DNA of 64,000 bases from Entamoeba invadens IP1 (taxonomy: Eukaryota > Evosea > Mastigamoebida > Endamoebidae): contig NW_004191847.1 in assembly GCF_000330505.1 (NCBI RefSeq), positions 34,834-98,833 on the forward strand, in the 5' to 3' direction. Positions within the stretch are counted from its first letter, which is position 1. The number at the start of each line of letters is the position of its first letter. The translations under genes were made by a program, and so were the position numbers. This document shows positions 1 to 64,000 of this stretch, piece by piece. Below the pieces are notes generated by a model. That model saw only the letters and a program-made list of their open reading frames with translations. It was not told the origin of the DNA and made no database searches.

Positions 1-1434
1 CTATCATTTATATATAAATATATTATCATTTGTCAATTATTTCTAAAAATAAACACAAATTTAATCTATAAATAATTTGTTGAATTTAAAATAAAAATAC
101 ATTTCTGTGACTTATTTGTTGTGTTACTTATTTGTAATAATTAATAAAAACACTACTGTATAATAACAAATAGTGTTATTGTTTGTTTAATGTCATTTTG
201 TACAATAAAAATATGATATTTGTAATAGTAATGATAGGTCTGTGTTAGGGTACTAATTAATTGTTTTATTCTATTATTTAAGTATATTGAAATTAACAGA
301 ACACAATCAGTTTGTCGTGTTTGTTGATAGACAATTTTATATTTATTTCTTGACTTTTCAAATATCAGTTACTTTTGAATTTAAGTAAAAAAACAAAATA
401 TAAAAACTAATTAATATAATTATTTTAATATATACAATTATTATAAACAATAAAACAAAAAACCAAAAATCGCTGAGTGAACATATTGAAATTTACTAAC
501 ATATACTACCCAATTAAAACTACCACAACATAATAACATTGATATTTATTTTCATTAACAAAGCAATTAACAATAAAAATAATCCTTTTTGTTTAAACTT
601 AAAAAATATACACATATTTTTAAATTAAATAAAATATCAATAAATAGACTAAATACTAAAGAAAAAAAGACACAATGGCTATGTATTGACTATTTTTAAT
701 TGGTAGAATAGACAGCACAATTATATTAAATATTTTAATTTTTATTTTCTTAAAAAAATAAAACAAATTGTGTGAATTGAATACGATATTAAACCTCAAA
801 GAAATCAAAACATGGCATATAAAGATGCAAAGTTTATGTGTCACAACATTATATAAATAGTATATCGTTTCGTTTTTGATAAAAAATACGAAAAATAAAA
901 CAGAAAAAATAATTAATATTTAAAGCGAGAATTTAATAAACAAACATATCAAATTAAAAGAATGACAGCTGAAGATTATCTGACTGTTTCTCTTTATTAT
1001 GTTCACATGACCAAATGGAGTTTAACAATTCAAGTACATTATTATAAGCTTGAAAAAATTACCAATATATGCAAATATATTTTAACTATGAAAAGATATT
1101 ACGAAGAACAAATCAAAAATCAATGACACTTTCAATGTACCAAACATTCGAATGACAAATTAAACAGAACATGTTCAATATGGTAATAATAAGATAAAAC
1201 GTGTCGAATTTGTTATCTCTTTGAGATAACAACAAAAGATAATCAAATCACACATATACACAACATTGAAGGCGGAATTTGCAAATACGCAACAAAAAAT
1301 GATTAAAAATATTTTTTGCAATACACTATTATTATGAAATAGGCGCCTTCCTCCTTTAATCAGTAAAACATTGTTAGAATAAAAATAAAGGTTGTTTTTT
1401 TGTCAAACATTTAATATATTAATCATGTTGACTA
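1..1434. other. AT-rich intergenic DNA
   Basis: No gene is supported here. The one ATG-started short frame worth noting is 962-1126 (+), 54 codons, starting MTAEDYLTV and rich in Tyr, Lys and Ile. It matches no family I recognise and could be chance or a relic lying upstream of the decayed VPS13-like gene. Confidence 0.6.
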
Positions 1435-2655
1435 TTGGCATTTAACGATGGGCCGGCTCATAATAAGTCGGCAAATAATGTATATGAAAATATACATGAT
1501 TATTTCTACTATCAAAATTATTTTTATCACAACAAATCAAGTAAAATCGATCAAAAAACGAACTCTGTTTACTTTAAACAATCACGAACAAAATGGGAAA
1601 GGTTTAATATACATGTTTCCACAGTAACATTCTCGTTTAGAGCTTCAAATGTTGTTGCCGACTTTGTTGACAATAATAAAGATTATTTGTGTAACACTAG
1701 CTTTTTAAGTGTCAATGTTAATGTTCTAACAGATTCGAAGTACTCAAAAGTAGTGTGTGATGGAAGTATTCAAGTTGACTGTAACGCAATTAATGTGAAT
1801 GATGAAGTTTTTGTCTATCTATTAAAAACTACTTTACATTCTCTCTACGTTTCCACACAATTTATCTAAAATTAAACATCAGACACGTTCTTTTTCTCAT
1901 TCATCAATGTGTTAGTTTACCATTCACAATCTCCAAATAATATGGTTTATTGCACATATATATGACTTTTTCAAGTCAATTCCATTTCATTTGTTTTTTA
2001 CAACGACACCAAAAACCCAAAAGAATTCCTTCACTAAACTCAAAATTTTCTGAGTTCATCAAATTGTTTGTGTTACAATTAACTGTTCTTTCTATTTCAC
2101 TATATTTGCAACAAAATCGGTTGGTCTTCATTTTATAAATCAGCAACAGCATCTTTACGTGAACTCAGTTCTTCATTAAAAACATCAGATTTTCTTCAAT
2201 TGAGTTAAACATGAAAAATATCAAAAGTGACACAACATTAAAACAATTTTATATCGAATATTATTACAAACAAATCATAAATTAAGTTATTATCTTCTTC
2301 GTTTTTAGAAAAAAAATGAGTGCCACTGAAAGACATCTCAACTGGATGTCACGACTTCTTCTATGAGCTAGAACAGGATCTCATTATTTCCGCGAGTTTA
2401 TTATGGCATAGGATGGCAAGGAGTGTCAGATCTCGAGCCAAGAACACTACTCATGGTGCATTTTTCATTTCTGAGATGTCGAAGTCTTTTGTTGCTTTTT
2501 TAAATTTTGATCAGGCTTACATTGACAAGAAAAATGCAGACCACTGTGCGAAAACGACAGAAAAAGGAATGAGAAATGTGTTGAACTCGTTTTCAAGTGG
2601 AATTTTCAATGGTGTTGCTGGGTTAGTGTATCAGCCTGTTGTTGGTGCCCAGTAA
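1435..2655 (+). pseudogene. Decayed VPS13-family lipid-transfer protein, C-terminal third
   Basis: VPS13 proteins are very long bridge-type lipid transporters at membrane contact sites. Two blocks in different frames match their C-terminal third, in the family's order. Block 1 (about 1600-1860) has the beta-rich stretch ending in a SIQVDCN-like motif, equivalent to the family's SIQIDNQ. Block 2 (about 2320-2652) contains HDFFYELEQDL, then VRSRAKNTTHGAF, then FDQAYIDKK, and ends GIFNGVAGLVYQPVVGAQ. These correspond to the VPS13 segments DFFYEP, KSLVKNTVGG, LTFDxEYxKKR and GVTGxVTKPxxGA. There is no usable ATG, the frame changes several times, and stops follow block 2 although the same reading (YGVG, LFAGV) continues past them. 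Less than 15% of a normal VPS13 remains. The identification rests on motif order and is fairly strong; decay is certain. Confidence 0.7.
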
Positions 2656-3250
2656 TATGGTGTTGGTTAATTATTTGCTGGTGTCTGAAAATGAGTCATT
2701 AGTGCAATTGATTTAGAACCCAGGAGTGTTAATTAATTACAAAGTTGTGATGAAGTTGTACATCAAAAACGAGTATTTCTCACTGTAGTTGATAAGAAAC
2801 ACCAAATAAAACATGTACTCGGTTTATTACTTGTCACAAAGTACATGTGCTTGAGTTTTTTGAAGTAAAGCATTTCTACGTCAATCAAAACAACGACAAT
2901 AAAGACTTCAAATACCCATCACTTATAATTAACAGAACAGTTGATAAGCTTCAAGTCGTTTGTAAAGCAGTGAAGTATAACCATTTGCTTAGAGAAAAAG
3001 TTCACATTCCATTGAGCTTTTTGAAAAGATCTCATAATGTGATCAAATTTAATTAAATTCATCTTCACTTCGTTTATAACTGTATGATATTATAAACAGT
3101 CAAACAATAATTTGGAATGATTTATAACAAGAGTTTTTAATTAGACATCGTGTCGAAAAAAACTTATGCCTTTTATCGGGACAAGAACTACCGCACGAAT
3201 GTCCATTGCACCAGACTCATCTTTAACATTGACATTAAAAATAAATATGT
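2656..3250 (+). pseudogene. Decayed coding remnant downstream of the VPS13-like relic
   Basis: An open stretch at 2847-3056 encodes about 69 residues (core DKLQVVCKAVKYNHLL) but has no ATG start. A short reading near 3150-3265 (KKTYAFYRDKNYRTNVH) also looks protein-like. Both are on the same strand as the VPS13 relic, and base composition is slightly less AT-rich than the flanks. They may be the last exon-like part of that gene or another dead gene. I recognise no domain. Confidence 0.3.
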
Positions 3251-4458
3251 AAACAGTAACATGTGATTAAAAACAGAAAACTTCAAGGAAAAATATTTTT
3301 TTATTATTTTTTATTTTTCATATTAAAAATGCTTAAATTTAATAATAAACAAAATATTAAATCGATCAAATTAAATAAAAAATAACATTACCAAAACACC
3401 CAACATAGAAGGTGACAGTGAATATCAAGTTTGTATAAACAAAATGGTTATTTATAACACTAAAGTTGTTTTGGTATTTGTTTTGGGACTTGCCTTGGAA
3501 GTAACTATTTTATTTTACTTTGAAAATCGGTGTCGAACAATGTCATTACCAAAAATAATAACACTTTAATAATATATAACTGTTGAAAATCAAAAAGATA
3601 AGAAATGTATTAATTTAATAAACACATCGAGATAAGAAGTATTAAAATTTGTCTTGCTATTAATGTTTTATTTACAAATCGTATATATTTTTGAATGAAT
3701 AACACTCAACTATATTTTTCAAAGCAAAATAATATTACACAAGACAAAAATCATACAACAATCATATCATTTGAATCATTTTTAAAACAAATCATATTTT
3801 TTCGTATTGTTCGTTGTAAATTATTTATTTATTGATTATTATACATTAAAAGTTATTGTTTTCTTTTGGTTGTTTAATCTAAGTTTTAAATTACCTTTGA
3901 TAAAGTTGTGTTGTTTTTGAGACATTCCCAAACATGTACAAAAAACGCAATGTTTTTTAAAAAAAAAATATTTGAAAACAGTTATAATTTATAAAAGATG
4001 ATGACATGTCAACAAATAATACATATTTAAATCTTTTTCAATTATATTGTTGTGTGTTGGCAAGTTAACATATGAAAAAACAAAATAATTATTATTGCAC
4101 ATTTTAAATAAATAACAAAACATTACAAAACATTACTTAAGACCAACAGAAAATAGTCGTACAACAAGAAAATTGTTGTATACTCATGATTTTAGTATCA
4201 AACAAACCAAAAAATCGGGATTATTTTTCACATATAAAATATGACTAAACAATCAGGAATAAAAATTGGGGGTTGAAAAAATAAAAAACCAGAAATTATA
4301 CAAAATAATACTATAAAACAATGTGAACGACTATTTTCTGCTGTACCACAGTTTTCTGGTGCTTTTTATATTCAGTTTTGTTTTAATATATAAAAAACAT
4401 AAAAACACTTTATGAACAATAATATTCTACATAAATGTGTTACATTGAGTAATTAAAA
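3251..4458. other. AT-rich intergenic DNA
   Basis: I see no coding frame, tRNA or repeat boundary. Homopolymer A and T runs and simple AT-rich sequence dominate. Confidence 0.6.
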
Positions 4459-4528
4459 GTATTTGTGGTCTAAAAGCAAATTATCACTTTTCCAAAGTGT
4501 AGAACAAAGTTTTAGTACTGGCAAATGC
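4459..4528 (+). pseudogene. tRNA-Gly(UCC)-like relic
   Basis: The two ends pair as a seven-base acceptor stem (GTATTTG with CAAATGC, one G-T pair). A CACT/AGTG anticodon stem closes a seven-base loop TTTCCAA, which puts TCC at the anticodon. The T arm has lost the GGTTCGANTCC B box and does not form a clean stem. The first fifteen bases nearly match the relic at 7364, so the two probably share an origin. A working Pol III gene is unlikely. Confidence 0.5.
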
Positions 4529-6061
4529 ATACATATTTTTATAAATCCATCAACTTGTTGAAATAAATTTATATAACAAAAATATAAACAAATATATGTT
4601 TAAAGTGTTATGTTTTAATCAACAATTGTTAATTGTTATTTAACATCTCTTTAACAAACATAACTTAGCACTTTGAAGTGTTTAAATTGTATTAAAAAAT
4701 GATGAATTAAAGTTATAATCAAATAGATCATAATTCGACATGTAATAAAAAGATACATCATAACAATCTACATTAAAAATAAACATATTTTTATAATTTT
4801 AACATTATGGTCAAATATGAATATTATTATTATTTACAATATGTTTAATATAAAAACTTTAATAATATAGTACAACATCATATACAACTATTTAGAAACT
4901 AACCGTATTTGTATTAAGATAATACATATAACCAATTGTTTAGAACACGAAAAATTTAAAAATTGTTTTTGTGAGTCAAAACAAATTGTCGAATTAATGA
5001 TTTTATTATTTGACAAATTAATCCATGGTTATTAACAACTTGTATTTTTTAAAATTATACTATTGTTGTTTTATTGTATTAATTGTGCTGTTTAGGACAC
5101 AAAAAAATATGCATTAAAACATTTTAATATTTATATATAATGTTGTAAAATTTTATATAGCAAATAACATTTATAATTTTCAAATTATGGAAAAACATAT
5201 TTCCACAATAAATTAAAATGTTATAAATTTTAAGTTACAACGTTTATTAATTTAGTCATTATAATGCTAATTGTTAATTTATCAAAACGTATTAAAATTA
5301 TGTTTTTTGTTATATAATACAACTATTAATGAAAAATGAATACATTTAAACATTTATTAGTTTAAGAATTAAACATAAAAATTAAAGATTATTTCAAACC
5401 AGAAATTTCCAAAATCTCAATCCTAATTACCCAAGTCACAATTTTATTACCAAAATGTTAATCATCTCGTATAAATTCTTACGTTATAATACCTCATTTT
5501 CGGCAATAATGATAATAAAAATGATTGGTTCAAACATAAATTGTAATGACACATTTTTTGATTTTTTCAATTTTTAAATATTTTACCTAAAGACAGTCTG
5601 AAAACCTTATTTGTTTTATTACTTTATTTATCGATATTCATTGGTTGGTTTTTACAACTCAAAAATTACAAGCAAAAACAATAAATTTGATATTCAACAA
5701 TTTACAGAAAAAACAAAAAACAAGTTTTTTTACAACAAATAAAACGATTCATTAAGTACAAGACCTAAACAAAAAAAGATGTTAATCAATTCAAAAACAT
5801 GTTAACGAACACGCATAAAACAATAAAATATAACAATAAATCAAACTAATAAAACTGATAATATTAGAAAAAATAAAGAAAATAAGATGCGTTGTGAGTA
5901 TCAAAGAAAGAGAAAAATGTAATATCAAAAAGTTAAAGTATTTATAATGATAATAACAGAACTAATAACAACTAGTTAAAAATATTAATTTTATAACTTT
6001 AGTAATAGTAATGTAATAACTAGAAGTATCAATATAAATAGAATTGACATTTTAATAAGAA
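4529..6061. other. AT-rich intergenic DNA between tRNA relics
   Basis: No supported gene. The stretch is extremely AT-rich and lies between two tRNA-like sequences. No short tandem repeat array of the kind that flanks Entamoeba tRNA units is visible. Confidence 0.6.
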
Positions 6062-6133
6062 GCACTAAATGTCCTAATGAGCAGTTTTCTTCTTCCAAAC
6101 TAAAGATCCTGGGTTCGACTCCCAGTTAGTGCA
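6062..6133 (+). tRNA. tRNA-Gly(UCC)-like gene, anticodon arm irregular
   Basis: A perfect seven-base acceptor stem (GCACTAA with TTAGTGC) and a perfect five-base T stem (CTGGG with CCCAG) around TTCGACT are present. The T arm contains an exact B-box match, GGTTCGACTCC. A T6 run follows at once, as expected for Pol III termination. The loop CTTCCAA gives a TCC anticodon, but its stem (TTCTT/ACTAA) has two mismatches, and the D arm is weak and a base short. Either this is a decaying tRNA-Gly or the anticodon arm refolds as AGTTT/AAACT with a nine-base loop. It is the best preserved of the three tRNA-like sequences here. Confidence 0.5.
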
Positions 6134-6148
6134 TTTTTTGTTTTTTTT
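6134..6148 (+). terminator. T-run, Pol III terminator of the tRNA-Gly-like gene
   Basis: TTTTTT, one G, then T8, directly after the tRNA discriminator base. Confidence 0.45.
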
Positions 6149-6153
6149 ATTTT

Positions 6154-6212
6154 TTAAATTAATTATTAATTATTAATTATTAATTAATTATTAATAATTA
6201 ATATAAATTTAA
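6154..6212. repeat. TTAATTA-type microsatellite
   Basis: Repeating TTAATTATTAATTA units, fully A/T, just downstream of the tRNA-Gly-like gene. This is reminiscent of the short tandem repeats between Entamoeba tRNA genes, but it is only about 55 bp long. Confidence 0.6.
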
Positions 6213-6579
6213 TAATATTAATATTTTCAGACTTATTTTATTATAATCAATTTACTTATTTTTACAACACTACAATGAACACTTTTGGCATTCTTTTCAT
6301 TGTAAAGTACTTGTATTTATTATTGGTTTTTATTATTGTTGAGATGTTTTCTTTGAAAATTGGTGATGCGAGCAGACACACGCTTTATAAAAACAACCAT
6401 CAATCAATACAATTTTTTAAAATCAAAAACTCGCAATTATATTCTTTAGCCCAATAAGATTTTTAATTGCAAGTTTTTATATCATCTAAAAGTTATTTTC
6501 CTTGATAATTCTGTTGTTATTTAACTACTGATTTGTGAAAGAGAATCATCATAATGGAATCTAACTGAAATTAGTCACA

Positions 6580-7140
6580 ACCTTTGTACTTTCTATAATG
6601 CAATTACTCGAACCACAATTACGTTCCACACATTTTGTTAAATTCATTTCAAAGAACTTTTCAAAAAAAACTTGTCAACTTACCTTTACCAATTAATTGT
6701 GGAATGTCAAATGTACAATTTAATGCTAAACAACCATTTACTAACCAAGTTGTAATTCTAGACGTAAATAAAAGTACTATGCTGTCAAACTACTTGACAT
6801 GATTAATATGACTTTGAAATTTTGACAGCGTTTGCTACAGATTTCTTAAAAAAGCATGAAGACTTTACAACAAGAAAATCCGTTACAAATACCAGTGTTG
6901 CTTTAACAAATTATTTCACAGTTCGTTTTGAATCTTTTGCGGACACGGTAGACCTTTGACACAATCAGAAGAACAGCAACGCTCTAATCTTTGAGATGGA
7001 TATGGAGAAGTATAAGAATATGTTTGTGTACTAAAGTGGTTAAAGAAATTTATAGATTTTTTGTTAAGACTGGAGAGTTTGATTAGTATATTCTTTGCTT
7101 CAAGATAGAACTACGAATAAAGAGTATTAAAGTCATCAAG
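6580..7140 (+). pseudogene. Decayed coding stretch, unrecognised
   Basis: Two protein-like readings follow each other on the plus strand in different frames. Around 6689-6800 one reads INCGMSNVQFNAKQPFTNQV and on to DVNKSTMLS. Around 6829-7030 another reads DFLKKHEDFTTRKSV, then NYFTVRFESFADTVDL, a stop, then NALIFEMDMEKYKNMF. Base composition is milder than the flanks. No family is recognised, and no ATG or full frame survives. Confidence 0.35.
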
Positions 7141-7363
7141 ATGCCCCAATCAAACTTTTTTATTTTATTTTTCAACAAAAAATTTGACAAAAAAAATTTG
7201 GATGAGAATAAAACAAAGTTATTTTATTGTCTTTATATGTTTGAGTATGTTTTTAATACAATTAATGGAAGTTCTATACTATAAATAAAAATGTTATTTT
7301 TTTGTTAAAACAAACACCACATCATAAGTATTTAATTTAATATAATATAAAAAATAACAAGAA

Positions 7364-7434
7364 GCATTTGTGGTCTAAGGTCAGAATTCCATTCTTTCAA
7401 AGTGGAGATCCAGGTTCTATAACAGGAAAATGCA
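7364..7434 (+). pseudogene. tRNA-Glu(UUC)-like relic
   Basis: The ends GCATTT and AAATGC pair. The A-box-like TGGTCTAAGGTCAG is followed by an anticodon arm CCATT/AGTGG closing CTTTCAA, which gives TTC as in tRNA-Glu. The T arm is broken (GGTTCTATAAC instead of the B-box consensus). A T5 run follows. It shares its acceptor and D-arm start with the relic at 4459. Confidence 0.5.
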
Positions 7435-7844
7435 TTTTTACTTGTCAAACAAACAAGTTTATAAATATTATTATATTTGATATTAGATCAAACAAACATT
7501 GTCTATAATATATAATTTTCAGAATTAAAGAACAAAAGTTAAAAACAATCGAAAATAATTTATGTATTTTGCCAAGCTTTGTTAATTAGAACATCTAGAA
7601 TAAAATGATTGAATTAAGACATATGTTTAACCAAAGTGTTTAAATATGATAAATATCAACCAATTTATTTTAATCATTAAACCAGTTTTCATCACAACCA
7701 GGCGAATTAATTTTTGCCTCTTTTTGGTTATAAAAAACAAAGAGCTAATGTTAGTTTTTCCCATATAAACGTATTTTTTAAAAAAAAGACTTAAAAACGA
7801 AAAAACATTTGATAAAATAACACTTAATCATTTTTGGGCTTCGG

Positions 7845-8308
7845 CATTAACTGTGTAAATTTTGGTAAACACCCGGTTGTGTTCAATACTTTCAAAAGTT
7901 AAACAGCAATATAAACTTTGAACCCCAAATGATTCAACTGTGAATAGAATTTCGAAGAGACATGTATATAGTAGAAAACTATTATCCGAAATATTAATTA
8001 TGCCCTCGGGTATATCAATACATTTTATAAAATACGCAGTCGATAAAGCAAGAAGGTTGAATACTTTTATTGACTTAGTCCCTTACGCAAATTCAATTAT
8101 AGTCATGAAAAAACAATTCTTGACAGTTTCTCTATTTAACATGGTGAGTGACTTTGACATCAAGATTTTTTGGAGTTGTGTACACTTGGCAAATGCCTGC
8201 CAACCAATTTCAGTCACAGAGTTGAAATTTTTATTGTATTTAATGAAATATAACAATCAAAACAAATTTCTTCAATACTCTTCAAACCATATTCTAACAT
8301 TTTTTTGA
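7845..8308 (+). pseudogene. Decayed coding stretch, unrecognised
   Basis: One reading frame runs from about 7845 with two stops (TAA and TGA), then is open from 7940 to 8308. The open part includes IHFIKYAVDKARRLNTFIDL and FDIKIFWSCVHLANACQPIS. It has no convincing ATG, and the 122-residue open part starts at GTG. The mixture of Cys, Trp and charged residues looks protein-derived, but I cannot assign a family. It is on the same strand as the 6.6-7.1 kb relic and could belong to the same dead gene. Confidence 0.35.
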
Positions 8309-9015
8309 AAGAGACGTAAATTTAAAAAACATCTACTTATGAGTGACTCAACATTTTGTTGTGTATAAGCTAGTAATTGTAACAACATTTACATTTATTG
8401 ATAAAACTCAAAAAATGAAAAAAAAATAAAAAAGTTGTAAATATAATTTGTAAATTTGGGATATTATACAATTATGATCGATTTGTTTGTGTTTTTATTT
8501 AATATACATTTAAATATTAAATTTAAGTTTACTGATATTTGTTGTTAAAATTAAAGTTATTATACTTAAAAAATGAACTAATAAGTTATCAAAACATTGA
8601 ACATTTTAAATAAACTGGTGATTATCAAAAATAATATTATATTGACTTTTTAATTTATATTTTTTTTAATAAAATAACAACGTTTAATGTTGGATTCACA
8701 ATGAATGTTTTTGTTTGTATAATCGTTTTCTAAACGTTGTCTTTTCTCCAACATCTTTTCTTGGTCTTTATATGGTGATCATGGAATATATTGGGAATTT
8801 TTTTGAAAAGCTAGATAATCATTGTTTCAGTTTTTAACCGTTTTTATGAATTATTATTTAATTCCCGTTTTTTAATAAATTTGTTGTGTATATTTTTTAA
8901 AAGTGACAAAGTAAAAAAACTCTAGTTTTAAGACAAAGACTATTTTTTAAATAACTAAAATAATTTAAATCAATTAATATAATTAATTAATATGAGTTAT
9001 AAATGACCCATAAAA
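8309..9015. other. AT-rich intergenic DNA
   Basis: Nothing supported. This is the 3' flank of the TLD gene on the minus strand. Confidence 0.55.
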
Positions 9016-9889
9016 CTAAACGAGTTGGAACACAACGATTCTCTTTGGTGTAAATTGGACATTGTCAGTCAAATTTCCCGTTTCAGCAGTGTATGCAGAC
9101 TTGGTACATTTACTTCCCTCTTTTCCTTTTTTGTAAATTACAATATCACTGGTACCGTCATTTGGTCCAAATACAAATAGTTCATTATAAGAGTTACTAT
9201 ACAAATCAAAAGCTTTTGAACTCAGTCCGCTTTGAATTCCAAATTTTTTATTTTGTGACACCCCATCTCTTTTCAACGAAAACAGAAAAGCCGAAGACGA
9301 AGAAGTATAACCATTACTATTAATTATTTTGTCGTATACAACTACGCCAAATTTGTTGTTCTTATCATCTTCAATTAAAAAGAGCAAATTTTGCTGTTGA
9401 ATGACTTTTTCATTGAATGTGGAATTGTTGATAGACCATTCGTCTTTGTTGCTATCAAAAATGACAGAAGAAATATTCTTTCCAGTTAATAATTCAAGTC
9501 GTTTCTTTTCCTTATTAGTGATGTTATTTTTTTAAACATATTTAAATTTAGGTCTTTAAAATCTTTCAACTTTTTCTTCTGCACCAAAAATGCGTTTTCT
9601 TTGGATTTAAAATCTTCTTCTAATAATTTTATGTTGAGATCTATCAAATTGATATCGTCATCTTCTTTATTGTCGTCAAGTTTTTCTTGAAGCATTTGAA
9701 GATCGTTTATAATTTTGTTTTTTCTTTGGACTTTTTCATCAAGGAGGTCAAAAGCACTTTCAGCCAAACTGAGTCGCTCTTGGAGGGTCTTTGTTGCGTC
9801 GTCGACAAACGCTACATGTTTATCTATTTGAGAAAAAATGGTTTTGATGATGTGCAAAAGGTGATGATGTCGTTTGCGAGTTTTTCCAT
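9016..9889 (-). pseudogene. TLD-domain protein with N-terminal coiled coil, two frameshifts
   Basis: TLD proteins of Entamoeba combine an N-terminal helical region with a C-terminal TLD domain; their role is unknown. The ATG at 9889 gives MEKLANDIITFC, which aligns with MDSVLDKIIALC of the intact paralogue at 60952. The frame then changes in a T6 run near 9840 to a coiled-coil region (DATKTLQERLSLAES onward, Leu/Lys/Glu-rich). It changes again in an A7 run near 9525 into the TLD domain (LLTGKNISSVIFDS through KRIVVFQLV). All TLD landmarks are present, including the central FGVVVYDKI strand. Both lesions are in homopolymers, so this may be an intact gene with assembly errors of about 290 aa. 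Confidence 0.7.
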
Positions 9890-9914
9890 TTAGTGTTTAT
9901 AAGTTGTTTATTAA

Positions 9915-9922
9915 TTTAAATA
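9915..9922 (-). promoter_or_regulatory. TATTTAAA box upstream of the TLD gene
   Basis: On the minus strand this reads CTATTTAAATT, about 26 bp before the ATG at 9889. It matches the TATTTAAA core known from Entamoeba promoters; spacing fits the very short 5' UTRs of the genus. Confidence 0.4.
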
Positions 9923-10173
9923 GTAACTAATATATATTTATCTAGAATAGTAAAATTTACTAAATAACTTTAACATTATTTATGTAATTAAGTGTGTTAT
10001 TGTAATAGTTATAATAATAGTATACATATTAAATATCCCAAATTTGCTTTTTTACAAACTATATTCAAAACAAATACAATTTGTGACTGATTTAATTTAT
10101 AATTATGATACAATTATATTGTTTTAAATAACGACAAATTTTTTGAATAAATAATTAATACTGAAACCATGAC
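9923..10173. other. Short intergenic gap, minus-strand gene pair
   Basis: AT-rich spacer between the TLD gene and the 3' end of the SPRY gene; nothing else seen. Confidence 0.5.
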
Positions 10174-11115
10174 TTATTTTTGAATGTTTGATTCGATATT
10201 TTGTTCAGGTATATCATCAAAATCAAATTCAAACTTCTTGAGACCCCAATTGACATCAATCTCACCCATATCATCACATACAATTGATGGTCTAAACCTT
10301 CTTCTATCATATGACACAGCCAACAAGAAGTGCCCATTCTTTGTGAAAAATATCATTTTCTTATCAGCCAAATACCCACATCCCATGACATCTCCATTCT
10401 TAATTCTTTCAGTTATATTTTCTCCTGTTCCTTTCATGTTGTACATCTTCCCGTCATCCGAGTGCATTCCAACAGCGCCTTCTTTCCACCCAACACGATT
10501 TCTACATATTGGAAGATTCAAATTAGTTTCTGAAACGCCCATTGAGACTACCATAGAACGTCCAATATCTTTTGCCACAATTTCTTGTAAAGCGACTTCA
10601 AAGTAATAAATTGGAGTTCTTTCAAAAACGACTGATGTTTTGGTGTGCTTCACAAAAACGTGTTCTTTGCTGCGCCAATATCCAGTTGTGTGTATTGCCT
10701 CTTTGCCATTTGTCTTCTTTGTGAATGTGCTTTTTTGTTGTACAAACGACATTTCTGGCTCGACGTAGAATTGAAGTTTTTTAAATGTTTTCTGAAGCTT
10801 TTTGAGAAGCCTGGTAAGTGTAAATGTTGTGTGGTTCTCAATATCACAGGTGTTGGTGTGGAACATGTTGCTCAATGATTCAATAGCTTTGTCATCTGCG
10901 TTTTTGCTGAATGTTGTTTCTTTGTGATCAGAAGTATATTCACTTTGTTTTACAAGTGTAGATGGTGTATTTAATACAACAATTTTTAATTCGGCGACAT
11001 CTTTCTCAAGTGTGGATATGCGTTGGTCTCTCTTATAAAGTTCGTTTGAATAGAATGCCATACATTTTTGCACTTGTTGACTTAACTGGGATATCAAGTC
11101 ATTTGTTTCACTCAT
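10174..11115 (-). CDS. SPRY-domain protein
   Basis: This is a 313-residue protein. Residues about 5-50 form a short amphipathic coiled-coil region (LISQLSQQVQKCMAF and following heptads). Residues about 150-300 form a SPRY domain of the RanBPM/VSP type. Landmarks are YYFEVALQEI at the first strand, SMGVSE, RVGWKEGAVGMHSDDGKMYN, the long-loop GDVMGCGYL and the strand IFFTKNGHFL. SPRY domains bind partner proteins. With no signal peptide or membrane segment it should be cytosolic. Entamoeba encodes many SPRY proteins of this layout. The start ATG at 11115 is the first in frame. It is intact, unlike the neighbouring TLD gene. A second SPRY copy occurs at the end of the LRR gene at 31-33 kb. Confidence 0.85.
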   Translation of the reverse strand: MSETNDLISQLSQQVQKCMAFYSNELYKRDQRISTLEKDVAELKIVVLNTPSTLVKQSEYTSDHKETTFSKNADDKAIESLSNMFHTNTCDIENHTTFTLTRLLKKLQKTFKKLQFYVEPEMSFVQQKSTFTKKTNGKEAIHTTGYWRSKEHVFVKHTKTSVVFERTPIYYFEVALQEIVAKDIGRSMVVSMGVSETNLNLPICRNRVGWKEGAVGMHSDDGKMYNMKGTGENITERIKNGDVMGCGYLADKKMIFFTKNGHFLLAVSYDRRRFRPSIVCDDMGEIDVNWGLKKFEFDFDDIPEQNIESNIQK

Positions 11116-11719
11116 TGTTATATGGTTGTTATAAGATTATTATTGTTTAATAATAAATTATCTTATTAAACCATTTGAAATAAGAATTATTAATAATGTT
11201 TTGTGACGAAATTAGTCAAAATAACATATTGATGTTGAAAAATGAAAATCAAAACCGAATTAGTATTAATCAATCAACTTTTAATGATCTTTTATTTTAA
11301 AAACGATATTATTTGTAATTAAAATACAAACAGTATCAAGTCGGATTTGATTGATACCAAACATTACAACATTGTTAAAATTAAATACAAACTGAATAGA
11401 ATTCGTCTTTACAAACAAATAATTGTAATTATCGTATAGATTGTTATTATATATTGTAGTTTCAAAAGTCAAATCATCACTATGACAATGAACTGATTAA
11501 ATAGTATATATTAAAATTACAAATATATAATTAAAAAATATATCAAATATCTTTTTGGTCATCTATAACAAAAATTAGTGTTTCAAATAATAAAAGTTGT
11601 TTTTTTTATACTAAGCTTAAATGATATATTATGATAATAAAACAACATGATAATAACAATTTTGAGTTTTTTTTTCATAATCTTTATAAATATAAAAAAC
11701 GTTTTTTAAGTCATTAATA
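11116..11719. other. Intergenic, 5' flank of the SPRY gene
   Basis: AT-rich; no gene or repeat boundary seen. Confidence 0.5.
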
Positions 11720-13013
11720 GACTGGCCAACTGATGACCATTGTTTTCAATTATGCAGAATTTTTAAAGCAACGTTTCTTTTTGCCTAAACCAAAGTTGAC
11801 CACACATATAACCGACTTTTGCTTTTACAAATAAATTATATAAAACTAATTATTATTTGGAAGCAATAAACAAAAGTTAAATAACATTTTATTTATTTCA
11901 AATTTTAAAAAATAAACGTTTTTGGGAACACATGATTATTAAATATTATTTTTTTTAAATTATATTTGTTGGTATTCAAAAAATATAAATCTGTATGAAC
12001 CAAAAACAATATAAATTTACCAAGAATATATTCTTTAAAAGTAATCATCTTTTTAATAAATGATGTGATTTATAAATTATTTTCAATAATCATTTTCATT
12101 AATATTATCTAAATTGAATATAACAATTGGTTTTACAACATTATTAAATACATAATCATTGTGCAGTCAATTAATTACAATGATATAACAGTAAAATGTA
12201 TAATGATTATGATTTGTAACTTTTATTTCAAAAATATAAATTAAAGGCTCATCAATTTAAAATATAACGTTATGTTTATTTTTTGTAACTGTTAACCACT
12301 TATATGTTTAAATCATTGTTCATTCTCAAAATAACGTTTCAATTAAAAAAAATGCATTGTGATTATAACAAATGAATAATAACGTGCAAATTTTATACTT
12401 TTTATAATTTGGGTTAAATTATCATGATTTAAAATTCACACAAATTGTTTTAATCATGATTTCCAATTCATCTGATGTTACAATTGTTTATTATGTTAAG
12501 AACTTCATTCTTTAAAATTACATGTATTTTATTTTTTTGTACAAAATATGAAATAATGTTTAACAATTTTTAAACCAATTTACAAGTTTGTTTAAATATA
12601 TTATCCCATTTATTGTTTATCTTTTGTTTTTGAATATCATGTTGTTGGTAATTTGCTTTTGAGAAAAAAATTCGATTATCATTTTTACACATAACAAAAA
12701 ATGCCAAAAACATCAAGTTGTACAGATTTTAGAATAATTTTTTTTATTACAAAAATGAATATTTGTTATATTTTGCTCATATAATTTTAATACTTCATTC
12801 TATTTATTTGTTTTATTATTTATTAAAATAACGAACTTTTGAGCTGAAATATATAAATTAAAGCATTTTTTTATTTCGTTTGCACGTATAATCTATATGA
12901 CTAAATTTATTATTGTTTACTAGTTAAAGTAAAAAGAAAAGTAACAAGTCAAAATATGCTCAAATGGTTTAAAAATTAAATTTAGGGGTTAATTTTAGTG
13001 CGGTTGGCCAGTC
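11720..13013. mobile_element. Candidate MITE with GACTGGCCAAC terminal inverted repeats
   Basis: GACTGGCCAAC at 11720-11730 is repeated in perfect inverse orientation (GTTGGCCAGTC) at 13003-13013, enclosing 1.29 kb with no gene. GC-rich 11-mers like this are rare in DNA this AT-rich. No target duplication is clear. It could be two chance copies or a decayed non-autonomous DNA transposon. Confidence 0.35.
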
Positions 13014-13176
13014 GAAATTTCATGTAGTTTTTATATTATATTTTAATTATAAGAACATTCTTAATTAACAAAAAATTGAGACTGAACCTTTTTTTATTTA
13101 ACAACTTTTCAAAGAAGAAAAAAGAAAATGGGTGCGGGGTTTTCTCCAGGTGTGGGTTTCTCGTTTCACTTTAATA
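13014..13176 (-). repeat. Dispersed repeat, copy C
   Basis: It shares AATTTCATGTAGTTTTTATA, the GAGACTGAACC block and the pyrimidine-poor AAGAAAATGGG stretch with 27706-27850 in the same orientation. Its GC-rich core (GGGTGCGGGG, then CCAGGTGTGGGTTTC) occurs inverted in the repeats at 26.2 kb and 56.1 kb. Confidence 0.65.
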
Positions 13177-13579
13177 AGGAGTCACCAAATTTTTGTTTTT
13201 TTCCACAAATAATTGTTTTTAAATGTTTTGATTAATATTTGGTTTTTTGCTTTTAAAAATAAATAATTACAAAAAAGAACCACATATTTTTTGTTCAAAA
13301 ATTATCAACAACACATTTTATCAAATCAGTGTGTATCAGAGACAAATTATTATTCAAAAGATAACTATAAAACTAATGCACATAAAATGTATCAAAATAA
13401 TTTTTTATTATCATACATTACATGTTTTTTTATCTATCTGTTTATTTAGTGTTTGTTTTGAAATAAAGTATGATTTAGAATGAATAGAAATCATACTTTT
13501 ATAATGTTTCAATATTAAACAAACAGCAATTAGTTTTAAGTTGAAAATATTAATTGTTTTTGTTGATAAAATACTAAGA
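13177..13579. other. Intergenic DNA left of the Mutator-like element
   Basis: AT-rich, no supported gene. The last bases before the element form the left copy of its target duplication (CTTGTTTTC, 13580-13588). Confidence 0.5.
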
Positions 13580-13588
13580 CTTGTTTTC

Positions 13589-14168
13589 GGGATTTACCTT
13601 TTACACCCACACCCCGCTATAAATACACATTTTTTATTTAAAAATAAAACATTTTTTGTATTTTTTGTTTTTGAGTCTTGAAAAAATAGGGTTTTACTTT
13701 TTCTCGTTTACATCTAAAAAAATAAAACAAATAAAAAGTTTTATATAAAACGTCATTTTTTTTGTCGCATGTTTTGGCGCAAAGTAAACGTTTTGATTTA
13801 TTTTTATTTAACTATTAAACACTAAATTATATAATAATAAACCATACTTTTAATAGTTACGAATCTAAAACTCTTAATTACTAAATGAAAAAACACTCAA
13901 CCAAAATCCAAGTACTTTTTACTTTCGATGTCAAAACAAAAGAAGGTAACCCTAATTTGGTTAAAGAAGGGATTGAAACCCCAGACAACATCATCGATTC
14001 AATAGCCAATGCGTTTATTTTTTTACTACTTCAAAACCCAATCAAAAACAATGGCAGAGGCTTCAGCTATCTCTGTTGCTAACCAGACATTTTCTCTCTT
14101 CGTTACTAAAAACAGCGATTCACAAAAACTCAAACAGACATTCCGTTGTGTTTACCAGAAATGTTATT
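13589..14168 (+). repeat. Left 580-bp TIR of the composite MULE
   Basis: Inverted copy of 19244-19823. It contains two minus-to-plus oriented features: a TATA-rich leader and the first part of the transposase coding region, including the ATG at 13885 (MKKHSTKIQVLF frame) and the ATG at 14051 (MAEASAISV frame). The inner end is sharp: beyond 14168 the two copies diverge completely. Confidence 0.9.
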
Positions 14169-16129
14169 GTACTATTTGTTTGAATTTGAATGAAAATAAA
14201 ACAATGGTTAAACATATAGTTATAACAAATAATCACTCCCATAACTTTACGACGGATATTCCATTACACATGAGAATTATTTTTTCACAGGAACAAATAA
14301 ATGAGATGAAAAAACTTGCTATGATACATTATTCCCCTTCACAAATTGTCACTACAATGAATCTTTCAGTCAAATCATCAGTAGTTTGACTTCTTATTTC
14401 ATCTTCATTCAATAAATATTCACCAGATCAAACACAACAACTATTTTTGTACGTTAAAATAAACTAACCAATTTTCAACTCACTTTACCAAAAACATTTC
14501 AGGACAATTTGTTTCTTTTTTTGCTTTCAACGTCAATCAAATTTCAACTGATTATTCAAATAGAATGTTTATAGATGATACAGCTTTAACTGATGTATTC
14601 AATTTGCCTTTAATAGTAGCAGTGTCTTTAGACGAAAAAAATAAAACGGATATTATTTTTTATGGTATATTAAGAGATAGAACAACTGATTCGTTTTTAA
14701 ACTTGTTCAAATTCGTTTCTAAATTTAGAAAATTTAATTTGGTTGTGTGTGATAGGTGTATGTCACAGATTTCAACACTTTCTTCCGTCTTTTCTGGAAT
14801 CAAATACGTTTTTTGTCACAGGCATATTGCAAGAGATTTTATCGTTGCCTTTGGTGAAAAGTCAAATATTGTTCATATGTGGTTTCAAATGATTGATAAA
14901 ACGGTATCAGAAACAGACTTTGTCAAAACGTTAATGACGATGAGTGGATCGGATCTCTGTACTGATCAAAATGAAAGAATTGAAGAAAGGATAACATTAT
15001 ATTAAATGATAGACAAATACTATTTAAAATAATTAATGAATTAAAATTGGTGAATAAAAATGAAAAGAACGAAGACCGTATCGAAAATAAAATTCGATTA
15101 ATTCAAGGTTTACTTAATGTGATGGATTGCTGGAGACCAAGAGTCACTAAGTGTATTTCAAACAGAACAACTTCAAATGAGATAGAAGGATACTTCGGAG
15201 TTTTTAAACTTAAGTTTGGTGGAAAAGAAGTGACTCTTTTTAAACTGGCTTAACTACTTGAAGCAGACAGCATAAGTTTTTGATTTGTAGTTCTATTTTG
15301 ATTACAATGCGGCTCGATTGGTGATAAATGAAAATATATTGTACATTTTACCAAAAGATGTAATACATAAAATCATGACAGAGTATAGGTACGCAATAAA
15401 TGGTATGGAAATGATTGTTGATGGCACCACTTTATCTTCGTGTAACTGCGACCAATTCATAGAAAACAAATACCCTTGCATTCACTTGGTTACACTGTAA
15501 TTTATAAAGTGGTGTTTCCCACTTCCAGTTACTCTCTTCAATGATAAACTCTTTGAGATGACAAAACGTGTTTATTCAACTAAAACAAGCTCATTGATGA
15601 GACAGTTAAGCCATCAAAAAGTCGACGTGATCTACACTTTGCTCTTGAAGCAATAGAAAACGTTTTAAAGGATGACAACACCCTTTTAGTGAGATATTAT
15701 GAATTTGTCAACAATGTTTTGAAAGGAAAAAACGAGAAAACTGAACACATTGAAGAATTTGTTGTCGAAGAAACAGGGAAAAGACTCCGACCCAGTTTAT
15801 TGGTCACTAAATCTACAAGTGGTAGGAAGTCGATTTTTATAAAAAAAAAACGAAGAAAGTAGTAACACTATTGAAAAGAGAAAGTCGCTAGTTAGCACCC
15901 AGAATTTTGTTGACAATTTGACTGAACCATCGCGACAATTTCAAAAAGGACCAAGACCCAGAATAATGGTAGAAACGTTGATGCGTCCAGGAAGAGTAGT
16001 TCCACCAAAACCATATGTTTATGGTCAGGGTTTGAATAAAGTTGAACCAAACGCTTTGGTCAAAAGAGTATACCACTGTAAAAAGTGTGGTCAAGGTGGT
16101 CACAATTCGAGAAACTGTTTTTTGAATTA
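14051..16129 (+). pseudogene. MULE transposase, degenerate
   Basis: Cut-and-paste transposase of the Mutator superfamily, broken into at least five frame segments. The order is complete. First comes an N-terminal zinc-binding region (RCVYQKCYC to NNHSHNF, 14130-14250). The DDE core follows: first Asp in FIDDTALTDVF at 14565, second in VVCDRCMSQ near 14750 followed by FCHRHIARDF, and Glu in TSNEIEGYFGVF near 15180. A SWIM-type zinc motif (CNCDQFIENKYPCIH, near 15440) comes next. The C-terminal CCHC knuckle (CKKCGQGGHNSRNC, near 16080) closes the gene. A TGA at about 14387, stops near 15003 and 15251, and several frame changes inactivate it. The start is uncertain: 14051, or 13885 if the overlapping frame belongs to the same protein. 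The 5' end lies inside the TIR. Confidence 0.85.
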
Positions 16130-16278
16130 GAAATTACTCTTTTATTTAATATTAATAATTTATTAATTAATTAATTGTTTGTTTGTTATAAATAAGAATG
16201 TTGAAAAAATGTCAATGAGCATTGATTAGAGAGTTTGTGAGCTGTATCTACATGGTTTCAATTTGGAGCGTCTTGAAA
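16130..16278. other. Spacer after the transposase
   Basis: AT-rich; leads into the first internal direct repeat. Confidence 0.4.
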
Positions 16279-16377
16279 ACTTCTAAAAACAACTAGCCCA
16301 GTGCGATGATTGATTTTTTTGCAACATATACAACACGTATTTAGAAGACATTTCGCAGTGAAACTTGAAGTGTCACA
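16279..16377 (+). repeat. Internal direct repeat, copy 1
   Basis: Diverged copy of 18297-18394. Shared blocks are ACTAGCCCAGTGCGATGATT (here) versus the GCTAGTCTAGTGCAATGATT form, and CATTTCGCAG followed by a conserved GTCAC. The two copies bracket all captured gene fragments. Confidence 0.6.
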
Positions 16378-16413
16378 ATAAAAGTACAATATTTTGTAAA
16401 ACCCGACACTTAA

Positions 16414-16441
16414 AGAGGCGTATCACTTGTGATATGCCTCT
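16414..16441. other. Hairpin upstream of the malic enzyme fragment
   Basis: AGAGGCGTATCAC, two bases, then GTGATATGCCTCT: a 13-base stem with one G-T pair. It is GC-rich compared with its surroundings and lies 25 bp before the first ATG of the captured fragment. Confidence 0.55.
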
Positions 16442-16465
16442 CTACAAGTATTAGCTAGTTACTCA

Positions 16466-16939
16466 ATGCACGGACTGAGTTTTACAAGACACTTGTTGAG
16501 AAGGCACACAAATTCTTTCGAAGGAAGATCCAGATCATGCCGAAGTGCATTGTGTGGGTTTAATTGGTTCAACGCGTACTACACTCCCGGCGTATCTCGC
16601 ATTTCAACAAACATCCGTGACGACAACGACTCATCACTGTTGTATACGATGTGTGGCAACTTTGTTGGTGTTGTATCGGACTCGACACGAGTGCTTGATG
16701 ATGGAGATGTGACACCTGCTGGTGGGTTTGGTGTGATGGAAGGGAAGGCGTTGCTGATGAAGTACTTAGGTGGTATTGACGCAGTTCCCATCTGCATTGA
16801 CTCGAAGGTTGCTGGGAAGGCTGATGCTGGTGCGATGATAGAGTTTGTGCAGCAAATACATCACACCTTTGGTGCAATCAACCTGGAAGACATATCACAG
16901 CCAAACTGCTACAGAGTGCTTGACATGTTCGAGTTTTGA
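16466..16939 (+). pseudogene. Captured malic enzyme fragment (N-terminal malic domain)
   Basis: Malic enzyme decarboxylates malate to pyruvate in the cytosol. This 157-codon frame has the malic-domain signatures in order: YYTPGV at residue 38, VVSDSTRVLDDGDVTPAGG at 69, GVMEGKALLMKYLGGIDAV at 89 and INLEDISQPNCY at 138. They match the prokaryote-like malic enzymes. Before YTPGV the correct reading lies in another frame (VEKAHKFFRRKIQIMPKC, about 16480-16550), so one frameshift is present. About 155 of some 480 residues remain; the NAD(P)-binding half is absent. The segment is far richer in GC than anything around it, like a well-expressed host gene. It ends abruptly at about 16925, where an opposite-strand fragment begins. 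It cannot encode an active enzyme. Confidence 0.85.
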
Positions 16940-17827
16940 AAACCCACAGTCGTAATACACAATTGTCCCTGTTCTGTGAATGTTACAGAACCTTTCCACA
17001 CAAGTTCTGATACAGCGTCTATGTTCATAGGTTCACCATTTGTGAATGCCTTTCTGATAATCGGAGTGATGCACTGATCCTTTGCCGATTGTACAAATGT
17101 GGTGTTCACTTCAAACCTGTTTACGTTCAAAACAACCTGGTTGTCTGATGCATCAAATACAATTTCACCACCCATGTATTGTAAGAGTGAAGTATCGAAC
17201 GATTCAAATGCATAAATGTTTGAATTTTTACAAGTAAAAGTGATCCAAAAATTGCATATTGTTCCACTCTTAAGATGCCCTTCTCAACCATTTCAATATA
17301 CATTTGTGTTGCTTCAAATGTACTCAAAGAGACGTCTCCCGTTATTTTGACAAAGGAAATCAGATTATCAATATTGAGGTCTTCCTCCAAAATGATGTTC
17401 TTTCCAAGTAAATTAATTTAATTTGTATCAACATAAGTATTGATTACAATTTTACACTTTTTACTATCTGCATCATCACTAATACACATCACTTTAACTC
17501 CACTCATGTGTATGTCCAACGTATAAATGCCACCTTTCATTATTTGAATTGTCACACCGTCCAGTTTCACATTAACAATATCATATTCCTTTGTTATCTC
17601 TGCATTGTTTTCATATATGACCACACTATACACGGCGGTTGAAATTTCAATGTTATATCTCTGTTTATACTCTGTACTGGTGTCTTTTCTATGGCAATTT
17701 TCCGTGTCAGTAACTGTGCAAAGTACATCATTGGGCATTGAAAAACAGATTTCGATGTTGATTTGTTAATCAATGTTTTGGAATTACATACAAGTAAAGT
17801 ATCTGTAGGAAGAGATGCACCACTCAT
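16909..17827 (-). pseudogene. Captured fragment of a beta-rich surface-type protein
   Basis: Minus-strand readings in at least three frames follow one another from 17827 down to 16909. They are MSGASLPTDTLLVCNSKTL, then EISTAVYSVVIYENNAEITK to MSGVKVMCISDDADSKK, then LNIDNLISFVKITGDVSLS, then GGEIVFDASDNQVVLNVNRF to SVTFTEQGQLCITTV. The short alternating beta strands with many Asn, Ser, Thr and Val resemble the N-terminal ectodomain of the TMK gene at 45.5-49.4 kb. I infer a captured piece of a TMK or related surface protein, with frameshifts. It abuts the malic enzyme fragment tail to tail. It has no signal peptide, TM segment or kinase. Confidence 0.5.
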
Positions 17828-18263
17828 TGGCAGTAATGTGTGGAATGTGTAGAATGTGTGTAGTTGTGGTTTTTGATGAAAATTTGATATTAAGACATTC
17901 TAAGTTGAATTTATTCACATTGATGATAGAATTTGTTGATTACAAAGTTTCAAAAGTCAAATCAGTGACAATGATAAAAAGGGGGTTTCCAATCAGTGCT
18001 TTATCATTTCCAAATACTTTGAAAACACTCAGTTGTGATTTTATTGGTGTCAATTCCGAGTAAGTCAATGTAACACCTTGTTTGATAGTGACTTCTGGAA
18101 AACTTTTTCAGTCAAATTGTTTGATGAGTGTATGGGCGTTCCGTGTATTTTGACATTTTTCGTTTTGATAAAATTTAACATTAGAATTGAGTATAGACTT
18201 TCAAACGTAATAAATAAGTATGTCGGAATTTGTCTCAGAATGTTAAAGATTAGGTATATGTAA
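17815..18263 (+). pseudogene. Captured fragment, possibly from an LRR-type gene
   Basis: Plus-strand reading with ATG at 17815 (82 codons, core FPISALSFPNTLKTLSCDFI), followed in another frame by FDSDFWKTFSVKLFDECMG (about 18078-18263). The LSFPNTLKTLSC stretch resembles Entamoeba LRR units. It overlaps the start of the opposite-strand fragment by 13 bases, which suggests a fusion junction. The assignment is weak. Confidence 0.35.
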
Positions 18264-18296
18264 GGTATCAACTTGATTTCAATTTGTGTGTTTTAA

Positions 18297-18394
18297 ACAC
18301 TACTAAGAACAGCTAGTCTAGTGCAATGATTGATTTTTGCATCAAATACGACACATATTTAAATATCATTTCGCAGATAACCCGGAAATGTCAC
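18297..18394 (+). repeat. Internal direct repeat, copy 2
   Basis: Partner of 16279-16377, same orientation, roughly three quarters identical by eye. It closes the right side of the captured-gene block. Confidence 0.6.
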
Positions 18395-18560
18395 TTCAAA
18401 AATTTAACATATTGTTGAACTCGACGTTGAAAATATAATATCATAAATGATGTGCCTTTTAACAATTGAGTGACTTGTCTTTGTTGTAGAAGCCATCACC
18501 GAAACATTTTACAACAACGACATTTGTGCACTTTGAGCACTCTAAGTCATCAACATATAG

Positions 18561-18770
18561 AAAAGGGGGTCAGACGAGCAGTATTTACAAAAATATATTT
18601 ACATGAGTTATGTGTTTACCAACAAATACTACCACAATAACATATTTTATGTATCCCAAACCGAACGAACACTCAAAGAAGACACTATAAATGTTGCCAC
18701 CAACACAGTTTGCATTTTCATATTCAACATACACGATAAAGTATTGAACTTCACAACAATTAATTACTAA
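18561..18770 (+). pseudogene. Short open frame inside the MULE, unrecognised
   Basis: Open from 18561; the first ATG at 18603 gives 55 residues containing FTNKYYHNNIFYVSQTERTL and INVATNTVCIFIF. It reads like a fragment of a real protein rather than noise, but I recognise no domain. It may be one more captured piece. Confidence 0.35.
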
Positions 18771-19243
18771 ATATATTATGTTGTGTTTTAATGGTTGTAT
18801 ATTGTTAGAAATACAACGATATATTATTCGAAGACAACAATGTATAGTTCATGGCAGCTTGTTGAGTCGTGATCATACAAAATATTTACTATTCAATTTA
18901 AGAGTAAACCAACTTTTCATTTTTGAACATTACTATATACATTAAAGCATTTCGTGTATTTTGTTTAATGACATTATAACTTGTTATAAAAAATTGTTAA
19001 TTCAAAAAAATATAACCAATATACTACATTTTCTTCAATGAAATGTTAAAAAGTATGACGTACTAAGTATTATTTTTGAAAAGTTATTGAAATATTATAA
19101 ATGTATTATAACTTTATTAACAATAAATACAATACATCTATGTTGTCTATTAAAAACAAATAACATTTTAATGTAATATTAATAACTATAAACATAAAAA
19201 CAAACTTCTTAACACCATCTAAGACAACTTTTATCATATATGA

Positions 19244-19823
19244 AATAACATTTCTGGTAAACACAACGGAATGTCTGTTTGAGTTTTTGTGAATCGCTGT
19301 TTTTAGTAACGAAGAGAGAAAATGTCTGGTTAGCAACAGAGATAGCTGAAGCCTCTGCCATTGTTTTTGATTGGGTTTTGAAGTAGTAAAAAAATAAACG
19401 CATTGGCTATTGAATCGATGATGTTGTCTGGGGTTTCAATCCCTTCTTTAACCAAATTAGGGTTACCTTCTTTTGTTTTGACATCGAAAGTAAAAAGTAC
19501 TTGGATTTTGGTTGAGTGTTTTTTCATTTAGTAATTAAGAGTTTTAGATTCGTAACTATTAAAAGTATGGTTTATTATTATATAATTTAGTGTTTAATAG
19601 TTAAATAAAAATAAATCAAAACGTTTACTTTGCGCCAAAACATGCGACAAAAAAAATGACGTTTTATATAAAACTTTTTATTTGTTTTATTTTTTTAGAT
19701 GTAAACGAGAAAAAGTAAAACCCTATTTTTTCAAGACTCAAAAACAAAAAATACAAAAAATGTTTTATTTTTAAATAAAAAATGTGTATTTATAGCAGGG
19801 TGTAAGTGTAAAAGGTAAATCCC
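19244..19823 (-). repeat. Right 580-bp TIR with a second copy of the transposase 5' end
   Basis: Reverse complement of 13589-14168 with only a few base differences near the tip (ACACTTACACCCTG against ACACCCACACCCCG). It carries the same 65-codon frame (19330-19527) and the same MAEASAISV start. These copies stop being transposase at the inner TIR edge, so they are truncated duplicates created by the TIR. Confidence 0.9.
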
Positions 19824-19832
19824 CTTGTTTTC

Positions 19833-20527
19833 AATGAAAAATGTGTTTAGATCCGCATGAAAATATTTAAATGCTATTTAATCAATTTAAGTAGATAAGC
19901 GCAAATTAAAATTTAGATTATATTTAAATGTCGTGTTAATTATAATTAAGGAAACAATTTTAAATATATAGAGATAAATCGCGAAGAATATATCTGATGA
20001 ACATGTTTTTACATAAAATAATTAAGTTTGAATATAAATTTTAAAATTTGAATGAATACATTTGCAAATCTACATTATATAAAATAGTTATATATTCTTA
20101 AAACAAAAATGGTTGGGTTTGTACAATGGTTTGATTATGTGGTTTTAGTATGACAATAATAATAAAACAACATGTTGATTTAACTTATGTGATAAATGAG
20201 TGTTACGAATTATTCTTCAAAATAATTATATTGATATTTAATAAATTCCTTGATTTTGATGATCAAAATAATATAAGTATCACATTTTATATTTAAAATA
20301 ATTTTTTGATTATCCACGTTTTTACCATTTTTTAAAGTTTTTTATTATATTATTTTTGTAAAAATGTAATTCAACACAACCATTTTTGAAAAACATTCTG
20401 TTCGTGGAAAAAAAACTGAAGTTTGGTGCCTCCTGACTTTAATTATAATTTAATTTTTATTTTTTTTGTAATTGTTTTAACAATTTATTAAAAAAAAGAA
20501 GTATTAAAGGAATAATTACATAGATAA
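19833..20527. other. Intergenic DNA right of the MULE
   Basis: AT-rich, no gene seen. Interrupted pre-insertion sequence should join 13588 to 19833. Confidence 0.5.
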
Positions 20528-20803
20528 AATTTTCCTGAAAACAACGACAATGAAGACTATTCAATTGTTGACACTAATATCAGATAATTAGTAGAACTTG
20601 AACTAATAAAATATTCTTTTTTTAGAAAAGACGAAATTGTTTTTAAAAAACTATCTGTGACAATTCAAAACAAATGCGATTTTTATACAAATAAAACTAA
20701 ATTTGGTGATGAAGGAACACCTGGATTGTTGGTTATTGATAAATACAATGGTATTAAAACTGTAAGAGTTAAAGAAAAAAAAACTAAAGAAACCCAAAAA
20801 TAG
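20528..20803 (+). pseudogene. Decayed coding stretch, unrecognised
   Basis: A single frame of 91 codons with one internal TAA and no ATG, ending TAG at 20801. Before the stop it reads FPENNDNEDYSIVDTNIR; after it, LVELELIKYSFFRKDEIVFK and TKFGDEGTPGLLVIDKYNG. Amino-acid usage looks protein-like, rich in Lys, Glu and Asp. It may be the remains of a transposase or host gene; I cannot choose. Confidence 0.35.
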
Positions 20804-21074
20804 CAAAACAAAGGAAAAAACTAGGTTCAAAACCATCACAAAAGAATTCACATTCAGTTTTGTTAAAACGAGTTAAAACTTTTCTGGGAAATAATAAGTT
20901 GTTGTAATATTTGATTTTCATTTCTTCATTTCAACACAAGTTTCAGTTGAACAAAAGTTGAAATATGCAAGTTGTCGAAATCCTATTATCAATATTTTGT
21001 TGTTTTTTATTGTTATGGAAAAATGATTAAGCCTTTTTTTGCTGAAAAATAAAAAAAATAAAAAAATAACTGTT

Positions 21075-22961
21075 TTAAGGATATACGGTAATAATATCGA
21101 AATACAAATTTGGATTTGCATTTTTGAACGCAAACTTTTCAACAATCACTGATTTTTTTAAATTTTTGACTAACACGAGATTTTTACAGTCATGAAATGA
21201 ATTGCTTTTAATCAACCGCGTGTTTTTACCAACCCATATTTCTTTCAAATGGTCACACCGATTCAATGAATAGCACTTTATAACAGTCACTTCGTCTGGA
21301 ATAATTAAAATTCCATTTTTAACATCCGATTCAATAACATCATACAATACTACTTCTCCTTCAATTTTGTAATTTTTAATTAAAAACTTAAAAATTCTGT
21401 AATCGAGATTTGTACGATAAATTCCGTCTGTTAATGGATGTGAAAATTCGACGTTTTTAAGGTTTTGAAAATTAATGTTGTCCATTCTTTGGTTATTTAA
21501 AAAATCGTCGTCAAGGAATGTGATTGATGTCAATTGCCCACTTGAATATATGTTCTTATTTATTTTATAAGGTAGAGCTGCTTCTTTGATTGTTTCTAAT
21601 ATTGAAAAGTCAAAACGAGTATTAAGACATTTTGGTAAAAGTAATTTTTTGATGTTTTTACACTCACGAAAATTTTCTGCATATAATAAAGATATATTGT
21701 CTGGGACTTGATAAGTGTCAATTTCCAAATCTTTTAATCTTACATCCTTTTCTATTGTTTTTAAATTTGTGATATCAAATGGTAACAGCCCATTAAATAA
21801 CTCACAATCCTTACAGGAATACACATACTCATCAACTATTAGATTCTTTCTGTCATCTAGAGTCTTCATCCAACAAGCGGCTTTGCAATTCACAGATTGA
21901 GTACCAACAATTTTGATTGATTGTAACGAATTGCATTGATACAAATTGTTAAAATAGCTCTTCGAATTCAAAGTGAGTGCAGTGATCATTTTTAGGTTCT
22001 CTTGTTTTTCAAAAACCTCCATGTGCGACAAATCAAGTTGCTTCAAATCACAATCAGATAACGCATTTTTGCGAATTACTTTGATTGTCGGCGCAATGTA
22101 TTTATCACTCAAATTTTTATTTCCAGAAAAAGCGGATTCACAGATTTCATTAACTTCACAGTCAATCGAAACCCCTCTTCTAACATCACTTTGTGTGATA
22201 AATAATGTTTTCCTGATATTAGAAAATACACTTGAACATGACACGTTTAATTCCAATTCAACAGTTTGTGAAGGAAATGAAGTCACGTGTTTAATATTTA
22301 ACACGTCGTAAAATGGGTATTTACCACACTTTGTCAAATTTGAGCAAAATGTGAGAGCAGAGAGTGTGTCACACCCAACAAAACACTTTGATCCCAGTAC
22401 ACTGACGTTTTTTAAATTAATTTCTTTAAGGGAAGCACACCCCTCAAAACACAAATCGGGTATTGTGTTGATATGATCAGAAAGTGTAATTGAGTTCAAT
22501 AATTTATTGTATTTAAAGGTTTTTATGGATAATTTAGAAATATTAGAACACTCCAAATCAGTAAATATTTTGAATTTTGATTTAAACGCATATGGTGATA
22601 ATATAGATGCTTCTTTATATGAACAGTTGTTTTGTAAATCACCAGAAGAAAATGTGATATGTGGGCATATCACTTTTATTTTCTTATTCAACTTTTTGTA
22701 TCTGGAAAGTTCAATTGGGTAATGCACATAATATTGAAAAAATCCAGGGACAAATTCGTCTTTTTTGTCATAAAGGTGAAGAGTTTCAACATTTTCGAAA
22801 TAATTAACCATTTTTGGATTCCATTGAATTGGATTAAAATGAAACATCAGTGGGATCTCTTTAAACTTTTTGCAGACTAAAACCATTTTTTCGAAGTGGT
22901 ATAAACAATTAAAATATTTTGAAACAATCATCATTGAGTACCGGTCTAAAGAGGTATTCAT
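21075..22961 (-). CDS. BspA-like leucine-rich-repeat protein
   Basis: This is a 628-residue protein. Residues 1-80 carry the Entamoeba BspA-family N-terminus (SMMIVSKYFNCLYHFEKMVL, then FHFNPIQWNPKMVNYFENVE and TLHLYDKKDE). The rest consists of LRR_5-type repeats of about 23 residues. Examples are IPDLCFEGCASLKEINL, LGSKCFVGCDTLSALTF, ICESAFSGNKNLS, IRKNALSDCDLKQLDL and, near the end, IKSNSFHDCKNLVLV. Such proteins form curved solenoids used for binding; some members sit on the trophozoite surface despite lacking a classical signal peptide, as here. ATG at 22961 is the natural start because the family motif begins within 10 residues of it. No frameshift. No membrane segment or lipid-anchor motif is visible at the C-terminus (FDIITVYP). 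Confidence 0.88.
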   Translation of the reverse strand: MNTSLDRYSMMIVSKYFNCLYHFEKMVLVCKKFKEIPLMFHFNPIQWNPKMVNYFENVETLHLYDKKDEFVPGFFQYYVHYPIELSRYKKLNKKIKVICPHITFSSGDLQNNCSYKEASILSPYAFKSKFKIFTDLECSNISKLSIKTFKYNKLLNSITLSDHINTIPDLCFEGCASLKEINLKNVSVLGSKCFVGCDTLSALTFCSNLTKCGKYPFYDVLNIKHVTSFPSQTVELELNVSCSSVFSNIRKTLFITQSDVRRGVSIDCEVNEICESAFSGNKNLSDKYIAPTIKVIRKNALSDCDLKQLDLSHMEVFEKQENLKMITALTLNSKSYFNNLYQCNSLQSIKIVGTQSVNCKAACWMKTLDDRKNLIVDEYVYSCKDCELFNGLLPFDITNLKTIEKDVRLKDLEIDTYQVPDNISLLYAENFRECKNIKKLLLPKCLNTRFDFSILETIKEAALPYKINKNIYSSGQLTSITFLDDDFLNNQRMDNINFQNLKNVEFSHPLTDGIYRTNLDYRIFKFLIKNYKIEGEVVLYDVIESDVKNGILIIPDEVTVIKCYSLNRCDHLKEIWVGKNTRLIKSNSFHDCKNLVLVKNLKKSVIVEKFAFKNANPNLYFDIITVYP

Positions 22962-25900
22962 TCAATGTGTTATTTGTTTTGAGTTTCATTTTATAGTTAT
23001 TTTATAACAGAATCAAAAGACTGGTTGTTTAATAGAGTCAATTTACAAATGTTATTTGTTCTCTAACTTATCTGGTTCTATTTGGACCATTAAAATTGTA
23101 ATATTTCGGGAAAACGTCCCAAAAATTATCCTTTTTGTTTTAATTTTTTTTAACATTTACCTAATGCCCGATGTTTACAATAAATTAAAGCTTTTTTCTG
23201 TCCACAAAATAAAGTTTAAAAACAAGATAATGTCAAATAATTGACTCAATACAATTTCATTTTTTTATAATTTGTACAAATACAGAATGAAGGCGGAATA
23301 AAAGCTTGGCGATTATTAAATACTTGATGTATTAAATAACAATTTTATATTATCAATTAAATAACTGTTCACCCTTTTTAAATTGTACAAATTGAATACT
23401 TGATAAACAAGTTATTAACCCAAAAAGTTGTTAAAGAATACAGATAGAAAAATTATTGGTAGTCATGGAAAAAGTGGTTGTCATGAAAATAATGTTATTG
23501 AAAACAAAAAAATCGATTTTTTCCCAAAAAGTCTTCAAGTGTATTGAGTAAGTCGATTATTAAATAAAATAATAAATATTAACTAATTTGTTTTATGTTA
23601 TTATATAAGGCATTAAACAAATGTTAATAATGTTAATATTTTAAACTTTTTACAATTATAAAAATTATATATTTAAAAAAACTTATTAAATGATGTATAT
23701 TTGTGTTTTTTGGTGAACCTTACTACAGTAGGAGATATGGACAATGAAAACAATAATCAGCACAAAACGTTTGGTTAATTTGAACACAAACAACAGTTTT
23801 CATAACGAAATGTCATATGACGCTATATTTGTAATATAGCGTCATATTACACGTTGTTTATCAATGAATGCCTAATGATTAATAATTTGGTTTCAACGTT
23901 TAAAATATACAAACTTGATAATCGGGATTATTGCTTGTTTGATTAACACATCCCCAACTTTTTCATAATAAATTACACATTCCCAACATCAATTCATTTT
24001 ATATCAAGACGACATGATTAGTCAATTTTGATTTTGAAAATGAGTAAAATATTTTTGTGTTTTTTCTGTTTTTATATAAAAATAGTATTTTTTAAATTTT
24101 TCATCCTTTTGACAACCACTTTCTGAAAAATCAATCAAAACTACCACGGCTTTCCCGTAAATTTGCTTGTTAAACAACTAACAATTTATAATTATTAAAA
24201 ATAAATAAAAAAATACTTTTTTATACTCGTGACAACCACTTTTTCTTGCATCTGTAATTATTAGACTTCCGGCCCGCCATTATTTTAGGATAACGGTAAG
24301 GAAACCCGCGGTTGCAACGGGAAAATCAATTTTATTCGGCCTGCGTTTTTGCAAACACAATATTTGTTATATGTTTTGTTATTATTTTTTGTTGGAGTTT
24401 TTTAATAGAATTAAACTCAAAAAATGAATAGAATCTGTAAAAAGGTTTCAAAAACATTATTAAAAAATTTCTAAGACAAAAAATTAAAGATGGAAATTGT
24501 TCATTTAACATTCTAAAAATTGTTTTTTTCTCAAACAAATAAGACAATTTATTACTCAACAAATTACACAGTTATTGTTAAAATATACAGATGATAAACA
24601 ATCAAATAAATAAAACTGTTATTTATATTTTTTAATATCAACAAACCAATCAGATCAATATTTATTCAATATAAAAATATATTTATTTTATATTATATTG
24701 AATACTATCAGTCTTTAAAAAATATCCTATACCTTTTGGAATATAAGTAATGTAGTATTTAAAGAAGCAGTTTAGATAATTTATCTCATTTTTTTGTTTT
24801 TTTTAATTTGAACTAATCTATGTTGTTTGCATAAATTTATAGCTATTATGTATACTAAATAATGTATATTGACCCACTCTACATTACTCATAATAAATAA
24901 ATTTGTTTTCATTAAATTCTTTGTAAACTTTTTTCATATTATTAAATTTCAATTTTATATAAATTAAATTATAATATCCACAATTCATAGATTGTGGATA
25001 TTTAAAACAATCAAAATGTTAGTTTAAACGTTATATGGTCAACAATAAAACATGTTGAATTTGTATAAACAACATACAATAAAAAAAAAGAAACAAAAAA
25101 ATATTTTTTATAATAAATTTATTACTAATTTCAATTCTTGTGATATAAAAAGAATTAAATTACGTTTAAGATATGATAAATGGTATTGTATTTAAAAAGA
25201 TAAATAATTTACAAAATAAAAGTATGTTATAACAATCTTATTCTTTATTATGAAAAGTTTCTATTAACTTGATAACAGTTATTTTTAATTTTAATGAAAG
25301 ACTTACTTAAAAACAAATTAGATTTGTTTTTGTTGTAGTTTGCTAATCAAATAATACAATCTTTCTTAATCGGCAAATTACCTTTTTGAATAATAAAATA
25401 TCCAAAACATTAAATAATTATATCAATGACACTGTTTTAAACCATGTTTATTTAACAAAGTCAACATTTTGTTTAAATGTGTTAAAACAATAAAAAACAA
25501 TTTGTATCGTCTCGACGATTATGACTGTTTTAAATACACTAAAAAACTTAATTAATTGTTCAATGACTTGTCATTAAATTGTATTGTATTTGTTTGATAA
25601 GATAAAATTCAAACAATTTAACCAAAATATTTATTTTGCCATTTGACTTTTTTATAATCAATTTAATATTTTTTCTTGTTAAATAAAAAATTGTTTATAT
25701 TCAATCAAGTTTGGGTTTAAATTTCAAAATAACCCTATTTTAAAATTTGTGTATTTTTTAGATTGCTTTTATATTTAAAGATCAAAATTTAAAACTTTGA
25801 GACAAAAATAACATAGTGTTGACACGTTTAGAAATAAAGGCATAGATTGATTAACTTCACTGTTTTTTCAAAATTTTTGGTTTTTTTGGTAAAATAAATT

Positions 25901-26004
25901 TATGGTTAAGAGATTATTGAAAATCGTGTTTTTGTTGCTATAATTGGGGTGCGGGCTGGAAGTCTAGGTTAATTTAAAGTGTCTCGTTTTATTAGTCAAA
26001 ATTG
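22962..26004. other. Long AT-rich intergenic region
   Basis: Three kilobases without a supported gene. It holds a perfect hairpin (23815-23847), three copies of GACAACCACTTT (about 23466 inverted, 24111 and 24229), and a short GC-rich patch at 24250-24350 (CTTCCGGCCCGCC and CCCGCGGTTGCAACGGG). The rest is simple AT-rich sequence. Confidence 0.55.
23815..23847. other. Perfect 15-bp hairpin
   Basis: ATATGACGCTATATT, loop TGT, AATATAGCGTCATAT. The pairing is exact and far longer than AT composition alone would give, because it includes GACGC/GCGTC. Confidence 0.6.
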
Positions 26005-26630
26005 AAAACATTTCTTACAAAATCTCATACAAACAATTATTTTTTGATGGATCTTAAGTAATTGAGTACTTATTCGTGAATTGTTTTAAGTAAAATAAAA
26101 CTGACTAATGGCCGATTTAGGTAAGAAAGGGGTTTTGAATAAATTTTAAAATATGATTTGGACATTTTTTAAAAGTGAGGCTAGAAACCCACACCTGGAG
26201 AATAACCCGCACCCATTTTCCTTTTTCTTCTTTTACCCAAATTATTGTGTTTTTTACTTCCAAAACACGGAAATAATTAAAAAGTCGGGTTATTATAGTT
26301 TCTTTTTCTTTCTTTTTCTTCTTTTTGGTGTTTTTTATTCAAAAATAAAAAATGATTTGAGTTTGATTCAAAATGAACTATCTAAGAACAAAAATTTTCC
26401 CGGATTGTTACGTAATTTTAGTTTATTATAACAGTGTTTCAAATTTGTGTTTATTCAAAAAACAAATATACTATTATATAAACTATATATATAGTTTAAT
26501 GATTTAAACTATATTTTTTAACTTGTAATAGTTTATCAAAACCCAATTTCTAAAAATAGTTTATAATTTTCACAAGACAAATTCTATAATATAGTAATGT
26601 ATAGTAAAAATATTCAAAAATTTGCTTTTT
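26005..26630 (+). repeat. Dispersed repeat, copy A
   Basis: Matches 55720-56550 in the same orientation. Shared landmarks are TAAGTAAAATAAAACTGACT, GAAACCCACACCTGGAGAA, CGGGTTATTATAGTTTCTTT and a final block ending AATATTCAAAAATTTGCTTT. Copy B holds about 220 bp that A lacks near 55880-56095. No coding frame and no clear terminal repeat, so it may be an EREs-like or solo element. Confidence 0.75.
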
Positions 26631-26790
26631 TGAAACAAATGATTATTTTTGATCAAAATATTTTCTTTTATATCTATAATACTCACGAGTCAAATTCAAT
26701 TAAGTTTTCGTGAAGATGCTATATTATAGCTCGGTTGTGTGTTTAATATTACCATTTTTAAAATAAGTTCAAAAACAATAAAATAAGTCA

Positions 26791-26823
26791 AGATATGTCT
26801 TTTTTGACACATATCTTTTTTTA
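26791..26823 (+). terminator. Terminator-like hairpin with T tail
   Basis: AGATATGT pairs with ACATATCT across a ten-base loop, followed by seven Ts. No gene lies just upstream, so a terminator role is only suggested by shape. Confidence 0.25.
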
Positions 26824-27223
26824 TTAAGTTGTAAATAAAAACAAAAATTTTGATATGCAAACGAATGTACATCAACAGTACTATAATGTATCACTGAGTT
26901 TTATCATACTGTAACATTATACAAAGAAGTTACAGAATGTGTTTTTTATTATAACAATCATTAACAATTATAATAAAAATTTATTATATTTTTAATATTT
27001 GTTTTTTTACAAATCAAAAAATTATTTAAATTAAATTAAATAATTTTAATCAAAATAATAATAAAAACACCATTAACAAACTATACATATTATTATAATT
27101 ATATTAATATAAACTATTAAAATGATTTAAGTTGTTGAAAAATTAGATGGGTTTTATATCCACCATTATTTTTAAAAAACTTTTATGAAAACTAAAAATT
27201 AAAATAAACAAGTTCAAATCTTC

Positions 27224-27264
27224 AAACTCAACACAAACAACAGAGATGTGTTTGTGTTGAGTTT
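27224..27264. other. Perfect 16-bp hairpin, 9-base loop
   Basis: AAACTCAACACAAACA, loop ACAGAGATG, TGTTTGTGTTGAGTTT. Pairing is exact and includes several G-C pairs. It could be a structured non-coding RNA, or the tips of a tiny palindromic element. Confidence 0.6.
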
Positions 27265-27705
27265 TTGCTGATTATCATAATCATTTGGCAAATTTATTTA
27301 TTTATACACATAACGCATATAAATTAATAGTTAGATAATGCAAATTACGCGCGACTAATGTTTGTTTGTTTTTTATGTTATTTATTATGTTTAAGTGGCT
27401 GATAAATACAATTTATTAACTATTAGAAATGGGTTTAAAGTGGAAATAAAATATTGATTACTCATTAGTATTTTTATGGTTAATAAACTGAATAACAATC
27501 TATAGTTAAGATACTATATTAAACTAATTAATAATTAAGGAAGTGAACCTTATATTATATTTGTTAATCAAAACATTTTATAAATTATATTAAAATTATA
27601 CCTGAAATGTGTTCAAAATATTATTAATCACTTCATTAGAAATATCAGGATAATATATATTTATTTTTAACTTCCTAATAATTTATATTTATTATTTAAA
27701 ATTAA

Positions 27706-27850
27706 TTTCATGTAGTTTTTATATTGTATTTTAATTACAAAAACATTCTTAAATACCGCCAAAACTGAGACTGAACCTTTTTTCATTCAACAGCTTTTCA
27801 AAAAAGAAAAAGAAAATGGTTATGGGTTTCTGGCCTCACTTTACTTAGAT
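27706..27850 (-). repeat. Dispersed repeat, copy D
   Basis: Same orientation as 13014-13176, with the GCGGGGTTTTCTCCAGGTG section deleted. Shares TTTCATGTAGTTTTTATATT and GAGACTGAACCTTTTTT. Confidence 0.6.
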
Positions 27851-27928
27851 TTCTTCTTAAAAAAAGCTTTGGGTTATAAGTATTAACTAAAAAAAATTAA
27901 GTTTTATAAATTTAAAGTTAAATAGTGT

Positions 27929-30790
27929 TTATTTATGTTCAACATCTTTGCAAATTATTTCATGTGGTAAATTTTCACACTTTATAACAACAATTTTTGT
28001 CTTTTGAGTTGCTCCTTCAATTTCAACGAGATTTTGGCAATTTTGAAGGTGAACATATTTTGTGTTTGGTGAAAGAACAACTTTTGTTAGATTTTTGCAG
28101 TTTATGACAACTAATTTTACCACAGTTTCCAAACACACGATTTTAGAGCAAAGCGCCCAACTTACTTTGAACAATTTCTACCAATCATGTAATTTCCATA
28201 AATAGTTCGTCGACTATCTGTTGCAATTTTTCTGAAACGGTTAACTTTTTCAAATTTCAAACCACCACTTTTGAGTCTTTTTGTGGCTTTATTTAATTTC
28301 ACTTCTGAAAAGTCATATTTCTTAGCATAGAATAGTGGGTTAGGTAGTTGCATAAATTTAGTTTGTGGGTAATTCGTGTAAAATCCAGGCCTTGGCATTT
28401 TAAGGCTTGGGTTATAAGGACAATATACACGAGATTCTAAATCGACATGAAAAAACCCCAACAAAATGTTTTTTTTTGCTCTTTCTTAAAACGACTTCTT
28501 CGGTTTGTATATTACTAAAGTCGTTGGACTTCATGTTGTCCAAGTCACAAACAACAATTGCGGTGTCAAAATTTCCTTTTTCAATTTTAAAAGACGGTTC
28601 TATGTAATTTTTAAGAAGTGCAACACGATTAGCGACTTTACCAACAATTGTAATACTTTTAGATGGCAATTTATCGAAATTAATTATTGTGTTTTTTAAT
28701 AGACTTTTTTCTTTGCTACTATCATCAACAACATTTAACCAACAATAGTCTTCAGTAGTGCAAAAATTACAATGTTTGGGTTTTGTCTCATCTTCCGGCT
28801 CTTCATATTTATAACAACTTTTTATCTTTTTATAATACTTGTGAATATCCAAAGTTTCGATATTTTCAATAAATGTAGTTGAAATAACTCTTATTGGCTT
28901 ATCTGTTGGTTTTTCCCATACTACAATTTCTACATTTTCACACACAAAAGTACTGCCACTGGGGACTTTCAAAATCACTTTCTAAGTTTCTCCAACATCA
29001 AAAACTCCTTTTTTTGAATGCGTCAATTTTTAAAACAAAAAGGAGTGATTTGGGTAGGTTTGCAAGTTTTTGTGGGTCATTCACTGTCCCTTTAATTATG
29101 TTTTTGCCAACAAACACGGTTGAGTAGAAATGAGATAAAAGCTCTTTGTGTGTTTTGATAAAAGTGTTGTTAAATTGTGAGAAGTCGCTGTCTGTATTTT
29201 TTTTTGTACCATTTTAAAGACCATCAACACAACTCCCTTCAAGTTTCAAAAACACGACTTTTGGTTGTAATTTTAATTTGAATTTGTTACGAGTCGAAAC
29301 GTCTTGTTGTAAACTCAAATTTGAGTTGCAACAAAACACGAAATATGCAACTTCAAAACAGTTGTTTTTGAAATTCAAATTCCTGCACTTTTCATATATC
29401 AATTGATGGGAAGTTATATTTAAAAATTCAACATTTTCACATTCAAAAAATTGAGTCAACAACAAAGGAAAGTCTCCGTCTTGTTTAATGCTCAATCCGT
29501 CAACATGTTGAACTATAAAGTAATCACATTTGCTTTTTAATTGTATTTTAATATTACACCCCCAATCCATTCTCACAAAATTTGTATTTTTGAGGTAGAT
29601 GTCAACATCCATACACTTATTCAACTCAAATCTGTGACATGAATATTCTTCCAATTTAACATTAGCAACTCCTTTTAAAACCATTTGTTCCATTCCACGC
29701 TGTGGAAAGAAGATTTCTCTGACATTTTTATGAAGAACGTAATTGGCAAACATAAGTCCAGACAAGTTTGATTTTAAATATGTTGTTTTACTCGCACGCC
29801 TTTCCACCATTTCTAAATTTCGTTTTTTGAAGTCTTCAAAAAAGTTGTTTTCTTGTTTTTCTTCCTTTAAAAAGTTTAAATACATTTTTTTATTAGATTT
29901 AACATTGAGATCGTCCTCCCAATAATTGAACTGATCAAACCTGTTATATTCGCTAATATACTTTCCATAGATAAACACCCGCTTTTTAATTATCTCGTCG
30001 AGAACACTAAATATCTCATCATTATTTTTTTTCCCAAGTCACATATAACAACACCAAGATTTCTAAAGTATTCAATTTTCTCCAAAAATTGAGTGTTCAT
30101 CATAATTCGGAATATAGAGTTGGGAATGATTAAACAAATGTCACTTGGTTTTCCACCAAGTGACACTCGCAAATCGACGTAATGTTTCAAGTCATCAAAA
30201 AAGTTTATAAAAACGACGTCGTAAAATACAATTTTGTGGATTTGAGGAGAAAACAAAAAGTTTGCATTTTTGGAAAGTATTTTTGGGCGGAGTGTTGTGC
30301 ATCTCACCGTGACAAGACTCTTTAACGTTGATCTATCTTGATACGCAACACCTGAAAATTTGGTCAAATCAACACACTCAAGTTTGCTCCAAACTCTTTT
30401 GTTTGTGTATATATCTTTTTCGTTACAATAATAACCAAATCCATTCGAAGTTTTCAAATGGAATTTATTAAAAGTCTACGACTCGGATCTTTTTAATTTT
30501 GTCTAAAACGCCATAGTCTTTAAGTCTGGCACCTAGCATTGAATGTGAGCATTGGACAGTCTCAATGTTTGGAATAAATTCAAAATAGAATTTGAATTGT
30601 TTTTTAAATTGCGAAAAATAAACAGACCGATTTAAAAGTGGATAGCCGTCAAATTTCACATATGGATTTATGTGGAGTGTTTGCAAACTGTTTTTATACT
30701 TGTGGTTGATTTCCACAAAATTATAAAGACTGTCCAATGCGTTGATCTAAAGCGCAACATTAGAGAGGAAAAATTGCTCAAGTTTAGTTA
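27929..30790 (-). pseudogene. Decayed LRR-family protein, paralogue of the 40.6-43.3 kb gene
   Basis: Six minus-strand segments in different frames align in order with the intact 904-aa gene. The N-terminus reads ITKLEQFFLSNVAL, a TAG, then INALDSLYNFVEINHK, against MSKLERVYLMNVTLYVNTVD. Next come FEFIPNIETVQCSHSMLGA (intact: FPKIETLQCYDYMLGN) and the central LRR-like strands of the segments at 29.2-30.5 kb. A segment at 28979-29213 reads DFSQFNNTFIKTHKELL. The last unit, VSWALCSKIVCLETVVKLVV to the LVEIEG block, matches VGWAKCKKIVCSESVEQIIV. A nonsense codon near 30747, at least five frame changes (two in A9 and A7 runs) and no ATG show real inactivation. The original was about 900 aa, probably an intracellular binding protein. 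Confidence 0.75.
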
Positions 30791-31116
30791 TTGAATTTTA
30801 ACTGCTTTGTTAGATTAAAAAAAATAAATGCATTTTAGTTGGTTTTATGAAGTCAATTTTTTCTATAAAATAAGCTTTTCATGTTTTTATATTTATGTAA
30901 ATTAGTAAAACATAATTTTAAATGTTTTTTAACATATCGTTAGAATCATATATTATAATTCAATATATTATTAGACTGGTAACTCTATTAAACACTTGTT
31001 TATATTTATTTGTCTCAATTTTAAACAATCAATAAATTAAATAAAACATGAAATGGCAATTAAATTAAAAATGGTTTTTTGATGAAAGTTGCATTAAATT
31101 TTAAAAGTCGTAAAAT
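30791..31116. other. Spacer between divergent LRR-family pseudogenes
   Basis: AT-rich. It would have contained both promoters; no clear TATTTAAA box or start codon remains on either side. Confidence 0.4.
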
Positions 31117-33134
31117 ATAATACATTTTTCTTCAAGTTTCCAAAATCTGTTTATCTTCTTTGTGCTCATTAAAAGTAAATCCAGTTTTTATTACAGAGTC
31201 TACTATTATTTGGTTTTACAAACACTTTTTACCTGACACTATTGAGTTTGGGTTTTATGGATTTATTTCTATGGATCTTTTTACACTCCCAAAGCAAATT
31301 TGCAATGTGAACTTTACAAATGCATTCAAAGATGGATTATTAACAACTGAATTTATTCAAAATATATTCCCGAAAGTGACTCGAATGTCTTTGATATCTT
31401 TGGATACTGAAGATAACGACTATAACGCATGTTTGGAATGTGCCAAATTAATAACAAAACACACAAAATTCCTAACGTCTTTAAATTATCTGCGTGTAGA
31501 TTTGAACTTCTTTTTTGACTTTATCAATGATTACACTGAAAATGGAAAAGAGAAGTATTTACACCTTCCAGAGATAATTATTATCTTTTCGGATGATGAA
31601 AAACAATTGAATTGAACACAACATTTTTCAATAAATTAAAGTGGCTAGAACATGCACTTCCCGATAACAGAAGAAGCACTGTGAACATCAAAATCAAGTA
31701 TCACACAGAGGATAAAAATGTTCTTAGTTTGTATAAGGAAACGACATACATATACGATATTTGTGTTTCAAATATGTGTGAAAAACTCAGTGAACGAGTT
31801 GTATGTAAAAACGGAATGATTAAGATTGAGGGTTCTACAATCAGTCCAATCATCAATACAATCATTAAAAACTGGTATTCCACATCTGTTAAATTTAGAT
31901 ATTCAAATGAAGAAATGATGACAACATGGGTTGTTCCTGAAAGTGTCTCACATCTTACTTTGCTTTCTAAAAACAATGATGTAGATGGTGATAATGTTGA
32001 TACACGTGTTCTTAAAATCGACTTCTCTTGCATTAAAACTTTCAAAATTCTATCATATATTGAAGTAAAATTTGACAACGAATTTCTTTGTTTGGAAAGC
32101 CTCTCTGTGACAAATGCCGTTGCAATTAAATTCACCGAGAAGTGCAAAATGAATAACCTTTCTGAAATTGAGTTGTGGGATGTCGACAAAACAATTTTTT
32201 TTGTAAACTTGACAATTCAAAGACACTTTTTGTTTTTAAAGGATATCAAATCACATTCAAAGAAAAACTTGATAATCTCAAAAGACTTACTGTGATCGAA
32301 TCAGATTACGTGTCGTTGCCAGAAATCAACTTTGAAAACAAAGTTGTCCATTTAAGTCGGTCTGCGGCAATAACTTTTAACGGAATCGATTCACTTGAGT
32401 ACCTTCAATTATATGCCGATAAAAATGATACAAAAAAACTCGTTGAAAGTGTCAACTCTGTTATTGAATTTCCACTTTTAATAATAGAAGAAGGCGAGTG
32501 GAATATGTCCAAATTTGTTTCAATGAGTCCGCGTGTCGAAGTAATTGGTTATGAAATTATAAGAAACAAAGAAATAGAAGAAGACATGTACGACATGGTT
32601 GTCTCATATCAATATTTTGATGGGTATAACAGTTTTGACAAAATGCGATTTATCAATAAGAACAACGTGAAAGAGACAATTGCAAACGTCGGATATTTTG
32701 AAGTTGAAGTGACTGGAAACAGCCTAATAGCTGTTGGCGTTACGAATGCGTCAAAAGATACTGGATATAAGAACACTATGATTGGCTGGCAGCAAAGGAG
32801 TTGTGGGTATCACAGCGACGATGGAATTATATACAAGGATTATATTAACAATGTATATGATACTGGTATACGACATGGTGAAAAAACAGGGACATGCAAT
32901 GTTATTGGTATTGGGATAGTTTTTGTTGTATTTCAAACAGAGTGTGACATCTTCTTTACTTGTAATGGGAAAATAGTGTTTCAAAACAAGTTTGATGCGG
33001 ACAGTATTGCCGCTGCTGTTTCAATGAATACTTTTAATAAAATTGTGATTAACTACGGAGAGAAACCTTTTAAATTCGATTTAAATATGATGAAAGAGCA
33101 ATTAGTCAATTGTGTTGATGGCACACAGTTATAA
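31117..33134 (+). pseudogene. LRR-SPRY fusion protein, two frameshifts and no ATG
   Basis: Three consecutive frames give about 670 residues. Segments 1 and 2 (to about 32200) have the irregular leucine-rich strands of the LRR family at 27.9-30.8 and 40.6-43.3 kb (VVPESVSHLTLLSKNNDV, FLCLESLSVTNAVAIKF). Segment 3 continues the repeats and ends in a SPRY domain at about 32680-33100: YFEVEVTGNSLIAVGVTNA, GWQQRSCGYHSDDGIIYKDY, then CDIFFTCNGKIVFQNKF. It is close to the SPRY of the 10-11 kb gene. The frame changes lie in an A5 run at about 31600 and a T8 run near 32200. No ATG starts segment 1 (open from 31117, first possible codon TTG at 31160), so the 5' end is lost or in an unseen exon. The homopolymer lesions could be assembly errors. 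Confidence 0.65.
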
Positions 33135-33312
33135 AATCACTACAAATTTAATGTTTGGGGTTTTAAATGTGTTGATTTTAGTATTTAATAATTTTAAATT
33201 TAATTTTAAAATTAAATATACACAAATTAAAGAATTGGACTTTTAATTATTTTTAAAATTCAAACTTTGAAAATATTTTCTAAAATATTTTTTTTAATAT
33301 AAAATATAAAAA
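33135..33312. other. Convergent 3' spacer
   Basis: Short AT-rich gap between the plus-strand LRR-SPRY gene and the minus-strand acetyltransferase. Nothing else seen. Confidence 0.4.
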
Positions 33313-33801
33313 TCAATCAATTAATTTCTGAAACGCCACCCTTTCGGAATTTCTTACGTGCACAATCCCACAATACGTGAATTTCATTTGATTCATCAAA
33401 AGTAACATTTTCTTGTTGTCTTTGTGTGTATCAATTCTTATGTTTTTAAACTTATTAAGACACCACTGTATACAATACTTTCCTATATCTTTAACCGTGT
33501 TGTTTGAAGCAATTCGATGAATGACGTGATACTCCAAGTTGTTAGTCCAATTACCTTCTATTTCACCATAAGTCTGGTCCGGTCCAGGAAAACAAGCAAA
33601 AACAGCAGAAATGATATTGTTTGAAGTGCACACATATAATCCGTTCTTTTCAATGTCAATTGTAATCTGTTCAATTGTTGGATACACATCACCCCATTGT
33701 GTTGGGTTACCATGGGTTATCATATAGTTACGAGCTATTGTATATATAGAAATCAATACATTTATGTCGTCTTTTGTGGCAAAACGAATTTCTAAAGACA
33801 T
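33313..33801 (-). CDS. GNAT-family N-acetyltransferase
   Basis: A 162-residue protein of the usual GNAT length. The N-terminus EIRFATKDDINVLISIYTIA is the first strand and helix. NYMITHGNPTQWGDVYPT is a signature shared with a bacterial GNAT group of unknown substrate. YEIEGN-like GEIEGNWTNNLEYHVIHRIA spans the core strands. The acetyl-CoA-binding loop region is VKDIGKYCIQW, a shortened form of the Q/RxxGxG/A motif (VKDIGK). RIDTHKDNKKMLLLMNQMKF and CGIVHVR complete the fold. It is cytosolic, single-domain and intact. ATG at 33801 is supported by a promoter-like box 26 bp upstream. The close resemblance to bacterial proteins makes transfer from bacteria likely; the substrate is unknown. Confidence 0.85.
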   Translation of the reverse strand: MSLEIRFATKDDINVLISIYTIARNYMITHGNPTQWGDVYPTIEQITIDIEKNGLYVCTSNNIISAVFACFPGPDQTYGEIEGNWTNNLEYHVIHRIASNNTVKDIGKYCIQWCLNKFKNIRIDTHKDNKKMLLLMNQMKFTYCGIVHVRNSERVAFQKLID

Positions 33802-33826
33802 TTTAATTTTCAGTTTATTTATTTTA

Positions 33827-33835
33827 GTTTAAATA
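33827..33835 (-). promoter_or_regulatory. TATTTAAAC box of the acetyltransferase gene
   Basis: Minus-strand TATTTAAAC 26 bp before the ATG. It fits the GTATTTAAA-type core promoter element of Entamoeba. Confidence 0.45.
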
Positions 33836-34036
33836 ATTCTTGTTTTCATTTTATATTAACAATTTAATTAAACCATTATTTTTATGATAAATAAAGATAA
33901 ATATCAAAATACTAAAATTCAAAATCAATTGATTTAAAAAGCATAAAAAAAAACTGTTGTTTTTAGTACTACCGTGCAGACAGCTAATTTGACAAGAACT
34001 TGTGGAAGTTGATAAAAAACGTGTTGCTTTTTGGAT

Positions 34037-35049
34037 AATATAAACTGGTTTTCAAAAGTCGGTACTGAGGTGTCCCGATTTTTTGCATTTATTTTGTTTA
34101 TTATTTTAGGGAATCGTTTTTTTGTAATAAAAATCACTTGTTTTTTCCAAGTAAAAAAGAGAAAAACAGTCTTCGAAAAATATTTTTTTACTTGAAGAAT
34201 TTTTAAGCATTAAAAAAATCCATATAAAATTTGAAATAACGGGATTTTTGTTTCTGAAATACAGGTGAATTGTCCAAAAAGTGCATTTTAGTACAGAAGC
34301 AAATAAATTTAATGTCAATTTTTTTCATTATTAAACATTTTAATAATTAATAAAATATTCACAAAACAAGCTTAGTTAGAAAATTAGTATGCTTAATAGT
34401 GTTGTCACAATAACAATAAAAATATCAAAATGATTTGATAACTTATCTTTGTTGGGTTTTATAAAGTCGACATTCTTTTTGAGCATTTCAATGAGAACAT
34501 CTTTTTTAAATATTTTAAACAGAAAAATATTTTTTTATCATTTTATCGTCTTTTCTTGTGTTGTTCTTTGACTTGGTCTGTCAAAATTATCAAACATTTG
34601 CTGTAATTTATTTTTTTTGGTTTTGGAACTCTTTATTTCATTATTTTTTTCATTAAAAGAAAATAACCAAAGTTTGTTTTAAATTTCAATTAAATTTTAA
34701 CGAGAGTAATATTCAGTTAAAACTCGACACAAACAACACCATCCAAATTCACTTAAACATTAATTGTTGTGCTTTTAGGCCAACAGTACTGAATATATGT
34801 TGGGAAGTATCGAGTTGAGGTCAAAATAAATAACGGGATCGGGGTTTTTGGAAAAGGCTGGCTAATATTCCAACATTTTCCCGAATTTGTACGTAAATAA
34901 TTGAACAGTATTGGTATTTTTTTCAAAATAAAGTCGGTACTTTCGATTTTTTGTTTTTTATTTTTTTAGGAAAAAACAAAAATAAAAAACGGGATTTTAG
35001 GGAGTTCTAAAAATATGACAGTACCGACTTTTGAAAAACAGTTTATATT
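34037..35049. mobile_element. Candidate MITE with 31-bp inverted ends
   Basis: The 31 bases at 34037-34067 (ending AAAAGTCGGTACTG) reappear inverted at 35019-35049 with a single mismatch. A third copy of the core AAAGTCGGTACT lies inside at about 34929 in the left orientation. The 1.0 kb between has no gene. No target duplication is certain. It looks like a decayed non-autonomous DNA transposon. Confidence 0.5.
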
Positions 35050-35054
35050 TTAAT

Positions 35055-35432
35055 TAATTCATTCTACTATAAGAAAAATTTTGTAATAAGATTCGTATTT
35101 ATAATTATTTTTCTAATGAATTGTAATTTAGTTTGTTGTAAAACCACGAAACGGTTGTCAACAAAGTATTTATTATCACCAAATACAAATATTATAAAAA
35201 GTTTGGTAAATTACATCATCAATAAAAACTGTAACATTTAACGTTGTAGTTGACATATTTATGACAATTCATATACATTTTTAATTTTTCATATAGTAAA
35301 ATGAATATAAAAAATATAAATGCTTGCATAAAATTTTGAAACAACTTAGTGTTAAAATTTATTATTTTGCATTTTATAAAATTCAACTTTTGATAATACA
35401 AAAAGTACATAATGATAAGTCATATAACTAAA
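35055..35432. other. AT-rich intergenic DNA
   Basis: No gene seen. Confidence 0.45.
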
Positions 35433-35540
35433 TTAATTAATGGTATGAATACACTTCTTCTCATCTTTCTTCTCAATAGCAGCAGCCTTTGGTGTGACTT
35501 CTTTTTGTGCGGCTATTTTCTTTCCTCCCTCCTTTGGCAT
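35433..35540 (-). CDS. Short Lys/Ala-rich ORF, copy 1 of an inverted pair
   Basis: An ATG frame of 35 residues, MPKEGGKKIAAQKEVTPKAA continuing AIEKKDEKK. The Lys/Ala-rich composition resembles the N-terminus of a ribosomal protein such as eS25, but the globular part is missing. Its upstream TTTACGCATTAAATACAC is shared with the plus-strand copy at 35987, so the duplication includes the leader. It is probably a 5' gene fragment (leader, first exon, a little intron) rather than a full gene. Confidence 0.35.
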   Translation of the reverse strand: MPKEGGKKIAAQKEVTPKAAAIEKKDEKKCIHTIN

Positions 35541-35986
35541 GTGTATTTAATGCGTAAATTGTAAGATGTTGTTTTTTTTATAGAATATAATAATTATTTT
35601 GGAAGTACATAAACTTGTATTTTGTACAATAATCAGGAATTTTAGATGCCACATTATTGTTCTTTATTTGGTGTGTTATTTATAATAATGACATGGTCTG
35701 CGTGGTGATGATGATTAGTGGTGAAAATTCTTGTGATCTGCTGAATTTTTATTTCCGTGCAAAAAATCATATTTTTATATTAATAAAAGTGAAAAGTGTA
35801 ATATTGGGATGTTTTTAGTTGTAGCATATCATATGTCGTGTATTGTTAATTTTGGATTGAAATTATTTGCTGTTTTTCTCTGCTATACATTCGTTATGTT
35901 ATATAAAACACAGCTGTCATATTTCACAAATATGTTAATTCTATAAAAGATAAAAAAGAAACTTGCATTTTACTCGTTAAATACAC

Positions 35987-36076
35987 ACGCCAAAGAAAAG
36001 AGGAATAAAGGGAGCTGCACAAAAAGAAGCCGCACCAAAGGCTGATGCTACTGAGAAAAAAAAGGAGAAGAAATAA
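35987..36076 (+). pseudogene. Short Lys/Ala-rich ORF, copy 2, start codon lost
   Basis: 29 codons, TPKKRGIKGAAQKEAAPKAD continuing ATEKKKEKK then TAA. The aligned start codon is ACG instead of ATG, in the context TTTACTCGTTAAATACAC. It is the divergent partner of 35433-35540, pointing away from it with about 450 bp between. Not translatable from the same start. Confidence 0.35.
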
Positions 36077-36100
36077 GATGTATTCTTATTCATGACTTAA

Positions 36101-36697
36101 ATTGTATTTTAATGCATTATATAAAATTATATTAATATTAACGTCTATATCAATTTAAAACTTTTATTCGTATTGTAAACGACTTTAGTTTATTATCACT
36201 ACACGTTGAAAAGTTTTGTTTTTAGTCATATTTTATGATAATGGTAAAAGTTGTATAAACAACTTCATAAAACAGAATTCGTTATTTTTGTATTAATTCT
36301 ACAATAAATGAGATAAATACCAATGTACAGGTTTCCATTTTTTGTATTTCTACAAATACAAATGTTATAAAAATGCACATCAATAAATACATGCATACAT
36401 TTTTTTGTCATATTATGTAAAATTCCAACTAAACATTCATAAAACAACATTTATTATAACGAGGAATGGTGTCTGGTATTGTAATTCGACTCTGTTAAAA
36501 ACAGGAATTAAAATAAGTGATTGTACTTGTAAATTAAATCAAGTTAAAACATCCATAAACACCAATATTTTATTTTTAAATATTTTTTAATATCAAAAAC
36601 ACTCATTTAAAAATCGCTTAAGAAAAAAGGGTCGTCTAATTGTAAAATAAAAAATTGAAATATTAACTTATACCAAATTATACAGCCATATAAATTG
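36101..36697. other. Intergenic DNA left of the second MULE
   Basis: AT-rich; no gene. It ends at a CTTTTTT repeated at the other end of the element. Confidence 0.45.
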
Positions 36698-36704
36698 CTT
36701 TTTT

Positions 36705-37010
36705 ATTGGGTGGGGGATATAAAGATTGGGATAAAAATGTTTAGGATAAAATGTTCGGTTAAAAATAATTTCTTCAATGAAACATGCATTTAATTTACAT
36801 AAAAAAATCAAACATGTTTATAATTGTTATTTAAATATAACTTGTCAAAAGAAAAATATTGTCAAAATTGAACAAATCTATATATATTAATAAACATTAG
36901 TTGTAAACAAAAAGTAAATGGTGCCATTATAATTATAAACATGAAATTAAAAACACGTCAAATATATAGCGAATAATATTTATTTTATTTTTATATAAAT
37001 AATTTATTCG
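36705..37010 (+). repeat. Left TIR of the second MULE
   Basis: From AATGTTTAGGATAAAATGTT inward it matches the right TIR almost base for base. The outermost 40 bases differ, with an extra GGGG and GATTGGG here. Confidence 0.8.
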
Positions 37011-37190
37011 TTTATTTTTCAATGATATTTTTTAATATCAACAATAATAGCCAATAACACCAAAGAGACAATTATTTATTTTAATTTATATGATTGTTCA
37101 ATATTAATAAATTGATCTTAGAAGAGACAAGTTAATTATAATTGTGTTGTTTTGTAACAATAAAAGGAAATCAAATAAAGTAATTATCAA

Positions 37191-38936
37191 ATGGAAGATT
37201 ATCACCCCGAACTCCACCAAGTTAAAAGTCAGAAACCTACGAAAAATGGGATTTACAAAATGTTACCAGTTGTAGACAATTTTGTGTTTTATCCACAAAA
37301 TGATTCTTTAACGGTGTTCAAATGTCGGGAGTGTGATGTAAAAATAATTGTTACACAAATGAATGGTAACGGAGATGATATCAAATACATTGATTACAAA
37401 TTCAAAGATTCTGAGCACACCAGACACTCTCATCTTCCTTCTATTAAAAATGAAGGTCATGGTGCAATTCGTGATATTATTAGTAATGGAACCAACATTT
37501 TAATGTCTGCAACAAAACTGATGGACCAATATAATAACGACCATCCCAATGACAAGCGAAGACAGACTTCAATTAGAAGAACTTTTAATCTAATAAAAGC
37601 AGAAATGATCGAAGATAAAATGAAAGAGTTACTGGAAAGTGGAAAATACACGACAAAAGAAGATGATAATGTGTTTATTCTTATATCAAACGAAAAAGTA
37701 ACTCAACTTAAAGAACGAAAAGTGATTTATTTGTGTATGGATGGTACATTTAATTCAGCACCAAATACATATCAACAACTTTACACAATCCACGCAATTT
37801 TATCTAATGGACAGTCTTTTACTCTTGTTCACGCTTTAATGACAAAGAAACGGGAAAGTGATTATGATACACTTTTTAATTATATCAATTTGCATTTTAA
37901 AGAAAAGTGGGACAGTGAATTATTTAATGAAAAAACAAGTATTATGCTTGATTTTGAAATTGCAGTTATAAATTCAATTTTCAAATTTCACTGTAATGTG
38001 CATGGATGTTATTTCCACTTTACACAATGTATCTGGAGAGCAGTACAACGGTTATCACTGACTAAACTATATTTCCCTTCTTCAAACGTTTGGACAATTG
38101 TGAACGACTTAAAACTTCTGGCTTTCGTGAAACCATCTGAAGTCAATGAACAATTTGAAAAAATCGTCGAAAGAATTCCATCTTATAATCTTGACAAAAA
38201 TACCAGCAACTCAATCAATGATTTAATTATTTATTTCAGGGATAATTGGTTGTTCAAATGGCCGATTAATCTGTGGTCACAATTCAACCAACAATTGAGA
38301 ACAGACAACTTGAGTGAGTCGTACCATTCAGCTTTGGTTAAAAGGCTTAATTGTAAAAAGCCAACACTCAAGACACTATTGATTCATTTAATGAAAAGAG
38401 AAGAAGCAGAACTTAAAAAAATAGAACAGATGGACAGAGGGTTAAACCATTTTGTAAACAGACCAACCCGTATATTTAATTTGACTTTGAATTATTATAG
38501 CGGAAGCAGCAAATACGACAAGTTTAAAGAAAATTTATTAAATGAAATTGAAAAATATAAATGGAACAAATTATATGAAAATGCAATTGAAAACACGGGA
38601 AATGAAATTCTGAGAATTGATAACATTAAAACAGTTCAAATTAATAAAAATGAAATTGGTCAACTAAGAGACGCATCAAATTGTGACTATAAAGAAATCG
38701 AATTTGGTGAATTTGTTGATAATATTGATGATGAACACGTAGAGCAAAATGTTATTACCAAAAGAAAAGAAGATGTCGAACAGGTTTTCATGAAAAGAGT
38801 AATAAATACGCAAGAGTTAATAAACGACATAAATATCTCTACTCAAACAAAAAAGAAAAAATTGCCACCTTCTCAAAGAAGTTATGTTGGAGATGGGAAA
38901 AAAAGGAGAAAAAAACGCACACAAATCAAACAATAA
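37191..38936 (+). CDS. MULE transposase, intact (581 aa)
   Basis: Cut-and-paste DNA transposase acting in the nucleus on the flanking TIRs. An N-terminal FLYWCH-like zinc region has Cys45, Cys48, His76 and His79/81 (FKCRECDVKI, HTRHSHLP). The MULE catalytic domain has Asp184 in YLCMDGTFNSAP, Asp254 in IMLDFEIAVINS, the CxxH of HGCYFHFTQC at 283-286, and Glu376 in RTDNLSESYHSAL. The C-terminus is Lys-rich (KKKKLPPSQRS to KKRRKKRTQ), likely a nuclear signal. There is no SWIM or CCHC zinc motif, unlike the transposase in the composite MULE, so the two belong to different lineages. ATG at 37191 lies 180 bp inside the left TIR; no frame disruption. Confidence 0.9.
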   Translation: MEDYHPELHQVKSQKPTKNGIYKMLPVVDNFVFYPQNDSLTVFKCRECDVKIIVTQMNGNGDDIKYIDYKFKDSEHTRHSHLPSIKNEGHGAIRDIISNGTNILMSATKLMDQYNNDHPNDKRRQTSIRRTFNLIKAEMIEDKMKELLESGKYTTKEDDNVFILISNEKVTQLKERKVIYLCMDGTFNSAPNTYQQLYTIHAILSNGQSFTLVHALMTKKRESDYDTLFNYINLHFKEKWDSELFNEKTSIMLDFEIAVINSIFKFHCNVHGCYFHFTQCIWRAVQRLSLTKLYFPSSNVWTIVNDLKLLAFVKPSEVNEQFEKIVERIPSYNLDKNTSNSINDLIIYFRDNWLFKWPINLWSQFNQQLRTDNLSESYHSALVKRLNCKKPTLKTLLIHLMKREEAELKKIEQMDRGLNHFVNRPTRIFNLTLNYYSGSSKYDKFKENLLNEIEKYKWNKLYENAIENTGNEILRIDNIKTVQINKNEIGQLRDASNCDYKEIEFGEFVDNIDDEHVEQNVITKRKEDVEQVFMKRVINTQELINDINISTQTKKKKLPPSQRSYVGDGKKRRKKRTQIKQ

Positions 38937-39193
38937 GGACGCCGATAAAACAAAATTGTTTTGTTTCATTTTTTTTGTTAATAATTTTAAATATATATAA
39001 AAATAACAAAATCGATTATTATGTTAATAATTACATCAATAATACTTTATTAATATATTTTTTATAAAAGTGGTATTTTATTAATATTTTAGAAGTTATT
39101 TAACAGTGATATTTTTACTGTAATAACAATTATTTACAGTAGACTTGATTAATTCAAATTTAATTTGAATATATTTTGATCACCAAAAATAGT

Positions 39194-39493
39194 CGAATAA
39201 ATTATTTATATAAAAATAAAATAAATATTATTCGCTATATATTTGACGTGTTTTTAATTTCATGTTTATAATTATAATGGCACCATTTACTTTTTGTTTA
39301 CAACTAATGTTTATTAATATATATAGATTTGTTCAATTTTGACAATATTTTTCTTTTGACAAGTTATATTTAAATAACAATTATAAACATGTTTGATTTT
39401 TTATGTAAATTAAATGCATGTTTCATTGAAGAAATTATTTTTAACCGAACATTTTATCCTAAACATTTTTTCCAAAACATAATATCACCCAAT
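39194..39493 (-). repeat. Right TIR of the second MULE
   Basis: Inverted copy of 36705-37010; begins 258 bp after the transposase stop. Confidence 0.8.
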
Positions 39494-39500
39494 CTTTTTT

Positions 39501-40623
39501 ATTATTTGTGACAATTTTAGACATAATTATTAAAAACATATTAAGAACAACAAAAAATATATATTTTGTTTTTGTTTTTTATTAAATTTTTTATCAGAGT
39601 AAATATTCAGTTACTTTGATTACGTTAATTAATTTATTTTGAAATATTTGTTGAAACAATAATTTTTTATGACAAAACACATTCAAATATTTCTTTATAA
39701 TAGAGACTTGTACATTTTAGAAACATGCACAATTAGTTAAAAAATACATTTTAGTATTGTTATTCACTTAAAATATTGCAATACATGTTATCCTTTACAA
39801 ATATGTAAAACAAAATTCAAAAATGAGATTTCACAAACAGAAAAAATGCAGAGTTTATTATATTAGAAGAGTTTAAAACTAAAAGATAATGGTAATGTCA
39901 CCAAGAAAATTTTTGTGTAATTTTTTGGTGTTCAAATGGAAAAAGACAGATATATATTATTACACACGGACACCATTAATTATTACTTTAATTCTTCTAA
40001 TAAACTCGTCATTAAATTCAAGATGATCAGTTTTTTTTATAAAAAAAACGTCTCATACTTTTAAACTTGTTTAATTTCATTGGAAATGTACTCTGCTTTT
40101 TTTTAAATTTCATTTTTCTTTTATTTTTTAAAACTGTTAAATATAAAAAGATATGAAAACACTGTATTATCTTGTTTATTGTTTTATTCACAAAACTTAA
40201 AAAAGCTTTCAAAAAATAAATCTTAACATTGACGAACCGAAGTTTCATAAATTAGAAAATGGTAAAACGGTTGTATTAGTTGTTTATCTGATTGAAATTT
40301 AAAAAAAATTGTCATTTATTAATAAACAAATTTAAAATTGACAATGTTAATTGTGTTATTATATATATATATCTTAACAGTAATTAGTAATAACAATAAT
40401 TATAATTAACATGTATTTAGTAATTGAATATTTGTTTAAATATATTATTAATTTGTTTTGAGTCAAATACAACTAACTCAGATAGTTTATTATAAAATTA
40501 AAAACAACTTTAACACAATTTGAACAATCATTTTTATTTTAATTATAAACAAATTTGAAGGTAAAAAGTGGTTATACAACATTTAAAAAAATATAACAAC
40601 TTTTAATAAACTGGTTAATTAAT
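39501..40623. other. AT-rich intergenic DNA
   Basis: No supported gene; 3' flank of the LRR gene. Confidence 0.5.
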
Positions 40624-43338
40624 TTAAGGCAGAAACAAAACTTTTCCCTTTTGATAACTTCTATCATTAAGCGCAAGTAATGGGCAATTTTTAACTACAA
40701 TTTGCACACCTTTGATTTCTCCAATGAATCGTTTCAATGTTTTGCACGATTGCACGTGTATCTTAACAACATTTTCTCCAACTACAATTTCCTCCAGATT
40801 GTCACACATTTTTACTATAATTTGTTCAACACTTTCACTACAAACAATTTTCTTGCATTTCGCCCAACCCACTCGCGTCTTTTTCTTTTGTGCTTTAAAC
40901 ATGGTTTTCTCGTATTTATTTTCTTTGTAATTTCTATTAACGGTTAAACACTTTGTACCGACTATTTCCTTAAAATCAATATTTTTTAAATCAACAAATT
41001 CGGTCATATTGTTGAGTATTAATTTGTTACCACAAAACTTCGTTGTTCTTTCGATGTATATACGTTTTATATACATATCAGACAAATTAATGATGTACTC
41101 GGCTTTCAACACATTAATAACGATCTGATCATTTTGATCGTAATAAAAATCGGTTGAATTAAGATCTTTATATGGATATGTGATATAATATGCACACAAT
41201 TTAACATGCCCGTACACCTCCACAATATAATCTGTTTCATCCATCCACCTTTCTATTTCTTCATATTTCAAATACTTTTCTTCGCGGTAAACAATACTAT
41301 AACGAGTACTAACTACAGAGTCAACTTCTCCACAAATGACTTTGACGTCATTATTTACATCAATAAAAACACGTCTCGCCTTTTCAATGAAAATTTCTTT
41401 AATTTCTTTTTTGTTGCAAATTTTCACATCAATATGTTCTAAATATGGAATTTTGTTGGCGTTATTAAAAGTTACCATCGTGAGTTTCCCATTTATGAAA
41501 GTCACACCATTCATAAAATTGACTTCATATTCATTATCATTGTCATATTTTTGGTGTTTATCAAACTCTCTTAAATACTCATTTAGAGTGTTCACAAAAA
41601 CGTTTTTAAACTGTGCAAAATGTGATCTGGAAATTTTTAAAATTGCTTTTAAAGGTGTGTGGATGTTTGAATTGGTGATGCGATTAAATGATAAAATTTT
41701 CACTTTAAAAGAGTTAATTTGTTTATTTGTCAGATCCATAGAGACTTTGTCACAACTTGTAAACTCAACATTTCCATATTCACAATTTGACATCACATAA
41801 TTTGTGCAATTCTCAACATTTATATTTTCAACAATACAATTTGCAAGTAAAAGAGTTTTTATATTTGATGCGACGATACTCATAATATGATACTTTGTGT
41901 GATTTTCAATAATAATATTATTTGATGTTTTCAAATTAAAAAAGTTGATATATCCAAAATTTACAATTTTGATATGTGACGAATTATTACAATAAATCAT
42001 GTCGACAGCACTTATTGAAACTTCAAGTTTTGTGCATTTCATAATTAAAATAGTGGTCGCAAACAATTTTGAAAGTTTGTTGTTAGAAATATTGAAAAGA
42101 GTCAATTTTGTAATTTGGTGAGTCAAAAGCGCAACTTCAGTCATTACATTGTCTAATACAACTAATGGACATGTTATTGGAATATCCGTTTGAATTTCAT
42201 TATTTTGTGAAGAAGTTATTGCATTACTTTCTGAATATAGCAAGTCTTCATCCGTGTCTTCATCATGCGTTGTATTGTTATCATTTTCTTCATTCAAATT
42301 GTCGATACTTTCTTCACTCTTTTGTGTCTCGATTTCATTTTTGTATTCAATAAGTTCATTTTGTATTGTAGTCATTTGTTTATCTTTTTGTTCTACACTT
42401 TGTTGTATGTTGTTGTTATTAATTTTTCGTGTTAATTCAATCCACTTTTTATATCCAATGTATTCAAAATGATCTTCTGTTTGAACCTCTTCGTCTCTTC
42501 TAAACCCAACCAAATCCAATCCTTTTACATTTGTTATAACTACTTCCCCAACAAATCTCGAATTATCAAGAACACCACAGTGGTCAACAACATTCTCTTC
42601 ACAATCAAATACGTCGACATTAAGTTTCTTTAGCTTTAAAATAGCAACATCAAAATCCTTCTTAAGTATTTCTCTGATTGCCATTTTTTCAATAAAAATT
42701 GAAACTTTTACGTTTGCCAATTTTTTCATCCGACGCGCTTCAATTTGCGTTTCAATTAGTGATAAGAAGGTCGGGTGGGTGCAATTCCAAATTGTTATTT
42801 TTGTGACACTTTTTAATTCAAAAATCCTTTGTAAAATGTTTGGTTTACGGATCCACCCATTCATATGAACACTTTTAAGATTGGTGTAATTGTCAGTTGG
42901 CAACAAATTGGCGCATTTTGTGCCAACATAGTAATTTTCTATTTTTGGGATAGCACATGTGACTATTTGTGGGTGGAAATGTGGCAAATGAATGTTCTTG
43001 TAATAATTTTTCTTGTTGTGTGGGGTTTTTACAATTCGTATTTTCTTGACTTTGTGGACAAGTTTGTCGTTGTTGCCTAACATGTAATCGTAACACTGAA
43101 GAGTTTCAATCTTTGGAAACGCTTTTATTATAAATTTGAAGATTGAAGAATATAAAGCCTCACGAGGCTCTTTAAATAGAACAAAAGTCTCAATTTCCAA
43201 ATTAATAAGAGGGTTGATGAATAGACTCTGCAAACACTCAAAACATTTTTTGTTAACTTGTTCGAATGTTTTAAGAGAATCTACCGTGTTGACGTATAAA
43301 GTAACATTCATCAAATACACTCTTTCCAATTTACTCAT
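40624..43338 (-). CDS. Large LRR-family protein (904 aa)
   Basis: An intact protein of irregular leucine-rich strands throughout, without signal peptide or membrane span. The N-terminal part includes FPKIETLQCYDYMLGN and the start of the repeats. Residues about 300-390 hold an acidic, Gln/Glu/Asn-rich linker (EYKNEIETQKSEESIDNLNE and following). After it come repeats ending in VGWAKCKKIVCSESVEQIIV, then LEEIVVGENVVKIHVQSCKTL. I chose ATG 43338 (MSKLERVYLMN) because a stop lies 10 codons upstream with only TTG between. It is the intact partner of the pseudogene at 27.9-30.8 kb, and the LRR part of the 31-33 kb gene is related. Function is unknown; a scaffold or ligand-binding role is inferred from the fold. 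No SPRY domain. Confidence 0.8.
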   Translation of the reverse strand: MSKLERVYLMNVTLYVNTVDSLKTFEQVNKKCFECLQSLFINPLINLEIETFVLFKEPREALYSSIFKFIIKAFPKIETLQCYDYMLGNNDKLVHKVKKIRIVKTPHNKKNYYKNIHLPHFHPQIVTCAIPKIENYYVGTKCANLLPTDNYTNLKSVHMNGWIRKPNILQRIFELKSVTKITIWNCTHPTFLSLIETQIEARRMKKLANVKVSIFIEKMAIREILKKDFDVAILKLKKLNVDVFDCEENVVDHCGVLDNSRFVGEVVITNVKGLDLVGFRRDEEVQTEDHFEYIGYKKWIELTRKINNNNIQQSVEQKDKQMTTIQNELIEYKNEIETQKSEESIDNLNEENDNNTTHDEDTDEDLLYSESNAITSSQNNEIQTDIPITCPLVVLDNVMTEVALLTHQITKLTLFNISNNKLSKLFATTILIMKCTKLEVSISAVDMIYCNNSSHIKIVNFGYINFFNLKTSNNIIIENHTKYHIMSIVASNIKTLLLANCIVENINVENCTNYVMSNCEYGNVEFTSCDKVSMDLTNKQINSFKVKILSFNRITNSNIHTPLKAILKISRSHFAQFKNVFVNTLNEYLREFDKHQKYDNDNEYEVNFMNGVTFINGKLTMVTFNNANKIPYLEHIDVKICNKKEIKEIFIEKARRVFIDVNNDVKVICGEVDSVVSTRYSIVYREEKYLKYEEIERWMDETDYIVEVYGHVKLCAYYITYPYKDLNSTDFYYDQNDQIVINVLKAEYIINLSDMYIKRIYIERTTKFCGNKLILNNMTEFVDLKNIDFKEIVGTKCLTVNRNYKENKYEKTMFKAQKKKTRVGWAKCKKIVCSESVEQIIVKMCDNLEEIVVGENVVKIHVQSCKTLKRFIGEIKGVQIVVKNCPLLALNDRSYQKGKVLFLP

Positions 43339-43597
43339 ATCGTCAATGACTTTTAAGTTTTTCAAACTTTAAAAATATGAAAATTTGAATTTCAAATAAA
43401 CATAAATAAATAACAAATTAAAAATTTATTGTTTATTATTAATAAAATATATAACAACTTTTTTTTGATTGTTTTTACAAAAATTTCTCACTATGGTTCT
43501 ATTAATTAAAAATAATAAGAACAACAAAAAAACGTAAAAATATCAAAACAACGACACTTTTTTTGAGCGTTAAAAACAAAATGAATAATAAATAACA
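43339..43597. other. Spacer between LRR gene and TMK gene
   Basis: AT-rich; nothing else seen. Confidence 0.4.
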
Positions 43598-45586
43598 TTA
43601 TCGAACTTTATCTAACATTATTTGCATAATATTAACAACATCTTCCATTGAAATTCTATCATGTTTATTTTGCGCCCACATCTTTTCAAGTATTTTTATT
43701 TCTTTTTCAGTCAAATTTTTATTTTTCGGACGTTCTCCCTTACACACACGTTCTGCTATTTCAAAAAAATATTTCACATCTACATAAGCCTCTTCCCACG
43801 CAAAAGCTTCGAAGAAAGTGATTCCAAGTGCGTACACATCCGCTTCAATTGAGTATTTCTGTCCGTTCAATATCTCTGGTGCCATAAACGAAGGCGTTCC
43901 AACTCCTCGAGTAAATGTCAGATTTGACATCAACAAATTCACATTTCTCGCACTCCCAAAATCAGACAATTTTGCATTCACCTCGGTGATATTCTCCAAT
44001 TCTTCTACTAATATATTCCCGGGCTTAATGTCTCTGTGGAGAATACCATTGGTGTGCAGGTACTCTACCCCTTTGGCTGCATCTAATAAGATTTTATAAC
44101 GGATGTTTTTTGAGAGCTTTTGATGTGGATGTTGTATTAACGATTTGTGAGGTGTTAAGAAATTCTCTAAACTCAATGGACTGTTTTGATTTTTTTGAAT
44201 GTGACAAATTGTACTTAAAGCTGGATTGTTCTGAGAATTTAATGTATTATTTAAAGTATATTGACTTGGGGCATCACTGATAATGTCAAATTTGTCTGAT
44301 AAATTTTGAAGTGTGTTGGTGTTTTCTTTTTTTATAGAGTTAATGAGGAGATGGTCTTCAGCTTTTTGAAAGTTTTCAGTTTCATTTTTCAGTGACGAGT
44401 TTGTCTGCAACAAAACATTTGATTTTTCATCACTTGATTTTATTTCATCGTTTCTAATTGATATGTCTTGAATTGTGTTTTGTACGTCTTGCTGTTTTTC
44501 TTTTGATATTTTTATAATTTGCACAACTTCTTTTTCATCTTTTTGGTATGTATACTTCTTTATGATCGTTTCAAGACTCCCATTTTTGATAAATTCCATG
44601 ACAATCATCTTTTTCTCCCCAACAAGTACAGCACCAACAAATTCAACAACAAACGGACTTAGCATTTTTTGTAACATATTAACTTCTGTTGTAAATTCGT
44701 CGTCTGTGTCACACATATTAGCACATTTCATTGTCTTAACTGCCACAACTCTGTCTCTGTATATACCTCGATAGACTGTACCATTCCCGCCTCGTCCTAT
44801 TTCAGTCATATTGGTGATACAACTGCTGTCTATCCACGTTGGAAGTTCTGTAGAAAAGACTAATGGGAGTGCTTTCACTGTTTCTATTCCACGACGTAGA
44901 AATACGCAACTTAAAGTTAAAAACTCGTTAAAATCGCCAGAGTATTTCGGTGTAATATCAATTGTAAAAACACATGCGTCATTGGGTCGCAAAGTTACAA
45001 CTTGAGGAGAGATGGTGATATCGTAACTATTGTTTTGTCTATAGACCAATTGAAGCTTGACCAATAAATCGGATTTGTTAGCAAAAAGTGTTGTAAATGT
45101 GCTTATTTTATTAACAGGGACATCAACTCCCAGATCTAAAATTGAACTATCAGTGTATATCCCATCTTTAAAACAGTTTAATGGTTCTTTAATGTCATGA
45201 ACTGATATTACCCCTTTCTTTTTCCTCTCATTATAAAGATGTCGAGAATGTATGATTTGGTATCCGATGAGACTCACAACGATCGAAGTAATAATCAGTA
45301 CCAAAACGCACCCCAAAAATATAACAAGTAATGTTTTGGTCAAATTGAGTGTGTCACAAAACAGTTTATCGTCCCTCTTATTGTGCCAAAAGTCGCATTG
45401 TTCGCACAATGAATTGGTGACATTAACACAATGCTCAATATACAAGCGTTCTTTACAAACATTTGAATCCAACACCATGTTGTTATCACACTTGTAACAA
45501 GAGTCGAATGTTATACACTTCGAACAATTTGTTTGACATTTGGCACAGCGCAGTCCACTTTTGTAATACCCATCGGAGCACTGCAT
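43598..45586 (-). CDS. Transmembrane receptor kinase (TMK), C-terminal part with TKL-type kinase
   Basis: The second half of a split TMK gene; the frame opens at 45586. Residues 1-75 finish the Cys-rich ectodomain (CxxC units CAKCQTNCSKC, CYKC, CEQC). One membrane helix lies at about 85-110 (LLVIFLGCVLVLIITSIVV). After a juxtamembrane region comes a kinase with all key residues: glycine loop GRGGNG at 264, Lys284 in VAVK, HRDIKPGN at 517, DFG at 542, GTPSFMAPE. A Ser/Asn/Gln-rich insert of about 150 residues separates the hinge (VMEFIKNGSLETII) from the C-lobe, longer than in typical kinases. It should phosphorylate Ser/Thr in the cytoplasm in response to an external cue. It overlaps the upstream frame by 76 bases: the two frames are one gene joined by a frameshift near 45590-45600. 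No homopolymer sits there (only GGG). Confidence 0.85.
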   Translation of the reverse strand: MQCSDGYYKSGLRCAKCQTNCSKCITFDSCYKCDNNMVLDSNVCKERLYIEHCVNVTNSLCEQCDFWHNKRDDKLFCDTLNLTKTLLVIFLGCVLVLIITSIVVSLIGYQIIHSRHLYNERKKKGVISVHDIKEPLNCFKDGIYTDSSILDLGVDVPVNKISTFTTLFANKSDLLVKLQLVYRQNNSYDITISPQVVTLRPNDACVFTIDITPKYSGDFNEFLTLSCVFLRRGIETVKALPLVFSTELPTWIDSSCITNMTEIGRGGNGTVYRGIYRDRVVAVKTMKCANMCDTDDEFTTEVNMLQKMLSPFVVEFVGAVLVGEKKMIVMEFIKNGSLETIIKKYTYQKDEKEVVQIIKISKEKQQDVQNTIQDISIRNDEIKSSDEKSNVLLQTNSSLKNETENFQKAEDHLLINSIKKENTNTLQNLSDKFDIISDAPSQYTLNNTLNSQNNPALSTICHIQKNQNSPLSLENFLTPHKSLIQHPHQKLSKNIRYKILLDAAKGVEYLHTNGILHRDIKPGNILVEELENITEVNAKLSDFGSARNVNLLMSNLTFTRGVGTPSFMAPEILNGQKYSIEADVYALGITFFEAFAWEEAYVDVKYFFEIAERVCKGERPKNKNLTEKEIKILEKMWAQNKHDRISMEDVVNIMQIMLDKVR

Positions 45587-48500
45587 ACACCCGAAGTGTC
45601 CGATACTTCACTACAATTTGAGATGTTATACACACTCTCACACAAATTCATTTCATTCATAAAATACATATTTTGACACTTTTCACAAACTAATTCATTT
45701 TTACATATCGCACATGGATGTGTGCATTTCTGACACGTTCCATTCACTGTGAAATACCCATCAGTACATCTCGTGCATTGCCCATTCGCTTCAAATGAAG
45801 TACATATCCCTTCAAGAGTGAATATCGTGACACATTTCCCATGCGACAAGACCGTCCCAGGAATACAACTCTGACACTTCTCAGAGTTTCCAGTGCATTC
45901 AGTACACTTAATGTTACACGGACTGCATTTGTTGGATTTGTCAGTGTAATACCCCTTTTTACATCGAATGCACCCAATGGAAGAAGATACCCCACAACTT
46001 TCATTGTTACTAATAACAGTTTGGTAACAATTTCCATATGAGAGAATATAATTGCTGTCACATTGTAAACAGGTGGATTCGCTTTGATGTATACAATGTG
46101 ATATTGACTCAGTGCACTTCCCATTTTCGGATACTGAATACCCAAGTGGACATTGTGGTGTCGTTTTTAAGATATTTTGGATTGAAGTTTGTATAACACA
46201 TTGCTGTATTTTATTAAATGAAAAGCCAGAAACACACTTGGTGCATTTTTTCTTGTTACAAAGTTCACAATTTTCAAAACGAGTGTGACACATGTGACAT
46301 GAATTTAACATGTTGAAATAACCATCTTCACAACTCACTGTAGAATGAGAGTTTACTGTTTTCCCTCCAATTCCTTTTGTTTGACAACTACCATTTATTA
46401 GAATCGAATTAGCACCACATATAAAACAGATATCTCTTACACATAAAAAGCAGTTGTTATCACATTTTGTAAATTCTTTGTTTCCATAGTCGAACGCCCC
46501 TCCAAGTTCAATACAAATACCTCCTATTATAGTTTTACAGTTTTCTATATGAATACAATTACCTGCTTGATTCATAATAAACCCTTGACTACATTGTACT
46601 GTATATGTTTTATTTGCACAAGTTAAAGCTTTGTCTTCACAAGTGAAATATTGGCTATTGCTAAAATACATATGTGTGACATCTTTCCCTCCATTTTTCT
46701 TTTTACCCTTAAATGAGACATTATAATAATACACACTGTCATACAAAGTTCCTTTTGTTGTTTTTAAATAATTGCCGCTCATTAATAAAGTACCTTGTAC
46801 GCTCTTGTAAGTCAGAAATTGTGTGTACAAATCACTGCTTATAATATAGAGTATCAGTGGAATGTTTGATATCTCAGTGAACATGTAATTATTCTGTCCT
46901 AATCCAACCATCCCATTAACCTCATTTGAAAATGCAACAGAAGCGTTTTTGCAGTTAACTCTGAACTCGGCGCTGTTATTTTTGATTGTTGCTGTTCTTT
47001 CTATTAATTCTCCACACTTCGGAATTTCGACTTGTAAGAGTTTTTCCCTTCCAACAACACCAAAGTTGCCTTTAAATTGATTCACTTCATTATTGTCACA
47101 TGTCACATCGACTGAGAACTTTTGTTTGAAGTCAATATACACCGGATATTCAGTCTTTCCTATAAACAAGTGTTTCACCTCAGATATAACTAACAACGGA
47201 AACGTTTCGTTGTTCTTATATGGACAATGGGGGTGTGTAAATGACGAATGCAATCGGTTGTCCATGTAAAACTCCGTGTAAACACTTCCATTCAAATGGC
47301 AGTACACTTCCGTCGGATAATTTGCATCATCAAGGGTTTTACTGTTTTTTAAATTTCGTAAACCGTTTTGAGGAAAAAAAGTGTCATTTTCTTGAATTTT
47401 CGGAATTATTTTAAAAAATTTGTTTAAAGTGGTTTTGGTGTGTTTGATAATTTCCAAAAGTTCGGTATTTTTTATGTTAGGATTTTGGTGTTGGAAATTT
47501 TTGATGACGCTATTTGGGCAAAACCTTCTCAATTTGTTGTCAGCCAAAGACATAAAATTATTTAATGTGGAAGACGTTGCTGTTGTGTAGCCTTTTGGTG
47601 ATGAAAACAAATCAAAACAATCTGATGATAAAATGGATGATTCCCTATACGATGCTTTACCATTCAACAGCGTAAAAATTGGATTTTCATATATAGTGGC
47701 GTTGTATATGTGCATTGCAACATACTTCCCAATATAAAACCCCCAACACCTGCGTATATCATTTTCGGTATGATAATTTTCTGTGCAATTACTTGGGATG
47801 TATTGTTTACTATAAATATAAAATACAGCCCCACTCTCAATGCTGACATAAAGTTTTGAAGTTGAGTTCGATTCGAAGAAATAAATTCCATTCTGAATTT
47901 CAAAATGTGAACCAATTGGAAATATTGCAGTGGTGCTATTGAAAAATTCGACACACGAATTGACATGAAGAAAGACACTCGAACTATATTCAACAGTGGA
48001 GTCATCTCGAAATGATAACAAACAATATGAAGAGAAGTCATCTGGATGTATTTGGGGGAAGTTGATGAACATGGTGATGTTGTTGGAATAATGCGCCGAT
48101 GACGTGTTGAAAAAGGAGAGTCTGCTATACAACTCAACATGGGAGTCATTTTCATAAAACACTTGTGATGAATTGTAACAATAAAACGTGTTGGTTTCAA
48201 TGTAAACGTTGTTGTTAAAAAATATTTTCACGGAGTCTAAGAAGACAATAGAATTGACCATTTTAATAGTTGCGTTTACATATAGGAGAAGTGTTGAATT
48301 GTCAACAAACATAATAGTATTATCATTCTCCAAGTGGTTATTATTCGATTGCAGACACCCCGCCATTGTATACGAAGACGACCCAGAAAATTTTAGTTTG
48401 CCAAGCAAAGTCACTGACGAATATTTCTGAACATCAAAAATAGAAGATCCAAATAACTGAATTTGTCCTTTTAACATGACTGTTTCATTGTATTGATCAT

Positions 48501-49431
48501 AATTGTGTGAATTGTAAATAACCATTTTTGAATCATCATTTATATTGAAAGTGTCAAACACTATATTAGTGTTGATTGAGTCGATTTTGAATGAAGAGTT
48601 ATCTTTGATTTGTATTGTTTTTGTGTTCAATGTGTTATTGTTATAAATTGATATCAACGAATTGCCACTTATCATGAAATTATTAACAGTCAAACTGTTT
48701 TCACATGAAAGTGTCACATTGGAGTCATTTACATACAAATAATTTAATGTACTAATACCATCAAAAATGATATTACTACCTTCTTTAACTGTCAAACTTA
48801 ACTCGTTAAACGAATTTTTATTTGTAAATATCAAATTTGACTCTGAAGCTATTAAGACGCATTGAATATTTCCGTTCAAGTTTTCGACGTCGTTGAAATT
48901 TAAATATGACTTTTTGTAAATTTCCAATTTTTCAAATTGCAGTAAAGTTGACAAAAATATCATATGCGAGTTTGCTTCTGCAATTATCGTTTTTGCTTGT
49001 ACCACACTCTTTTTGTTTGATGTGAAAGTTGTGTTCTTTTTCATATACAAAGTCGTGCATTTTATTATACAATTTCTACATTCAAAAATTGCATTATTTT
49101 CAAGTATTACATTTCCATTGACATTTAAAACCCCTCCATTATCTATTTTCATGTTATTTGATATTCTCAGATTCTCAGTCACTGTTATTGTACCCACACC
49201 AAACGTAATATCTTTCATTGCAAAATTGTTATATATTTCTACGGATGATCCTTCTGAAAGTGAAATTGGTACATTAAAAAATTGTGACACTCCTCTCAGT
49301 GTTGTATTCGAATCAATTAAAAACGAAATGCCGTTATTAAACATGATGTTCTTATCAACACTTAAATCATAATTTCCATCTATTTCAAAAAACGGAAGGC
49401 TTTCAAATTGCAATGAACATGCATACGTCAT
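45511..49431 (-). CDS. TMK receptor kinase, N-terminal ectodomain part
   Basis: First 1306 residues of the same gene. Residues 1-600 are repeated short beta strands rich in Asn, Ser, Phe and Ile (IEIDGNYDL-like turns; SNTTLRGVSQFF, ITVTENLRISNNMKIDNGGV), which suggests a beta-helix. Residues about 640-930 are less regular. About 950-1300 is a furin-like series of CxxC modules (CDNNCFLCVRDICFIC, CNIKCTECTGNSEKCQSC, CTHPCAICKNELVCEKC). No signal peptide follows the ATG at 49431. The frame stays open 24 codons upstream (DGEGPIKQCDVIYIS before the ATG), starting just after AAATAG, a possible 3' splice site, so a first exon carrying the signal peptide may lie upstream. The whole protein would be about 1940 aa, on the plasma membrane. 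Confidence 0.8.
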   Translation of the reverse strand: MTYACSLQFESLPFFEIDGNYDLSVDKNIMFNNGISFLIDSNTTLRGVSQFFNVPISLSEGSSVEIYNNFAMKDITFGVGTITVTENLRISNNMKIDNGGVLNVNGNVILENNAIFECRNCIIKCTTLYMKKNTTFTSNKKSVVQAKTIIAEANSHMIFLSTLLQFEKLEIYKKSYLNFNDVENLNGNIQCVLIASESNLIFTNKNSFNELSLTVKEGSNIIFDGISTLNYLYVNDSNVTLSCENSLTVNNFMISGNSLISIYNNNTLNTKTIQIKDNSSFKIDSINTNIVFDTFNINDDSKMVIYNSHNYDQYNETVMLKGQIQLFGSSIFDVQKYSSVTLLGKLKFSGSSSYTMAGCLQSNNNHLENDNTIMFVDNSTLLLYVNATIKMVNSIVFLDSVKIFFNNNVYIETNTFYCYNSSQVFYENDSHVELYSRLSFFNTSSAHYSNNITMFINFPQIHPDDFSSYCLLSFRDDSTVEYSSSVFLHVNSCVEFFNSTTAIFPIGSHFEIQNGIYFFESNSTSKLYVSIESGAVFYIYSKQYIPSNCTENYHTENDIRRCWGFYIGKYVAMHIYNATIYENPIFTLLNGKASYRESSILSSDCFDLFSSPKGYTTATSSTLNNFMSLADNKLRRFCPNSVIKNFQHQNPNIKNTELLEIIKHTKTTLNKFFKIIPKIQENDTFFPQNGLRNLKNSKTLDDANYPTEVYCHLNGSVYTEFYMDNRLHSSFTHPHCPYKNNETFPLLVISEVKHLFIGKTEYPVYIDFKQKFSVDVTCDNNEVNQFKGNFGVVGREKLLQVEIPKCGELIERTATIKNNSAEFRVNCKNASVAFSNEVNGMVGLGQNNYMFTEISNIPLILYIISSDLYTQFLTYKSVQGTLLMSGNYLKTTKGTLYDSVYYYNVSFKGKKKNGGKDVTHMYFSNSQYFTCEDKALTCANKTYTVQCSQGFIMNQAGNCIHIENCKTIIGGICIELGGAFDYGNKEFTKCDNNCFLCVRDICFICGANSILINGSCQTKGIGGKTVNSHSTVSCEDGYFNMLNSCHMCHTRFENCELCNKKKCTKCVSGFSFNKIQQCVIQTSIQNILKTTPQCPLGYSVSENGKCTESISHCIHQSESTCLQCDSNYILSYGNCYQTVISNNESCGVSSSIGCIRCKKGYYTDKSNKCSPCNIKCTECTGNSEKCQSCIPGTVLSHGKCVTIFTLEGICTSFEANGQCTRCTDGYFTVNGTCQKCTHPCAICKNELVCEKCQNMYFMNEMNLCESVYNISNCSEVSDTSGVCSAPMGITKVDCAVPNVKQIVRSV

Positions 49432-50999
49432 GTTAAAAGTATAAGAAATATATATTACGTCGCATTGTTTGATTGGACCTTCGCCATCTATTTGTTATTT
49501 ATTATTTAGTTTTTTAATAAAAATTAAATATTTTTATTACAATCATAAAATTTGTTTTATTAACTATTTAAATATATTATAAATTAACAATTTTGGTCTG
49601 TTTACTAGATTCATATTAAACATTTAAGTTTATAATTATTATATTATATTAATAATGTATCAAATAATGGTTATATATAATTTGTATTTTTTTGTTTGTA
49701 TTATGATTGATTTTAAATCATAAAACTGTCATATATTATTTATAAATAATAAAAATACACATCACTTTAAAAAAATATAGTTTCACACAATATTAACAAA
49801 CACAATACTTTAAAACCTGTCGAGCATTGACTCGAAGTGGGTTGGCATAATAAATAAGCTGTTGATATTGCAAAGAAAAGAACCAATGCGCTCATTTAAA
49901 GTATTTATGTATTATTGGTTTTAATAGATATTTTTTTGTTATTGTATTTTAAAAACTACACTTATTTGATTTTCAATACCCATGGTTCGAGTATTTCATA
50001 GTTTAAATTTAGCCTTAAAAAACTCGAAAAAATAAACAGAATTATTCATAAATATTTTAACATTTGGCAACTAAAATATTCAAACAAATAAGTTGAATAT
50101 TAATATATTTTAATTGAAAACAGTTTTTTAATATTTTTACAGTAAAAATTATTAATTAATGTTAATCTGTTATTTATTTATTATTATAATTTTAAAAATG
50201 TTTAATATTTTATTTTTTTACAATTTTAACACTAAAAAAATTCAGGAGATTTTTGCAGAATGTCGAAAAAATGAATGATAAGAAAATAAATTAAATGTTT
50301 TAACCAACAATCCCTTATTATAGACTTTTCAATGATCACATAATAATTAATATTTATGGGAAAATTCAAATCTTCAGACACTCTAATTTATAACCATATT
50401 TTATTGTATATCATTCAAATTATTTTGAACAAAACAAAATTAAAAAGCAAGAAACATGGGTCTCACAATTATGGTTTTCGAAATTTGATTAAAAACAAAT
50501 ATTGACAATTTAATTGAAAAATATAATTATTTGTTTTAAAAAATAATTATTGATAACTCAGTAATAATTGGGTAATGAATAACACTGATAAATATTTTAA
50601 AGATTTTCTATTTTTTTAAATGTGTTGTTAAAGGCTAAACAAAATACAAAAACGTTTTTAATTGTGTTTTTTTATCAATTTTTGTTTTTTTGGTCACAAG
50701 TAAATTGTGTAAAAAAACAATATTTTTTAAAATATACAAAGTCAATAAAACAAATAATATCAATTAACAATAATATATAATTTAAGATACCATAATTATA
50801 AAACAACTTTAACATATTATTTATTTTAATAACAAACAAAACATTTTTTTTAAACTTAACACATTCAAAACAAAAACGTAATAATAATGAGTTTTTTTAT
50901 CTAAACCCTTTCTTGTTTTTATTCACAAAACGAATTTTAGTGATTTTTTGTTTATTTTTTTTATCAACTCAAATTTGAATTGTATTTTTTAGTCACACT
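49432..50999. other. 5' flank of the TMK gene; AT-rich intergenic DNA
   Basis: Should hold the TMK promoter and perhaps a first exon, but I found no hydrophobic short exon with a GTTTGT donor. A small GC-richer patch near 49840 (GTCGAGCATTGACTCGA, a short palindrome) is the only other mark. Confidence 0.45.
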
Positions 51000-51052
51000 T
51001 GAGAAGTAACTTAAATACCTTATATTTAGTTAACTATATACCCCTTTAATTA

Positions 51053-53123
51053 TGGCTATTAACCCACCTTGGCATATAGTAACTCACTTTAACTATTTAA
51101 AATTAAATATTCGTCGTTTTACTATAAAAAAACTATACTCATCAAAAAAACTATGTTTAGTATATTCATAGTTCAACAACTATATAAAGTTTGTAAAATT
51201 TATTTAAAAAATAAACCATAATTAACTATATTTATAATACTCAAAAAATAGAAAATAAAATAAATGGTAAAAAAAATTTATTTGGTACAAATAGTATCCA
51301 AAACAACAATATTAAAAATTTGACAAAATTTACATTTTCAATTCAAATTAAATCATTTTGAGTTGTTGTACAATTTTGTTATAAACTATTGGGCAACAAA
51401 TATAATATATTTAATATATATATGTTTATATTTTTATCCAAAATTCTATTATGCCTAAACAAATACATATTATTTAATTTGGTGGAATCATTTTCGTTGT
51501 TAGTATGAAGTTACATGTTTAAAAGTTTTAATGTTTTATTTAAATTGTATTATATTTTTCATAAAAATGTGAAAATAAACAGTAATTTTTTATGAATCTT
51601 TTTTATAAAATCGTCAACAAGTAATAATTAAATTTGTTTTTATTTTACTTTGATAATTGTTGTGATGTTAAAGAAATACAATGGTTTCATTTTGTGTGTT
51701 GTGAGATGAAAAAAAAATATTATAATAATTAAGTAAAAATAAAACAATAAATAACACTTGTCTATAATTGTTAACATAAGTTGCTGTATTATATTTGTGA
51801 ATAACGACGCAATGACTAAAATTAAAAAAAAGGTATTATACTATGACAAATTCTTAAAGATTTTTCATTGAACAAACGAAATGTCACAATTATTAAACAT
51901 AAGCTCCAATCAGTAATTAAATTATTCATCTCTTAATATTTTATCAAAAAACATATCGATAAAAATCTAAACAAATGTTTATTTTTATTTATACATTCAA
52001 AGGTTTTGTAATTCACTAACTTTGTTTTTTCAATTAATTAAAAGGTATACAACTTAGAGACAACTTTAAATGTGTAAAATTATACATATGTTAATCGACT
52101 TCATTTTTAAATCACATTTTTAATAATTAACGTAATTAAAATAATTTCATCATAAAAATTAATCAATACAACCTAATTAATTATTTTCATTGTTTGTGTT
52201 GTTGTTAAAATTTACATGATATTTTGGTTAAAATAAACATTACTCAGTAGTTTAATGTCGTGTTCATCATATACTCTAATAAGTTATTATTCCGACATCT
52301 TAACATTTTACATGATTAAATTTTTATATATTAAGTTGTGTTTGTGATAAAAGTATACTTTATTGATAATGTGTCTTTGTTATTCGTAGTTTTATTGTAT
52401 GTATTGTTGTAATTAATAAACAATTAAACCGGTTGTTTAGGTTATGACAAACGTATGTAATTGTTCTTGATGACGAAAAACATTTTTATCATTTTGGTTT
52501 TATATTATTCAATGTTTTTACTTTAAAATGTTGTTCGTTTAATTCAAATATCTTTGGTTAAATAACTCATTTATTATTTATTGTATTTTTATTGACTGTT
52601 CAAAACAAAAATGATACAAATTTTAAAAATGTAATATAATAAATTCAAATGTGTAACAACACATTCACTTCGTTGCATTTGTATGGCGATATCTTTCGTG
52701 TTGACAACGATATAATTATTGAACGCAAAGAGTATTTTTTTAAAATCGATTAATCGATTTGTTTTTATTATATTCATTTATGAAAACTTTGATTTAATAA
52801 CAAAAATAATTTAAGTAAGTCAAAATGTTATGTATTTTGTTATTTATTTTTGTTTTTTCATCACAATCCAGATATGAATTATTTTGATTAATGGCAAATT
52901 TGCCCAAATGGTCAAGTTTTTGATTGAGTGGATACTTATATAGTAATTTAAATTAAAACTATATTTTATTATTTTGAAGAAATTTTATTTTATTATTTAA
53001 AAAACCATTAAAATAGTAAATTATTTTTTAAGTGAGTTACTTTTATAAAAGTGAGTCAAAAACCAAGTAGTGAGTCATTATTTGACAAGTGAGTTTTAAA
53101 AGTGAGAGGTGAGTTAATAGCCA
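51053..53123. mobile_element. Nested non-autonomous Harbinger-like element
   Basis: This 2071-bp insertion splits the left TIR of the outer element. It starts TGGCTATTAACCCACCT and ends with the inverse (AGGTGAGTTAATAGCCA). TTA is duplicated on both sides (51050-51052; 53124-53126). The empty site is visible in the intact right TIR of the host element (CCCTTTAATTAACCCACC on the minus strand), which confirms the TTA duplication. There is no coding capacity. The right end contains about seven GTGAGT motifs and the left end GTAACTCACTT. Confidence 0.8.
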
Positions 53124-53403
53124 TTAACCCACCATAAAATAGCTAACTGAACTATCGATGACTAACGTAACTATATTTTAGAATTATATAATTATTTTTT
53201 ATTACTATAATCGAAGGTTCATTATATTAATAAAAATAACTTTATATATAACTACAAAACTTATTAAAAAATCAAATTAAAAAAACTATAATTGAATTTT
53301 ACTTTGAATAACTAATTAATATAACATTTTTAATTATATTATTTTTACAACAATTGCTATTATTAAGTTTATGTTTTTTGTGGCTAATTAAATAAAAACG
53401 TAT

Positions 53404-55330
53404 TTAATTCGAATGTCTTCTTTCAAACTCTTCATCGCCATCTGTTATTGCGGCAACGTCATTGCCTTCAAGAAACTCATGTATTCTGGCTCTAATTGTG
53501 GGAGGAAGAGGAATTGTGAAAAGATCCATATTTTCTGGTGAAGTAACAAGTGCTTTATGAAACAAGTAAAAATGAATGTTGCGAAGTAAATGTTTGGATA
53601 TTATATAATCAAGAATGGTATGAACAAAAATAGTGTAGTATACATAATAAGAAAGATTGATTGTCCATTGGCACTTTATCATCTTAAAAGTGCTCACCAG
53701 TCTTCCAAATACATTTTCAACTATTATTCTACAAGAAGAGTGAACATTGTTATATTCATTCAAATACTTTTTTGTTCTGTTGTGTATTGTATGTTGGGAT
53801 TTTCTCTTCGTGGAATGACGCAACAGTCACACGAAGAATATCCTTTATCTGCCAAAAGTAATTGCCCAGCTTTAACACATGTTTCCATAAACTAAAATTC
53901 GAATATACTTGCGTCATTCATCGCGTATTATATCTGTGTAATCACACCGACCGCCATTCCAAAATAGTTAACAACTAACTCCGTTTTCAAACCAGAGTTA
54001 TTACTCTTGTAGAAAAAAAATCTTTTGTCGACCGAATGAGTTCTCAAACTTATTTCATTCTGAGGATGATTTACAGGCTGATCTCTTCCATCAACTGCAT
54101 AATAAATATTATGTAATTCGGGATGTAAGTAGTATAACCATATTTTTTTTCTTAAACGCGAAGTTGATAGTTGTACCAGCACAATTTTTTATTGAATCAA
54201 TAAAAATTTTGTAAGAAGTTTTGGCAAATAATAAAAGTGCACAAGCAGGCCAACTGAAAATGTTTGCTTTTCTTCTACTTTTTTCTTCAATAGAATCAAG
54301 TGAATGACGACTTTGTGAAATTAAATCTATTTTTAGACAATTGAAATGTTCCAAAGAACCAAAGTTACTTTTCATTTTTGTGAAAAGAAGAAGTAACATG
54401 TCTTTTGAGTTAAGGTGGTATCTCTTATCATAAGAACATAAATGTGTATTCTTGGAACTTCCAAAAAATTACCGATAACATTATACGAGCTTGGTATAAC
54501 ATTACAATTAACAACAAAAATAGCGGTGTCACAAGAAAGTAATTCGTAAACTTTTTCAAATTCGGCAATTGAAAGGCCCGTAAAATTTTTGTAGTATAAA
54601 TTGATATGAATATTAATTGAGCATAATGATGGTTTCTCAGGTGTAATAATAGCAAGAATTGGCACAGTAATAAAAGACCGATCGATGCTAGTGTCAGAAA
54701 TACGAGATAAAAAATCATCAGTCGATTCTTGACTACGTGGTATAACCAAAGTTGCCATCTACATTGCTTCATGACGAACTTGATTGATAGCAGTGTTTTG
54801 TGTTTTTCTCTGTGTAAGTGTAAGTGGTCTTGTTCTTTGAGGTTCTCTTCTTCTGGTAGATACACTTTGGATATTTGAAACAGACCTTCGGCGTTGTGTT
54901 AAAGATGTATGTATTAAACTGTTGTCATTATTAGTAATTTGTTGTGTTGGTTCTTGATCAATATTTGATTCATTTGATTGTAAAATAAATCTTGTGTTGT
55001 TGTCTGGTTTTCCAAAGTACTTGTTTGTTGATTATTTGTAATTTGTGATATTTGTGGATAATTCTGAATATTACTTAAATTTGAAAGTGTTGTATTTTGA
55101 TTAGTGTTTTGATTACTTGTTGTTAAAAGTGGTTGTGTCACCATTTGAACACTGTTTGTGTTGTTTGTGTGTTGAGTGGTTGTAGTTTGTTGTGGGTTGC
55201 GATTGTTTGGAGTTTGTTGTATACTTGGTGCACGATGTGTAACATTTGCAGTTTGGCGGGGTAGTAATGGTCTTAAAAGAAAACTTAAAGAAGAGATTAA
55301 CCTGTGTTGTTGGCCATTTTCATTAATTTG
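53404..55330 (-). pseudogene. Harbinger-like (DDE_4) transposase, degenerate
   Basis: Minus-strand fragments run from a Gln/Asn/Thr-rich N-terminus (open without ATG from about 55330; NPQQTTTTQHTNNTNSVQ). A middle region follows (54372-54758, FTGLSIAEFEKVYELLS; one TAG just before MATLVIPRSQ). Then comes the catalytic domain: first Asp in IYYAVDGRDQPVNHP (about 54090), second in LLLADKGYSSCDCC (about 53850), Glu in CRIIVENVFGRLVSTFK (about 53720). These three match DDE_Tnp_4. At least four frame changes and several stops break it. The C-terminus ends acidic (ITDGDEEFERRHSN). A normal protein would be about 500-550 aa. Confidence 0.75.
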
Positions 55331-55719
55331 TGAGGTGTGATTTACATTAAATATTTTTTAGTTTTTTGTTTTTTATTCTTGTTAAAAATGATGATTATTA
55401 CATTATTTATATTTTTGTCGATTTGTTTTTCAAATTGAATTGCTATATTAAAAGGTTTTTTATCAATAAAAATGTATTATTAAATTTTATATTTAACAAT
55501 TATTTAAATAGAAAACCATAATAAATCTATATATTTATTATAATTGGGTTAACTAAAATAGAGTTACGTTAGTCATCTATAGTTCAGTTAGCTATTTTAT
55601 GGTGGGTTAATTAAAGGGGTATATAATTAACTAACTATAAGGTATTTAAGTTACTTCTCAACTTAATGTGAATGAACTGAATTTTGTTATGTTATATTAT
55701 TATTATTAAATTGTAATAA

Positions 55720-56550
55720 TAAAAACATTTCTTATAAAATTTCATCCAAAAGATTATTTTTGATCAATCTTATAAAATTAAGTTTTAATTTGTTAATTAT
55801 TTTAAGTAAAATAAAACTGACTAATAGCCATTTTGGGTTAGAAAAGATTTTTAAATAATTTGAAAAAAAATGATTTGGACAATTTGTTTTTTACTTATTA
55901 TTATTATTCTTCTGAAAAAAACTTTTTGGTAATGAAAATGTTTAATAATAATATTTAAAACAATATCATGGTTATTGTTAAAAACCAAACACTCGCTACC
56001 AACATTGAAATAAAAACAATTAATTGACATTTGACTTAACAACTTATAATAACTATTAATAAAAATACTCTAATACATTTAACTTTTGAATTACGATGTT
56101 TTGTAAAATAAGGCAAGAAACCCACACCTGGAGAAAAACTCGCACCCATATTCTTTTCTTTTCTTTTATTTAAATTATTGTATTTTCACTTTCAGAACAT
56201 GGGAAAAATAAAAAATATCGGGTTATTATAGTTTCTTTTTCTTTCTTTTAAGTGTTTTTATTCAAAAATAAAAAATGATTCGAGTTTGATTTAAAATTAT
56301 TATCGAAGAACACAAATTTCCCGGTTTTTTAAGTACTTTCAACGAATTATTACAGTGTTTCAAAATTGTGTTTATTCAAAAAACAAAAATACTATTATAC
56401 AAACTATATATATGATTTAATGATTTAAACTATATTTTATAACTTGTAATAGTTTATCAAAACCCAATTTCTAAAAATAGTTTAAATTTTCACAAGACAA
56501 ATTCTATAATATAGTAATGTATAGTAAAAATATTCAAAAATTTGCTTTTT
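55720..56550 (+). repeat. Dispersed repeat, copy B
   Basis: Partner of 26005-26630; starts 57 bp after the Harbinger target duplication. Contains GAAACCCACACCTGGAGAA at about 56108 and ends at the same TTCAAAAATTTGCTTTTT as copy A. Has about 220 extra bases near 55880-56095. Confidence 0.75.
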
Positions 56551-56767
56551 AAGATAGTTATTTTTTTTCTAAAAAACAAAAAACACAAATAAATATTTAT
56601 TAAAATACAAATTATAGCAGCTCTAAGTTATAACAATTGTTATAAAATATTTAATAATATTTAAATATACAATTTCAAAGTTAAAACTCAAACATATAAT
56701 GAAAAACACTTTTTTTAATTTAAAATTTATTCAATTTTAATTCGTTTTAAATTAATAATCAAACAAG
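56551..56767. other. 5' flank of the EF-1alpha-like gene
   Basis: AT-rich; probable promoter region, with no clear TATTTAAA box. Confidence 0.4.
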
Positions 56768-58204
56768 ATGTCCACTTTGAATGAACACCTCAATATTGTA
56801 GTTGTTGGTCCTTTTCAGACTGGGAAGAGTACATTTCTTGGGCATCTTTTTGCTGGCCTTCAAATTATTGATCAACGAACGATAGACCGATACAAAAGAG
56901 AATGTATTGAAATACAAAGACCGAATTGTGAATATGCTTGGGTCTTTGAAAAGACCAAAGGAGAAAAATGGGAAGCGTTAACAAATATCCAATTAACAAA
57001 AGGAATCATTGCCAAAGACAGTATATTATTAAAGGAAAAATTAAGTTACGACCAATTACGACGCACGACTATGGAAGAGTTTGAAAAAATGAATATTTCA
57101 TTTATAGACACTCCAGGCAATATAAAGTACACCAAAAACACAATTCGTGGTATTCACAAAGGAGACGTAGCATTTCTTGTCGTTTCTGCCTCACAAAAAT
57201 TTGACGACCAAAAAGAAGCAATTATTGAAAAGTTGATACTATTAAAAGCCTTTTTAGTTGATTTAGTAGCAGTTATTATCACCAAAATGGGTGAAGTGAA
57301 ATACTCCGAAATTCGTTTTGAAGAAACGAAATACAAAATTTTGGACCTTTTAAAACTCGTTAGAATTAAAAGTGAAAATGTCAGATTTATTCCAATTGAT
57401 GGACTTAGAGGAGATAACTTGACTGTTTCTTCAGAAAACATGACATGGGCTATCAACAAAACTGGAACAGTCACCGACCTACTTAACACACTCAAAGTCC
57501 CAGAAAGAAGTCGACTTGACACACAGCCATTCAGAATGACAGTGGAAGATGTCTACAAAATTAGTGGAGTTGGAACTGTGTTGGTTGGAATTGTCGAGAG
57601 TGGAATTGTACGTGCAAACCAACTTTTTACAGTGTCTCCAAGTGGACTTTCAACTAAAACAAAAAGCGTTGAAATGATGGGTAATCCTATTTCAGAAGGA
57701 AAAGCAAGAGAGTTTGTTGGTGTGAATGTTGCAAATACAACGTGCAGAGACTACAAAATAGGAGAAGTTCTTTCTGATGTCAACTTTCCTGCTGTTCGAT
57801 GTGAACAGTTTGTCGCACAAATCAAAATTGTAGACGACAGAATAGTAAAGAAGGGGTGGGCTCCAACTATGAACATCCATTTGGCACAGGTGCCTTGTAT
57901 AGTACTTGATATAGTACGAATACTAGGAAGAAATGCACCAGAAAAGAAGTTAAGTCGTGTGGAATTAATGAAAAGAGATATAGCGATAGTCACTATAATG
58001 TCGATCAAACCAGTTTGTGTTGAGACTTTCAATGATTTTCCTAAATTGGGGACTTTTGTTCTGAGAGATAATGGGAAAATAGCAGCTTATGGTGGTGTAA
58101 AAGAAGTGATACCGTGGTCTATCACATCAAAAGAAACAACTATGAAATACTGTGCAAACCACAGTTTTTTTGCTGGAAGAAAAAAAGCAAGTTATTATTG
58201 GTAA
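56768..58204 (+). CDS. Divergent EF-1alpha-like translational GTPase
   Basis: A 478-residue protein with the three-domain layout and length of eukaryotic EF-1alpha. G1 is GPFQTGKST at 14-22 (EF-1alpha: GHVDSGKST). G3 is DTPGNIKYTKN at 114 (DAPGHRDFIKN). G4 is TKMG at 172-175, where Asp of NKxD, the guanine-specificity residue, is Gly. G5 is IPIDGLRGDNL (IPISGWHGDNM). Domain 2 starts with PFRMTVEDVYKISGVGTVLV; domain 3 ends FVLRDNGKIAAYGGVKEV, as in EF-1alpha. ATG at 56768 is the first in frame, and the gene is intact. With the altered G4 it may have relaxed nucleotide choice, or a role outside elongation (Hbs1/Ski7-like rescue or regulation). It lacks the N-terminal extension of Hbs1 and eRF3, so I call it an EF-1alpha paralogue. 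Confidence 0.85.
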   Translation: MSTLNEHLNIVVVGPFQTGKSTFLGHLFAGLQIIDQRTIDRYKRECIEIQRPNCEYAWVFEKTKGEKWEALTNIQLTKGIIAKDSILLKEKLSYDQLRRTTMEEFEKMNISFIDTPGNIKYTKNTIRGIHKGDVAFLVVSASQKFDDQKEAIIEKLILLKAFLVDLVAVIITKMGEVKYSEIRFEETKYKILDLLKLVRIKSENVRFIPIDGLRGDNLTVSSENMTWAINKTGTVTDLLNTLKVPERSRLDTQPFRMTVEDVYKISGVGTVLVGIVESGIVRANQLFTVSPSGLSTKTKSVEMMGNPISEGKAREFVGVNVANTTCRDYKIGEVLSDVNFPAVRCEQFVAQIKIVDDRIVKKGWAPTMNIHLAQVPCIVLDIVRILGRNAPEKKLSRVELMKRDIAIVTIMSIKPVCVETFNDFPKLGTFVLRDNGKIAAYGGVKEVIPWSITSKETTMKYCANHSFFAGRKKASYYW

Positions 58205-58403
58205 AAATTTTTTGTGTTTTTTTTGTAAAAAATGTGTTAACCATTTTTTTCATTATAAAAGTAACAATTAAATAATATACAAAATGCGTTTTTGGGAAAT
58301 GATGTTCAAGAATAACAAAACCATTCGAAAATATACAGTTTTGTAAAAATTTAAATAAAATAGTAAAAAAACTATAAAATTAAATTAGTCTTAGCTTAAA
58401 TAA
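58205..58403. other. Convergent 3' spacer
   Basis: AT-rich; nothing else seen. Confidence 0.35.
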
Positions 58404-58791
58404 TTAAATGAGATTAACATTGAAATGGACAAATTTTTGAACGCCCGATTTCACACGTCCAAATTTTCTTGAAATTTTTGAATTTGCTGTTTTAGAGGCA
58501 AGATCCTCAAAGTTATTATTTCCACAAATCTTTGAAATTTCAAATTGTGAAATTTGTTGAGTTCTAAAAGCCGTATCAAAACGGAGGCTCTTTTGCTGTA
58601 GTTGTTTAAATATATTAACAACATGGTTAAACTTAGACTGTAAAACGTTCTTTGTTTCGCTTCAACTTCGAGTCTTTTATTCTACCCAAGGCTGCGTCCA
58701 GATCTGTATTATCCGACATGTCTGCTTCATTAAAAACACATTTTTCATATTTTGAATAATCTGGTTGACTTGTTTCTTCCTTTGTATTCAT
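58404..58791 (-). pseudogene. Small hypothetical gene with one frameshift
   Basis: ATG at 58791 gives MNTKEETSQPDYSKYEKCVF and on to LGRIKDSKLKRNKE, then a TAA 52 codons in. A second minus-strand frame takes over near 58635 and stays open to TAA at 58404: LQSKFNHVVNIFKQLQQKSL, then FEISKICGNNNFEDLASKTA. Together they make about 129 residues, hydrophilic and mostly helical, with a SNARE- or coiled-coil-like flavour but no recognised domain. A single base change in an A or T run would rejoin them, so it may be an intact short gene with an assembly error. Confidence 0.5.
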
Positions 58792-59207
58792 TTCGACACG
58801 AACTTATAATTGTTTTTGTTCAATAGAGTTAGTTGTCAATCCTTTTTATTTTATTATTTTTAACACGCTGTTATAAAAAAATAAAAAACCTTTTTAGAAA
58901 AACCACTTTATTTATTTTATTAATTATAATAATATTATCATAATTCATATTAAAACCCAATATCTTTAAATAAAAAATAAACTTTAATATAACCAAAGTA
59001 AATTTTTTATTTATGAAGTGTTATTTAAATGATTTTTGTTTTTGAATTGTTTTTGAAAAACAATACAATTTTTTGTGAATAAATGAGTATATTTTGGGCT
59101 TAAAGTGTTGTGAATAATGATGTTTGTTTGATATTGAAACGCAGAATTAAAGTCAATGATTTCACTGGAGCTATTTAATGAGCTTTTAAAGACTCCAAAT
59201 TCAAAAA
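58792..59207. other. Divergent promoter region
   Basis: Spacer between two divergent genes. CTATTTAATG at 59171-59180, about 30 bp before the ATG at 59208, is a plausible TATTTAAA-like box for the fusion gene. Confidence 0.4.
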
Positions 59208-60182
59208 ATGAGTGCTAACAGACAAACAATGTTGTTCAAAGCCCTGAGTGCTTTGACTGGCTTAAAAATTGTTGGGTTGTGTAGTCAACACCCCGAAGCG
59301 CAGAAAATCGACCTGGAAATGTTTACGAATTTGTTTGTGAATAACAACATTGAAGAAGCCGTAGAAGTGTTCGTGGAAAATAACAACAGAGAAAGAATTG
59401 TTCCTGAAATTCATCCAAACGAACCAACTTTTAAAATTTATATTAACAATTCGTTGGCTTCAAATAAAATATTTTCGATAGACATCTCGTCGAATTGGTC
59501 CACTGAAAAAGTCCAACAAGTTATTTTTGATAAAACTGGCATACCATCTGATCTTTATTATCTTGTTTTTAGAGGAAGAATTTTGGATGAAGGAATAAAC
59601 ATTTCAGAGTATTATGTCACTGAAGAATGTACCTTGTTCATGGTTGGAAAACTTCGCGGAGGTTTAAAAGAATTTGCATTTGATGACAATTTGTTGTCAC
59701 CAAGTTATGACTATGATTTCACAGGTATTGATGATGTAAAAGATGGTAGAACATATACAAGAGGCGGGAAGAATTATTCAAGACCATGTGGGTACATGAG
59801 ATATGCACTCAATGTATTGGGAAAGTATGATGATGGAGATGACACTTGGTTGGGGATGTCAAATTCCAAAGGTGAGTGGGCAGTCTCTTATCATGGCACC
59901 GACCCCAAATTTGCAGATTCAATCTGTAAAAATGGGTTTAAAGTTGGAGATAATAATGCTTATGGTGATGGAGTTTATTGTAGTCCCTGTTTTGAAACTG
60001 CAGCAAGTTATTCAAAAGATAAAATTGACGACGAGGGCAACAAATTTAAAATTGTGTTCCAAAACAGAGTCAAAACCGATGAAATTAATTATGCTGATAA
60101 AAAGCGAGGACCTTCAGATTATTGGTACATGGATCCCAAAAATATCAGACCGTACGGAATATGCATTATCAAGTTGAATTGA
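59208..60182 (+). CDS. Ubiquitin-like / ADP-ribosyltransferase-like fusion protein
   Basis: A 324-residue protein. Residues 1-73 are unassigned. Residues 75-152 are a ubiquitin-like domain: FKIYINN at strand 1, KVQQVIFDKTGIPSDLYYLV (ubiquitin KAKIQDKEGIPPDQQRLI), FRGRILDEG, ISEYYV, ending KLRGG like the mature ubiquitin tail. Residues 190-324 look like a PARP-type ADP-ribosyltransferase core: WAVSYHGT with His219, NGFKVGD, YGDGVYCSP with Tyr247, ETAASYS, KIVFQNRV, and the C-terminal NIRPYGICI. His and Tyr fit an H-Y-type NAD-binding site; the third catalytic residue is unclear. The LRGG before the transferase could be a cleavage site or a cis-acting ubiquitin substrate. Function is inferred; no close relative is known to me in Entamoeba. 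Intact, no signal peptide, cytosolic. Confidence 0.75.
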   Translation: MSANRQTMLFKALSALTGLKIVGLCSQHPEAQKIDLEMFTNLFVNNNIEEAVEVFVENNNRERIVPEIHPNEPTFKIYINNSLASNKIFSIDISSNWSTEKVQQVIFDKTGIPSDLYYLVFRGRILDEGINISEYYVTEECTLFMVGKLRGGLKEFAFDDNLLSPSYDYDFTGIDDVKDGRTYTRGGKNYSRPCGYMRYALNVLGKYDDGDDTWLGMSNSKGEWAVSYHGTDPKFADSICKNGFKVGDNNAYGDGVYCSPCFETAASYSKDKIDDEGNKFKIVFQNRVKTDEINYADKKRGPSDYWYMDPKNIRPYGICIIKLN

Positions 60183-60951
60183 TAAACGATATTTTAACCT
60201 TTTTAGTTTATTTTATCATACTTGAAAATAGTGTGTTTTTATATTAAATATTGTCATGTAGAAGTAAGATATCAACTCCAAAGGCATGCAATTATGAAGA
60301 TATAATTGCCAAAGGTTATTAAATTTATTAAATTTAACAAAATAAACTTTTTTTCCAATTTCAAATAATAAAATTTAACAAATAAATTATTTTAATAACT
60401 AAATAAAATTATTTTAAAAAAAAATAAGTAAAATTTAAGTGTATAATATCAAAATTTTTAATATTAAAGAACGACGTTATTAGAAATTGATAAGCAATAA
60501 TAAAGTAAGTACTAATGAGTTATATCTCTAATTTTGGTTATAAAACGAATATTGTAAATAAAGATAAATTTTATTCTTGAAATGATTGAGTTTAAAAAAT
60601 GAACAATGCAAAAAGTCGATTAAAATATTATCATTAAAGTTTGGTTGTTTTAAGTAAGTTTAATGTTTTTATGAAAATATTATTTTAAAGATAAACAATT
60701 TAAAAGTCATATTATATAACTTTTGAAAGAAAAACACACAAAAACAATTTTCATGTTTATGAATGAAACACTTGAAAATATCATGTTTTAGAAATTTTAA
60801 TTTGATTTATAACAATTCCAATTGGACTAATTAATATAAAAAGTGTTCAAAACGTGAAATGTTTTAAAATTGAGTTATTTTGAATATAAGTTTTATTGCA
60901 GAAACATCCGATTGTTATAAATTGGTTTGTCAAACTTTAAACAACAAACAA
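60183..60951. other. Intergenic region upstream of the TLD gene
   Basis: AT-rich, no second gene. The frame of the TLD gene is open 24 codons upstream of its ATG (from a TTG at 60880), but the paralogue alignment supports the ATG. Confidence 0.5.
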
Positions 60952-61878
60952 ATGGATAGTGTACTGGACAAGATTATTGCACTTTGTACTGATGCAAAAA
61001 CCAAGTTGGGTGATTACAACAAATACAAGACCACAATGTCACTTGCAACAGACAGCACACAATCAATTGAAGAGCGAGATAAGATGATAAAGTCTTTTCT
61101 TGACAACTCCACGGAAATATCAACATGTTTTGAATCTACACAAAAATCGTTAGAAAGTCTCAACTCTTCTCTTGCCGAACTCTCCACAGTTTTTGTTTCT
61201 GAATTATCACAGTGCCAAAACAAAACATACGAATTCAACAAAACTGTTGATCTTATGAAAAGTATTGAAGAAGAGAAATATAAATCGAAACTGAGTGAAT
61301 TAAGTAAAATGACTAAACCTGATGTTTCAAAAGATAAAAACACAATAAAATTCGAGACTTTTCTTTCGCAATACATCACCCCAATCGAACGACAAAAATT
61401 GGAAGAATGGACTGGTCTTAAATTCCAAAAAGTGCTTTTTGATAGCGAAGTTGATAATTTCTCACAAGACAAATCAACTTTTGGCAAAAAGATATCAAAA
61501 CAGCAATTTATGTGTTTTGTTGTTCGTAGCGAGAACAAACGCACTTTTGGAGGTGTTGTTTACAATATGATCAATTTTGAACAATATACAGACTCTTCTG
61601 TTGTTGATCCAAACGCCTTTGTATTTAACTTGGACGGGGAGAAGTCCGAGAGATATCTTGGAAGAGGCAAGAACATTGATTATGCACTTCATTTGGAAGC
61701 TATTGATGATCCCAATGAACTCTTTAGTTTGTGTGGAAATGCCATATTTGTTCAAAAGAAGGGAATTCTGAGGGGAAGCTGTGCACCAAGTATTGATAAT
61801 ATGCCCTATGGAAAACTGTGTGGTGGTGACAATTTTAAATTGGACAAATTTGCAGTGTTTAAATTGGCAATGATTTAA
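60952..61878 (+). CDS. TLD-domain protein, intact
   Basis: A 308-residue protein starting MDSVLDKIIALCTDAKTKLG. Residues about 10-140 are helical and coiled-coil (KSFLDNSTEISTCFESTQKS, LMKSIEEEKYKSKLSEL). Residues about 150-308 are a TLD domain: LEEWTGLKFQKVLFDSEVD, then FMCFVVRSENKRTFGGVVYN, DPNAFVFNLD, YALHLEAIDD, and the C-terminal GKLCGGDNFKLDKFAVFKLA. I chose ATG 60952 over the upstream TTG because the TLD relative at 9889 starts at the equivalent residue. TLD proteins of animals act in oxidative-stress defence and V-ATPase regulation, but Entamoeba's expanded set is uncharacterised. Likely cytosolic. It is the working paralogue of the frameshifted gene at 9.0-9.9 kb. Confidence 0.85.
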   Translation: MDSVLDKIIALCTDAKTKLGDYNKYKTTMSLATDSTQSIEERDKMIKSFLDNSTEISTCFESTQKSLESLNSSLAELSTVFVSELSQCQNKTYEFNKTVDLMKSIEEEKYKSKLSELSKMTKPDVSKDKNTIKFETFLSQYITPIERQKLEEWTGLKFQKVLFDSEVDNFSQDKSTFGKKISKQQFMCFVVRSENKRTFGGVVYNMINFEQYTDSSVVDPNAFVFNLDGEKSERYLGRGKNIDYALHLEAIDDPNELFSLCGNAIFVQKKGILRGSCAPSIDNMPYGKLCGGDNFKLDKFAVFKLAMI

Positions 61879-62491
61879 TCAAATGTTGTTGATTTGTTTA
61901 TATTGAAACAAATAATAAATATTAACGATATAAATGATATTTAATGATGTTATCATATTATTTGAATTATAAATACTATAAAGGGGTGGAAAAAACCGCT
62001 TTTGATAATTTAATAGTAAAACGATAATATTATTATAGTTTTTTGTAAAGTTTATTTTTTTCTTTTTTTTCGATTTGATTTAAAAAAACAAGGTTTACAA
62101 GAAAATCTATTACTTTTTCAAGATGCCGATGTTAGTTATTGAAATTTGTGAATTGTTTTTTATGTAAAGTAAAGGCTGGATTTTCCGAATGATAAAAAGA
62201 GGAGCAAGAAAGATTGACTTCGAAACTGTTCTTTAAGGTCAAAATAACCGAAAAAACATGTTAAAATTAATATAATTAAGTGAAAAAATAATGAACTTTT
62301 TATTAAATATTTTTTCAATTTTTTGCAGAAATAAAAAACTCAAAAACACTAACCCGCAAGTGTACCTTTTTTTTCACACCCATTTCACTCCTTTATATTT
62401 TTTTTTCATTTTTTTAATCATCCATTAAACAGATACTTAACACTCAAATCGATTACCTCTCGAGCAACATAGTTAATACACGGGCCAGCAC
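61879..62491. other. Intergenic region
   Basis: AT-rich; no gene seen. Confidence 0.45.
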
Positions 62492-62695
62492 ATGTTTTTA
62501 ATACATCACTTTTCAATGTCTCTCAGCAAAGACAGACTGCACCTTTATTTCACACCCCTCTTGTTGGATTCCTCATTCGCTCAGAAATGCATTTCACTGC
62601 CAAACTGTAAAAACGAACTTTGGACTTACTCACCAACTGAACGTGAGTGCATCCATTACCAGCGGTTTTTCAAGTGCCTGTCAAGCAAGCGATAA
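62492..62695 (+). CDS. Small Cys-containing ORF, hypothetical
   Basis: 67 codons from ATG 62492 (a second ATG at 62516). Contains FAQKCISLPNCKNELWTYSP and ends in FFKCLSSKR. The composition is less AT-biased than the flanks, and several Cys suggest a metal- or disulfide-bonded piece, but I recognise no family. It may be a fragment. Confidence 0.25.
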   Translation: MFLIHHFSMSLSKDRLHLYFTPLLLDSSFAQKCISLPNCKNELWTYSPTERECIHYQRFFKCLSSKR

Positions 62696-62944
62696 ATGAC
62701 TTGTATTTTCGTTGTACTTGCTTTTTTGAAACTTTTTATAAAATAAACTGAGCAATTTATGAATATTGGTCAATAAAAACAATGTAAGACGGATAATTTT
62801 GTGTAAATTATCAGAAGCAGTAAAAGGGCGCTGCAAATGTCCGTTATAATTTCTCGTGTTTTTTTGCTTTTTTCCACCAAAACCTCAATTATTTGAGGCA
62901 AATTGAAACTTTGGTTATAATTGTGTGTAATTTTATCACTAAAT

Positions 62945-62968
62945 GGTAGTGAAGCGGTTTTTCCCGCC
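62945..62968 (+). repeat. 24-bp GC-rich repeat, copy 1
   Basis: Starts GGTAGTGAAGCGG and ends TTCCCGCC; matches 63315-63338 at 23 of 24 bases. In one frame both encode NGSEA followed by FPA. Confidence 0.6.
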
Positions 62969-63314
62969 GTGCAGAAAATTGTTAAAAAAAACTGGGAGGA
63001 TACTGTGGACGATCCGAAAGTGCGGCAATCATTTCTGTATCGTGAATCAATTCAAGTTTATTGTGTGTTTTTGTATGTGTTTCAATACATTTGGTTAAAA
63101 ATATTTGTATGCCGAGAAAAAAACACACTATTTTTCACATTTTAAAAAGGCAATATTTGGTTATTGGATAAGTTTTCATCATAAAACAATAAGAATTTGG
63201 TTTAGAAAAGACAAAAAAAGATCTAAAGCGCTTTTTCGCCACCGTATTTTTTTATTTTTAAAATCGGCAAAATGCCTAAAAACGTTATTTTTCTATACAA
63301 TAAAACAAGTAAAC

Positions 63315-63338
63315 GGTAGTGAAGCGGGTTTTCCCGCC
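63315..63338 (+). repeat. 24-bp GC-rich repeat, copy 2, with GCGGG/CCCGC hairpin
   Basis: Same sequence as 62945-62968 except one base, which makes a perfect GCGGGTTTTCCCGC hairpin. Copy 1 has GCGGTTTTTCCCGC instead. Confidence 0.6.
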
Positions 63339-64000
63339 AGCCAAAATGCTTGCCCAAAAGTGCGTTTCAATAAAAATTGTTGAAAACATCATGGAGACAA
63401 TGACTGTTATCAACCCAATACGTTATTGAGAAGACCTGATACCAAAGTGAAAGTTGATGTGTTATTTATTTTAGAGGGGTTCTTATTCCTCTATCCACTA
63501 ATTAAAAAAATAATTATCAACAACTTTCTTGCTATTTGATGGATTTTATTGTTCATTTTATTACAGTAAATACATGTAACATTTTGGGATTTCAGCACAT
63601 ACTTTTATAAAGAAGAATAAAATAACTAAAAATATTAATAAATAATTATAATTTATACTATAACTTGTTTCAAAAATTGATCAAATGGTGGGTCTGAAAA
63701 GTAATGAAAATCACTGAACACTTGTATAGTTCAAAAGAGATACACAACGACAACCACAGCTTCGATACGTTGTGTCAAATGGATCAATTCATGTTCTGTC
63801 TGTTCGGATTTGAGCATAAGTAAAATGATAATTATGGTTTTTATTATTATTTAATAGTAAATTTACTAATTTTATTAGTAAATCTTAGGTGCAGAAATGG
63901 TTAAATTATAATAATAATTAGATAATTTATTATTTAATACAATTCCATTTTTACCTTTCGCAATGTCATTAATTATAATATAAATCATAGATTGACAATA
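63339..64000. other. AT-rich end of window
   Basis: No supported gene. A short ATG frame at 63704-63823 (39 codons, MKITEHLYSSKEIHNDNHSF onward) is the only protein-like reading. I cannot identify it. Confidence 0.4.

Follow-up and report, generated by a model that had tools for sequence, protein, structure and literature searches.

A 6,235-bp element of Entamoeba invadens, at positions 13589–19823 of the window (the whole 64,000-nucleotide stretch of DNA analysed here), is very probably a transduplicating Mutator-like element (MULE) that took up host DNA stepwise and was then spread by transposition. This reading rests on donor genes, sites without the element, target-site duplications (TSDs), a left junction common to several copies, and decay in the element as opposed to constraint in the donor. 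Self-comparison revealed terminal inverted repeats (TIRs) of 580 bp at 13589–14168 (plus strand) and 19244–19823 (minus strand), which were 99% complementary, with 3 mismatches in 580 positions and no gaps. The inner part of the left TIR extends into a region that matches the transposase gene of a related family. The sequence CTTGTTTTC is found at both ends of the element, at 13580–13588 and 19824–19832 (no strand assigned), whereas random pairs of 9-mers from the same window agreed in only 7 of 200,000 draws. A broken MULE transposase occupies 14009–16130 on the plus strand. It contains an ORF with a PF10551 MULE domain at 14565–15005 (Pfam, E 5.7e-11, 43.2 bits against a cut-off of 27.6), a SWIM domain at 15318–15500 (E 1.7e-4), and, near its end, a CCHC-like knuckle that falls below the cut-off (E 0.052). 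Genome-wide, PF10551 returned 105 matches, some of them below the cut-off. MULEs are recognised by TIRs combined with an approximately 9-bp TSD, and the element belongs to the MULE superfamily by both this structure and its PF10551 match. The long TIRs, the exact 9-bp duplications, and the Mutator transposase relic had all been reported in the initial annotation and were recovered here.

Four complete copies were identified: the one in the window and those at C11, C215, and C152. They have different flanks, with no match between copies over 500 bp, and each has its own TSD: GTTAAATTT (exact, 9 bp) at C11, GATGTTTTTA (exact, 10 bp) at C215, and a duplication with 8 of 9 bases alike at C152. Three of the four copies thus show the MULE-type combination of TIRs and exact TSDs (9, 9, and 10 bp). 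The left duplication in the window also has empty-site matches elsewhere. When the flanks were joined with one TSD and used as a query, three element-less paralogous sites, known by match coordinates only, gave alignments running through the insertion point: C206 (94%, 217 bases for 217), C147 (82%, 213 for 217), and C22 (82%, 142 for 142). In all four complete copies, the cargo lies inside the TIRs and transposase remnants are kept, split into at least two ORFs in each. The earlier claim that the element now moves its fragments around fits the presence of the cargo in four complete copies at different places; the word "now" would go further, since the transposase is split in every one.

The first cargo piece, at 16468–16933 on the plus strand, is derived from the 5' part of a malic enzyme gene. 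PF00390, the malic N-terminal domain, matched at 16466–16939 (Pfam, E 2e-16), and the piece was 92% identical to an intact donor at C136 that encodes 485 aa counted from the ATG. Matches were listed at E 1e-5 or better and, in a wider listing, at E 1e-2, from which scattered AT-rich matches of about 60–70% were set aside. The initial annotation had asked for a near-identical donor; an intact one exists, but its identity is 92%, so this is not a recent capture, even though the window copy's TIRs differ at only 3 of 580 positions. As had been pointed out, the piece is richer in GC (0.476) than its surroundings (0.316 for the transposase region and 0.270 for the window as a whole). This GC content was rejected as evidence of a foreign origin because the donor stretch is equally GC-rich (0.495); the piece had no match in E. 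coli. The same donor gene is also represented in another repeat, at C123 and C51.

Two partial copies carry much more of this gene. At C218, malic sequence runs from donor position 3451 to 5174, nearly the whole gene, and at C71 it spans 3451–5204, interrupted by gaps at approximately 3602–3683 and 4650–4892. The junction between the malic sequence and the adjacent stretch, R, is identical in the window, C152, C71, and C218, and in C215 and C11 the malic sequence begins at that same donor base. A remnant of the donor 3' flank persists in the window at 18469–18719 (plus strand; L057 4935–5199, 62%). Judging from these alignments, the malic material at 16468–16933 is the probable leftover of a longer capture; the previously described N-terminal piece matches the N-terminal domain, but it was not captured as such, given the nearly whole gene behind the same left junction in C218. 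Changes on the element side were spread evenly over the three codon positions (31/34/31 in C218; 33/35/27 in C71), whereas those on the donor side fell mostly on the third (0/2/29 and 3/3/30 in the respective comparisons), indicating that the cargo moved from host to element and lost its coding constraint.

The second gene that had been suspected in the element was identified at 16928–18211 on the minus strand, antisense to the transposase. This fragment matches residues 1141–1569, an internal middle piece, of an intact 2,258-aa ORF at C11 with 88% identity; the donor matched no Pfam family. Intact donors were thus found for both cargo pieces, bearing out the proposal that this Entamoeba MULE carries fragments of host origin. 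The donor protein has 100% identity to a protein of E. invadens IP1. Changes between the window fragment and the gene-2 donor leaned to the third codon position (43/29/82 in a two-sequence comparison), and we ascribe this lean to what would be silent change in the donor itself. Among the points that weigh against the reading, the apparent overlaps at the junctions were short, about 6 and 2–5 nt by alignment ends. Other copies with different cargo had been called for: C71 and C218 carry malic sequence, and a match to gene 2 was absent from both. Cargo is therefore not a native part of every copy, the outcome that had been named as fatal to the capture reading; in the portion examined of a related MULE family (C57/C65), the cargo matched nothing. 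With the related C57 transposase as a protein query, none of 6,002 candidates passed. E. invadens has 27-nt small RNAs, part of which are described as mapping to its transposons (PMC4527709), so the antisense gene-2 cargo is a candidate for an effect on its donor.

Older material flanks both pieces. R, a degenerate malic-related stretch, lies at 16191–16450 on the plus strand, and its segment 16219–16336 matches donor L057 3732–3848 at 61%. R', a diverged second copy of R counted as malic-related through this resemblance, lies at 18207–18468 (plus strand). Best local scores of six R and R' stretches against the malic donor were compared with the maximum of 300 shuffles. For R, score and shuffle maximum were 37 and 16 in C218, 27 and 16 in C152, 23 and 16 in C71, and 23 and 17 in the window; for R', they were 28 and 17 in C152 and only 17 and 16 in the window. 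All six exceeded the shuffle maximum, and R as native MULE sequence was accordingly rejected; none of the six did so against the paralogue mal2. R and R' diverge from the malic donor by 38–46%, whereas the complete copies differ from it by 6–8% in their main malic piece. These comparisons mark R and R' as older malic-derived stretches, and hence more than one layer in the element. A captured host fragment could guide later copying from the same donor, which would then be sampled repeatedly; we regard such homology-seeded recapture as a tentative idea, possible though doubtful. If it were true, layers of different age would be expected in one element, as seen with R and R' and the main malic piece. 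Beyond R' and the flank remnant lies an AT-rich tail (18720–19243, no strand assigned, GC 0.21), whose only matches in a genome search were copies of the element.

The proposed history would begin with a transposase-bearing MULE with long TIRs that incorporated host DNA between its two termini. The old malic fragment R would have been acquired first, followed by a malic stretch that began at codon 27 and ran through the stop codon into 3'-flanking sequence. One branch would have gained an internal 1.28-kb piece of gene 2 in antisense and lost the malic middle, and the resulting element would have spread by transposition with 9–10-bp target duplications. Gap repair with template switching is an uptake model from the plant literature, and it may have operated here during or after transposition. 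The part comprising R' and the tail may derive from recombination with a more diverged copy of the element.

Instead of one capture with later loss, the C218 line, and perhaps C71, may have captured malic sequence separately from the window-group line. In the malic 5' part, the window group is nearer the donor (6–8%) than C218 (9%) or C71 (13%), the rows of C215 and C11 in this alignment being short (230 bases). The captured copies did not form one group in a weakly supported tree: C218 fell outside a cluster (54) made up of the donor, C71, and the window group. Two derived changes that set C11, C215, and C218 apart from the remaining copies clash with a simple history. The lines nevertheless have the left junction and the R sequence beside it in common, three derived changes unite the five other copies without C218, and 38 are common to C218 and C71 where only these two have sequence. 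We therefore consider separate captures rather unlikely. A ready-made pseudogene cluster from segmental duplication, flanked afterwards by MULE ends and moving as a composite, is much less probable still. Such mosaics do occur outside the element family: C123 and C51 have in common a 1.2-kb stretch (98%) combining a ribosome-interacting-GTPase-like piece with a malic C-terminal piece, with no long TIR within the 1.2 kb examined and inverted-repeat arms of only 18 nt. However, C71 and C218 hold malic cargo before the addition of gene 2, implying that the cluster was assembled inside the element, and the confinement of cargo within the TIRs of all four complete copies, together with their unrelated flanks, also speaks against it. 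That the element keeps malic and gene-2 frames as working genes is hardly credible and was rejected: although a 157-aa ORF with the PF00390 match persists in the window and the malic sequence in C215 and C11 (231 bases) is free of frameshifts and stops, the malic sequence has frameshifting indels in the window (3) and C152 (2) and in-frame stops in C218 (4) and C71 (3), each of the four gene-2 copies has 5–7 frameshifting indels and 2–3 stops, and element-side changes in C218 and C71 are even across codon positions.

Pack-MULEs of rice and other plants are described as having lost the transposase gene (PMC6446971 and PMC13317346, describing Jiang et al. 2004). By these descriptions, the E. invadens element resembles them in its MULE ends, the fragments of at least two host genes that these enclose, donors elsewhere in the genome, and decayed cargo, and differs in its amoeban host and in keeping transposase remnants in all four complete copies. 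The earlier label "Pack-MULE-like" is therefore apt for the host fragments between the TIRs but fails in the strict sense because the transposase remnant stays; "transduplicating MULE" fits. EMULE-Ei1, from the same species, is described as a 2,882-bp MULE with 187-bp TIRs, one 456-aa ORF, and a 9-bp TSD (PMC2725143, describing Pritham et al. 2005); it has the same TSD length and, by published description only, differs from the 6,235-bp element with its 580-bp TIRs and host cargo. In the fungus Pyrenophora tritici-repentis, a hAT element is reported to unite a transposase and a gene resembling histone H3, the cargo ORF being represented by ESTs (PMC3538342). It is likewise a non-plant DNA transposon with a host-like gene, but of another superfamily, whereas the present MULE carries fragments of two genes, both broken. 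The literature surveyed describes gene capture by MULEs in plants, and among the texts returned by our search we found no report of a gene-capturing MULE in Entamoeba. The process is best known from plants. Within the E. invadens genome, the element has spread pieces of two host genes, now decayed, to several sites. A clear amoeba case, in which a single genome offers donors, element-less sites, TSDs, and an intermediate stage, would point to capture as part of general MULE biology and not a trait of plant genomes.

The window was located at C180:34834-98833 within the 35-Mb assembly (C-numbers denote contigs of this assembly). The TIRs that the initial annotation had placed at the ends of a Mutator-like transposon (MULE) at window 13589-19823 were recovered at 580 nt each with 3/580 mismatches, and the exact TSD CTTGTTTTC flanked the element at both ends. 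The reported Mutator transposase relic and malic enzyme N-terminal piece were likewise borne out by Pfam, which detected the MULE domain, SWIM, and the malic N-terminal domain.

The malic cargo (window 16468-16933) was 92% identical to an intact gene on C136, whose frame runs for 485 aa from the ATG with its sole stop at the end and whose protein matches one from Entamoeba invadens IP1 at 100% identity, so the host is taken to be E. invadens; a paralogue on C11 is 74% identical to this donor. The second cargo piece (16928-18211), which lies antisense, was 88% identical to C11:229481-230767 and corresponds to residues 1141-1569 of a 2,258-aa ORF (gene 2) for which the Pfam search returned no family. 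In the genome search, the captured gene-2 stretch matched only the four complete copies of the element and the C11 donor.

A genome search with the TIR gave 14 matches, comprising both ends of the four complete copies (the window, C215, C11:4326-10364, and C152), four single ends (C11:209004, C109, C71, and C84), and two short inner matches. C218 and C114 also hold internal sequence of the element but gave no TIR match; on C218 the matched stretch runs to the contig end, and on C114 the sequence is limited to a transposase piece. The TSDs were exact in three of the four complete copies and alike at 8/9 bases in C152. The complete copies diverge from one another by 1.6-6.3%, whereas the TIR pair within each differs by 1-4 bases per ~600 with 0-4 gap columns, so the insertions are young or, alternatively, conversion has kept the TIRs alike. 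The genome was also searched with the two flanks of the window copy fused through a single TSD. Matches spanning the insertion point were obtained on C206 (94%, 217 bases for 217), C147 (82%, 213 for 217), and C22 (82%, 142 for 142), and the window itself matched as two separate halves, as expected. The element thus sits in repeated sequence, and at least three other copies of this repeat appear, from the alignment coordinates, to be without it.

The partial copies on C71 and C218 carry a longer malic cargo. That of C218 covers donor positions 3451-5174, from codon 27 to beyond the stop, and that of C71 covers 3451-5204 with two gaps, one of which removes the frame end; no gene-2 match was found in either. 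Each of the four complete copies has gene 2 and R' (18207-18468) in place of the malic middle, followed by a remnant of the malic 3'-flank, and a deletion of another 225 bases (window 16689-16913), between two GAGTGCTTGA repeats, is present in C215 and C11. R, an old degenerate malic-related stretch (window 16191-16450), is 61-66% identical to malic, with a score above every shuffle. R', its diverged second copy, differs from R by 27-35%, whereas R differs by at most 16% among the element lines, which suggests that the right part of the element would have been acquired from a more diverged copy.

A single malic capture is the preferred reading of these sequences, because the R/malic junction is common to the copies: it is identical in the window, C152, C71, and C218, and malic in C215 and C11 starts at the same donor base as in the other copies. 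Three derived malic changes are common to five copies and absent from C218. Two observations would fit more than one capture better. A weak malic tree grouped the donor with the window group and C71 (support 54), setting it among the captured copies with C218 outside, and two derived changes are limited to C11, C215, and C218.

Codon-position changes were polarized with the malic paralogue as the outgroup. Element-side changes by codon position numbered 31/34/31 in C218 (1343 sites) and 33/35/27 in C71 (1106 sites), donor-side changes 0/2/29 and 3/3/30 in the respective comparisons, and ambiguous changes 4/1/21 and 2/1/21. The donor is under constraint, and the malic copies in C218 and C71 are without it. 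The window malic piece (466 sites; element 3/7/5, donor 3/0/7, ambiguous 1/0/7) is too short to weigh alone. In-frame malic stops numbered four in C218, three in C71, and none in the other four pieces, and frameshifting malic indels numbered three in the window, two in C152, three in C218, six in C71, and none in C215 and C11, at 231 bases each. Across the four gene-2 copies, frameshifting indels numbered 5, 6, 7, and 7 and stops 3, 2, 3, and 2; their changes relative to the donor, counted with no outgroup, lean to third positions (window 43/29/82).

A search for the terminus pattern with at most three mismatches yielded 21 matches, and the backward control yielded 0. C57 and C65, members of a related MULE family, have paired ends ~5.5 kb apart and a transposase region ~61% like that of the window; malic or gene-2 cargo was found in them neither by genome searches nor in the 3.4 kb read of each, with the right ends lying outside. 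In a compact second MULE at window 36733-39470, inverted arms (218 nt at 99% and 74 nt at 100%) enclose a 581-aa ORF with PF10551; in contrast to the large element, it has no space for cargo.

The C-terminal part of the malic donor also matched C51 and C123 (72%). C123:37001-38200 and C51:28351-29550 have in common a 1.2-kb stretch, 98% identical, that combines a ribosome-interacting-GTPase-like piece (E 1.6e-10; 89% to C58), the malic C-terminal piece, and a short repeat present at many places. Non-adjacent parts of the gene-2 donor are clustered at C125:15710-16923, C186:367981-369075, C19:38485-39666, and C204:27162-28107, which may be either short paralogues or another captured, internally deleted copy. 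A single donor piece also occurs at C103, and long matches to the C-terminal part of gene 2 (69-85%) lie at C180:142960, C66, C144, and C55. These further gene-2 matches may be paralogues or other captures. Elsewhere in the window, an ORF at 59208-60182 encodes a ubiquitin domain together with a PARP-like stretch scoring 26.3 bits against a Pfam cut-off of 26.7.

According to PMC2725143, the published EMULE-Ei1 is 2,882 bp long, its TIRs measuring 187 bp and its TSD 9 bp. For E. invadens, a repeat survey covering three Entamoeba species names EMULE and phantom; the main text of that survey contains neither "captur-" words nor the phrase "gene fragment" (PMC2657916). By title and abstract, no gene-capturing MULE in Entamoeba was found in the literature searched, which left most subscription papers outside. 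Gene capture is ordinary for plant MULEs; here an amoeba shows it, and one genome holds both the donors and an intermediate stage.
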